Positions 1 to 38,935 of a stretch of DNA of 38,935 nt are shown here, in pieces. The stretch is from Nitrospirota bacterium (lineage in GTDB: Bacteria > Nitrospirota > Leptospirillia > Leptospirillales > Leptospirillaceae), in assembly GCA_021827365.1 (NCBI GenBank), contig JAKAWK010000005.1:1-38935 (forward strand), read 5' to 3'. Each line of letters opens with the position of its first letter. Within the stretch, counting starts at the first letter, position 1. Made by a program: the position numbers and the translations under genes. The notes under the pieces were generated by a model. The model saw nothing but the letters and a program-made list of their open reading frames with translations, was not told the origin of the DNA and made no database searches.

Positions 1-2862
1 GTTCAGCAACCGGATGTTTACGCCGAAGCGTCCCGAAGCGATCTGCTGTCCGCGGCTCTTCGGGTATTTTCCGAGCATGTCCTGGATCTCCCCGCCCTCC
101 CCGTTTAAGGAGAGGATGCCGAGCTGTTCGGAGGCTTCGGCATAGGCCCGGTAGGCAACCTCGCCCTGGGAGCCGAAGGACATGGAGCTGATAATGAAAG
201 GATAGGTCTGGTCGAGAACGGAGACGTCGACCCGGTCCGGAGGAATGGCTGTTCCGTGGGGAACGAGGTCGAGGAGATGGCGGATGGAAATGGGATTCTC
301 CGCCTCGATCGCCGAAAGCTTTTCCTGATATTTGGAATAGGGCTCGTTGGAGTTGGCCACGTCGAGGGCCAGCTTCCAGACCTTGGGATAAAGATGGAAG
401 ACCTTGGTCGGCTTGTCGGTCCTGGGAGCGTGAAAGAAGGGAGCCCGGGCCCGGGCCTCCCCCTCGATCCTGGACCACGAGAGCCCGGACTTTTCGCTGG
501 TGAAGAAGTTTGGAGTGGCGAAAAGCTCCGAGACATCCACAGAAAGTCCGATCGAGGACATGAGGCGTCCGTAGCCTCGCATTTCGTGAATTCCCATCGT
601 CGAAATGATCTTTTCGATCCCTTTCTGCATGGCAAGGACCGCCCGGTCCATGCGGGCCTCGGCCTCCGTTTCCGAAAAGGCGTCTGCGCCCTTCGGGGGA
701 ACCAGGACCGACTCGAGCATGAGGAAGGGGCACATGGCATCCGCCCCCATCGAGAAATAGAAGATGAGGTCGTGAAGGTTTCTGAGTGCCCCGCTATGGA
801 CGATGAGGGAGAGGGTCCGCCTGAGGTTGGGGGAGCCGGGGGCGACAGCGGCCCGGCGCAGGGCCCGGTCGACTGTCGCGACGGTCAGGGCCGGCTCGAC
901 CCAGTCCCGTCCCGGCCTTAATGCGGCGCTGTCGTCGATCACCAGGATTTCTGTTCCGTCCCTGGCCGCCTCGATCGCAGCCCTGCCAAGAGCCTCGAGC
1001 CGATCCCGGACATTGGCGCCCTCCTCCATCGTCGAATCCAGGACACGGATGGCTGAACGGGGAAAATACCGGGGCAGATCCTCAAGCAGATAGGTTCCGT
1101 GTTTTTTGGCCAGGGTACGGTAGGCCTCGACAGGGAGAGGAGGGGCTCCCGAAAGGTGTCCACCCAGGAGGATGGGAAGGGAGATGTCGAGTCCCTTGGG
1201 GACGCGGACTGAGGTTCCGAAGTAGGGCCGGGGACCGAGCACGATCCGGGGAGAAAAGTGTTCCATTTCCCTCTCCCGGTCGATGGCCGGATTGGTCACC
1301 ACCGCGACGCTCTCCTTGAAATAGTCCGGAATGTTCTGGCGTTCGGTGTTGAGAGAGGCCAGAGGGCCGTCGAATCCCAGGGATCCGACAGGATCCATTC
1401 CTATCGAGGCCATGCCGGAGAGGATGTCGAGATCCTCCGTGGCAAAACCGAAGGGATTCCAGAGGGTCTGGACAGGCCGGTCGAAGGTCGGTCCGTCATC
1501 TCCGAGGGCCAGAAATTCCCTGGCGGAAAGGTCACCCAGGTTCGTTTCGTGCTTCGTTTTGCTGATGGCCGGCCGAATTCTTTCGTTGAAACGCTCGAAG
1601 AGGGTATTCTGGATATCCGGATATCCCAGAAGGCGGACCCCGTCAGGGGAGAGCAGAACCGCCATCTTTTCCCCGGGTGAGAAAGGCTTGGGTTCGGAAA
1701 CCATCTGGTGGGCCCGGATGATTCCCCGTTCGGAGGAGAAATAGAGGGTGCTCTCCGTTTCGAAGGTCCAAAGGGGACGGAGTCCCAGGGCGTCGACGGA
1801 AAAGACCGCCTCGTTCCCGTAGCGGGCAATGATGGCCGCCGGTCCCTGGGCCAGGGGGCCGAGGAATCGCCGGTAGAGGAAATACATGGCCTTTCTTTCT
1901 TCGTCGAGGGCGGAAATGATATGGGTGACGGGAGGAAAAAGGATCTCCATGGCTTCGATCAGACTGAAGCCGAATTGGACCATGAGACCTTCAAGTGTCC
2001 GGTCGAGGTCCTGTGAGTCGCTGCCGCTGGCCACGGGCGGGATTCCGAGCATGGCCGATTCCCGTCGGAGCTTGTCGATGGTGTTGATCTCTCCGTTGTG
2101 GCCAAGAACCGAGAAGGGCTGGACGCGCTCCGTCACCGAGAGGGTGTTGGTCGAGTACCGGCTGTGGCCCAGGACGAGCGTTCCCTGGCACTGGGGGTCC
2201 TTGAAATCCAGGAAATAGTCGGAGAGGATGAAACTCGTGCCCTTGACCTTGTAAACGACAACCGTCGGGGAGAGGGAGGCGATATGGAGAATTCCGTCCC
2301 GTTCGAGACGGGTGCGGGCCTGGAAGGTGGCATGGAGAGGGTTGGCCCCGGCAGGGGAGAGGAGGGCCACCTGCCAGAAATGGGGCTGGTTGTCGGGAAA
2401 GGGGGTGACCCGCTTGGGCAGGGTCTGGCCCTTCCGGACCATCAGAACCTCGAATCCTTCCTCCCGGAAAATCTTTTTGATGAAGCCCGGCTCATTGTCC
2501 GGATGGTCGCCCCTCAGGTAGAGATGGCCGGCCACGAAGCGGGGATCCTCGACCAGGGATCCCTCGAGACCTTCCTTCTGGAGCCAGCGCCGCCAGAGTG
2601 GCTTTGGAATGTCCATCTGGATCCCGCAGCCGTCTCCCTCGTTCCGGATCTGTCCGGCTCGGTGCTCCATCTTCTGAAGCGCCTCGAGGGCTTCATGGAC
2701 CAGACGGTGCGATCCTCTTCCGGTCTTGGAGAGGACGGCGATGACCGCACAACTGTCCCTTTCCTGGTCGGAAAATGAGCCGGAGAGGCTGGGGATCATG
2801 TCTTGCGCTGTCTTGGCGGGAGAAGGCCGCGAGGAACTGTCGGGAGAAGATTCAGTTATCAT
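1..2862 (-). CDS. gltB: Glutamate synthase large subunit (GltB-type), 5' part, truncated by window edge
   Basis: The first 954 residues are visible in one uninterrupted frame; the rest lies beyond the left edge (family about 1500 aa). GltB releases ammonia from glutamine in an N-terminal class II amidotransferase domain and channels it to 2-oxoglutarate at an FMN/Fe-S centre. Visible are an amidotransferase domain starting at Cys38 (ERDSCAV; a 37-residue propeptide would be removed), a central domain around residue 524 (NPAIDRERE), and the start of the FMN synthase domain (NPISIRHLLDL about residue 857, NGEGGE about 916). ATG 2862 is the most upstream start, because an in-frame TGA lies two codons before it. 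The N-terminus is atypical: CAV instead of CGVG, and HRAG followed by EGDGCGIQ. It may therefore belong to a divergent GltB subfamily. The iron-sulfur region and the small subunit are not in view. Confidence 0.85.
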   Translation of the reverse strand, partial: MITESSPDSSSRPSPAKTAQDMIPSLSGSFSDQERDSCAVIAVLSKTGRGSHRLVHEALEALQKMEHRAGQIRNEGDGCGIQMDIPKPLWRRWLQKEGLEGSLVEDPRFVAGHLYLRGDHPDNEPGFIKKIFREEGFEVLMVRKGQTLPKRVTPFPDNQPHFWQVALLSPAGANPLHATFQARTRLERDGILHIASLSPTVVVYKVKGTSFILSDYFLDFKDPQCQGTLVLGHSRYSTNTLSVTERVQPFSVLGHNGEINTIDKLRRESAMLGIPPVASGSDSQDLDRTLEGLMVQFGFSLIEAMEILFPPVTHIISALDEERKAMYFLYRRFLGPLAQGPAAIIARYGNEAVFSVDALGLRPLWTFETESTLYFSSERGIIRAHQMVSEPKPFSPGEKMAVLLSPDGVRLLGYPDIQNTLFERFNERIRPAISKTKHETNLGDLSAREFLALGDDGPTFDRPVQTLWNPFGFATEDLDILSGMASIGMDPVGSLGFDGPLASLNTERQNIPDYFKESVAVVTNPAIDREREMEHFSPRIVLGPRPYFGTSVRVPKGLDISLPILLGGHLSGAPPLPVEAYRTLAKKHGTYLLEDLPRYFPRSAIRVLDSTMEEGANVRDRLEALGRAAIEAARDGTEILVIDDSAALRPGRDWVEPALTVATVDRALRRAAVAPGSPNLRRTLSLIVHSGALRNLHDLIFYFSMGADAMCPFLMLESVLVPPKGADAFSETEAEARMDRAVLAMQKGIEKIISTMGIHEMRGYGRLMSSIGLSVDVSELFATPNFFTSEKSGLSWSRIEGEARARAPFFHAPRTDKPTKVFHLYPKVWKLALDVANSNEPYSKYQEKLSAIEAENPISIRHLLDLVPHGTAIPPDRVDVSVLDQTYPFIISSMSFGSQGEVAYRAYAEASEQLGILSLNGEGGEIQDMLGKYPKSRGQQIASGRFGVNIRLLN

Positions 2863-3009
2863 TTGTCAGACCTGGGATAAATGAAAAGTGGATGGACAGG
2901 AATATAGGGAAAAGATGATCAGGGCGCATGGTCTCTCAAGGGTCCCGGGACAGCAGGAAAAAAGGCCGGCAGGTCTCCGGGTTCGCAGATTAAAGAGTTT
3001 TATGAAGAG

Positions 3010-3046
3010 CCGAAGGAGGCTCTCTCAAAGAGACCTCTCGCTTCGG
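3010..3046 (-). promoter_or_regulatory. Stem-loop at the 5' end of the predicted gltB leader
   Basis: CCGAAG (3010-3015) pairs with CTTCGG (3041-3046). Inside, GAGG/CCTC and TCTCT/AGAGA pair around a 3-base loop with one bulged C (3020) and a small internal loop. The structure begins about five bases after the predicted gltB start site. One arm (3030-3036) is also perfectly complementary to 2971-2977, just before a run of six U in the minus transcript, which would allow an alternative structure. Confidence 0.45.
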
Positions 3047-3057
3047 ATTGTCCGGCA

Positions 3058-3087
3058 ATTATAACCGAGGTCTTTTTCCTGTCGCAA
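3058..3087 (-). promoter_or_regulatory. Candidate sigma70-type promoter of gltB
   Basis: On the minus strand there is a perfect -10 TATAAT (3063-3058) and a -35-like TTGCGA (3087-3082), 18 bases apart. Transcription would start near 3051, giving a leader of about 190 nt before the gltB ATG. Confidence 0.5.
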
Positions 3088-3283
3088 CATTTTTGTGCGG
3101 CGGGAGCTTTCGCAAGGGACGGGGACCCGCCCCCCGGATGGCCGTGAGTTTGGACGGCCGTTTGTGAGATGATGGGAAATCCTTAAGGGTTTTGCGACGG
3201 ACTTCCCTGAGAGGAAAGTCCTGGACATCGACCCTTTCCTTTTCTTCTCCAGCACTTGGACCATGACAGGAGGAAAAGCGCAA

Positions 3284-4141
3284 ATGAGAGGGCTAAACAG
3301 AGAGGACCTGCTGGATTATCTGGAGCGGTGCCGCATGCCGGACGGCGGATACTGCTCCTTCCATGACCCCGAAAGCGGAGCCGGATTTTCAAATGTTGCG
3401 GATACCTGCTTCTGCCTTTCGGCCTTCCGACTTCTTGGGGGAGAGATTCCCGAACTTTCGAAAACCCGAAGTTTTATCCTCCAGGTGCTCTCGACCGACG
3501 GTTTACATCGCCAGTCTCCCTATCTTTCCTGGGCCTTGGAATCCAAGCTTCTCGCGGGACTGCCCCTTTCCGGAGAGGAGGGGCAACTTCTCCGAAAAGA
3601 GACGGTCCGCCTTCTTGCGGCCAAGGGATCCTGGATCGAACAGTCTGATCTTGTTGGCGAGATCGCCCGTCTCATGAACGTCCGCCTCCTGGCGGATCTT
3701 CCCCCAAATCAGGAGGAGATCGGACCCCTCTCGGCCCTGATCCGGGAATCTCCCGAACTTCCGACAATTCTTGAGCTTAGCGATCTTGCCCTGCTCTCGG
3801 GACTCCTTCCTGGAGGCCGCCGGGTCTCCAAGGCGGAGAGCCTCTACCGTCATCCCTCCCTTGGCTATGTTCTCGTTCCCGGATCCTCCCGGTCGGACCT
3901 TTTCATCTTGCTGGCCGGTCTACGATTGAGAGAGGAGCCCCTGGATTCCGGAGAGATCCTGCGCTTCCGGATTCGGGTGCTTTTCTGTCAGGGGCTTGGC
4001 GGAGGATTCGGGCCTGTCGGAGGGGCCCGTCCCACCCTCGAAGCCACCCGGGCGGCCCTTGAAATCCTTTCCCTTCTCTCCGATGAGTCTTTAGGGCAAA
4101 ACACAGGGTCAGGAATTGTCGGAAATGGAAAAAAGGCCTAG
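3284..4141 (+). CDS. Prenyltransferase/squalene cyclase-fold (alpha-alpha toroid) protein of unknown function
   Basis: A 285-residue protein without signal peptide or membrane segments. Two stretches resemble the repeats of protein prenyltransferase beta subunits and terpene cyclases: an N-terminal MPDGGYCSFHD followed by a helix with ADTCFCLSAFRLLG, and a C-terminal GGGFGPVGG followed by EATRAALEIL. The middle is leucine-rich and helical, as expected for a toroid. I see no DxDD cyclase motif and no obvious zinc triad, so catalytic activity is doubtful. Start: AGGAGG at 3268-3273 sits ten bases before ATG 3284; an in-frame ATG at 3263 overlaps that Shine-Dalgarno sequence and is less likely. 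A PilZ gene follows after 62 bp on the same strand. Confidence 0.6.
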   Translation: MRGLNREDLLDYLERCRMPDGGYCSFHDPESGAGFSNVADTCFCLSAFRLLGGEIPELSKTRSFILQVLSTDGLHRQSPYLSWALESKLLAGLPLSGEEGQLLRKETVRLLAAKGSWIEQSDLVGEIARLMNVRLLADLPPNQEEIGPLSALIRESPELPTILELSDLALLSGLLPGGRRVSKAESLYRHPSLGYVLVPGSSRSDLFILLAGLRLREEPLDSGEILRFRIRVLFCQGLGGGFGPVGGARPTLEATRAALEILSLLSDESLGQNTGSGIVGNGKKA

Positions 4142-4203
4142 GATAGATCTTCGTCCCACCCGGCCCGTTCAACGTTCTCAAAAGAAAGAAAAGGGGAGAG
4201 GAT

Positions 4204-4977
4204 TTGGGTGCAGAAGACTTCATGCCCCATCTTTTCAGAAAACAATTTCTCCTGAAATCGGACATATTTTCCGAATACCTCCTCAAGGTCCTGGCTTTTG
4301 AACGAATTCCGCTGGTCTTCCTCTTCGACAGCCACGTGCGGCTCATCTATTCCTCGATGGTCATCGAAGCCGACCGGCGGGAAAATCTCCTTCTCCTTGA
4401 CGCCCTCCACCCCGAGATGGGAAATGATCATCTGGTCTCGGGAAGTTCCGTCACATTTGCCGGGAAGGCCAAGGGGGTGGAGACCGGCTTCCGGGCCAGG
4501 ATCCGGGGGGGAACCACGGTAGCGGGACAACCGGCGGTCAGTCTTTTTTTTCCCCATGAAACCTACCATGCCCAGAGACGACAGGCGCTTCGGGTTCCGC
4601 TTTCCCCGACCACCCCTCCGGTGCGCCTCACGACACCTCACGGAGGACAGGAGTTTGTCAGGCCTGTGAATGTGGGGAGCGGCGGAATGCGGGTGCTCTT
4701 TCCCGAAAAAAACGAGAAGGGGGAACCCAACGACCTGTTCCGGGAAGGGGAGACGGTCCTTATCGAGAGCGCTGATCTGGGAGGTTTCCGTCTGCCGCCT
4801 CTTTCCGGGCGAATCATCTACCTCGAACATTCGGGCCGAGAGACGGGCACCGATCTCATGGCGATGGGAATTCTCTTCCTCGACTTTCCGAAGGAGTGCG
4901 AGGAGCCCCTCATCGACTTTGTCGCCCGGAAGGACCGGGAGAATCTGAAAAACCTCCGGAACGATCCCCGGGGATGA
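4204..4977 (+). CDS. PilZ-domain cyclic di-GMP-binding protein (YcgR-like layout)
   Basis: A 257-residue soluble protein. The C-terminal half carries the PilZ c-di-GMP signature: RRQALR (residues 125-130, the RxxxR element) followed about 25 residues later by NVGSGG (156-161, the [D/N]xSxxG element). The preceding ~115 residues look like the YcgR N-terminal beta domain, so it is probably a c-di-GMP-responsive effector. Its target (motility, polysaccharide export or another process) cannot be read from the sequence. Start: TTG 4204 follows GGGGAG (4193-4198) with five bases between; ATG 4222 is the alternative and would remove only six residues. It probably forms a transcription unit with the upstream toroid-fold gene. 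Confidence 0.75.
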   Translation: MGAEDFMPHLFRKQFLLKSDIFSEYLLKVLAFERIPLVFLFDSHVRLIYSSMVIEADRRENLLLLDALHPEMGNDHLVSGSSVTFAGKAKGVETGFRARIRGGTTVAGQPAVSLFFPHETYHAQRRQALRVPLSPTTPPVRLTTPHGGQEFVRPVNVGSGGMRVLFPEKNEKGEPNDLFREGETVLIESADLGGFRLPPLSGRIIYLEHSGRETGTDLMAMGILFLDFPKECEEPLIDFVARKDRENLKNLRNDPRG

Positions 4978-4995
4978 CCGGAGTCTCTTTACGAG

Positions 4996-5024
4996 TCGCA
5001 ACCGGCGATTCCGTGGACTATAAT
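4996..5024 (+). promoter_or_regulatory. Candidate promoter upstream of the yhaM-like gene
   Basis: A perfect TATAAT (5019-5024) lies 51 bases before the start codon at 5075. The 17-base-spaced -35 position reads TCGCAA, a poor match, so this rests mainly on the -10. Confidence 0.4.
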
Positions 5025-5074
5025 GGAGTGACGGTCCGGCCTTCCATTCACCTCCCTCTGCAAGGACTCATGCC

Positions 5075-6052
5075 ATGGCCTCAAAAAAGGGCGTCGCCCT
5101 TGTCAAGACCAAGACGTTAAACGAAGGAAAGAACGGCCCTTCGCTCTTCCTGACGCTGACCTTCCGCGGAGACCGGAAGGAGGATCCTCCCGTTGACTAT
5201 CCGGCCCGTCTCTGGGAAAACGCGGGGGCGGTCGATCCGGCGATCAAGGTGGGAAGCCTGGTCATGGCCGAGGGCCAGCTTGTCCTTTACAATAACGAGC
5301 AGCAGATCCGTCTCTCCCGGATCGAACCCCTCAAGGCCTCGGAGGAGGAGATCGCCGCCTTCATCCCGAAAAGCCGGGTCGAAGCCTCCTCGGGCATGGC
5401 CCGTCTTCGGGAGTTTATGGACTCCCTGGCCGATCCCCAGCTGCGCGCCTTTGGTCTTGAAATCCTTGCGGACCCGGAGGTGGCCCAGCTTTTCCCCCGG
5501 GCCCCGGCGGCCAAGCGGAATCATCATGCCATGGTGGGCGGGCTTCTCGAACACACCCTCGAGATCATGGCGATGGGTGACGCTGTCGCTCCGATCCTTT
5601 CCCTTAACAGGGACCTGCTTCTTCTTGGCCTTTTTCTCCACGATATTGGAAAATGCTGGGAAATTTCACCATCCGCCGGGTTTTCCTACACCGATGAAGG
5701 GCGTCTGGTCGGTCACATGGCCCTGGGAGTCGAAAAATGCACCCAGGTCGCCCGCCGGCTCCCCGAATTTCCCGAACGTTATCTTCGCCTCCTTCACCAT
5801 TTCATCCTGGCCCATCACGGGGAACTCGAATACGGCTCGCCTCTCCTGCCTGCCACTCCGGAGGCCATGGCCGTCCACATGCTCGACAATCTCTCGGGGC
5901 AGGTCTTCGCCATGCGCCAAGTCTCCGCCGGTCCTGATGGATGGGGATACGAAAAGAACCGGGGGGCTTTCATCTACAAGGAAGGCTCCGACCTTTCTCG
6001 ACTTGACCATACCCCCCTGGGGAAGGGGATCCGTAAGGTTTTCGGTCCGTGA
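5075..6052 (+). CDS. yhaM: YhaM-family 3'-5' exoribonuclease (OB fold + HD domain)
   Basis: A 325-residue protein with the YhaM layout. An N-terminal OB-fold-like part (residues about 1-90, containing GSLVMAEGQL) is followed by an HD phosphohydrolase domain with NHHAMVGGLLEHTLE (from residue 149) and the metal-binding HD pair His189-Asp190 in LFLHDIGK. YhaM enzymes remove nucleotides from RNA or single-stranded DNA 3' ends using divalent metal. They are best known from Firmicutes, where they act in RNA turnover. ATG 5075 is preceded by AAGGA eight bases upstream; ATG 5070 is out of frame. The stop overlaps the GTG of the next gene in GTGA. A SUV3-like RNA helicase lies in the same gene run. 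Confidence 0.8.
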   Translation: MASKKGVALVKTKTLNEGKNGPSLFLTLTFRGDRKEDPPVDYPARLWENAGAVDPAIKVGSLVMAEGQLVLYNNEQQIRLSRIEPLKASEEEIAAFIPKSRVEASSGMARLREFMDSLADPQLRAFGLEILADPEVAQLFPRAPAAKRNHHAMVGGLLEHTLEIMAMGDAVAPILSLNRDLLLLGLFLHDIGKCWEISPSAGFSYTDEGRLVGHMALGVEKCTQVARRLPEFPERYLRLLHHFILAHHGELEYGSPLLPATPEAMAVHMLDNLSGQVFAMRQVSAGPDGWGYEKNRGAFIYKEGSDLSRLDHTPLGKGIRKVFGP

Positions 6053-8868
6053 GCCCTCCCAAAGTCTCTTCCGCCTTTCTCTCCGACCTCCGCTCTCTTC
6101 TGGGGTCTGACCGTGTCCTGGCAGACGAGTCGCACAGGAAAGCCTATTCCTACGATGCGGGGATCCACAGAATCTGGCCGGCGGCGGTGGTCCTTCCGGA
6201 AACGGCCGAAGAGCTCTCGAAGATCGTGGCCTTCTCCCGGCGGACGGGGGTTCCCCTGACGCCTCGTTCGGCGGGGACCAACCTGACCGGAGCGGCGATC
6301 GGCCCGGGGATCGTGGTCGGAATGACCCGTATGAACCGGATCGATCTCTCCTGCCTGGAGGAGGGTGTGGTCCGCGTCGGTCCGGGGGTCATTCTCAAGG
6401 AGCTTTCCGACCGTCTGGCACGCCTGGGACATTTCTTTCCCCCCGACCCCTCCTCGGCCCAGGCCTGCCAGATCGGGGGGATGATCGGAACGAATGCCGC
6501 CGGGGCCCATGCCCTCAAGTACGGAGCCATGAAGGACAATGTCCGGGCCCTCTCCTTTCTGGATGACAGGGGGAATCTTCATCCTCTCGCCACCGTCTCC
6601 TACGGATCCTGGGAGGAGCTTCCGAACCGGGTTCCCGTCCGGGGATTCCAGGACCTCCTTCGCCGTCTCCCCGCCTGGAGCCCTCTTCTGATTTCCCGGA
6701 TGCCCCACGTCTCCAAGAACTCCTCCGGATACAATCTCTTCGATCTGGCGGTGGCCTTCGAGAGAGGCAGAAGCCACCCGGAGACAGGGGTCTTCGATCC
6801 GGTACGCCTTGTCGTGGGATCGGAGGGGACGCTGGGCTTCGTGACGGAGGCGACCCTCGGGGTTTTGCCTCTTCCGAAGCGGCGGGTGACTCTCCTTGCC
6901 TACTTCCTGAGCCTGGGCGACCTCGGGGCGGCGGTGAGTGAGCTCCTGGATCTCTCTCCCTCGGCCCTCGAAATGATGGACCGGGCCACACTGGATCTGA
7001 TCGGACGCTCCCGGTTCGGAATTCCGGAGGAGGCGGACTCCCTTCTACTGGTCGAATTCGATTCGGAGCCCCAGGAGGACTTGATCTCCGCCTCCCGGAC
7101 TCTTCTTGCCCGCTATCCCTCTCCCGCCCCTCTTCAGGTGGCCGTGGATCCGGAGCACCAGAAGATTCTCTGGAAGGCCCGCCATTCCCTCTTTCCCACC
7201 CTTTACCGCTATGACGGAATCCGCCGGCCCATCAACTTTGCCGACGATGTGGCCGTTCCTGTCAGGCGCCTTCCGGAGCTTTTGGCCTTTCTGCGGGATT
7301 TCTTCCGGGAGGAGAGGATTCCGGTGGCGGTCTACGGCCATATCGGAAACGGAAACGCGCACATCAATCCCCTGATGAATGTCCGGGAGGAAGGAACCCC
7401 CGAGCGCCTCCTCCATATCAGTCAGACCATCCATCGCGAGGCGATTGCGCGCTTTCAGGGGGTCCCCTGCGGAGAGCACGGGGAGGGGAGGGTCCGGGCT
7501 GAGTTTTTGCCGATGGTTTACGGGGAGGAGATCTACGGAATGTTCCGGGAGGTCAAGCATGCCTTCGATCCGGAGGGAATCCTGAACCCGGGGGTCAAGA
7601 TCTCGACGGCTTCCTTTCTCGACGATCTCGATCTCGAACGTGTGGCCCGGCCCTGCGCCACCTGCGGAAAATGCAATACCGTCTGTCCCCCCTTCGATGT
7701 CCTTCGGGAGGAGACCTCCGGTGCCCGGGGCTGGTACCAGATCCTGTCCGATCCCTCTCTGGGACCGCCCCCGGACAGTCTCCTCGATGCCTGCCTGAAC
7801 TGCAAGTCCTGCCGCGCCACCTGTCCGGCAGGCGTGGACGTCTCCCGGGTCATTCTCGACGCCCGGGCGAAGAGGGGTGGAGATCCTGTCTCCCGCCGCC
7901 TCTTCCGGGCCCTCATCGACGGTCGGCTCGACCGGCTGGTTCCTCTTCTCGGCCAGACCCAGGGGCTCTGGGACCGCCTCTTCTTCCGGAGCCTTCTCGA
8001 AGGACTCTCCCGGAGGCTTCTCAAAAGGGTGGCTCCGACCGCCTTCATCCCCCGGACGCTTCGGCTTCCCGTCATCCGGAAGAAGACGCTTCGGGAGAGA
8101 TTTTTCTCCCTCACCTCCGAAGGGGGGCGGACCGGGGACCTGGCCTACTTCCACGGCTGCGCCGCCCGGTATTTTGACGACGGAATCGGGGAGGCTGTCA
8201 TTGCCCTTCTCATGCGATCACCCCGAACCCTGGTCCTTCCTCCCCAGACCTGCTCGGGGACCCCTATTGAAACCTACGGCCATGCCGACCTGGTTCGGGA
8301 GGCGGCCCGGAAAAACCTCGACACCCTTTCCGGCTATCCGGTCATCGTGACCGGATGCGCCTCCTGCACGCTGGCCCTCAAAGACATGCCGGAGCTCTTT
8401 GCCGAGGGATCATCCGAACGGGAGAAGGCCCTGATCCTCTCCTCCCGGGTCCGCCACATCTCCGAGTACATGTTGTCGGAGGAGATGGAGCCGGTTCTTT
8501 CTGAAATCTCCGAAAAAACACGGACGCATCCCCTGGCCGAAGGGATCACCTATCATGAATCCTGCCATCTCCGGGCGGCGGGGGTGACCGAAGCCCCCCA
8601 TCGTCTGATCCGGCAGATCTTTGGTCGGGATTTCCATACCATGGCCGACGAGGACCGCTGTGCTGGAGGAGCCGGATCCTATCTTGTCAAGAATCCGGAA
8701 CTTTCCGGACGCATCTTTGAACGAAAGCGGGCGGCGGTTGCCTCCTCCGGGGCCAGAACGGTGACCACCGGGTGCCCTGCCTGCCAGATGAAGCTTCAGG
8801 ACGGGCTCGGAGCGGAGGCCGACGTGGCCCATATGGCCATTCTTATGGCCCGGGCTCTCGATCACTGA
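6049..8868 (+). CDS. FAD-linked oxidase/Fe-S oxidoreductase fusion (D-lactate or glycolate dehydrogenase type)
   Basis: This 939-residue protein fuses a GlcD-like FAD domain to a GlcF-like iron-sulfur subunit. The N-terminal half has the FAD_binding_4 pattern (RSAGTNLTGAAIG) and ends in GEHGEGRVR and ILNPGVKI. Two ferredoxin-type clusters follow, CATCGKCNTVC (Cys536/539/542/546) and CLNCKSCRATC (Cys582/585/588/592). Two cysteine-rich CCG domains come after these (HGCAARYF...CSGTP...GCASC, and ESCHLR...CAGGAG...GCPACQ). The architecture and length match the respiratory Dld-II-type D-lactate dehydrogenases, which pass electrons to quinone or cytochrome. Glycolate or another 2-hydroxyacid is an equally possible substrate. 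There are no membrane helices. The GTG start overlaps the preceding stop by four bases. Confidence 0.8.
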   Translation: MSPPKVSSAFLSDLRSLLGSDRVLADESHRKAYSYDAGIHRIWPAAVVLPETAEELSKIVAFSRRTGVPLTPRSAGTNLTGAAIGPGIVVGMTRMNRIDLSCLEEGVVRVGPGVILKELSDRLARLGHFFPPDPSSAQACQIGGMIGTNAAGAHALKYGAMKDNVRALSFLDDRGNLHPLATVSYGSWEELPNRVPVRGFQDLLRRLPAWSPLLISRMPHVSKNSSGYNLFDLAVAFERGRSHPETGVFDPVRLVVGSEGTLGFVTEATLGVLPLPKRRVTLLAYFLSLGDLGAAVSELLDLSPSALEMMDRATLDLIGRSRFGIPEEADSLLLVEFDSEPQEDLISASRTLLARYPSPAPLQVAVDPEHQKILWKARHSLFPTLYRYDGIRRPINFADDVAVPVRRLPELLAFLRDFFREERIPVAVYGHIGNGNAHINPLMNVREEGTPERLLHISQTIHREAIARFQGVPCGEHGEGRVRAEFLPMVYGEEIYGMFREVKHAFDPEGILNPGVKISTASFLDDLDLERVARPCATCGKCNTVCPPFDVLREETSGARGWYQILSDPSLGPPPDSLLDACLNCKSCRATCPAGVDVSRVILDARAKRGGDPVSRRLFRALIDGRLDRLVPLLGQTQGLWDRLFFRSLLEGLSRRLLKRVAPTAFIPRTLRLPVIRKKTLRERFFSLTSEGGRTGDLAYFHGCAARYFDDGIGEAVIALLMRSPRTLVLPPQTCSGTPIETYGHADLVREAARKNLDTLSGYPVIVTGCASCTLALKDMPELFAEGSSEREKALILSSRVRHISEYMLSEEMEPVLSEISEKTRTHPLAEGITYHESCHLRAAGVTEAPHRLIRQIFGRDFHTMADEDRCAGGAGSYLVKNPELSGRIFERKRAAVASSGARTVTTGCPACQMKLQDGLGAEADVAHMAILMARALDH

Positions 8869-8889
8869 CATTTTTTCGAAAGGACGGTC

Positions 8890-9249
8890 ATGGCAAAGAG
8901 GTTGCGCTTCGAATGGCAGTATCCGGCGGATTTCCAGCATCATCCGGTCTCGGGGATCTACGGGGGTGTTCTTCCCTCCGGGGATTTGGTCATGGAGTTC
9001 TTTCTCGAACGGATGCCCCCGCCGGAATACGAGGTCCGGGAAATTTCCCCCGAGCTTCCGACGGGAAAACCGGTGGAGTTTGCCGAGCAAAAGGTTGTCC
9101 GCCTCGTCCAGTGCGGCATGGTGGCCAATCTCCAGACCGCCCGCTCCTTTCACGAATGGCTAGGTCACACCCTCCGGCAGATTGACGAGGCCCGGGCCGG
9201 TAGCACCCCGCGCGACGAGAAGAAGGGAGGGCCGGGCGGATACCTCTGA
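8890..9249 (+). CDS. Conserved-type hypothetical protein
   Basis: A 119-residue soluble protein that I cannot assign. AAAGGA lies just before ATG 8890. Residues 5-45 look beta-rich (FEWQYPADFQ, GVLPSGDLVMEFFLER). After a proline-rich turn comes KVVRLVQCGMVANLQTARSFHEWLGHTLRQIDEA, a strand followed by two helices. The order of a beta sheet, a strand with V-R-x-V, then a terminal helix loosely recalls DUF3467 proteins, but the match is weak. It sits 22 bp after the FAD/Fe-S dehydrogenase and 36 bp before the helicase, so it is probably co-transcribed with both. The last 15 residues are charged and glycine-rich. Confidence 0.6.
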   Translation: MAKRLRFEWQYPADFQHHPVSGIYGGVLPSGDLVMEFFLERMPPPEYEVREISPELPTGKPVEFAEQKVVRLVQCGMVANLQTARSFHEWLGHTLRQIDEARAGSTPRDEKKGGPGGYL

Positions 9250-9285
9250 TCTCCCGAGTCCGGGGGGAGGGGGATTTCGCGCATC

Positions 9286-10848
9286 ATGGGAAAGAAAGGA
9301 AGGCGTTCTGACTCCAGGGAGAGGCAGGAACACAAGAAATCTCTCTCGGAACTCCGGGAGCGGGAGATTTCAGCGGTCCGGCGCATCCTTCCCCTTCTGG
9401 CCAAGGACCTGTGGCCTGGTGCCAGACGGATCCAGAAGAGTTGGACCGCCTGGCTGGGACCCACCAATTCGGGCAAGACCCACGAGGCCCTGGGGCGACT
9501 GAGAAAAAGGGGGGGGAGCTATCTGGCCCCTCTCCGCCTTTTGGCCCAGGAGGTCCATGAACGCTTCGAGTCGGACGGGATCCCGACCAGCCTCCACACC
9601 GGGGAGGAGCGGATCCATCGGGAGGAGTCGGTTCATGTCTCGGCCACGGTCGAGATGGGGTCGACCACCCGCGAAGACGGATGCGTGGTGATCGACGAGA
9701 TCCAGATGCTCTCGGACCGGGAGCGGGGCCATGCCTGGGTCCGGGCCCTCCTGGGCTCGCCTGTTGAGGAGGTGCTCCTGTGTGGAGCCCCGCACTCCGA
9801 AGGGGCGATCCGTCGTCTGGCAGACTATGCGGGGGTGCCGATCGAGATCCATCGCACTGTCCGGAAGACCCCCCTGACCCTTTCGCCGGAACCCATCCCT
9901 TTGGGACAGGTTCCGGACGGGAGCATCGTGGTCGCCTTCAGCCGGATGGATGTGCTCGACCTGGCCCGCCTTTTTCGCGACCGGGGGCGTCCGGTCGCCA
10001 CGATCTACGGAGCCATGCCGCCCGAACTCAGACGGGCGGAATCGAAACGCTTCCGTTCGGGGGAGGCCACGGTCATGCTGGCCACCGATGCCGTGGGAAT
10101 GGGTCTCAACATCCCGGCGGAATATGTGATCTTTTCCACCGCCACCAAGTTCGACGGGCGGGAGGACCGCATGCTGACTCCGGACGAGGTCCTCCAGATC
10201 GGGGGCAGGGCCGGCCGGTTCGGTCTCCACCGGGAGGGGATCGTGGCCGGAATGGACCGCAGGACTCACGCCATCGTCCGGCGGCAGTTCGACGGCCTGC
10301 CGGAATCTCTTTCCGGTCCCTTTCCCTTCATGCCGGACTTTCCCATCGTTTTGTCCGCGGCCTCGGTCCTCGCTTCGGAAAATCTCGAGACAATCTTATC
10401 CCGCCTCCACGCCTCGATCCTGACGGACGCTCACCTCCGGTCGGGAATCGGGCCCGAGGTCCGCCAGCGTGCGGCGAAGATCGAGCAGGCCTGTCCGGGG
10501 CTTCCCCTCGCCGAGCGGTGGCTCCTTCTTTTTGCTCCCGTCAACCGCACTACGGAGTTCGACTTCTGGCGATGGGTGGCAACGATCGGGAGAACCGGAC
10601 GACCGGAAGGGGTACCGGTGGTGCGATGTCCCCCTGTGCGGGAGATCTATGGCCGAAAAGAAGGAGAGGAGACTCTGGCCCGTCTCTCCCTGTACCGATG
10701 GCTCTCCCTTCGGATTCCCCACCGGTTTCCGGAGTATGATGTCTCCCTGGGACGCTATCTCCGGGTTCTTGAGGAAACCCGTGTCATTCTCGAGCGGGAG
10801 GGGAGGGTCCGTCGCCGGAGGAAGCACGGGGATCGGATCGCAGAATAG
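9286..10848 (+). CDS. SUV3-like ATP-dependent RNA helicase
   Basis: A 520-residue superfamily 2 helicase. After a basic, charged N-terminus come Walker A GPTNSGKT (residues 58-65), LAPLRLLAQEV (motif Ia), DEIQM (137-141, a DEIQ Walker B instead of DEAD), GAMPPELRR, LATDAVGMGLNIP (motif V), KFDG and QIGGRAGRFG (from residue 304, motif VI with arginine finger). The GPTNSGKT/DEIQ/KFDG set is diagnostic of the SUV3 family, whose mitochondrial members unwind RNA for a 3'-5' exonuclease degradosome. The C-terminal ~180 residues match the position of the SUV3 C-terminal region. ATG 9286 follows a G-rich Shine-Dalgarno stretch. The YhaM-like exonuclease upstream in the same run is a possible partner, which is inference. 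Confidence 0.85.
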   Translation: MGKKGRRSDSRERQEHKKSLSELREREISAVRRILPLLAKDLWPGARRIQKSWTAWLGPTNSGKTHEALGRLRKRGGSYLAPLRLLAQEVHERFESDGIPTSLHTGEERIHREESVHVSATVEMGSTTREDGCVVIDEIQMLSDRERGHAWVRALLGSPVEEVLLCGAPHSEGAIRRLADYAGVPIEIHRTVRKTPLTLSPEPIPLGQVPDGSIVVAFSRMDVLDLARLFRDRGRPVATIYGAMPPELRRAESKRFRSGEATVMLATDAVGMGLNIPAEYVIFSTATKFDGREDRMLTPDEVLQIGGRAGRFGLHREGIVAGMDRRTHAIVRRQFDGLPESLSGPFPFMPDFPIVLSAASVLASENLETILSRLHASILTDAHLRSGIGPEVRQRAAKIEQACPGLPLAERWLLLFAPVNRTTEFDFWRWVATIGRTGRPEGVPVVRCPPVREIYGRKEGEETLARLSLYRWLSLRIPHRFPEYDVSLGRYLRVLEETRVILEREGRVRRRRKHGDRIAE

Positions 10849-10895
10849 GGTCTTGACGACTCATAGGACCCGAAAGCGGGACAAATCGGGAGGAT

Positions 10896-10917
10896 GAGAC
10901 CGTCAGGTCCTCTTTTT
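10896..10917 (+). terminator. Candidate intrinsic terminator after the helicase
   Basis: GAGACC (10896-10901), loop GTCA, then GGT-c-CTC (one bulged C at 10909), followed by five T (10913-10917). It lies 48 bp after the helicase stop and overlaps the end of the convergent methyltransferase gene. The stem is short, so confidence is limited. Confidence 0.4.
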
Positions 10918-11520
10918 GTAGCGGCCCAGGTGAAAGGGGAGACCTCCAAGAGTTTCTCTCCAGGATTCTTCCTCCAGAAAAATGCGTTGAACGGAGAGAT
11001 CGGTGGTGCGGTCCAGGTGGCAACCGGCGGCCAGGTGCTTCCAGAGGGGGGTCGCCAGTCTCTGGACGGCCGCCAGCGGGGGAGAGTCGGAGAGGACATG
11101 TTCCATGAGGAAAAGGGTTCCCTCCGATTTTAGCGTCCGGCTAATCTCTCCAAGACTTGCCGGGAGGTCGTCGACGGAGCAGAGGACGAGGGTGACGACG
11201 ATGCTGTCGAATGATTCATCCGGAAAGGGAAGGGCGGTCGCCGATCCCACGACGGGATAGCCCGTTCTGGACAGACCTTTCCCCAGCCCCTTCTTCAGCA
11301 TGAAGGGGGAGCGGTCGAGAAAGACCGTCCGCGTGTCGGGGAGATCCAGAAATGGAAGGTTGCTCCCCGTTCCGGCCCCGATGTCGAGAACCCTTCCCCG
11401 GACCCCGGAGAGGAGGCGTGACCGGAGGGGAGAAAGGGTCTCCTTTTCGGTGCGGGCCAGAAGCGGATCGTAGACGGCGGCAAAAAGACGTTCATACCAC
11501 CCCGCCTGTGAATGTTTCAT
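10903..11520 (-). CDS. Class I SAM-dependent methyltransferase
   Basis: A 205-residue Rossmann-fold methyltransferase. Motif I is VLDIGAGTGSNLPFL (residues about 44-58), followed by an acidic residue in FLDRSPFML, the ALPFPDESFDSIV post-motif and LVLCSVDDLPASLGEISRTLKSEGTLFLMEHV (motifs II/III). The overall pattern is closest to UbiE/METTL7-type small-molecule or lipid methyltransferases. The substrate cannot be inferred. There is no membrane segment. ATG 11520 is preceded on the minus strand by an AAGGAAGGGAAG purine tract. It is a single-gene unit, convergent with the helicase and divergent from the outer-membrane protein gene. Confidence 0.75.
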   Translation of the reverse strand: MKHSQAGWYERLFAAVYDPLLARTEKETLSPLRSRLLSGVRGRVLDIGAGTGSNLPFLDLPDTRTVFLDRSPFMLKKGLGKGLSRTGYPVVGSATALPFPDESFDSIVVTLVLCSVDDLPASLGEISRTLKSEGTLFLMEHVLSDSPPLAAVQRLATPLWKHLAAGCHLDRTTDLSVQRIFLEEESWRETLGGLPFHLGRYKKRT

Positions 11521-11610
11521 CTTCCCTTCCTTTCCATTATGCTCATTCTAACTGGAATTCGTCCGATTTTCTCCCGGACCATTCGTTGACCCTTTCCAAG
11601 GAGACCTCTT

Positions 11611-12180
11611 ATGGCCCCTCAAAATCGATCCCCCCGTTCCCTATTGTCTGCCCTGTTTTTGGCCGGATGCCTTTTCCTTCTTGCTCCCGGTAAATCCACC
11701 GCAGCTGTTCTTCCGCTCAGCCTCTCGGTTCAGGGGATCGGAATCGGCGTGCTGTCCGGTCAGTCGACCCTTACGAACAGCGTCGGGGGATATACCGGAG
11801 GGGGATTCGGAGCGGGATTTTTAGGGACCCTCCATCTTTTTGACAACCTGGCCCTCCGGGGACAGGCGAATTACCTTCACTTCACAGGAAACCCCCTCAT
11901 GACGGCCTTTCCCGTGACCCTGGGTCTCGAGTACGACTTTTTGCACTTTACCGACCTGATCTACTTTTACGGGGCTCTTGACGCCGGCTACAACAACACC
12001 CAGGCCGAAGGGACAGGAGGGAACAACTTTACCTGGGACGCCGCCCTGGGGCTCAACCTTGGGCCGGTCTATGCCGAAATACGGTACGCCCAGATTGCCG
12101 GACCCCTGGTGACGACAAGCCAGGGAAGCCTGGGAAGTCTGTCCTATGTGCCGGTCGTGGTCGGTTTCACCTTTTTCTGA
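11611..12180 (+). CDS. Small outer-membrane beta-barrel protein, unknown function
   Basis: A 189-residue protein with a signal peptide (basic N-terminus, then LLSALFLAGCLFLLAPG and a TAA-like cleavage region near residue 31). The cysteine in LAGC could be a lipobox, but the barrel-like remainder favours signal peptidase I. The mature part is rich in glycine and alternating aromatic/hydrophobic residues (FGAGFLGTLHLFDNLALRG, VTLGLEYDFLHF, GPVYAEIRYAQ). It ends in VVVGFTFF, a terminal phenylalanine typical of BAM substrates. The fold resembles small 8-stranded OmpA/OmpW-size barrels. AAGGAGA precedes the ATG. It lies next to the bamA-lpx region but is separated from it by tRNA-Phe. Confidence 0.65.
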   Translation: MAPQNRSPRSLLSALFLAGCLFLLAPGKSTAAVLPLSLSVQGIGIGVLSGQSTLTNSVGGYTGGGFGAGFLGTLHLFDNLALRGQANYLHFTGNPLMTAFPVTLGLEYDFLHFTDLIYFYGALDAGYNNTQAEGTGGNNFTWDAALGLNLGPVYAEIRYAQIAGPLVTTSQGSLGSLSYVPVVVGFTFF

Positions 12181-12205
12181 GCGGAAAATTCGAGAGTGTG
12201 GCAGG

Positions 12206-12234
12206 GCCTTCCGGATAAGCCGGGAGGCTTCCCT
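12206..12234 (+). terminator. Candidate terminator after the small outer-membrane protein gene
   Basis: GCCTTCCGG (12206-12214) and CCGGGAGGC (12220-12228) form a 9-bp stem with one G-U pair around loop ATAAG, followed by the pyrimidine stretch TTCCCTTTC. It lies 25 bp after the stop codon. Confidence 0.5.
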
Positions 12235-12348
12235 TTCGAGCGTCATGAAAAGGGAACCTTTCACCTTGTGGCAAGGGCTTTCCTGGAACGGGAGAAGGAC
12301 GTGACATCCTGGGGATGAAGGGAGAGGGAAGGGAGCTTTTCGGGTGTG

Positions 12349-12424
12349 TGGTGCCGAGGGGCGGAATCGAACCGCCGACACGAGGCTTTTCAGGCCTCTG
12401 CTCTACCGACTGAGCTACCTCGGC
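12349..12424 (-). tRNA. tRNA-Phe (GAA)
   Basis: A complete 76-nt cloverleaf on the minus strand. The acceptor stem is GCCGAGG/CCTCGGC, the D arm GCTC-AGTCGGTA-GAGC, and the anticodon arm GAGGC-CTGAAAA-GCCTC with anticodon GAA. The T arm is GGCGG-TTCGATT-CCGCC, with discriminator A and an encoded CCA end. No second tRNA is adjacent. Confidence 0.97.
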
Positions 12425-12435
12425 ACAGCGCATGA

Positions 12436-12464
12436 CTATAATCGTTTCCCGGGTCGTGTGTCAA
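12436..12464 (-). promoter_or_regulatory. Promoter of tRNA-Phe
   Basis: On the minus strand a perfect -35 TTGACA (12464-12459) is followed after 17 bases by TTATAG (12441-12436), or after 18 bases by TATAGT. The -10 ends about 11 bases before the mature tRNA 5' end, implying a leader of only a few nucleotides. Confidence 0.75.
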
Positions 12465-12558
12465 CAAAAAAATTCCCGGAAATCCGGGCGGGAGACGGCC
12501 GGAAAGACAGGAAAACAAAGGGGAGGCCCGACATTTACTGAAAGAGGGGCGGGCTTTC

Positions 12559-12587
12559 TTGGAAAAGGCTCCCGATCATGCTATAGT
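12559..12587 (+). promoter_or_regulatory. Promoter of the bamA-skp-lpx operon
   Basis: -35 TTGGAA (12559-12564), 17-base spacer, -10 TATAGT (12582-12587) preceded by TGC to give an extended -10. The predicted start is near 12594, about 160 nt before the bamA ATG. Confidence 0.6.
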
Positions 12588-12753
12588 CTCGAAGGTTTGG
12601 ACAAGATCAGGGGCTTTTTTGCCTCCGCGGGAACGGGCCCTTTATCCAGAGAATCCTCCCTTGAGCCTTTGCAGGATATTCCGTTGAATGCATGTCTTAT
12701 CTTGAAAGATTGCCGCACTCCGAGACATCCTTGCCCTCTTCTGTTCCGCCGTC

Positions 12754-15174
12754 ATGACACGGACCGGTTCATTGTCTGAATCTGACTCCGGCCAGAAAGC
12801 CACCCGGACAGGGAGGACCGCTGTCTTCCCACCTTTTCCGGCCTTTCTCGCGCTCTTTCTCCCGCTGCTTCTGGGCCTGTGTCTTTTTTTTCCCCATGCT
12901 TCCGGAGCGGCCGGAGCCTCTGAGCAAAATCTTGCCCCCGTCCAGATTACACGCATCGATATCGAGGGAAACCGGAAGATCGATACCGGAACCATCCGTC
13001 AGAAGATCCACAACAAGGTGGGTGACCCCTTTTCCCAATCGGCCATCTCCTCCGACCTCAAGTCCCTTTACCAGACCGGATACTTTGACCAGATCCGGGT
13101 CTACGCCCGGGGTTTCGAGGGAGGCGTGGCCCTGACCTTCGTCGTGACGGAGCGTCCGACCGTCGAAAAAATCAGCTTTGTCGGAAACAACAACCAGTCC
13201 GACGCGGACCTTCGTAAAAAGCTGACCATCCTTCCGGCCTCCTTCTACGACGGGTACGAGGTTCACCAGAACGTTCGCCGGATAGAAGAACTTTACCGGA
13301 AATCGGGCTACTACAACGCCTCCGTGGTTCCTGTCACCAGACGGATTTCGAACCGGAAGGTCGAGCTGATTTTCCTTATTTCCGAGGGGACCGTCACCCA
13401 CATCACCAAGGTGAGCTTTTCCGGAAACAAAGCTTATCCCGCCTCTGTGCTCCAGAAAAAGATCAAGACCAAACCCTACAACTGGCTGACCTCCTGGTGG
13501 ACCGATTCAGGAATCTACAAGAAAAGCCAGACCGATGAGGACATCCAGCGCCTCCGGGACTTCTATCTGAACCATGGCTACATCAACATCGCCGTGGGAG
13601 AGCCCAAGCGGATCTTCCACAATCACCGGAAGAGTATGGAAATCAAGTTTCCGCTCACGGAGGGGGACCAGTTCCGGATCGATCATGTGGGGGTCTCGGG
13701 AAATACCCTGTTCAGCAAGAAGAAGGTTCTGGAGGTCGTCAAGACAAAGTCCGGCGAGGTCTTCTCAAGGAAGCGCCTCCAGAAGGACATCAACAACTTG
13801 ACGAGAAAGTACGGGCACAAGGGGTATGCCTTTGCCATCGTCACGCCCCAGATCGTTCCCAACATCCGGAGGAAGACTGTCAATCTGACATTTCTGATCA
13901 CCGAGGGAGGATTGGTCCATATCCGGAAGATCAACATCGCCGGAAACGAACTGACGGGCGACAAGGTCATCCGGCGGGTCCTGGGGGTCCAGGAAGCGGG
14001 CATCATGGATACCCAGGCCCTCCAGGATTCCTACCGGAACCTCAACAACCTCAACTTCTTCAAGAATGTCCAGATCGTTCCGCAGCAGGTAGGGGACAAT
14101 CTGGTTGATCTGAACGTCAAGGTCAAGGAAAAACCGACCGGAACCTTCTCAATCGGAGGCGGTTACAGCACGCTCTTCGGGGTTATGGGTATGGCGACCA
14201 TTGCCCAGAACAACGTCTTCGGGACCGGAGACTCCGTCAGTCTCTCCGGCGAGCTGGGAGGCTTCATCACCATGTACTCCCTTACAATCACCGATCCCTA
14301 TTTCCTGGATACCCCCACGGCCGCCACCCTGTCCTTCTTTGACACCTTCATGGACTATTTCACTTACTGGAACAGCGCCCTGGGCGGTTCGTTGAGTCTG
14401 ACCCGCCGGTTCGGGTATTATTTTTCCACCTCCATCTCCTGGCTGGTGGAGACCGAACAGATCTTTCTCGTGGCGGTCACGCCCCAGCAGGCCCAGGAGG
14501 CGCCGGTTCTGGCGCCGTTCCTGCAACAGATAGGATACTGGACCCAGAGCGGTCCCTCCATCGGATTTTCCTACGACCGGCGGGACAACTACATGCTTCC
14601 CCACAGGGGCTATCACGTCTGGGGCAACATCGGAGTTTACGGAGGAACCTTCGGAGGAGACACGTCCTTCTATCAGGCGACGGGGAATGCGACGGTCTTT
14701 TTCCCCATCACCGAGAAATCGACTCTCTCTTTCCACTTTGCAGTGGGCTACGAGAACCCCTTGGGGCCGGACGGCTTCATTCCAGTCTGGGACCGGTTTT
14801 ATGTCGGCGGAATCTATTCGAACCGGGGATACAATTTCGGATTTGCCGGCCCCATGCCCTTCGGCTATCTGGTCGGCGGCGACAAGGAGCTGATCTTCAA
14901 CGCCGATTATGTCTTCCCCATCTTTGCCAAGTACGGGTTTTACGGAGATATCTTTTTCGACAATTCGGGGGAATATCTGCCGGGCCAGCCCCTGTCCCTC
15001 TCCGGCTTCAACTGGCCTGGAACCGGCATGGGCATCATGTGGAACTCCCCCATGGGCCCCCTGACCCTCGATCTTGGCTGGCCGCTGGCCAACAACGCCT
15101 ATATCAAGGGCTTCCCCGGCAACTATCCGGGGCCTGTGGTCAATTTCGAGATGGGATCCCTTTATGGCGGGTGA
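12754..15174 (+). CDS. bamA: Outer-membrane protein assembly factor BamA
   Basis: An 806-residue Omp85-family protein, the core of the BAM complex that folds beta-barrels into the outer membrane. A long signal peptide (hydrophobic residues about 24-48, cleavage near SGA-AGA) is followed by five POTRA domains, each with a strand ending in an xGNxx turn: IDIEGNRKI, ISFVGNNNQ, VSFSGNKAY, VGVSGNTLF and INIAGNELT. The C-terminal ~350 residues form the barrel. They include IYSNRGYNFG, which corresponds to the conserved (V/I)RG(F/Y) motif. The protein ends SLYGG rather than in an aromatic residue. No Shine-Dalgarno sequence is obvious before ATG 12754, but no better start exists. It heads the lipid A operon. 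Confidence 0.93.
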   Translation: MTRTGSLSESDSGQKATRTGRTAVFPPFPAFLALFLPLLLGLCLFFPHASGAAGASEQNLAPVQITRIDIEGNRKIDTGTIRQKIHNKVGDPFSQSAISSDLKSLYQTGYFDQIRVYARGFEGGVALTFVVTERPTVEKISFVGNNNQSDADLRKKLTILPASFYDGYEVHQNVRRIEELYRKSGYYNASVVPVTRRISNRKVELIFLISEGTVTHITKVSFSGNKAYPASVLQKKIKTKPYNWLTSWWTDSGIYKKSQTDEDIQRLRDFYLNHGYINIAVGEPKRIFHNHRKSMEIKFPLTEGDQFRIDHVGVSGNTLFSKKKVLEVVKTKSGEVFSRKRLQKDINNLTRKYGHKGYAFAIVTPQIVPNIRRKTVNLTFLITEGGLVHIRKINIAGNELTGDKVIRRVLGVQEAGIMDTQALQDSYRNLNNLNFFKNVQIVPQQVGDNLVDLNVKVKEKPTGTFSIGGGYSTLFGVMGMATIAQNNVFGTGDSVSLSGELGGFITMYSLTITDPYFLDTPTAATLSFFDTFMDYFTYWNSALGGSLSLTRRFGYYFSTSISWLVETEQIFLVAVTPQQAQEAPVLAPFLQQIGYWTQSGPSIGFSYDRRDNYMLPHRGYHVWGNIGVYGGTFGGDTSFYQATGNATVFFPITEKSTLSFHFAVGYENPLGPDGFIPVWDRFYVGGIYSNRGYNFGFAGPMPFGYLVGGDKELIFNADYVFPIFAKYGFYGDIFFDNSGEYLPGQPLSLSGFNWPGTGMGIMWNSPMGPLTLDLGWPLANNAYIKGFPGNYPGPVVNFEMGSLYGG

Positions 15175-15181
15175 CAACGGT

Positions 15182-15218
15182 CCCCGACAATCGGGGGAGC
15201 GGGCCAATGGATCCGCTC
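15182..15218 (+). promoter_or_regulatory. Tandem stem-loops between bamA and skp
   Basis: Hairpin 1: CCCCGA (15182-15187), loop CAA, TCGGGG (15191-15196). Hairpin 2 follows directly: GAGCGG (15197-15202), 10-nt loop, CCGCTC (15213-15218). Neither is followed by a U tract, so they look like intercistronic mRNA stability or processing elements rather than a terminator. Confidence 0.45.
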
Positions 15219-15246
15219 TCCTCTCTCACCAAGCAAAGGAGACTTG

Positions 15247-15819
15247 ATGACACGCATGCGACAGTCCGCCGCGGCAATTCTTGCGGCCGGGATCCTTCTT
15301 ATCACAGTGTCACCGGCCATGGCCGACAGCAAGGTGGGGACGGTCGACATCCAGCAGGTCTTCCAGAAGACGAAGCTCGGGAAGGCCATTCAGTCTCACC
15401 TCAAGAATTTTGCCGACCGTCGCATCTCCAAGATGCGGACGGAGCAGAAGGCCCTCCAGGACGAGCAGGGACAGATCCGGCAGCAGGTGGGGGTGATCAG
15501 CAAGGATGCCCTCCGTGCCAAGGAGATGGAGTTCCAGAAGAAGGTCCAGGATTTTCAGAAGCGCCAACAGAAGGTCCAGACCGAAATCGCCTCCGAGAGT
15601 TTTGTGGAGTTCCGGAAGTTTCTCGATGCGGTGAATGCTGCCACCGGAAGCCTGGGAAAGAAGTACGGGTTCACTGTGATCCTGTCCCAGCACCCCCTGC
15701 GCGTTCCCCTGGGACCCTATCCGCCTCCCTTTCAGTCCCCCCGTTACCTCTATATCAATCCTGATGCCGACATCACCCAGTCGGTCATCAAGTACGTCAA
15801 CGAGCATGCGAACCAGTAA
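15247..15819 (+). CDS. skp: Periplasmic chaperone Skp/OmpH family
   Basis: About 190 residues. A signal peptide (MTRMRQSAAAILAAGILLITVSPAMA) precedes the family start KVGTVDIQQVF. A long charged coiled-coil hairpin follows (about residues 35-125, rich in K/E/Q heptads). The C-terminal part (GKKYGFTVILS and INPDADITQSVIKYVNEH) closes the beta core, as in Skp. Skp trimers hold unfolded outer-membrane proteins in the periplasm and deliver them to BAM. An insertion LGPYPPPFQSPRY before the last strand is unusual. AGGAG (15237-15241) is five bases before ATG 15247; the TTG at 15244 would be too close. The order bamA-skp-lpxD-fabZ-lpxA is the classical one. Confidence 0.88.
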   Translation: MTRMRQSAAAILAAGILLITVSPAMADSKVGTVDIQQVFQKTKLGKAIQSHLKNFADRRISKMRTEQKALQDEQGQIRQQVGVISKDALRAKEMEFQKKVQDFQKRQQKVQTEIASESFVEFRKFLDAVNAATGSLGKKYGFTVILSQHPLRVPLGPYPPPFQSPRYLYINPDADITQSVIKYVNEHANQ

Positions 15820-15873
15820 GGCTCCATGCGCTCCGTCCTGAGGGCGGACTCCGGAAGAACAAAAGGAGCTTCC

Positions 15874-16944
15874 TTGATCACACTCTCGCAGATCGCCGAT
15901 CAGGTAGGCGGGGTTCTGGTAGGTTCCGACGGCAAGGAAGAGATCCGCTCCATCCGCCCCATGAACGAGGCAGGTCCGCAAGACCTGACCTTTCTTGCCA
16001 ATCCCAAGTACCGGAAGGCGGTTCCGGCCCTCAGGGCCGGAGCCATCCTGGTGCCGGAGATCCTTCCCGAAGCCCAAATCCCCCAGATCGTGGTTCCTTC
16101 CCCTTACCTGGCGATGGCGCTCCTGCTACAGCATTTCTTTCCCCTGCCGACCCCTTCCCGGGGCATCTCCCCCCAGGCGGCCGTCGACCCTTCCGCCCGT
16201 ATCGCCCAGGATGTGGAAATACGCCCGGGATGCGTGGTCGAATCTGGAGCCGAGATCGGATCCGGGACGATCCTCTTTGCCGGGTGCGTGGTCGGGGCCG
16301 GGGCCAGGATCGGGGAACACTGCATTCTCCACCCGAGGGTTTCGGTCCTTGACCGGGTGCGGATTGGGAATCGGGTCATCGTCCAGAGCGGTACCGTCAT
16401 CGGCTCCGATGGCTTCGGCTATGCCGAAGGGCCGGAGGGACAGCGTCTCAGAATCCCGCAGACGGGAACCGTGGTCCTTGAGGATGACGTGGAGATCGGA
16501 GCCAACGTGACCATTGATCGGGCCACCTTTGGCGAAACGGTTATCGGACGCGGAACCAAGATCGATAACCTTGTCCAGATCGCCCACAATGTCCGGACAG
16601 GACGGGACTGCGTCATCGTCGCCCAGGCCGGCATCTCCGGGTCGACGCGGCTTGGTGACCGGGTCATTCTGGCGGGGCAGGTGGGGGTCGTAGGCCACAT
16701 CGAAATCGGATCGGAGTCAATGGTCGGAGCCCAGTCGGGTGTCGCCCAGACCCTGCCGGCGGGATCCCGGGTTTCGGGGAGCCCGGCCCTCTCCCACCCG
16801 CTCTGGCTCAGGATCCAGGGGACCCTCAAGAATCTTCCGGCTCTTGCCCGGCGTCTTTCAGCCCTCGAAAAAGCCGTCTTTGGACGGGACACCTCGCGCG
16901 AACCCTCAACCGACTCCGAAGGGGAGACCCATGGGACCCATTGA
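15874..16944 (+). CDS. lpxD: UDP-3-O-acylglucosamine N-acyltransferase LpxD
   Basis: A lipid A enzyme that adds the second hydroxyacyl chain from acyl-ACP to the 2-amino group of UDP-3-O-acyl-glucosamine. The N-terminal uridine-binding domain (DLTFLANPKYR) is followed by a left-handed beta-helix of hexapeptide repeats (residues about 105-300). The catalytic His238 lies in QIAHNV, at almost the same position as in E. coli. The C-terminus has the short helical tail. The start is chosen at TTG 15874: AAGGAG lies five bases upstream, and MITLSQIADQVGG matches the family N-terminus. An in-frame ATG at 15826 would add 16 residues with a weaker ribosome site. The end overlaps fabZ by 14 bp. Confidence 0.9.
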   Translation: MITLSQIADQVGGVLVGSDGKEEIRSIRPMNEAGPQDLTFLANPKYRKAVPALRAGAILVPEILPEAQIPQIVVPSPYLAMALLLQHFFPLPTPSRGISPQAAVDPSARIAQDVEIRPGCVVESGAEIGSGTILFAGCVVGAGARIGEHCILHPRVSVLDRVRIGNRVIVQSGTVIGSDGFGYAEGPEGQRLRIPQTGTVVLEDDVEIGANVTIDRATFGETVIGRGTKIDNLVQIAHNVRTGRDCVIVAQAGISGSTRLGDRVILAGQVGVVGHIEIGSESMVGAQSGVAQTLPAGSRVSGSPALSHPLWLRIQGTLKNLPALARRLSALEKAVFGRDTSREPSTDSEGETHGTH

Positions 16945-17392
16945 GATTGGAGAAATTCTGACCATTCTTCCGCACCGCTACCCGTTCCTCCTCGTGGACC
17001 GGGTTCTCTCCGTCGAGCCGGGCCACAGGATCGTCGCGCTCAAGAATGTCACCATCAACGAACCCTTTTTCCAGGGACATTTTCCTGGAACGCCCATGAT
17101 GCCTGGAGTTCTTCTGGTGGAGGCGATGGCCCAGGTCGGTGGCATCCTGGCCATCTATTCCGGACAGGAGAAGGAGGACCGGATTCCTTTTTTTCTTGGG
17201 ATCGACGATGCCCGGTTCCGGCGGCCGGTCGTTCCCGGCGATACTCTGACCATCACCGTGACCACCCTCAAAGTTCGCGGAAGCTCCTGGAGGATGGCGG
17301 GAACTGTCCGGATCGGTGACCAGCCGGTGTGCGAGGCCACCCTTCTTGCAATGATCCGGAAAAAAGGGGAGGGAGACGCGAATGGCGGTTAG
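16931..17392 (+). CDS. fabZ: (3R)-hydroxyacyl-ACP dehydratase FabZ
   Basis: A 153-residue hot-dog-fold dehydratase of type II fatty acid synthesis. It competes with LpxA/LpxD for hydroxyacyl-ACP, which explains its location. [13 protein letters not shown] opens the protein. The catalytic pair is His50 in FFQGHFPG and Glu64 in [12 protein letters not shown], and [17 protein letters not shown] follows. ATG 16931, with AAGGGGAG before it, gives a standard family length. In-frame codons further upstream lie inside lpxD and code for nothing family-like. It overlaps lpxD by 14 bp and lpxA by 11 bp. Confidence 0.93.
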
Positions 17393-18254
17393 GAAAACAC
17401 CCAAAGACACCTCCGGAGACTATACGGAAGGCGCTATCGTCGTCCATCCGTCGGCGATCGTCCATCCGGGGGCGATCCTCGAGCCCGGGGTCGTGATCGG
17501 TCCCTTCTGTACGGTCGGCGAACACGTCCGGATCGGGGTCGGAACCCGGCTTATTTCCCATGTCGTCATCGACGGCCATACGACCCTGGGATCCGGCAAT
17601 ACGATCTACCCCTTCACGACCATCGGGATGGCTCCCCAGGATCTCAAATACCAGGGAGAGCCTGCCCGAACAGTGATCGGATCGGGAAACACGATCCGGG
17701 AGTCTGTCACCATCCACCGGGGAACCCAGGGGGGCGGCATGGAGACCGTTCTGGGGGACAACAACCTCCTCATGGCTTACTGCCATGTGGCCCATGACTG
17801 CAGGATCGGTTCCCGGGTCATCATGGCGAATTCGGCCAACCTTGCCGGCCATATCACAATCGAGGACGGAGCGATCATCGGCGGGCTCTCGGGGATCCAC
17901 CAGTTTGTCCGGATCGGACGGCTCGCTCTGGTGGGGGGCATGAGCGGGGTTCCCAAGGATGTTCCGCCCTTTGTCTGGGCTTCCGGAAACCGGGCCTTTC
18001 TTTACGGCTTGAACCACGAGGGGCTCCGACGAAACCATGTCTCTCCGGAAGCGGTTTCCCTCCTCAAGAAGGCCTACCAGATCCTTTTCCGGTCGGGACT
18101 TCCCATGAGCGAGGCCGTCGGACGTGTTCATTCGAGCCTTCCCATGACCCCGGAAATCGAGCATCTTCTCTCCTTCGTGGAGAGCTCCGAGCGGGGTGTC
18201 CTGACCGCCCCCCGCGAGAGCGGCGGGAGTTCCTCCCCGATGGAGGAGTCGTGA
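17382..18254 (+). CDS. lpxA: UDP-N-acetylglucosamine O-acyltransferase LpxA
   Basis: A 290-residue enzyme of the first lipid A step: 3-O-acylation of UDP-GlcNAc, or N-acylation if the sugar carries a 3-amino group. It has an N-terminal extension of about 13 residues compared with E. coli. A left-handed beta-helix follows (VHPSAIVHPGAILEPGVVIGPF and onward). The catalytic His138 is in HVAHDC, and the conserved GGLSGIHQFVRIG segment and C-terminal helical bundle (NHEGLRR to HLLSF) follow. The final ~20 residues are a Ser-rich tail beyond the usual end. The next gene but one is a Gfo/Idh oxidoreductase, so the sugar specificity is worth checking. Confidence 0.92.
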   Translation: MAVRKTPKDTSGDYTEGAIVVHPSAIVHPGAILEPGVVIGPFCTVGEHVRIGVGTRLISHVVIDGHTTLGSGNTIYPFTTIGMAPQDLKYQGEPARTVIGSGNTIRESVTIHRGTQGGGMETVLGDNNLLMAYCHVAHDCRIGSRVIMANSANLAGHITIEDGAIIGGLSGIHQFVRIGRLALVGGMSGVPKDVPPFVWASGNRAFLYGLNHEGLRRNHVSPEAVSLLKKAYQILFRSGLPMSEAVGRVHSSLPMTPEIEHLLSFVESSERGVLTAPRESGGSSSPMEES

Positions 18255-19075
18255 CTTTGGAAGGTTCTTCCTCCGGGTCTCCCGTCGGCATGATCGCCGG
18301 AAACGGAACCTTTCCCTTTCTGTTTCTCGAGGCGGCGGCCAAAGCCGGCCTCCGGGTTGTTGTCGTGGCCCACGAGGGCGAAACCGATCCGGCGATCAAC
18401 ACCCTGGGATTTCCTGTCCGCTGGATCAGGCTGGGCCAGGTCGGGGCGATCTTCGACACCTTTCACCAAAATGGGATCCGCCAGGCCGCCTTCGTCGGAG
18501 GCATCAAGAAGCCCCGTCTTTTCGAACTTCGCCCCGACTGGAAGGGGATGATGATTCTGGGACGTCTGGCCCGCTACCATGATGACGAGGCCCTCCGGGC
18601 CCTGGCCACCGAATTCGAAAAGGAAGGGATCACCATCGAGCCCTCGACCTTTCTGCTTCCCTCTCTTGCGGTCACGGAAGGGGTCCTTTCGAAACGGGCC
18701 CCGACCCAGACGGAAGAAGAGGATATCCGGATCGGGAGAGAAGTGGCCCGGATCATCGGACCGGCCGATGTGGGCCAGTGCGTAGTGGTTCGGGAAAAGG
18801 TCGTGGTCGCGATCGAGGCGATCGAGGGAACTGACGAAACCATCCGCCGAGCCGGTCGCCTGGTCGGAAAGGGAACGGTGGTGGTCAAGATGGCCAAACC
18901 GGGACAGGATCTCCGGTTCGACCTTCCTGCGGTGGGGCCGGAGACGATCCGGGTGATGGAGGAGGCCGGTTCGGCCGTCCTGGCGGTTGAGGCCGGGAAA
19001 ACCCTTTTGTTCGACCGGGACCAGACCGTCTCCCGGGCCGATGCTTCCGGCATCGTCCTTGTGGGGATTCTCTGA
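18251..19075 (+). CDS. lpxI: UDP-2,3-diacylglucosamine pyrophosphatase LpxI
   Basis: A 274-residue member of the DUF1009/LpxI family, which hydrolyses UDP-2,3-diacylglucosamine to lipid X in organisms lacking LpxH. Features are MIAGNGTFPFLFLEAAAKAG at the N-terminus, FVGGIKKPRLFELRPDWKG, the EGTDETIRRAG stretch and MAKPGQDLRFDLPAVG. In the last of these, Asp224 corresponds to the catalytic aspartate known in Caulobacter LpxI (Asp225). The GTG start overlaps the lpxA stop by four bases, and the stop shares one base with the next ATG (TGATG). Confidence 0.92.
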   Translation: MTLEGSSSGSPVGMIAGNGTFPFLFLEAAAKAGLRVVVVAHEGETDPAINTLGFPVRWIRLGQVGAIFDTFHQNGIRQAAFVGGIKKPRLFELRPDWKGMMILGRLARYHDDEALRALATEFEKEGITIEPSTFLLPSLAVTEGVLSKRAPTQTEEEDIRIGREVARIIGPADVGQCVVVREKVVVAIEAIEGTDETIRRAGRLVGKGTVVVKMAKPGQDLRFDLPAVGPETIRVMEEAGSAVLAVEAGKTLLFDRDQTVSRADASGIVLVGIL

Positions 19076-20064
19076 TGGCTCCCGCGGAGACCCTGTCGGT
19101 CGGGGTGGTCGGCGTGGGCTATCTGGGCCAGCATCATGCCCGTGTCTTTTCCGAACTCCCCCATGTCAGACTTTCCGGCATCTTCGACACCGATCTCCGG
19201 AGGGCCCAGGAGATCGGCTCCCGTCTCAAGGTCCCTGTCATGCCGACTCTCGAGGAACTCGTGGACAGGGTCGACGCCCTCTCCATCGTCACCCCTACGG
19301 TGACCCACGCCGATCTGGTCCTGGCGGTCCTTGGCCGCAAGAGGATCCCTATTTTCCTGGAAAAGCCGATCGCCGATTCCGTTCCCGCCGCCACCCGGAT
19401 TCTTTCAGCGGTCCGTGAAGCCGGAATCCTTCTCCAGGTGGGCCACATCGAACGCTTCAATCCCGGAGTCGTCGCCATGGTGGAATCCGGAGTCCGGCCC
19501 GCCTATATCGAAGCCCAGAGACTCTCCCCCTTCGGCCTTCGGGCCAACGATGTCCCGGTCATTGTGGATCTCATGATCCACGACATCGACATCATCCTGG
19601 CCCTGGTCCGATCGAAGATTACCTCCATGAGGGTGGTGGGAACTCCTGCGATTACACCCCACATCGACCTGGCCAACGCCTGGATCGAGTTCGAAAACGG
19701 CTGTCTGGCGCAGGTTACGGCATCCCGGGTTTCCCTGGAAAAGCTCAGGAAGATCCGGGTCTTCGACCGGAGGGGGCTCTACTTCTCCCTCAACTACGAC
19801 ACCCGGGAGCTCTCCCAGGCGCAGGTTCACCTTGTTCCGGGCCACATTCCGGAAATCACCCGCTCGAAACGGACCTTCGAGGCCGAAGAACCCCTCAAAA
19901 GAGAGCTGGGGACTTTCGTGGACTCCATCCGGGAAGGACGTCCCCCTCATGTGAGCGGAGAGGAGGCCTTCCAGGCTCTCGAGGTGGCCCTTGAGGTGAA
20001 CCGCCTGGCCGAAGAAAGCCTCCTTCGTTTCCGGGATCTCAAAGAGAGCGATTCCCTCCCGTGA
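19075..20064 (+). CDS. Gfo/Idh/MocA-family NAD(P)-dependent oxidoreductase in the lipid A operon
   Basis: A 329-residue Rossmann-fold sugar dehydrogenase. The N-terminal GVVGVGYLGQHHARVF binds NAD(P), EKPIAD (Lys97) is the conserved catalytic-lysine motif, and MIHDIDI carries His169. VGHIERFNP is a signature I associate with Gfo/Idh members found near lpx genes. In Acidithiobacillus and Leptospira, the family member GnnA oxidises UDP-GlcNAc at C3 so that the aminotransferase GnnB can make a 3-amino sugar for lipid A. No GnnB-like gene is present here, so GnnA activity is only a hypothesis. It overlaps lpxI by one base and lpxB by four, so it is firmly part of the operon. Confidence 0.8.
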   Translation: MAPAETLSVGVVGVGYLGQHHARVFSELPHVRLSGIFDTDLRRAQEIGSRLKVPVMPTLEELVDRVDALSIVTPTVTHADLVLAVLGRKRIPIFLEKPIADSVPAATRILSAVREAGILLQVGHIERFNPGVVAMVESGVRPAYIEAQRLSPFGLRANDVPVIVDLMIHDIDIILALVRSKITSMRVVGTPAITPHIDLANAWIEFENGCLAQVTASRVSLEKLRKIRVFDRRGLYFSLNYDTRELSQAQVHLVPGHIPEITRSKRTFEAEEPLKRELGTFVDSIREGRPPHVSGEEAFQALEVALEVNRLAEESLLRFRDLKESDSLP

Positions 20065-21260
20065 CGCCCAGGCTTCTCGTCGTGGCGGGCGAGGCGTCGG
20101 GGGACCAGCACGGGGCTCACCTCCTCGCCGAGATGAAAAGTCTCTGTTCCGGCATGACCTGTTTTGCGGCCGGAGGGCCGGCCCTCGAAGGGGCCGGGGC
20201 CCGAATCATCGTTCCCATGGAACGCCTCGCGGTCATCGGCCTCTTTGAGGTGGCGTCGCACCTCCCGAAGATCTATGCTGCCTACCGCAAAATCCTGGAG
20301 ACTGTCAGCCGGGAGGGGATCAGGACCGCGGTGCTGATCGACTTCCCCGACTTCAATCTGATCCTGGCCCGGGCCCTCCGGCGCCGGGGGGTCAAAATCT
20401 ATTACTATGTGAGCCCCCAGATCTGGGCCTGGCGCAAGGGGAGGGTCCGGACCATCCGGCGGCTGGTCGACCACATGTTCGTGATCTTTCCCTTTGAAGC
20501 CGACTTCTATCGCGCCCACGGCGTCCCGGTGACCTATGCGGGTCATCCCCTCATGGATTCCCGCTTTCCCGGGGAATCGGACAAGGGGGCCCTGAAGAGG
20601 GAGTTCGCAGGGGAGGGGGAGGGTCCGATCCTCGTCCTGGCCCCGGGAAGCCGTCAGGGCGAGGTGGGACGCCTCTATCCCCGGATGCTGGGAGCCTATC
20701 TCCGCTTGCGCGAGAAGATTCCGGCTCTCCGGGCCCTGGTTGCCGAATCGCCCTCGCTCTCCGAGGCCTTCTACCGGGATATCGAAGCCCGGTCAGGCTT
20801 CGGGGCGGATCGGGACCCGGCAAGACCCCTCCGGATCCGGGGCCGGTTTCGGGAGGTGATGGGAGCGGGAGACTGCGCCCTTGTGGCTTCGGGAACCGCA
20901 ACTCTTGAAACCGGCCTGGTGGGGACTCCGATGGTGGTGGTCTATGCATTAAACCGCGGAACGTACCGGATCGCCCGGCATCTCGTGAAGGTTCCGGCGA
21001 TCGGAATGGTAAATCTCGTTTCGGGACGGACCGTCGTCCCCGAGCTGATCCAGGACGAGGCCAGTCCGGAACGGATGGCGGAAGAGGCCTTCCGGATCCT
21101 GACCGATTCTGAACGGAAGGCCTCGATTTTGAAGGATCTTTCTGACCTCCGGGAGATTCTGGGAGCCCCCGGGGCCTCAAGACGGATCGCCCGGCAGATC
21201 ATCGACATGGCGGGATGGGACTGCACGCCATCTCCCGGGGCCCCGGACCCCCGGCCCTGA
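20061..21260 (+). CDS. lpxB: Lipid-A-disaccharide synthase LpxB
   Basis: A 399-residue GT19 glycosyltransferase that joins lipid X to UDP-2,3-diacylglucosamine at the inner membrane. Diagnostic segments are VVAGEASGDQHGAHL (residues 7-21), VIGLFEV, IDFPDFNLILARALRRRG, YYVSPQIWAWRKGRV, FPFEADFYRAHGVPVTYAGHPLMD, LAPGSRQGEV and ASGTATLETGLVGTPMVVVY. The GTG start at 20061 overlaps the preceding stop (GTGA). The last ~20 residues run into the start of waaA, with TGATG at the junction. Confidence 0.94.
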   Translation: MTPRLLVVAGEASGDQHGAHLLAEMKSLCSGMTCFAAGGPALEGAGARIIVPMERLAVIGLFEVASHLPKIYAAYRKILETVSREGIRTAVLIDFPDFNLILARALRRRGVKIYYYVSPQIWAWRKGRVRTIRRLVDHMFVIFPFEADFYRAHGVPVTYAGHPLMDSRFPGESDKGALKREFAGEGEGPILVLAPGSRQGEVGRLYPRMLGAYLRLREKIPALRALVAESPSLSEAFYRDIEARSGFGADRDPARPLRIRGRFREVMGAGDCALVASGTATLETGLVGTPMVVVYALNRGTYRIARHLVKVPAIGMVNLVSGRTVVPELIQDEASPERMAEEAFRILTDSERKASILKDLSDLREILGAPGASRRIARQIIDMAGWDCTPSPGAPDPRP

Positions 21261-22573
21261 TGAAGATCCTGAATCTTCTTCTCTGGCCATTTCTCCTTCC
21301 CGTTCTTCTTCTCGTCTATCTTCTCTGGCCGAAGGCCCGGCCCCATTTTTCCGAACGTCTCGGGCTTGGACGGCTTCGTCTTATGGAGGAGGGATATCTC
21401 CTCTTTCACTCCGCCTCCCTGGGAGAGGCCCGAGGGGCCATCCGGCTGATCGAAGCGCTTTCCCGCCGGGTCCCCCTCCTCCTCACCACCATGACGCTTA
21501 CAGGGAGGGAGTCGCTTTCAAAAGCCTGGCCGGACCTTCCTGTCACGCTCTCCCCCCTGGATCTTCCCGGGATCTGGAGTCCCTTTCTTAAAAGCCGGAG
21601 AGTCCGGGGCATTCTTCTCTTCGAAACGGAGATCTGGCCGGGGATGCTCTCCTCGGCCAGGGAGCTTGATATTCCGGTGGGGCTCGTGAACGGCCGTCTT
21701 TCCTCCCGAAGCTTCGGCAGGTACCGGAAACTCGCCCTCCTCGTTCGTCCATTCATGGAAAGAATCGCTCCTGTGGCTGTCCAGAGCGAACGGGACCGGG
21801 AGCGATTCCGTCTCCTTGGCGTCCCTCTGGAGGCCCTTCATGTGACGGGAAACCTCAAATGGGACGTGAATCCGACGGCCCTCCTTCCGGAACGGGCCCC
21901 CGGAGCCCGCGAATGGCTGGGAATCGGAAACAATGGTGCGGAGGACTCTCCCAACCTTCGGGTTCTGGGAAGTTCGGTCCATCCGGAGGAGGCCCTGGCC
22001 CTTTTCCGGGCCTGCAGGAGGGTTACGGAGAAGGGGCATCCGATCTCGCTTGTTCTGGCTCCCCGACATCTCGAAACCCTGCCCGGGCTCCTGTCCCGGC
22101 TTCCGTCCTCTGCCCGTATTTCTCTCAGAACCTCCGAATCCGGCAGGGAAGGAGGGGAGGAAGCCCTGAAACCTTTGAGTCCCGATCAAAACCTTTATAT
22201 CCTGAATACTTACGGAGAGCTGGGAGCAGTGACGGCCCTCGCCGATGTCGTCTTCGTGGGGGGAACCCTCGATCCGGTGGGAGGCCATTCTCCCGTTGAG
22301 GCCGCCTTCCACGGAAAACCCCTTTTGTGGGGCCCCCACCGGGACCATATAGCCGATCTGGCAGAGAGCCTCTCGGAGGCGGGAGCGGTGCTTGAGGTTT
22401 CAGGAGAGGCCGATCTCGAGGCGGCCCTTTCGACCTTGGCTTCCGACAGGGAGAGGAGAGTGCGCATGGGAGCGGCGGCCAGGGGGGTTTTTGAGGCCTG
22501 CGGAGGCCCGCTCGAACGCACCCTTTCCGTTCTTTCCCCCTTCATCGAGTCGATTTTTCCGGAGAGAAAATGA
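21260..22573 (+). CDS. waaA: 3-deoxy-D-manno-octulosonic acid (Kdo) transferase WaaA
   Basis: A 437-residue GT30 enzyme, which transfers Kdo from CMP-Kdo to the lipid IVA precursor. An N-terminal membrane anchor (ILNLLLWPFLLPVLLLVYLLW) is followed by the catalytic-base motif FHSASLGEARGA (Glu56), then FETEIWPGMLSSARELDIPVGLVNGRLSSRSF and VQSERDRERFRLLG. The C-terminal domain contains APRHLE and VFVGGTLDPVGGHSPVEAAFHGKPLLWGPH. The number of Kdo residues added cannot be told from sequence. ATG 21260 overlaps the lpxB stop by one base; an upstream in-frame codon at 21215 would add 15 non-family residues and is rejected. The end overlaps lpxK in ATGA. Confidence 0.93.
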   Translation: MKILNLLLWPFLLPVLLLVYLLWPKARPHFSERLGLGRLRLMEEGYLLFHSASLGEARGAIRLIEALSRRVPLLLTTMTLTGRESLSKAWPDLPVTLSPLDLPGIWSPFLKSRRVRGILLFETEIWPGMLSSARELDIPVGLVNGRLSSRSFGRYRKLALLVRPFMERIAPVAVQSERDRERFRLLGVPLEALHVTGNLKWDVNPTALLPERAPGAREWLGIGNNGAEDSPNLRVLGSSVHPEEALALFRACRRVTEKGHPISLVLAPRHLETLPGLLSRLPSSARISLRTSESGREGGEEALKPLSPDQNLYILNTYGELGAVTALADVVFVGGTLDPVGGHSPVEAAFHGKPLLWGPHRDHIADLAESLSEAGAVLEVSGEADLEAALSTLASDRERRVRMGAAARGVFEACGGPLERTLSVLSPFIESIFPERK

Positions 22574-23652
22574 AACCTCTGGGGCCGGCAGCGCTTCCGC
22601 TCTCCCTTCTCTATGCTCTCGGAGCAGGACTCTTCCGGCTGGGTTACGAATCGGGGATTCTGGAACGGAAATCCTTCAAAATTCCCGTTCTTTCCGTAGG
22701 AAACATTGAAGTGGGCGGGGCGGGAAAGACTCCCCTGGTCCTCTCCCTTTGCCGATATCTCCTGGCCCTGGGAAAACGGCCGGGGATCGTCTCCAGGGGA
22801 TACGGGAGACGGGATCCCTCCCGGGATCTCTTCGTCTGCCGGGGCCAGGGAGCTCTCGTCTCCCCGGAGGAGTCGGGAGACGAGGCGGCCCTTTATGCAA
22901 TGCGCCATCCGGAGATTCCTGTCGTGGTGGCCAGAGACCGGCGCCGGGGGGTGGCGATGATGGAGGGGCTCTGCGAGATTGTTCTTCTTGACGACGGCTT
23001 CCAGTCCCTTGAAGTCCGTCCGGCGGCCTCCCTTGTCTTTCTTCCCGCCTTCCTGGCAGAACGGCCTCCGGGCTTGTCCGACCTTCTGCCTGCCGGGCCT
23101 CTCCGGGAGCCGGCCGGGAGTCTTTCAAGAGCCACCCACTGGGTGATGACCTCCGCGGGGGATCCGGACCGGGACCGCAAGAGGGAAGAGCGTGTTCGGC
23201 ATCACCTTCTGGAAATCCTCACTCCGGAGGACCTTCGGCCAATCCTTTTTCAGCGTTTCCTCCTGTCAGAGGTCCGGGACCTTTCGGGGGACCGGATCTG
23301 TCGGCCGGAGGAGCTCTCAGGAAGGAGGGTGGCGGTGGTCGCCGGCATCGCCAACCCGGAGCGGGTGGAAGGGAGCCTTCGGAGCCTGGGCGCGGAGGTC
23401 GTCGGGATGCTGGCCCTTCCCGACCACGTCTCCTGCACGCCTCCGGTTCTTTCACGGATCGGCCTCTTTGCCGGACAGATGAAGGGGCAGGGGGCCACTC
23501 TACTTTTGACAACAGAAAAGGACCGGGTGAAGTGGCGAAACTCTCCGGCCGGGGATCTCCCGGTCGGGGTCCTAAAAGGGGAGGCGGAGCTAATGGAGAA
23601 AGAGAAATGGGAGGAACTCCTCTCGGCGCTTCTGGGAGGCGTGAGAAATTGA
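22570..23652 (+). CDS. lpxK: Tetraacyldisaccharide 4'-kinase LpxK
   Basis: A 360-residue membrane-associated P-loop kinase that phosphorylates the 4' position of the lipid A disaccharide. An N-terminal amphipathic/hydrophobic segment (PLSLLYALGAGLFRLGY) is followed by the P-loop SVGNIEVGGAGKTPL (Gly50-Lys53-Thr54), GIVSRGYGRR, DEAALYAMRHPEIPVVVARDRRRG, LLDDGFQ (the catalytic DDGFQ), LLPAGPLREP and VVAGIANPERV. LLTTEKDRVK is the late LpxK motif. It overlaps waaA by four bases (ATGA) and lpxL by four (TTGA). Confidence 0.93.
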   Translation: MKPLGPAALPLSLLYALGAGLFRLGYESGILERKSFKIPVLSVGNIEVGGAGKTPLVLSLCRYLLALGKRPGIVSRGYGRRDPSRDLFVCRGQGALVSPEESGDEAALYAMRHPEIPVVVARDRRRGVAMMEGLCEIVLLDDGFQSLEVRPAASLVFLPAFLAERPPGLSDLLPAGPLREPAGSLSRATHWVMTSAGDPDRDRKREERVRHHLLEILTPEDLRPILFQRFLLSEVRDLSGDRICRPEELSGRRVAVVAGIANPERVEGSLRSLGAEVVGMLALPDHVSCTPPVLSRIGLFAGQMKGQGATLLLTTEKDRVKWRNSPAGDLPVGVLKGEAELMEKEKWEELLSALLGGVRN

Positions 23653-24623
23653 GCGGCACCTCCTCTAAAGGCCCTCCGGGGAGCGAGACCTTTCCCTACC
23701 GGCTCCGCTGGGCCGGGATGTCCCTTCTCCGGGAATTCTTCTGTCTCCTTCCGGCCCCGATGGCCCTTTCCATGGGGGAGAGGGCGGGAGATCTTCTCCG
23801 TCGTCTCCTTCCCCGAAAAAGGGCCATCCTCCGCGACAACCTGCGAAAATCCGATCTTGGGCTCAGGGGAGAGCGGGAGATCGGAAATTTCGAAACAAAG
23901 GTTTTCCGTCATTTTGGAAGGCTGGGGGCGGAGGTCATGCGGCTCAAGGTCCTTTCCGACCCGGAGATCGCCCGGATGGTGCCGGTGGAGGGCCTTGAGC
24001 ACTTCCGGAGCGAATTCGGGAAGGGCCGGGGGGTCATCCTTCTCACGGGCCATATCGGAAACTGGGAGTACTCCCTTCGGCGAATCGCCCTTGAGGCTCC
24101 GGGGAAAGTCCACCCGGTGATCCGGCGCATCAAGTCTCCGACGGTTCACGACTTCGTCGACGACCACCGGGGGAAATATGCCAAGGGGGAATCAATCCTT
24201 GCGGATTCGGGAGTCAAGCCTCTCGTCCGGGCCCTGTCGAAGGGCCATGTGCTGATTGTTCTCCTCGACCAGAACGCGGGAGGTGAGGGGGAGGGGGTCT
24301 TCGTCCCCTTCTTCGGAAGGATGGCCTGCACCTATTCGAGCCTTGCGCGTCTCTCTCTTTTGATGGACCTTCCGGTCATTCCGGCGGCCTCCATCCGGAA
24401 GCCGGACGGAAGCTTCCAGGGGATGATCCGTCCTCCGATCTCTCCGATGAAGGAACTTCCCCAGGAGGAAGCGGTTTTCCGGCAGACGGCCCTCTACACG
24501 AAAGCCCTGGAGGATCTTGTCCGATGCTCACCCGAGCAGTGGATCTGGATCCACCGGCGCTGGAAGACCCGGCCCCCGGAGGAGAAAAAGGTTGGCCCTC
24601 TTGAGGGGCAGAGCCTTTCCTGA
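23649..24623 (+). CDS. lpxL: Lipid A lauroyl/late acyltransferase (LpxL/HtrB family)
   Basis: A 324-residue member of the LpxL/LpxM family, which adds secondary acyl chains to Kdo-lipid A. The HX4E catalytic motif is His135-Glu140 in LLTGHIGNWEY. RRIKSPTVHDFVDDHRGK, VRALSKGHVLIVLLDQNAGGEGEGVFVPFFGR and EQWIWIHRRWKTRP follow the family order. A hydrophobic N-terminal stretch (LREFFCLLPAPMALSMG) suits membrane association. TTG 23649 overlaps the lpxK stop as TTGA, with GGGAGG nine bases upstream. It is the only late acyltransferase in the window and the last gene of the operon. The acyl chain and acceptor position are unknown. Confidence 0.88.
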   Translation: MSGTSSKGPPGSETFPYRLRWAGMSLLREFFCLLPAPMALSMGERAGDLLRRLLPRKRAILRDNLRKSDLGLRGEREIGNFETKVFRHFGRLGAEVMRLKVLSDPEIARMVPVEGLEHFRSEFGKGRGVILLTGHIGNWEYSLRRIALEAPGKVHPVIRRIKSPTVHDFVDDHRGKYAKGESILADSGVKPLVRALSKGHVLIVLLDQNAGGEGEGVFVPFFGRMACTYSSLARLSLLMDLPVIPAASIRKPDGSFQGMIRPPISPMKELPQEEAVFRQTALYTKALEDLVRCSPEQWIWIHRRWKTRPPEEKKVGPLEGQSLS

Positions 24624-24625
24624 TG

Positions 24626-24634
24626 TGCTAAACT
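24626..24634 (+). promoter_or_regulatory. Candidate extended -10 element
   Basis: TGC followed by TAAACT, starting three bases after the lpxL stop and about 107 bases before the next ATG. It resembles the TGC-TA elements before bamA (12579) and the first GT9 gene (28120), but no good -35 is present. Confidence 0.3.
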
Positions 24635-24669
24635 TCCTTTTCTTTGCCTCTCCGGCTTCTACCCGGACC

Positions 24670-24689
24670 GGTTGCCTTCGTCGGCAACC
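24670..24689 (+). terminator. Stem-loop after the lpx operon
   Basis: GGTTGCC (24670-24676), loop TTCGTC, GGCAACC (24683-24689): a perfect 7-bp stem 46 bp after lpxL. It has no following U tract, so it may be a weak or factor-dependent terminator, or a leader structure of the next gene. Confidence 0.35.
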
Positions 24690-24740
24690 CCAGGCCAGAA
24701 TCTGTCGAAACTCAAATCTTTTACCTTCCGGAAGAGGGAA

Positions 24741-25853
24741 ATGCGGTATTTCTGTTTGACCAAACTCCCGGGTCTGGTCGTCATTCTTCTAGGTTTTTTG
24801 ATGTTATCCGTTCCCCCGTCTGCCATTGCCGCAGGCGGCTCCTCACCTCTTGGCGGCTCTGCCCCCCAACCGCAAACCCCGGGAAGTCCCGACCCGTATT
24901 CCGGCCAGGGGCCCACGTCTTCACCGCCCGCTCCTTTGGCGGATCCGCTCGTCGATCACCCGGGGGCCTTGCCGGTGGCCCCTTCAACGACGACCGGGAT
25001 GCTCGCAAGCGGCATCGCCCATGCGGGAAACCGGATCTTCCTCGAACCCCTGATCGTCAAAGACGGGGACATCGACAACCAGCTCACCCTCATGCCGGCC
25101 TACGGGGGCATGCCAGGTCGATCAAGCGCCTTTACCACGCCGATCATGCTGGAGAAGCGCCTGACCCACCATTTCAGCCTTCGTGTCGACACGCATTATA
25201 TTGATCTCTGGACTCCCGGAAAGGGTTATTCGGGCTTCCAGTATGCGGGACTCCAGGGAAAGCTTCTTCTCTATGAAAATGATCCTCACGAAATTTTCAC
25301 GACCTTCATCATGCGGGGAATCACACCGGTCGGAGGCTCTCCCGTCGGACAGGGGAACCCCTTTACGCTCTACTCCTACCTTGTCTTCAATAAGGGTCTG
25401 GGAGATCTCTCCTCTTTCTGGCTCCGGCCCATCGCCTTCCAGACCGATGTGGCCGGAATCGTGCCCTTCGGGAATGGCCCCATGCCTCTTTCGGACTTCA
25501 TCGGGCTCACCGATTACGGAGATTCCTTCAGGTTCGACGGGGCGATCGAGTACAGCCTGATGTACCTCCATGACATCGAGGGAGTGAGAATGCCGGATTT
25601 TTTTGCCCACCTGACGCCGGCGGTGGAGTCGCGGACACTGGTAAACCTCTCGAACAACGGGTTTTATGGGGCGACGGAGGGGTACCTCTCTTATGAAATG
25701 AATTATCAGGCGGACTGGTATCAGGTGAGTGTGGCCTACCAGCAGCCCTACGGGGTGGATTCATCCTTCGTGGGGCAGCGATATGTGCTTTATACGACCT
25801 TTTTCTATGGGTGGTTGTTGAAGAAGATGGGCTACCATTCGACGCCGTTCTAG
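24741..25853 (+). CDS. Putative outer-membrane beta-barrel (porin-like) protein
   Basis: A 370-residue exported protein. A signal peptide (KLPGLVVILLGFLMLSVPPSAIAA) is followed by a Pro/Gly/Ser-rich linker of about 70 residues. A long region of alternating hydrophobic/aromatic residues typical of barrel strands comes next (HHFSLRVDTHYIDLW, GFQYAGLQGKLLLYE, FFAHLTPAVESRTLV, DWYQVSVAYQQPYG, YVLYTTFFYGWLLKKMG). The C-terminus ends in Phe (HSTPF). I do not recognise the family. A channel or assembly role is inference from the barrel-like pattern and from lying next to the lipid A operon. ATG 24741 has GGAAGAGGGAA before it; an in-frame ATG at 24672 would put a charged segment before the signal peptide. 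Confidence 0.6.
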   Translation: MRYFCLTKLPGLVVILLGFLMLSVPPSAIAAGGSSPLGGSAPQPQTPGSPDPYSGQGPTSSPPAPLADPLVDHPGALPVAPSTTTGMLASGIAHAGNRIFLEPLIVKDGDIDNQLTLMPAYGGMPGRSSAFTTPIMLEKRLTHHFSLRVDTHYIDLWTPGKGYSGFQYAGLQGKLLLYENDPHEIFTTFIMRGITPVGGSPVGQGNPFTLYSYLVFNKGLGDLSSFWLRPIAFQTDVAGIVPFGNGPMPLSDFIGLTDYGDSFRFDGAIEYSLMYLHDIEGVRMPDFFAHLTPAVESRTLVNLSNNGFYGATEGYLSYEMNYQADWYQVSVAYQQPYGVDSSFVGQRYVLYTTFFYGWLLKKMGYHSTPF

Positions 25854-26390
25854 GGGGAAAGAATGGTTCGAAATACTGGAGGGATTCGATCCCGGGTGCA
25901 TGATGAAGGCCTCTTCCAAAAGACCTGGAAGGGACTTTTGCCGGGATCAAGGCCATAGAGGAAGAGTCCGATTTTTGGAGGACCCTTCGCCAAAAATTCC
26001 CTGTTCCAGAGATCGGTTCAAGCGGCCTTTCGGAAAACAGTCATCGGTGAGGGACCCTTTCACCCGAATCCCAATCATGAAAATAGGGGTAAACTGGAGA
26101 GGGTCTTTCCCTTAGACTCGGATTTTTTCCTGGCCCTTCCAGGTCCGGTCCTGGTTTGGCGTGGGAGAGTCCAGAGCCCCGAATTGGGCCCTTGAAGGCG
26201 TTGACAGGAAGCCCCTCCTCCGGGAGAGGCGGCGCTTCGAGCTTCATTCTCCTGTTTTCAGAAAAAGGACTGGATTTAACCCGGATCCACTGGGAGAATG
26301 ATCATAGATTGACAAGTTTGAAGTAACAGCGGCATCGAACCCGGTTTTACAAGCTTCCTCACCCGTTCCATCCATATTAGAGGAGGTCCC
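25854..26390. other. 537-bp intergenic region without a recognisable gene
   Basis: It is visibly less GC-rich than its surroundings. It holds a small hairpin GGGAT-TCG-ATCCC (25881-25893) shortly after the upstream stop. A 12-bp perfect inverted repeat is present (GACCTGGAAGGG at 25922-25933 and its complement at 26134-26145). Two TTGACA hexamers near 26202 and 26309 lack matching -10 boxes. Short open frames show no family features. It may be a decayed gene or a regulatory region for hpnR. Confidence 0.5.
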
Positions 26391-27929
26391 ATGAAATTCC
26401 TGGCCGTCCACCCGAGTTCTCTCATGTACACAAAAATATTTTTGAGGCTGGAACCTCTGGGCCTGGAGCTTCTGGCCCAGGCCGCGCGCCGGGGCGGGCA
26501 CGAGGTCCGCCTGATGGATCTCCAGGTGGAAACTCACAGGGACTTTGTCCGGCTCCTTGACGACTGGAAGCCCGATGCGGTGGGGTTCTCGCTTAACTAC
26601 CTGGCCAACGTTCCGGAGGTCATCGACCTTGCAAAACTCACAAAGAGCCGCCATCCAGAAGCTTTTGTCTTCGTGGGAGGACACAGCGCATCCTTCATCG
26701 CCCGGGAGATTCTTGACCATGGGCAGGGATCGATCGACTGTATCTTGAGGGGAGAAGGCGAAGCCTCCATCGAGAAGCTGCTTCTTGCGGTGGATCACGA
26801 TAGAAATGCGATCGGAGCGGTCCCAGGAACGGTCTTTGCCGGAGGAGAGGGGCCCCCTCCCGTCTTCGTGGAAAGCCTAGATGATCTGAGGCCAGCCAGG
26901 GATCTGCTGCGCCACCGGAGGAAGTATTTCATCGGAACGCTTGATCCCTGTGCCTCCGTCGAATTTGCCAGGGGCTGCCCGTGGGACTGTTCATTCTGCA
27001 GTGCCTGGACCTTCTACGGGCGAAGCTACCGGACCGTAAGCCCGGACAAGGCCGTTGAGGATCTGGCGACCACCAGGGAACCCGGGATCTTTCTCGTTGA
27101 TGACGTGGCCTTCATCCACGACAGGCTCGGGTTCGATATCGGAGAGGCGATCCTTTCGAAGGGAATCCGGAAGGAATACTATCTGGAAACCCGGGGGGAT
27201 GTGCTCCTTCGGAACAAGGAGGTCTTTCGGCTCTGGAAAGCGCTGGGTCTTCGGTATATGTTCATGGGGATCGAGGCCATCGACGAGGAAGGTCTCAAGA
27301 TGCACAGGAAGCGCATCTCCCTGGGTAAGAATTTCGAAGCACTCGAATTTGCGAGGACGCTGGGGATCACCGTCGCCATCAACCTGATTGTTGATCCGTC
27401 CTGGGACCGGAAACGTTTTGAGGTCATCCGGGAGTGGTGCCTGGAGATTCCTGAAATAGTCAATATCAGCGTCAACACGCCCTATCCGGGAACCGAGGCC
27501 TGGGTCAGGGAATCGAGGCCATTTACGACACGGGACTACCGCCTCTACGACATCCAGCATGCCGTCCTCCCGACCCTCCTTCCCCTTCCTGAATTCTACG
27601 AGGAACTGGTCAAGACCCAGCAGATCCTCAACATGAAGCACCTGGGCTGGCGGGCCCTCAAGGGAACGGCCTCCATCGTGGCCCGGCACCTCCTCCACGG
27701 CCAGACGAACTTCCTCAGGATGCTCTGGAAATTCAACAGCGTCTACAATCCGAAGCTTCAACTCTCCGACCACCAGCAACCGGTGCGATATGCCATGTCG
27801 CTTCCCTCTTCCGAGAGAGATTCCACCCGATCCAATGTCCAGTTCATTCACGAACCCCGCGGAAGGAAGAGCCGGCAAATTGATGAGGCGACAGAAGAGT
27901 TCGTCAACGGAAGCCTGACAGGCACATAG
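26391..27929 (+). CDS. hpnR: Hopanoid C-3 methylase HpnR (B12-binding radical SAM)
   Basis: A 512-residue class B radical SAM methylase. The N-terminal cobalamin-binding-like Rossmann domain (MKFLAVHPSSLMYTKIFLRLEPLGLELLAQAARR onward, GFSLNYLANVPEV, FVGGHSASF) precedes the radical SAM core. The core has GCPWDCSFCSAW, where Cys196, Cys200 and Cys203 bind the 4Fe-4S cluster. ETRGDVLLRNKEVFRLWKALGLRYMFMGIEAIDEEGLK and NISVNTPYPGTE are typical of the Elp3-like core. Length and N-terminus match what I know of HpnR, which methylates hopanoids at C-3 of the A ring. Start: AGGAGG lies four bases before ATG 26391. No other hopanoid gene is in the window, so it must act on hopanoids made elsewhere. Confidence 0.82.
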   Translation: MKFLAVHPSSLMYTKIFLRLEPLGLELLAQAARRGGHEVRLMDLQVETHRDFVRLLDDWKPDAVGFSLNYLANVPEVIDLAKLTKSRHPEAFVFVGGHSASFIAREILDHGQGSIDCILRGEGEASIEKLLLAVDHDRNAIGAVPGTVFAGGEGPPPVFVESLDDLRPARDLLRHRRKYFIGTLDPCASVEFARGCPWDCSFCSAWTFYGRSYRTVSPDKAVEDLATTREPGIFLVDDVAFIHDRLGFDIGEAILSKGIRKEYYLETRGDVLLRNKEVFRLWKALGLRYMFMGIEAIDEEGLKMHRKRISLGKNFEALEFARTLGITVAINLIVDPSWDRKRFEVIREWCLEIPEIVNISVNTPYPGTEAWVRESRPFTTRDYRLYDIQHAVLPTLLPLPEFYEELVKTQQILNMKHLGWRALKGTASIVARHLLHGQTNFLRMLWKFNSVYNPKLQLSDHQQPVRYAMSLPSSERDSTRSNVQFIHEPRGRKSRQIDEATEEFVNGSLTGT

Positions 27930-28055
27930 TCTCCCCGATCCCTTCCGCGCAGAACCGGCGGCGGGCGGATGTGCGGAGAGCCATCCCGGATTCCAAAGGG
28001 TCACCTGGCTCAGGCGACCGTCTCTGCCGGTCCGGAAGGGCCACCCCCCGGGAAG

Positions 28056-28074
28056 TCTCCGGATCCGGGGAGAG
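28056..28074 (+). terminator. Palindromic stem-loop downstream of hpnR
   Basis: TCTCC and GGAGA enclose the 10-bp palindrome CCGGATCCGG in the 205-bp gap after hpnR. There is no U tract. It could end hpnR transcription or be a protein-binding palindrome. Confidence 0.25.
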
Positions 28075-28119
28075 GGAAACGGCTTCCGGCTCGCTTGAAT
28101 CCCTCCTTTCTTCCGGATA

Positions 28120-28128
28120 TGCTAAAAT
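28120..28128 (+). promoter_or_regulatory. Extended -10 promoter of the first GT9/LPS-core operon
   Basis: TGC-TAAAAT, with TAAAAT at 28123-28128. The usual start-site distance puts +1 at about 28135, which is the A of the ATG, so the transcript may be leaderless. The -35 region has no good match. Confidence 0.45.
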
Positions 28129-28134
28129 ATTCTG

Positions 28135-29394
28135 ATGCATCCACACAGAGATCAATTACCCGCCCAACCGCCCGATGAAGAGGTCCCCGCCCCTCCCGAG
28201 TCCCTGAGAAGGCCGCCGGCATCCCTGCGCCCCTCCAGCTCCGAACTATCCTCAGGGAAAGCCCTGCCGCCCGGAAGTTCCGTCCTGGTTGTCCTCTTCG
28301 GGCGGATTGGGGATGTGATCTTCACCCTTCCCTCGGTCCAGGCTCTCAAGAGGGCCCGCCCGGACATCTCCGTCGACTGGCTGGTCGAAGACCGGTGCGC
28401 CGATCTTCTTTTGGGCCATCCGGCCCTTCGCCAGGTCTTTCTCTTCCGGAGAGGGGACTATTCCCGGGCGCTCAAAGCCCGGCGGTACGGACAGGCTATC
28501 GGAATTCTGGGGGATCTGGTGCGGAGTGTGAGGGAGGAGCGCTATGCCGCCGTCCTCGACTTTCAGGGACTCCTCAAATCCGGGGTGGCGACCTTTCTTG
28601 CCCGGGGGGATCTCAAGCTGGGATCTCCCTCCACCTACGGACGGATGAAGGAAGGGGCAGCTCTCTTTTCCCGGCAGGTTCCGATGACCCAGGAAGGGTT
28701 ACATCTGGTCCAACGCCATCTCCTCGTCGTCCGGGAGCTTCTGGGTCGGGCCGTTTCGCCGGAGCCTCTTCGTCTCGCCTTTACAGAGGAGGAGCACCAC
28801 CATGTGCGCTCCCTTGTGGGATCTTCCCCCTATGTTCTGATCCACCCCTTCGCCAGCTGGGCGACCCGAAACTGGCCCTCCTCTTCCTGGGCCCGGGTTG
28901 TCCGGGAAGTCTCGGGCCGGGGATTCCGGATCGCCCTGGCGGGGGCCGGTGGGGCGACCCAGGAGGAGATGAAGGCGGAGATTGAAAAATCGGTCTCCGG
29001 GGGTCTTGTCGATCTTCTGGGGAGACTCTCCCTTCGGGAGCTTTCTCTGGCCATGGGTCTCTCCGAAGCCGTTCTGGCAGTGGACTCCGGTCCCATGCAC
29101 CTTGCGGCCTCAACCGGGACCCGGGTGGTGGCCCTGTTCGGGCCGACCGATCCGGTCCGCCTGGGACCCTACGGCCCCCGGGTGGGGACGAGGGGAGAGG
29201 AGGAGATGGGACCTAACGGAAGGGTGGTGACGGCAGGGCTTCCCTGCCAGCCCTGCATGATGCGCCGCTGTCCCATCGGAACGCCCTGCCAGGACCGCCT
29301 GGAGCCCGAGGCGGTGATCGCGGCCTTCGAGGAGGTCCTGAGGGGACGGGAGAAGGCGGGACAGGCCCGGGAGCTTATGGAGAGCCGGAGATGA
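28135..29394 (+). CDS. GT9 glycosyltransferase, heptosyltransferase-like (GT9 copy 1)
   Basis: A 419-residue member of the GT-B family GT9, which transfers ADP-heptose or related sugars to the LPS core on the cytoplasmic face. Family features are VVLFGRIGDVIFTLPSVQALKRARP (residues about 52-76), LDFQGLLKSG, LIHPFASWATRNWPSSSW, VDSGPMHLAASTGTRVVALFGPTDP and a C-terminal cysteine cluster CQPCMMRRCPIGTPC. The first ~48 residues are a Pro-rich extension absent from ordinary GT9 enzymes. They contain no alternative ATG/GTG/TTG, and ATG 28135 has no Shine-Dalgarno sequence, consistent with a leaderless message. The pattern resembles WaaC, but the acceptor is uncertain. It overlaps the next gene by four bases (ATGA). 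Confidence 0.82.
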   Translation: MHPHRDQLPAQPPDEEVPAPPESLRRPPASLRPSSSELSSGKALPPGSSVLVVLFGRIGDVIFTLPSVQALKRARPDISVDWLVEDRCADLLLGHPALRQVFLFRRGDYSRALKARRYGQAIGILGDLVRSVREERYAAVLDFQGLLKSGVATFLARGDLKLGSPSTYGRMKEGAALFSRQVPMTQEGLHLVQRHLLVVRELLGRAVSPEPLRLAFTEEEHHHVRSLVGSSPYVLIHPFASWATRNWPSSSWARVVREVSGRGFRIALAGAGGATQEEMKAEIEKSVSGGLVDLLGRLSLRELSLAMGLSEAVLAVDSGPMHLAASTGTRVVALFGPTDPVRLGPYGPRVGTRGEEEMGPNGRVVTAGLPCQPCMMRRCPIGTPCQDRLEPEAVIAAFEEVLRGREKAGQARELMESRR

Positions 29395-30545
29395 CAACAC
29401 CCCCTTCCAAAGAGACCTCCTTGCGGACACTGAAAAACCTCCTGATCGTCAAGCCCTCGTCCCTGGGAGACATCCTTCATGCCCTTCCCCTTGTCGAAGA
29501 ACTGCATTCCGCCTTTCCCGGCATTTCCGTGGACTGGGTGGCCAATGGAGAATTCGTTCGCCTGGTTCGGCGCCATCCGGGCCTCCGGAATGTTTGGGAA
29601 TTTCCCCGCAAGGAATTCGGGCGGCCGGCCTTCTTCCGGAAGATGGGGATCCTCTCCCGGAATCTTTCCGCCAATCCCTATGAGGTCGTCCTGGATGCCC
29701 AGGGGCTCCTGCGATCGGCCCTCCTTTCCCGAATGGCGGCAAGGGGGGCAGGTTCGCAGGTCTTGGGCTTTGCGAGCGCCCGGGAGGGGGCGACGCTCCT
29801 GTATGACCGGACTGTCAAGATCCCCGAATCTCCCGGCCATCCCTTCCACGCCGTCCCCCGGAACCTCCTCTTTCTCCAGGCCCTGGGGGCGGGGGGAGGA
29901 GGGACTCCGGGTCCGCTCCGGCTCCATTACGCTCCCGAAGACCGGGAGACCGTCGATCGCCTCCTGGCAGAGTGCGGACTCTTGCCGGGAGAGCCCTTCA
30001 TCGCCCTTCATCCCGGGGCAAGACGGGAGAGCAAGCGTTGGCCCTCGAGCTACTTCTCGGACCTTCTGCGGACCATGGCGAAAAAAGGTCTGCCCCGACC
30101 TCTCCTCCTGGGGGACAGAGGCGAGGCGTCCCTTCTCTCCCAAATCGAGGCCCGTTCGGGTGTTCCCGTTTCCGTCCTGGCGGGCCGGATCCCCCTCGAT
30201 CTTCTGCCCCATTTCCTGTCCCGGGCCATCCTTTTTGTGGGGAACGACTCCGGACCCCTCCACATGGCGGCCCTTTCCGGTGTGCCCACCCTGTCCTTTT
30301 ACGGGTCCTCCGATCCCGGCCGCACCGGCCCCTGGGGGGATCCGCAGAGAAACATCGTTCTCCGTGAGCCTATCGCCTGCTCCCCCTGCGGGGACTTCCG
30401 CAAATCCTGCACGCATATGACCTGCCAGGTCAGCCTTCCTCCCCAGTTGGCCCTCGACGCGGTCCTGCTTCTGCTTGAAGGGGCCCGGGAGCGGGGGAGC
30501 GGATCCGTCCCCCTCCCGACTCTCTCCGGGAGCGGTCCCCGATGA
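29391..30545 (+). CDS. GT9 glycosyltransferase, heptosyltransferase-like (GT9 copy 2)
   Basis: A 384-residue GT9 enzyme. It has LLIVKPSSLGDILHALPLVEELHSAFP near the N-terminus (typical of heptosyltransferase I/WaaC-like proteins), DAQGLLRSALLSRMA, ALHPGARRESKRWPSSYFSDLL, VGNDSGPLHMAALSGVPTLSFYGSSDPGRTGPWG and a cysteine cluster CSPCGDFRKSCTHMTC. The extended loop between the two Rossmann domains is glycine-rich (GAGGGGTPG). It is coupled by ATGA overlaps to the GT9 gene before it and the waaF-like gene after it, so the three are made together. Specificity is not readable, but the context supports inner-core assembly. Confidence 0.82.
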   Translation: MTTPPSKETSLRTLKNLLIVKPSSLGDILHALPLVEELHSAFPGISVDWVANGEFVRLVRRHPGLRNVWEFPRKEFGRPAFFRKMGILSRNLSANPYEVVLDAQGLLRSALLSRMAARGAGSQVLGFASAREGATLLYDRTVKIPESPGHPFHAVPRNLLFLQALGAGGGGTPGPLRLHYAPEDRETVDRLLAECGLLPGEPFIALHPGARRESKRWPSSYFSDLLRTMAKKGLPRPLLLGDRGEASLLSQIEARSGVPVSVLAGRIPLDLLPHFLSRAILFVGNDSGPLHMAALSGVPTLSFYGSSDPGRTGPWGDPQRNIVLREPIACSPCGDFRKSCTHMTCQVSLPPQLALDAVLLLLEGARERGSGSVPLPTLSGSGPR

Positions 30546-31564
30546 CGGAGCCCCTCCCGAAAAACGGACGCCTTTATGTCCGGGGTCTCAACTGGATCGG
30601 AGATGCCGTCCTCTCCCTCGGAGCCCTTCAGGGCCTCAAAAAGGTGCGACCGGATCTCCATCTCACCGTGGGAGCCCCCCCGGCCACGGACGGGGTCTAC
30701 CGGCTTTCAGCCGCAGTCGACGCGGTCGTTCCCCCTCCCGGGCTCCGCTCGGGTCTCAGATTCGACGCCGCCGTGATCCTCCCGCGCTCTTTCAGGAGCG
30801 CCTGGGAGTCGCTCTTCCTCTCGGGCCGCCGGATCGGTTTCGCCTCGGAGGGCCGATCCCTCCTTTTGACTCAGGTGCTGGACTATCAGGGCTGGAAGAG
30901 GGCCCATCGACATCAGTCGACCTATTACGAGACTCTTGTCCGGTCTGTCGATCCCGGGGCCGCCTTCGAACCCCCGGTCTTTTTCCTGTCCCCAGAGGCC
31001 CTCTCCCGGGCCAGAGGGCGGCTTTGGTCGTTTGTGGCGGAGGGAGAACGGGTGGTGGCCGTGAATCCCGGCGCCTTTTACGGTCGGGCCAAGACCTGGC
31101 CCTCCCATCACTTTGTCCGCCTCCTTGGGGATCTTCTCGAGGCCCGGCCGTCCCTTCATGCGATCCTCTTTTCGGGGGAGGCGGACCGTCCCCTGGCCCG
31201 GGAGATCGAACGCCGCCTTCCCCATCCCCGACTCCATTCGGTGGCGGGAGAGCTGTCTCTTCCCGAGAGCGCAGCCCTTCTCTCCCTTTGTGACGCCCTG
31301 GTGACAAACGATTCGGGAATGATGCATCTGGGATCCGCCACCGGCCGTCCCGGGGTCGCCCTCTTCGGGCCGACCGACCCGGTCGCGACCGGTCCGGTTC
31401 CTCCCGCGTCGGGCCGGGGAATCTCCGTCCTTTCGGTCCCGACCCCCTGCGCGCCCTGCCTTCTCCGGGAATGTCCCATTGACCATCGCTGCATGGAAGG
31501 GCTCGCCCCCGAGCGGGTGCTTTCCGAGATCCTGACGGTGCTGAAAGGAGATACGCTTTCGTGA
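30542..31564 (+). CDS. waaF: ADP-heptose:LPS heptosyltransferase II (WaaF-like, GT9 copy 3)
   Basis: A 340-residue GT9 enzyme with the closest resemblance in this window to WaaF, which adds the second heptose of the inner core. It has VRGLNWIGDAVLSLGALQGLKK (residues about 10-31), NPGAFYGRAKTWPSHHFVRLL, TNDSGMMHLGSATGRPGVALFGPTDPVATGP and the WaaF-type cluster CAPCLLRECPIDHRC near the C-terminus. No signal peptide or membrane helix is present. ATG overlaps the preceding stop (ATGA) and its own stop overlaps the GTG of gmhB, the phosphatase that helps make its donor sugar. Confidence 0.85.
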   Translation: MTEPLPKNGRLYVRGLNWIGDAVLSLGALQGLKKVRPDLHLTVGAPPATDGVYRLSAAVDAVVPPPGLRSGLRFDAAVILPRSFRSAWESLFLSGRRIGFASEGRSLLLTQVLDYQGWKRAHRHQSTYYETLVRSVDPGAAFEPPVFFLSPEALSRARGRLWSFVAEGERVVAVNPGAFYGRAKTWPSHHFVRLLGDLLEARPSLHAILFSGEADRPLAREIERRLPHPRLHSVAGELSLPESAALLSLCDALVTNDSGMMHLGSATGRPGVALFGPTDPVATGPVPPASGRGISVLSVPTPCAPCLLRECPIDHRCMEGLAPERVLSEILTVLKGDTLS

Positions 31565-32157
31565 AAAACAGGAAGAGACATCCGATGGTCCTGGCCGACC
31601 GGGACGGGACCCTCATCCGGGACGTTCCCTATCTCTCCCGTCTCGAGGACATCGCCCTTCTTCCGGGGGTGGCGGAGGCTATTCGCCAGCTCAACCGGCG
31701 CCAGATCCCGGTGGCGATGGTCACCAACCAGTCCGGGGTGGCCCGGGGGTATTTCCCGGAATCCTTCGTCCTGGAGAGCCATGCCCGTCTCATGGAGCTT
31801 CTGGCGGCGGAGGATGCCGCCATCCAGGGGCTTTACTACTGCCCACACCTTTCGCCCAAGGACCCTCATTCCATCCCGGAGGCCGCCCTGGCCCGATACC
31901 GGCGGGCCTGCTCGTGCCGGAAACCGGAGCCTGAGCTTCTTCTCCGGGCCCTTTATGATCTGGAAGGAGATCCGGAGAGGAGCGTCGTCATCGGCGACGC
32001 CGACAGGGACCTTTTGGCGGGCCAGGCGGCGGGTGTTTCGCTTGGATACCGCATCGTGGGCGGGGAATCAGGGGCACAAACCGTTTTTTCCCCGTTTCGG
32101 GTCCTCTCCTTTGCGGAAGGGGTGGAGCGTTTCCTTACCTGGCTCGACCGCGGGTGA
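31561..32157 (+). CDS. gmhB: D-glycero-D-manno-heptose-1,7-bisphosphate 7-phosphatase (GmhB)
   Basis: A 198-residue HAD-superfamily phosphatase of the ADP-heptose pathway. The nucleophile motif is VLADRDGTLI (Asp13, Asp15). RDVPYLSRLEDIALLPGVAEAIRQLN and TNQSGVARG (motif II Thr) are typical of histidinol-phosphatase/GmhB enzymes. CSCRKPEPELLLRA carries motif III lysine with part of the zinc-binding cysteine site (CPHLSP...CSC), and VVIGDADRDLLAGQAAG is motif IV. The other pathway genes (gmhA, hldE) are not in the window. The GTG start forms GTGA with the waaF-like stop. A large stem-loop begins on the stop codon. Confidence 0.85.
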   Translation: MKNRKRHPMVLADRDGTLIRDVPYLSRLEDIALLPGVAEAIRQLNRRQIPVAMVTNQSGVARGYFPESFVLESHARLMELLAAEDAAIQGLYYCPHLSPKDPHSIPEAALARYRRACSCRKPEPELLLRALYDLEGDPERSVVIGDADRDLLAGQAAGVSLGYRIVGGESGAQTVFSPFRVLSFAEGVERFLTWLDRG

Positions 32158-32213
32158 GACCTCCGGGGGGCTCCCGGGAGGGGGCCGGAAATCCCGCATT
32201 TCCGGGAGGTCTC
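32156..32213 (+). terminator. Composite stem-loop at the end of the waaF-gmhB operon
   Basis: The outer stem GAGACCTCC (32156-32164) pairs perfectly with GGAGGTCTC (32205-32213). Within it lie a CTCCCGGGAG palindrome (32171-32180) and the perfect hairpin CCGGAAAT-cccgc-ATTTCCGG (32185-32205). Together they can form a three-way junction or nested structures. The outer stem starts inside the gmhB stop codon. No U tract follows, so it may protect the 3' end or act with Rho. Confidence 0.5.
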
Positions 32214-32319
32214 CTCCTGTATTCGGAACCCGGATCATGATATTCTTCTTCCAAAGATCACCGGGAGTTCCCGGTTACGAAAAATAACATACGGAGTCAT
32301 CTTTCTTCTGGAGGTTCCC

Positions 32320-32511
32320 TTGGGTGTCGATCCCTTTCTTCTGTCGATTCTGGTCTGCCCGAAGTGCCACGGCTCCCTGACGCTCAGAAACAACCCCGAC
32401 GGTCTCTTCTGCCAGCCATGCGGGCTTCTCTATCCGGTCCGGGACGACATTCCGGTGATGCTGGTCGAGGAGGCCATTCCCCTTGCCACAACCGGAGAAG
32501 GCCGCCCCTGA
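32320..32511 (+). CDS. Trm112-family small zinc-ribbon-like protein (YcaR/UPF0434 type)
   Basis: 63 residues. LLSILVCPKCHGSL (Cys13, Cys16), LFCQPCGLLYPVRDDIPVMLVEEA (Cys31, Cys34) is an almost textbook YcaR/Trm112-like protein with the ILVCP and YP(I/V)RD(D/G)IPVML motifs. In many proteobacteria this gene sits between lpxK and kdsB. Here it opens a second glycosyltransferase operon. A role as an activator or partner of methyltransferases is known for eukaryotic Trm112, but the bacterial role is not established. The TTG start at 32320 has GGAGG (32310-32314) five bases upstream. Its stop overlaps the putative CTG start of the next gene. Confidence 0.85.
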   Translation: MGVDPFLLSILVCPKCHGSLTLRNNPDGLFCQPCGLLYPVRDDIPVMLVEEAIPLATTGEGRP

Positions 32512-33596
32512 AGACCGTCCCTTCCGCCCCTGTCCGGAAGATTCTCCTGATCGGTCTCCGGAGCCTGGGCGACGTCATCCTCACGACGGGGGCCATCTCC
32601 GCTCTCAGGGAGCTCTATCCCGGGGCCCGGATCGATTATCTGACCCGGGCCCCCTACGACTCCCTTCTGGAGGAGGAACCCGGCCTCCACCGGGCCTTTT
32701 GTCTTCCTTCCCGAAGGGAGTCCCTGTTTTCGAGCCTCTGGGTGTATGGCAGATTTCTTCTGGAGATCCGACGCCAGGGCTACGATCTGGTGATCGACTT
32801 CTTTGCCCGGGGACCCCGCTCCCGGGTCATCACCTTTTTTGCCGGAGCCTCCTTTAGCCTGGGTCTGGTCGACAAGAGCGCCTGGATCCACCGTCGCCTG
32901 GACCCTCATGTTTACACCATGACCGTCTGTCCGCCGGTCCAGCTTGCCCTGACCCGGGACCGGATCCCCTACCTGATCAGCCGACTGGGAAGGCTTGGGG
33001 GAGTCCACCTCCCGAGGCTGGCCGTGAACGAAAAAGACCTGGACAGGGCGCGGGATCTCCTGGCCGAAGAGGGGATTCCGGAAAGGCGCTACTGGATCTT
33101 TTTCTGCGGCTCGGGGTCCCCGACCAAGAACTGGCCTCCTGACCGCTTTTCCGAGATTGCCGGTCGCCTCCTTGGGGAGGGCTTCCATGTGCTCTGTCTG
33201 GGAGGAATGGCCGATCGGGAGCAGCAGGAGGCCTTTGCCGCCTCCTTCGGAACACTTCCCCCCGGGGTCCATGTCCGGACCCAGATCCCCTGGGAAACCC
33301 TCAAGGGTCTCTGCCGGCTGGCCCGGGGAACACTCTCGAACGACTCGGGACCGGCCCATCTTGCCCAGGCCGTGGGTTCTCCCTGCCTGGTCCTCTTCGG
33401 CCCGGGGGACCATGTCTCCTATGCCCCCTTTTTCGGGAGCTTCCTCAAGGCCGATCTGGCCTGCCAGCCCTGCCAGTCCTTTGCTGCCCGCTGTCCGGAC
33501 AACCAGTGCATGAAGCTGATTTCATCCGAGACGGTCTGGGAAGAGATCCGGAAACTTCCTGCCCCATCGGCTTTGGCCTCTTTCTCCGGAGAATGA
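32508..33596 (+). CDS. GT9 glycosyltransferase with apparent CTG start (GT9 copy 4)
   Basis: A 362-residue GT9 enzyme. The N-terminal KILLIGLRSLGDVILTTGAISALRELYP is the usual GT9 opening. It continues with DFFARGPRSR, IFFCGSGSPTKNWPPDRFSEIAGRLL, SNDSGPAHLAQAVGSPCLVLFGPGDH and a cysteine cluster CQPCQSFAARCPDNQC. No ATG, GTG or TTG lies near the family start. The best candidate is CTG 32508, which overlaps the preceding stop as CTGA and follows GGAGAAGG (32494-32501) with six bases between. An upstream in-frame GTG at 32364 would translate 48 residues out of frame inside the Trm112-like gene and is improbable. The next gene starts one base after the stop. Confidence 0.8.
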   Translation: MKTVPSAPVRKILLIGLRSLGDVILTTGAISALRELYPGARIDYLTRAPYDSLLEEEPGLHRAFCLPSRRESLFSSLWVYGRFLLEIRRQGYDLVIDFFARGPRSRVITFFAGASFSLGLVDKSAWIHRRLDPHVYTMTVCPPVQLALTRDRIPYLISRLGRLGGVHLPRLAVNEKDLDRARDLLAEEGIPERRYWIFFCGSGSPTKNWPPDRFSEIAGRLLGEGFHVLCLGGMADREQQEAFAASFGTLPPGVHVRTQIPWETLKGLCRLARGTLSNDSGPAHLAQAVGSPCLVLFGPGDHVSYAPFFGSFLKADLACQPCQSFAARCPDNQCMKLISSETVWEEIRKLPAPSALASFSGE

Positions 33597-33597
33597 C

Positions 33598-34626
33598 ATG
33601 GCCCTCTCCCTGGGAATCATCCGGACCCGCTATCTGGGAGATGTCATCCTCCTGATGCCCCTCATCCGGGAGATCCAGTCCTTCGATCCCAAGGCCCGGG
33701 TCACGGTTGTGCTCAATGCCGGGACCACCTATCCCCTTGAGCGTGTCCCGGGAATTTCCCTCCTGACCATGGCCACAAACGGGAAAGTCCGCCGGTTTTT
33801 CAGCACCTTGTCCCTGGCCCGGGAAATCCGGGACCTAAGACTTGATCTTCTTCTCGATCTGACCGTCTCCGACCGGTCCCGTCTCATTTCCCGGTTTTCC
33901 GGGGCAAAAAGAACGGGGGCGGCAGGTTCCGCCGCCGATTTGCGAGAGGCCGACCCCTGGCAGACCTATCTTCCGGTTGACCTGGATTTCGGTCCGGAGC
34001 CGGTGGCTGTTCAGTATGGAAAACTTTTTTCGGCCCTGGGACTCCCCGTCACAGGGTCCGGCGACAAGGCCTATCCCCCGGATCCCCGGTGGAGCCAGGA
34101 GGCCCTGGATTTTTGGGCCCGGAACTTCCCGAAAAAGGAACCGGTCCTGTTCCTTCATCCGGGAGGGCGCCACTGGTTCAAGCGCTGGCCTCCCGACCGC
34201 TTCGCCAGGCTTGCCGACCTGTGGAGCCTGCGGACGGGAGGAGGGGTGATGGTGGCCGGCTCCTTCCCCGAACGGACCCTCGTCGAATCGGTCCTCTCCG
34301 GAGTCGCCCGGGCGAAGGTCATTCCCCTGATCGGAGCTCCGATCGGACTTCTTGATGCCTTAATCCGCCGGGCGACGGTCTTCGTGGGCGCCGACAGCGG
34401 ACCGCTCCATATGGCCGATGCGGCCCATCTCCCGCTGGTCGGACTCTTCGGCTCGACCCTTCCCGCGGTCTGGGGTCCCACGGCCTCCCCCCGGCGGGAG
34501 GTGGTCTACCATCGCCTCTCCTGTTCCCCCTGTGCCCATACCGGTTGCAGCCGGGGACCGGATAACTGCCTGGAGTCCATTCTGGTCGAGGAGGTCTACG
34601 ACCGGGTGGAAAGGGTCCTGGCATGA
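33598..34626 (+). CDS. GT9 glycosyltransferase, heptosyltransferase-like (GT9 copy 5)
   Basis: A 342-residue GT9 enzyme with SLGIIRTRYLGDVILLMPLIREIQSFDP at the N-terminus, LDLLLDLTVSDRSRLISRFSGAKR, LFLHPGGRHWFKRWPPDRFARLADL, VGADSGPLHMADAAHLPLVGLFGSTLPAVWGP and a cysteine cluster CSPCAHTGCSRGPDNC. It diverges from the others in the R-T-R-Y-L-G-D loop and may use a different acceptor. GGAG lies just before ATG 33598. It overlaps the deacetylase gene by four bases (ATGA), which puts it in a glycan-modifying operon. Confidence 0.82.
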   Translation: MALSLGIIRTRYLGDVILLMPLIREIQSFDPKARVTVVLNAGTTYPLERVPGISLLTMATNGKVRRFFSTLSLAREIRDLRLDLLLDLTVSDRSRLISRFSGAKRTGAAGSAADLREADPWQTYLPVDLDFGPEPVAVQYGKLFSALGLPVTGSGDKAYPPDPRWSQEALDFWARNFPKKEPVLFLHPGGRHWFKRWPPDRFARLADLWSLRTGGGVMVAGSFPERTLVESVLSGVARAKVIPLIGAPIGLLDALIRRATVFVGADSGPLHMADAAHLPLVGLFGSTLPAVWGPTASPRREVVYHRLSCSPCAHTGCSRGPDNCLESILVEEVYDRVERVLA

Positions 34627-35357
34627 CGGCCGACCTCAGGGTTCCGGTCCTCTACTATCATCGGGTGGCTCCGGATGCCGATCCCCGGACCGGGGTGACC
34701 CCCGGGCAGTTTTCGGCCCAGATGGCCCTTCTTGGACGTCTGGGATTTGTCGGGACCTCTCTTGAGCGGGCCCTGACCTGGAAGGAGGGTTCCGATCCGT
34801 GGAATCGTCGCCCTCTGGCGATCACCTTCGATGACGGCTACGAGGACAATTTTGCCTATGCGGCCCCGATTCTCGAGGGGTTCGGCTTCGTGGCGACGAT
34901 TTTTTTCGTGGCCGGCCGAATGGGACAAAGCGTCGACTGGACAACGGATCCGGTCTGGGCGGGCCAACGCCTGATGGAGCCGTCAAAGGCCCGGGAGCTC
35001 GTAAGGCTGGGATTCGAGGCGGGCTCGCATACGGTGACCCATCCGGATCTCGCGAAGATTCCGGATCCGGAGGCCTGGCGGGAGATCCGGGATAGCCGGG
35101 AGCGCCTCTCCCAGGATCTCTCCTGCCCGGTCACGACCTTCTGCTATCCCTATGGCTCCTTCCGGGACTCCCATCCCTCGATGGTCCGGGAGGCAGGGTA
35201 CAGGGCGGCCCGCACCGTCCGCCGCTACCGGCCCGGGGGAAGCTCCGATCCCTTCCGGATGGCCTGCCGCCCGGTATCGGGACGGATGGGGTTCCCCCGT
35301 TTTGCCCTGACGCTTTTAAGCTACCGGCTGGGTCTTCGGGGAGGGGATGTTCCATGA
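34623..35357 (+). CDS. Polysaccharide deacetylase family protein (carbohydrate esterase 4)
   Basis: A 244-residue NodB-homology protein. VPVLYYHRV opens it. ITFDDGYEDN carries Asp70 and Asp71 (catalytic base and metal ligand), GSHTVTHPDL carries the metal-binding His136 and His140, and TTFCYPYGSFRD is motif 3. No signal peptide is visible, so the enzyme probably acts in the cytoplasm on a glycan or lipid-linked sugar, unlike secreted peptidoglycan deacetylases. Its place between a GT9 and a GT4 gene with ATGA overlaps at both ends suggests N-deacetylation of an N-acetyl sugar in the LPS core or another surface glycan. The substrate is inference. Confidence 0.8.
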   Translation: MTADLRVPVLYYHRVAPDADPRTGVTPGQFSAQMALLGRLGFVGTSLERALTWKEGSDPWNRRPLAITFDDGYEDNFAYAAPILEGFGFVATIFFVAGRMGQSVDWTTDPVWAGQRLMEPSKARELVRLGFEAGSHTVTHPDLAKIPDPEAWREIRDSRERLSQDLSCPVTTFCYPYGSFRDSHPSMVREAGYRAARTVRRYRPGGSSDPFRMACRPVSGRMGFPRFALTLLSYRLGLRGGDVP

Positions 35358-36523
35358 CAGAGCCTCTCACAATCCTTCATCTCGACTGCACCATGGGGCA
35401 GGGCGGCCAGGAGAAGGACCACATCCACGAGGCGATGGCCTTTTCGAAGATGGGCCACCGGTACGTCATCGCGGCCCGTCCGGGAACCTTTCTCCTGAGG
35501 GTGGCCGAAAGCCTGGGCATGGGACTTTCCGTTCCCTTCCGCTCGAACTTCGACCTCCCCTCCTTCCGGCTCATCCGGCGCTTCATCAGGGAAAACAGGG
35601 TCCAGATCCTGGTGACGACCAGCTACATCGACAGCGTCCTTGGGTGGTTTGCCGCCCTTTCCCTGGGACGGGACCGCCCGGTCGTCATCCGTCAGCGCCA
35701 CCTGCTCAATCCCCCGAAGCGGCTCATTCCTTATCGTCATTTCTGCGATTTTCTGGTGGCGGTCAGCGATATCGCCCGGTTTGGCTATATCGAGCGGTCG
35801 ATCCCCTTCTGGAAGGTGGTCTCCCTTCCCCGGGGAATTCCCGAGCCGGGGGAGGGCAAGGGCCCGCCTCCCTCCGTCAATTCCGATATCCCCGAAGGAG
35901 CCCGGGTCGTCCTCCAGGTCGGCACCTTCCAGCGGGACAAGGGACAGCTCTCCCTTCTGGAATCCATGCTCCCGGAGCTCCTGATCCATCCCTCCCTCCA
36001 CCTTGTCCTTCTGGGGGACGGACCTCTCCGGGGAAATCTCGAAAGGAGACTCTCATGCGAGCGCTTTCGAGAGGTCCGTTCCCGGATCCACCTGCCGGGG
36101 TGGTGCAATCCCGTTCCCTTTTACAAAAAGGCAGCTGTTACGGTCATCTCCTCCTTCCGGGAGGCCTTTTCTCTGGTGGCTCTCGAATCCCTTGTCCTGG
36201 GAGTTCCCGTGGTGGCCTTCCGGCAGGGGGGGCTTCCAGAAGTTCTGTCCTGGGCGAACTGGGGAGAGATGGTCGATCCCTGGGACTTCCCGGAGCTCTC
36301 CCGAAGGGCGGTCTCCTGGGCCATGAGGCCCGAGCTTTCATGTCCGGAGATCACGAGGATCCGCCGGGTGTATGATGAGCGGTACAGCATCGAGGCGGCG
36401 GCCGCACGGACCGAACGCTTCTACCGGTGGGCCCTTGAGCGAAAGAAGGCGGGAAGGCTCGGGGTCAACCCTTACGAGATCGCCGGGGGACGGGGGGATC
36501 CGTTTTTCCCACCCCTTTCATGA
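35354..36523 (+). CDS. GT4-family glycosyltransferase
   Basis: A 389-residue GT-B enzyme. The N-terminal domain has the glycine-rich acceptor loop MGQGGQEKDHIHEAMAFSKMGH. The C-terminal donor domain has VVLQVGTFQRDKGQLSLLESM, LVLLGDGPLRGNLE, IHLPGWCNPVPFYKKA and the EX7E-type motif SSFREAFSLVALESLVLGVPVVAFRQGGLPEV, which binds the nucleotide-sugar diphosphate. The donor sugar is unknown. It is the last gene of the Trm112-GT9-GT9-deacetylase-GT4 run, starting in an ATGA overlap. Confidence 0.83.
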   Translation: MTEPLTILHLDCTMGQGGQEKDHIHEAMAFSKMGHRYVIAARPGTFLLRVAESLGMGLSVPFRSNFDLPSFRLIRRFIRENRVQILVTTSYIDSVLGWFAALSLGRDRPVVIRQRHLLNPPKRLIPYRHFCDFLVAVSDIARFGYIERSIPFWKVVSLPRGIPEPGEGKGPPPSVNSDIPEGARVVLQVGTFQRDKGQLSLLESMLPELLIHPSLHLVLLGDGPLRGNLERRLSCERFREVRSRIHLPGWCNPVPFYKKAAVTVISSFREAFSLVALESLVLGVPVVAFRQGGLPEVLSWANWGEMVDPWDFPELSRRAVSWAMRPELSCPEITRIRRVYDERYSIEAAAARTERFYRWALERKKAGRLGVNPYEIAGGRGDPFFPPLS

Positions 36524-36557
36524 CCCGGCATAACCCGAAGACTTGAGGAGAAAATCG

Positions 36558-36869
36558 ATGGAGATTCCCATGCACAAGGGAGGAGGGGAGGAGAGGGCGA
36601 AGGCTCCCGGACCCACCACGCCCTCCCGGAAGATACGACAGGTCCGGATGAATCCGAGGGTGGCCCGGGGGCTTCCCTGCCTCGATGGAACACAGATCCC
36701 GGTCACGGTCTTTCTGGAGCTCTTCAAGAAGGGATATACGATCGACCGGATCGTCACGGAATGCTACCCGGAACTCTCCCGGGAGGACGTTCTCTTTGCG
36801 GTGGATTTCATCATTGACTGGGTGAGACGGGCTCCGGGCTATCTCTCTGATCTCGTCGACCGGTCCTAG
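36558..36869 (+). CDS. DUF433 protein (VapB45-type antitoxin-like), no adjacent toxin
   Basis: 103 residues. A disordered basic N-terminus (~40 residues) is followed by the DUF433 pattern MNPRVARGLPCLDGTQIPVTVFLELFKKGYTIDRIVTECYPELSREDVLFAVDFI, a small helix-turn-helix fold. DUF433 proteins often act as antitoxins or DNA-binding proteins beside a PIN-like toxin. No such gene is adjacent: upstream is a glycosyltransferase and downstream a convergent CxxCxxCC gene. ATG 36558 has AGGAG (36546-36550) seven bases upstream; the in-frame TTG at 36543 overlaps that site. An orphan regulator or the remnant of a toxin-antitoxin pair are both possible. Confidence 0.7.
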   Translation: MEIPMHKGGGEERAKAPGPTTPSRKIRQVRMNPRVARGLPCLDGTQIPVTVFLELFKKGYTIDRIVTECYPELSREDVLFAVDFIIDWVRRAPGYLSDLVDRS

Positions 36870-36872
36870 AAG

Positions 36873-36888
36873 CCGGGAAGGGCCCCGG
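36873..36888. terminator. Weak stem-loop between convergent genes
   Basis: CCGGG (36873-36877), 6-base loop, CCCGG (36884-36888) in the 21-bp gap between the DUF433 gene and the convergent CxxCxxCC gene. The 5-bp GC stem lacks a U tract in either direction. Confidence 0.25.
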
Positions 36889-36890
36889 AT

Positions 36891-37295
36891 TCACCCCTCC
36901 TCAAGCTCTCCGGAAGACTCGCTGAAGGTAAGACGGGAAGGATTCCAGACCGGAAGTTCGATCCCATTGGGCCGGGGTGAGCGTTCCTCGGACGGGAAGG
37001 TATAGGTGCATTCGAAGCCGACATCGGCCAGGTCGGCCTTGTTGATGGGGAAGGCAACGCAGGGGGATGGACGTCCGATGTGGTAGATCCGGCAGAGAGC
37101 GTGGCTTCCATAGATCTTGAGAAAGGGACAGGAGAAGGAGATCTTGCAGCAGTTTCCGCACTGGTTGCAGGAACCCTCCCGCTGTTCGACCGACCTTTTC
37201 ACGTACCCGGGACGAAAGAGGCAGAGCAAGGCCCGTCGGGCCTTGCCCCGAAATCCTCCGAAAAAACGCATAAAAAAATCCATGATTTTCCACAT
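36891..37295 (-). CDS. YkgJ-type CxxCxxCC cysteine-cluster protein
   Basis: 134 residues. After a basic, hydrophobic N-terminus comes GSCNQCGNCCKISFSCPFLK (Cys43, Cys46, Cys49, Cys50 and a further Cys), then HALCRIYHIGRPSPCVAFPINKADL. This spacing is that of the YkgJ/UPF0153 family, whose members are thought to bind zinc or an iron-sulfur cluster; the function is not established. ATG 37295 is preceded on the minus strand by AGAGGA about ten bases upstream. A second in-frame ATG at 37283 would remove four residues. It has no operon partner, and ~110 bp separate it from the diacylglycerol kinase gene upstream. Confidence 0.72.
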   Translation of the reverse strand: MWKIMDFFMRFFGGFRGKARRALLCLFRPGYVKRSVEQREGSCNQCGNCCKISFSCPFLKIYGSHALCRIYHIGRPSPCVAFPINKADLADVGFECTYTFPSEERSPRPNGIELPVWNPSRLTFSESSGELEEG

Positions 37296-37405
37296 TATCG
37301 GATATCCTCTGGAATGATTTTTCCTGATCGATCGAAATTCCCTCTATCTTTCAATGTAGTGCAACGGATTCTTCCGATCAACCCCCGGATTTCTGTTCTA
37401 AATTG

Positions 37406-38314
37406 TCAAATCTGATCCTCCGGCCGAAAAGAGAGCAGGGAGAGGACGAAGCCAGAGAGAGCCAGCCGCCCGGCCGGGGGAATGGCCTCGCCATCGGCCT
37501 GGAAGGGAATCTCCCCTCCACGGGCCGTGGGGTGGAAGACAACCTCTCGGACCTTCAGGGAAAAAGGCCGTACCCACCCCGGAGCTCCGGGGAGAAGGCC
37601 TGCAAAGGCTGTCACGATTTTCCACCGGCCGCCGCACACCAGCGTGAGGTTTATGCGTGGCAAATCAGGCCGGTCGTCCGGGAGGGTCCGGAAAGGGCCA
37701 AGGTAGGGGGGAAGGCGGCTGGCCAGACACCAGCGCACAGCGGTCCGGGTCACCTGATGGCCGTTTTCAAGGGTCAGGGTCAGGGAAAAAGCGGGAAGGT
37801 CCGGAGAGAGGAGGGAGGCGAGTCCCGCCAGGTAATAGGAGAGGGATCCCATAAGGAACTTCCCGGTGATCCGCCGGACAGCGAGACCGTCCCATCCCGC
37901 CCCGGCCATCAGGAGAAAGGGACGGGATCCGGCAAGGCCGGGCCGCACTCTCAGGACTCCTGCCCGGGGGAGTCTTTCCCAGAGGAGGTCGGGGTGGGAC
38001 AGGAAGGGTGGGATGTCGAGGTAGCGGGAGAGAACATTTCCGGTTCCCCCCGGAAGGACGAGGATCGGAAGCCCGGACGGGGGAGAGAGGCCCAGGATCC
38101 GGTGAACCGTGCCATCCCCGCCGTAGACCACCAGAAGATCCCGGTCGGAGTAGCGGTCAAAGAAGTTCTCCGGAGGGGACTCCGGGAGAGAACGAAGGAT
38201 GTGGCCCTCGGGAAACTTGGCCATGAAGGAGTCGAGAAGGGGGCCAAGAGCCGCTCTCCTTTGGCGGGATCCGGCCCCGGGATTGGCGATCAGCAATGGT
38301 CGCCGGAAGATCAT
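37406..38314 (-). CDS. Diacylglycerol kinase catalytic-domain (YegS/DgkB-like) lipid kinase
   Basis: 302 residues. PLLIANPGAGSRQRR at the N-terminus, VVYGGDGTVHRIL (GGDGT at 65-69, nucleotide-binding loop) and LPGGTGNVLSRYLDIP are the diagnostic motifs of the DAGK/sphingosine kinase/NAD kinase-fold superfamily. MAGAGWDGLAVRRI and FQADGEAIP are the usual C-terminal beta-domain motifs. Possible substrates are diacylglycerol, undecaprenol or another lipid alcohol. The N-P-G-A-G-S and G-G-T-G-N segments are intact, so it is probably active. ATG 38314 overlaps the stop of the upstream gene in ATGA, so the two are translationally coupled. Confidence 0.85.
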   Translation of the reverse strand: MIFRRPLLIANPGAGSRQRRAALGPLLDSFMAKFPEGHILRSLPESPPENFFDRYSDRDLLVVYGGDGTVHRILGLSPPSGLPILVLPGGTGNVLSRYLDIPPFLSHPDLLWERLPRAGVLRVRPGLAGSRPFLLMAGAGWDGLAVRRITGKFLMGSLSYYLAGLASLLSPDLPAFSLTLTLENGHQVTRTAVRWCLASRLPPYLGPFRTLPDDRPDLPRINLTLVCGGRWKIVTAFAGLLPGAPGWVRPFSLKVREVVFHPTARGGEIPFQADGEAIPPAGRLALSGFVLSLLSFRPEDQI

Positions 38315-38935
38315 GAAGCCGGGGCCGTCTCCTTTTGGTAGGAGGCGGGGACCGAAAAGGTTCCGGGAGGAACGGAACGGACGGAGAGAGCCGTGACCTT
38401 TTCACTCTCCACCTGGCGCTCGGGGATTTTCGAGGAATCGTAAAGATGGAGGGCGGAAAGAATCTTCACGAGGAATCCCTTGGAATAGTCGGTTGTCCGG
38501 ACGGTCTCGAGGGCAAGTGGCATGAAGGGAGGAGGAACCGCGGTCTTGCCGGAGGCGCCTTTTTTCGCGAGGGCGGCAAGTCCCGTCTGGAAGTTCCGGT
38601 AAAGATCGCTTCCGGGGAAGGTCGTGGCCAGACACTGCACGATCTTCTGGTCCCCATTGATCATGCCGACCACGCGCCCCTTGAATCGGTGAAGGGTCGT
38701 CCTGTCGGTGCAGGGGACTCCTGCAACGGTCCGGATGAGCGTTCCGGAAATGACCTTGTCCTTGGGATTGCTTCCCGCATACTGTCCCAGGAGTTGGGAG
38801 AAATCGACAAATCCCATGATTTTGTCGAGGGAGTCGGCATGGTAGGTCCTCTTCCCGTTGTCGAGAGAGGCCACGGTCCGGGTGGAAAGGTTCCAGAGAT
38901 AACTCCGGTCGCTCCCCTCTGCGGGGGCGTCGATG
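38311..38935 (-). CDS. Hypothetical, probably exported protein (possible DUF4412-type), truncated at right edge
   Basis: The C-terminal 207 residues are visible; the frame continues past the window edge without a start (visible codons begin IDAPAEGSDRSYLWNLSTRTV). A beta-rich pattern such as YLWNLSTRTVASLDNGKRTYHADSLDKIMGF recalls DUF4412-like periplasmic domains that record a substance-bound or residue state, but the resemblance is weak. RRTTLHRFKG-like and VGMINGDQKIVQCLATTF segments follow, and a Ser/Val-rich tail ends in YQKETAPAS. Family and function are not recognised. It overlaps the lipid kinase gene by four bases. Confidence 0.5.
   Translation of the reverse strand, partial: IDAPAEGSDRSYLWNLSTRTVASLDNGKRTYHADSLDKIMGFVDFSQLLGQYAGSNPKDKVISGTLIRTVAGVPCTDRTTLHRFKGRVVGMINGDQKIVQCLATTFPGSDLYRNFQTGLAALAKKGASGKTAVPPPFMPLALETVRTTDYSKGFLVKILSALHLYDSSKIPERQVESEKVTALSVRSVPPGTFSVPASYQKETAPAS

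Follow-up and report, generated by a model that had tools for sequence, protein, structure and literature searches.

A conserved extended -10 element adjoining the start codon of a heptosyltransferase I-like gene in Leptospirillum relatives points to a leaderless mRNA and a translated N-terminal tail

The window, a stretch of 38,935 nucleotides, comes from the draft genome of an uncultured Leptospirillum relative (2.25 Mb, 87% complete, 59% GC). Its plus strand contains a gene at 28135..29394 predicted to encode a 419 aa enzyme that belongs to the GT9 family (PF01075 match 2.4e-39, 135.6 bits against a gathering score of 22). The match to the heptosyltransferase I model TIGR02193 reaches 154.7 bits, below the cut-off of 185.3, so we call the enzyme heptosyltransferase I-like only. 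The structures of WaaC, a heptosyltransferase I of the same sequence family (PDB 2gt1, 2h1f), align over residues 50-348 of the window protein, beginning at WaaC residue 3, and compared with WaaC the window enzyme has about 48 extra N-terminal residues. Lys192 of WaaC corresponds to Arg245, and the surrounding TRNW (28864-28878, residues 244-248) is invariant in seven aligned orthologues from the genus. The cysteines of a C-x2-C-x4-C-x5-C cluster close to the C-terminus (29245-29289, residues 371-385) are also invariant and perhaps form a metal site.

The ATG at 28135 starts the first of several heptosyltransferase-like genes. Downstream on the same strand is a heptose cluster (29391..32157) that encodes a second GT9 enzyme, a HepII-like GT9 enzyme and a GmhB-like phosphatase. 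Immediately upstream, also on the plus strand, is hpnR (26391..27929), encoding a hopanoid C-3 methylase (TIGR04367, 885 bits against a cut-off of 650), which starts with its own Shine-Dalgarno sequence (GAGGA). An lpxL-like acyltransferase gene (23532-24623) precedes the GT9 gene by about 3.5 kb, and in the window species hpnR sits between the lpxL-like and heptosyltransferase genes. We found no terminator-like site between hpnR and the GT9 gene and no Rfam family near the locus.

An extended -10 element, TG-C-TAAAAT, lies directly before the GT9 gene on the plus strand (TGCTAAAAT, 28120..28128; TGCTAAAATATTCTGATG through the start codon at 28120-28137, or TATGCTAAAATATTCTGATG for 28118-28137). 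The TAAAAT hexamer occupies 28123-28128 and is separated from the ATG by 6 nt. This places its first T exactly at -12, where -10-adjacent leaderless genes have the first T of TANNNT about 12 nt before the start. We saw no usable -35 element, since TTGAAT at 28095 would give a 22-nt spacer. There is no SD-like 4-mer upstream of the ATG, as expected of a leaderless gene; in the sampled parts of this genome, such 4-mers occur at 50% of predicted starts and at 23% when shuffled. The only in-frame ATG, GTG or TTG before the GRIGD motif of the domain is the one at 28135, the next being the GTG at 28315 inside the GT9 domain. These results bear out the sequence-only reading, which had described the extended -10 just before the ATG, the missing Shine-Dalgarno and the lack of another start before the conserved domain. 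Based on the 6-nt spacing and a genus-wide peak at 6-7 nt, transcription is predicted to start on the plus strand at the A of the start codon (28135), or at G28134 with a 1-nt leader. The mRNA 5' end was unstructured in the window and in one orthologue, G012 (z +1.8 and +1.7). We rejected this as a common feature because it was absent in the other four orthologues folded.

We compared the window species (G000) with eight orthologues in the genus, all from metagenome genomes (G002, G003, G004, G005, G007, G010, G012 and G013; 58-91% identical in the orthologue search). In all nine, and so down to about 55% protein identity, the GT9 domain is preceded by an extended -10 that matches TGNTANAAT, in the variants TGCTAAAAT, TGTTAAAAT, TGGTAAAAT, TGATATAAT, TGATAGAAT and TGATACAAT. 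An in-frame ATG was observed exactly 6 nt after the element in six species (G000, G005, G007, G003, G012 and G004). G010 has ATC at the usual position and an in-frame ATG at 9 nt; the ATG of G013, at 8 nt, does not share the frame of the GT9 domain. In G002 the ATG after the -10 has been lost, and an in-frame TAA lies shortly downstream. The layout is thus kept, with the ATG at 6 nt in six species, at 8-9 nt in two and absent in one; G013 and G002 count against the leaderless reading. The GT9 domain frame of G013 (L006) contains no ATG, GTG or TTG before GRIGD; either the frame is truly broken there or the assembly is wrong. Among the three closest species hardly any position varies between the -35 zone and the ATG, with the conserved promoter core and spacer CTTTCTTCCGGATATGCTAAAATAnnCTG at 28101..28134 on the plus strand, and sequence farther upstream cannot be aligned. 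We did not see the promoter-ATG layout at the GT9 gene in orthologues from other genera of the family.

The gene upstream of this element differs between species. In G002, G012 and G004 the TGA stop codon of an lpxL-like acyltransferase gene forms the TGA of TGATAnAAT. In G000, G005 and G007 hpnR lies directly upstream instead, and the element reads TGCTAAAAT. The promoter persists despite the rearranged neighbor, which argues that it is functional. It is very improbable that the -10-like sequence is a chance match without promoter function. The same pattern does arise inside coding sequence, as in a ferredoxin-like match (L187) that we discarded because the pattern there encodes CYNP, but the background density of TGNTANAAT is 1.8e-5 per position-strand (498 kb of this genome), so that chance would not be expected to put it at one precise distance from a particular start, and the element is kept in nine species with diverged flanks. 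As far as sequence comparison goes, this conservation settles that the motif is not a chance one.

A histogram of TANAAT and TANNNT before the called genes of the sampled 498 kb was too sparse for a clear peak, and we used whole-genome pattern searches instead. In the window genome, TGNTANAAT is followed by an ATG at 3-20 nt in 17 cases, 10 of them at 5-7 nt (P=1e-4). In four other genomes of the genus, those with fully listed matches, 43 of 129 matches with spacings of 2-30 nt lie 5-7 nt before an ATG (P~1e-12); 26 of the 129 are at exactly 6 nt, and other spacings hold about 3.3 each. These counts include nested ATGs and some matches inside coding sequence, which raise the baseline whatever the spacing. 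A weaker excess (26/120, P=2e-4) was seen in three genomes belonging to other genera of the family, largely due to G015, a related complete genome with 15 of 66 matches at 5-7 nt (P=0.003). The enrichment suggests that a small leaderless class exists in the genus and, more weakly, in the family. Genes with the same layout are predicted to encode a DUF2127 membrane protein, an EamA transporter, a carbon-nitrogen hydrolase, an Arc-like small protein (assigned by eye, with no Pfam match), a pantoate ligase (at 7 nt) and transposases. The DUF2127, EamA and Arc-like layouts recur between species with conserved N-termini. At the hydrolase gene of the window genome (L041, contig C101, 12723-12748, minus strand), the extended -10 is followed after 6 nt by ATG CTA GCA TGA, a three-codon leaderless mini-ORF that overlaps the likely real ATG of the hydrolase. 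A nearly identical string is present in G001 (C38), and in G002 (L179) the ATG next to the promoter shares the hydrolase reading frame. Being conserved next to the ATG in the genus and part of a genome-wide class, the -10 element supports the leaderless expression that had been proposed for the GT9 gene.

The protein that would begin at 28135 has a variable N-terminal extension, residues 1-43 (28135..28263, plus strand), and its conserved part starts at LPxGS (LPPGS, residue 44). The extension had been described as a Pro/Ser-rich leader of about 48 residues. This holds in the window, where residues 1-48 include 12 Pro and 8 Ser, but neither composition nor sequence is conserved: more distant orthologues do not share the Pro-richness, and the sequence is common only to the three closest species. 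The length before LPxGS ranges from 29 to 60 residues among ATG-started orthologues. No orthologue in the genus starts at VVLFGRIGD; in every one GRIGD is preceded by 36-72 residues or by an open frame that long. The GTG found at VVLFG in some orthologues is unlikely to be the true start; it would cut the first strand, predicted by AlphaFold2 at residues 49-54, and is absent in the window. The same model, from a shallow alignment of seven sequences, gave a pLDDT of about 32 for residues 1-41, consistent with disorder. The extension is probably translated, because seven of the eight distinct promoter-to-domain lengths are multiples of 3 (P=0.0026, treating lengths as independent) and the frame between promoter and domain is without a stop in eight of the nine species. 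A selected function for the tail, for example in binding a membrane or a partner or in regulating the enzyme, is unlikely. The tail is present in genus orthologues, and the three closest species share the patches MH(P/S)HRD and (V/F)PAPPES, but no sequence is common outside this trio, the length varies, disorder is predicted, and dN/dS is 0.6-1.5 in the extension compared with 0.14-0.24 in the rest of the protein (small counts). The extension is thus little constrained, and with a near-neutral dN/dS substitution patterns alone do not prove its translation.

Weak amino-acid constraint in the tail would also fit leadered transcripts, either from hpnR read-through with ATG 28135 used without a Shine-Dalgarno or with an internal non-canonical start such as CTG 28264. 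The lack of a terminator-like site between the two genes favors this, as does an AGGG 6 nt upstream of CTG 28264. However, the six orthologues outside G000, G005 and G007 all have CTT or CTC at this codon while keeping Leu-Pro, which identifies a conserved residue rather than a start, and we rejected CTG 28264. Moreover, all nine species have the -10, whereas hpnR was found upstream in just three. We therefore regard leadered transcripts as quite unlikely to explain the locus, and read-through could add a longer transcript.

The explanation we consider probable is that the extended -10 promoter yields a leaderless mRNA and that the tail is translated as a by-product of promoter placement. The promoter, acting without a -35 element, would start transcription at the A of ATG 28135 or the preceding G, giving a leader of 0-1 nt; judged from the sequence, the mRNA very probably starts exactly at the start codon. 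Without a Shine-Dalgarno, ribosomes would then initiate at the 5'-terminal AUG. Since a few dozen codons separate the promoter from the GT9 domain downstream, and the start codon would be at the mRNA 5' end, the sequence in between would be translated as a disordered, nearly unconstrained tail preceding an otherwise ordinary heptosyltransferase I-like enzyme. More tentatively, and with somewhat less than even confidence, we propose that the genus has a minor set of leaderless genes in which the extended -10, by its position, determines where the protein begins and disordered tails shift with promoters. In three species the promoter would be built on the lpxL-like stop codon, turning an operon-internal gene into a leaderless unit without intergenic space.

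Genes of this kind, leaderless and with the -10 close to the start codon, are well known from other phyla (PMC3160421, PMC12340547). A literature search combining leaderless with Leptospirillum or Nitrospirae/Nitrospirota found nothing on this group, and a term search of PMC3160421 found no mention of Nitrospira or Leptospirillum. The GT9 gene is thus a well-supported candidate for a new leaderless example among Leptospirillum relatives, within a conserved predicted set in a group for which our search turned up none. The gene is also useful for annotating start codons, as a specific instance of an N-terminal extension that may be due to where the promoter lies and not to what the protein does. 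Beyond the earlier reading, our analysis adds that the layout is conserved, that it belongs to a genus-wide class, that the tail is weakly constrained and that a stop codon overlaps the -10. In the TA-led leaderless genes of bacteria, TANNNT begins about 12 nt ahead of the start codon; they lack a Shine-Dalgarno and come first in their transcript (Zheng et al. 2011, PMC3160421). The window gene shares the TANNNT position and the lack of a Shine-Dalgarno, would likewise be the first gene of its transcript, and adds the TG extension in a 59% GC genome. In Deinococcus-Thermus, -10 regions that abut ORFs commonly drive expression via leaderless mRNA, as tested experimentally (PMC12340547). The -10 abuts the ORF here in the same way, whereas in these Leptospirillum relatives the predicted class is a minor one, known from sequence.
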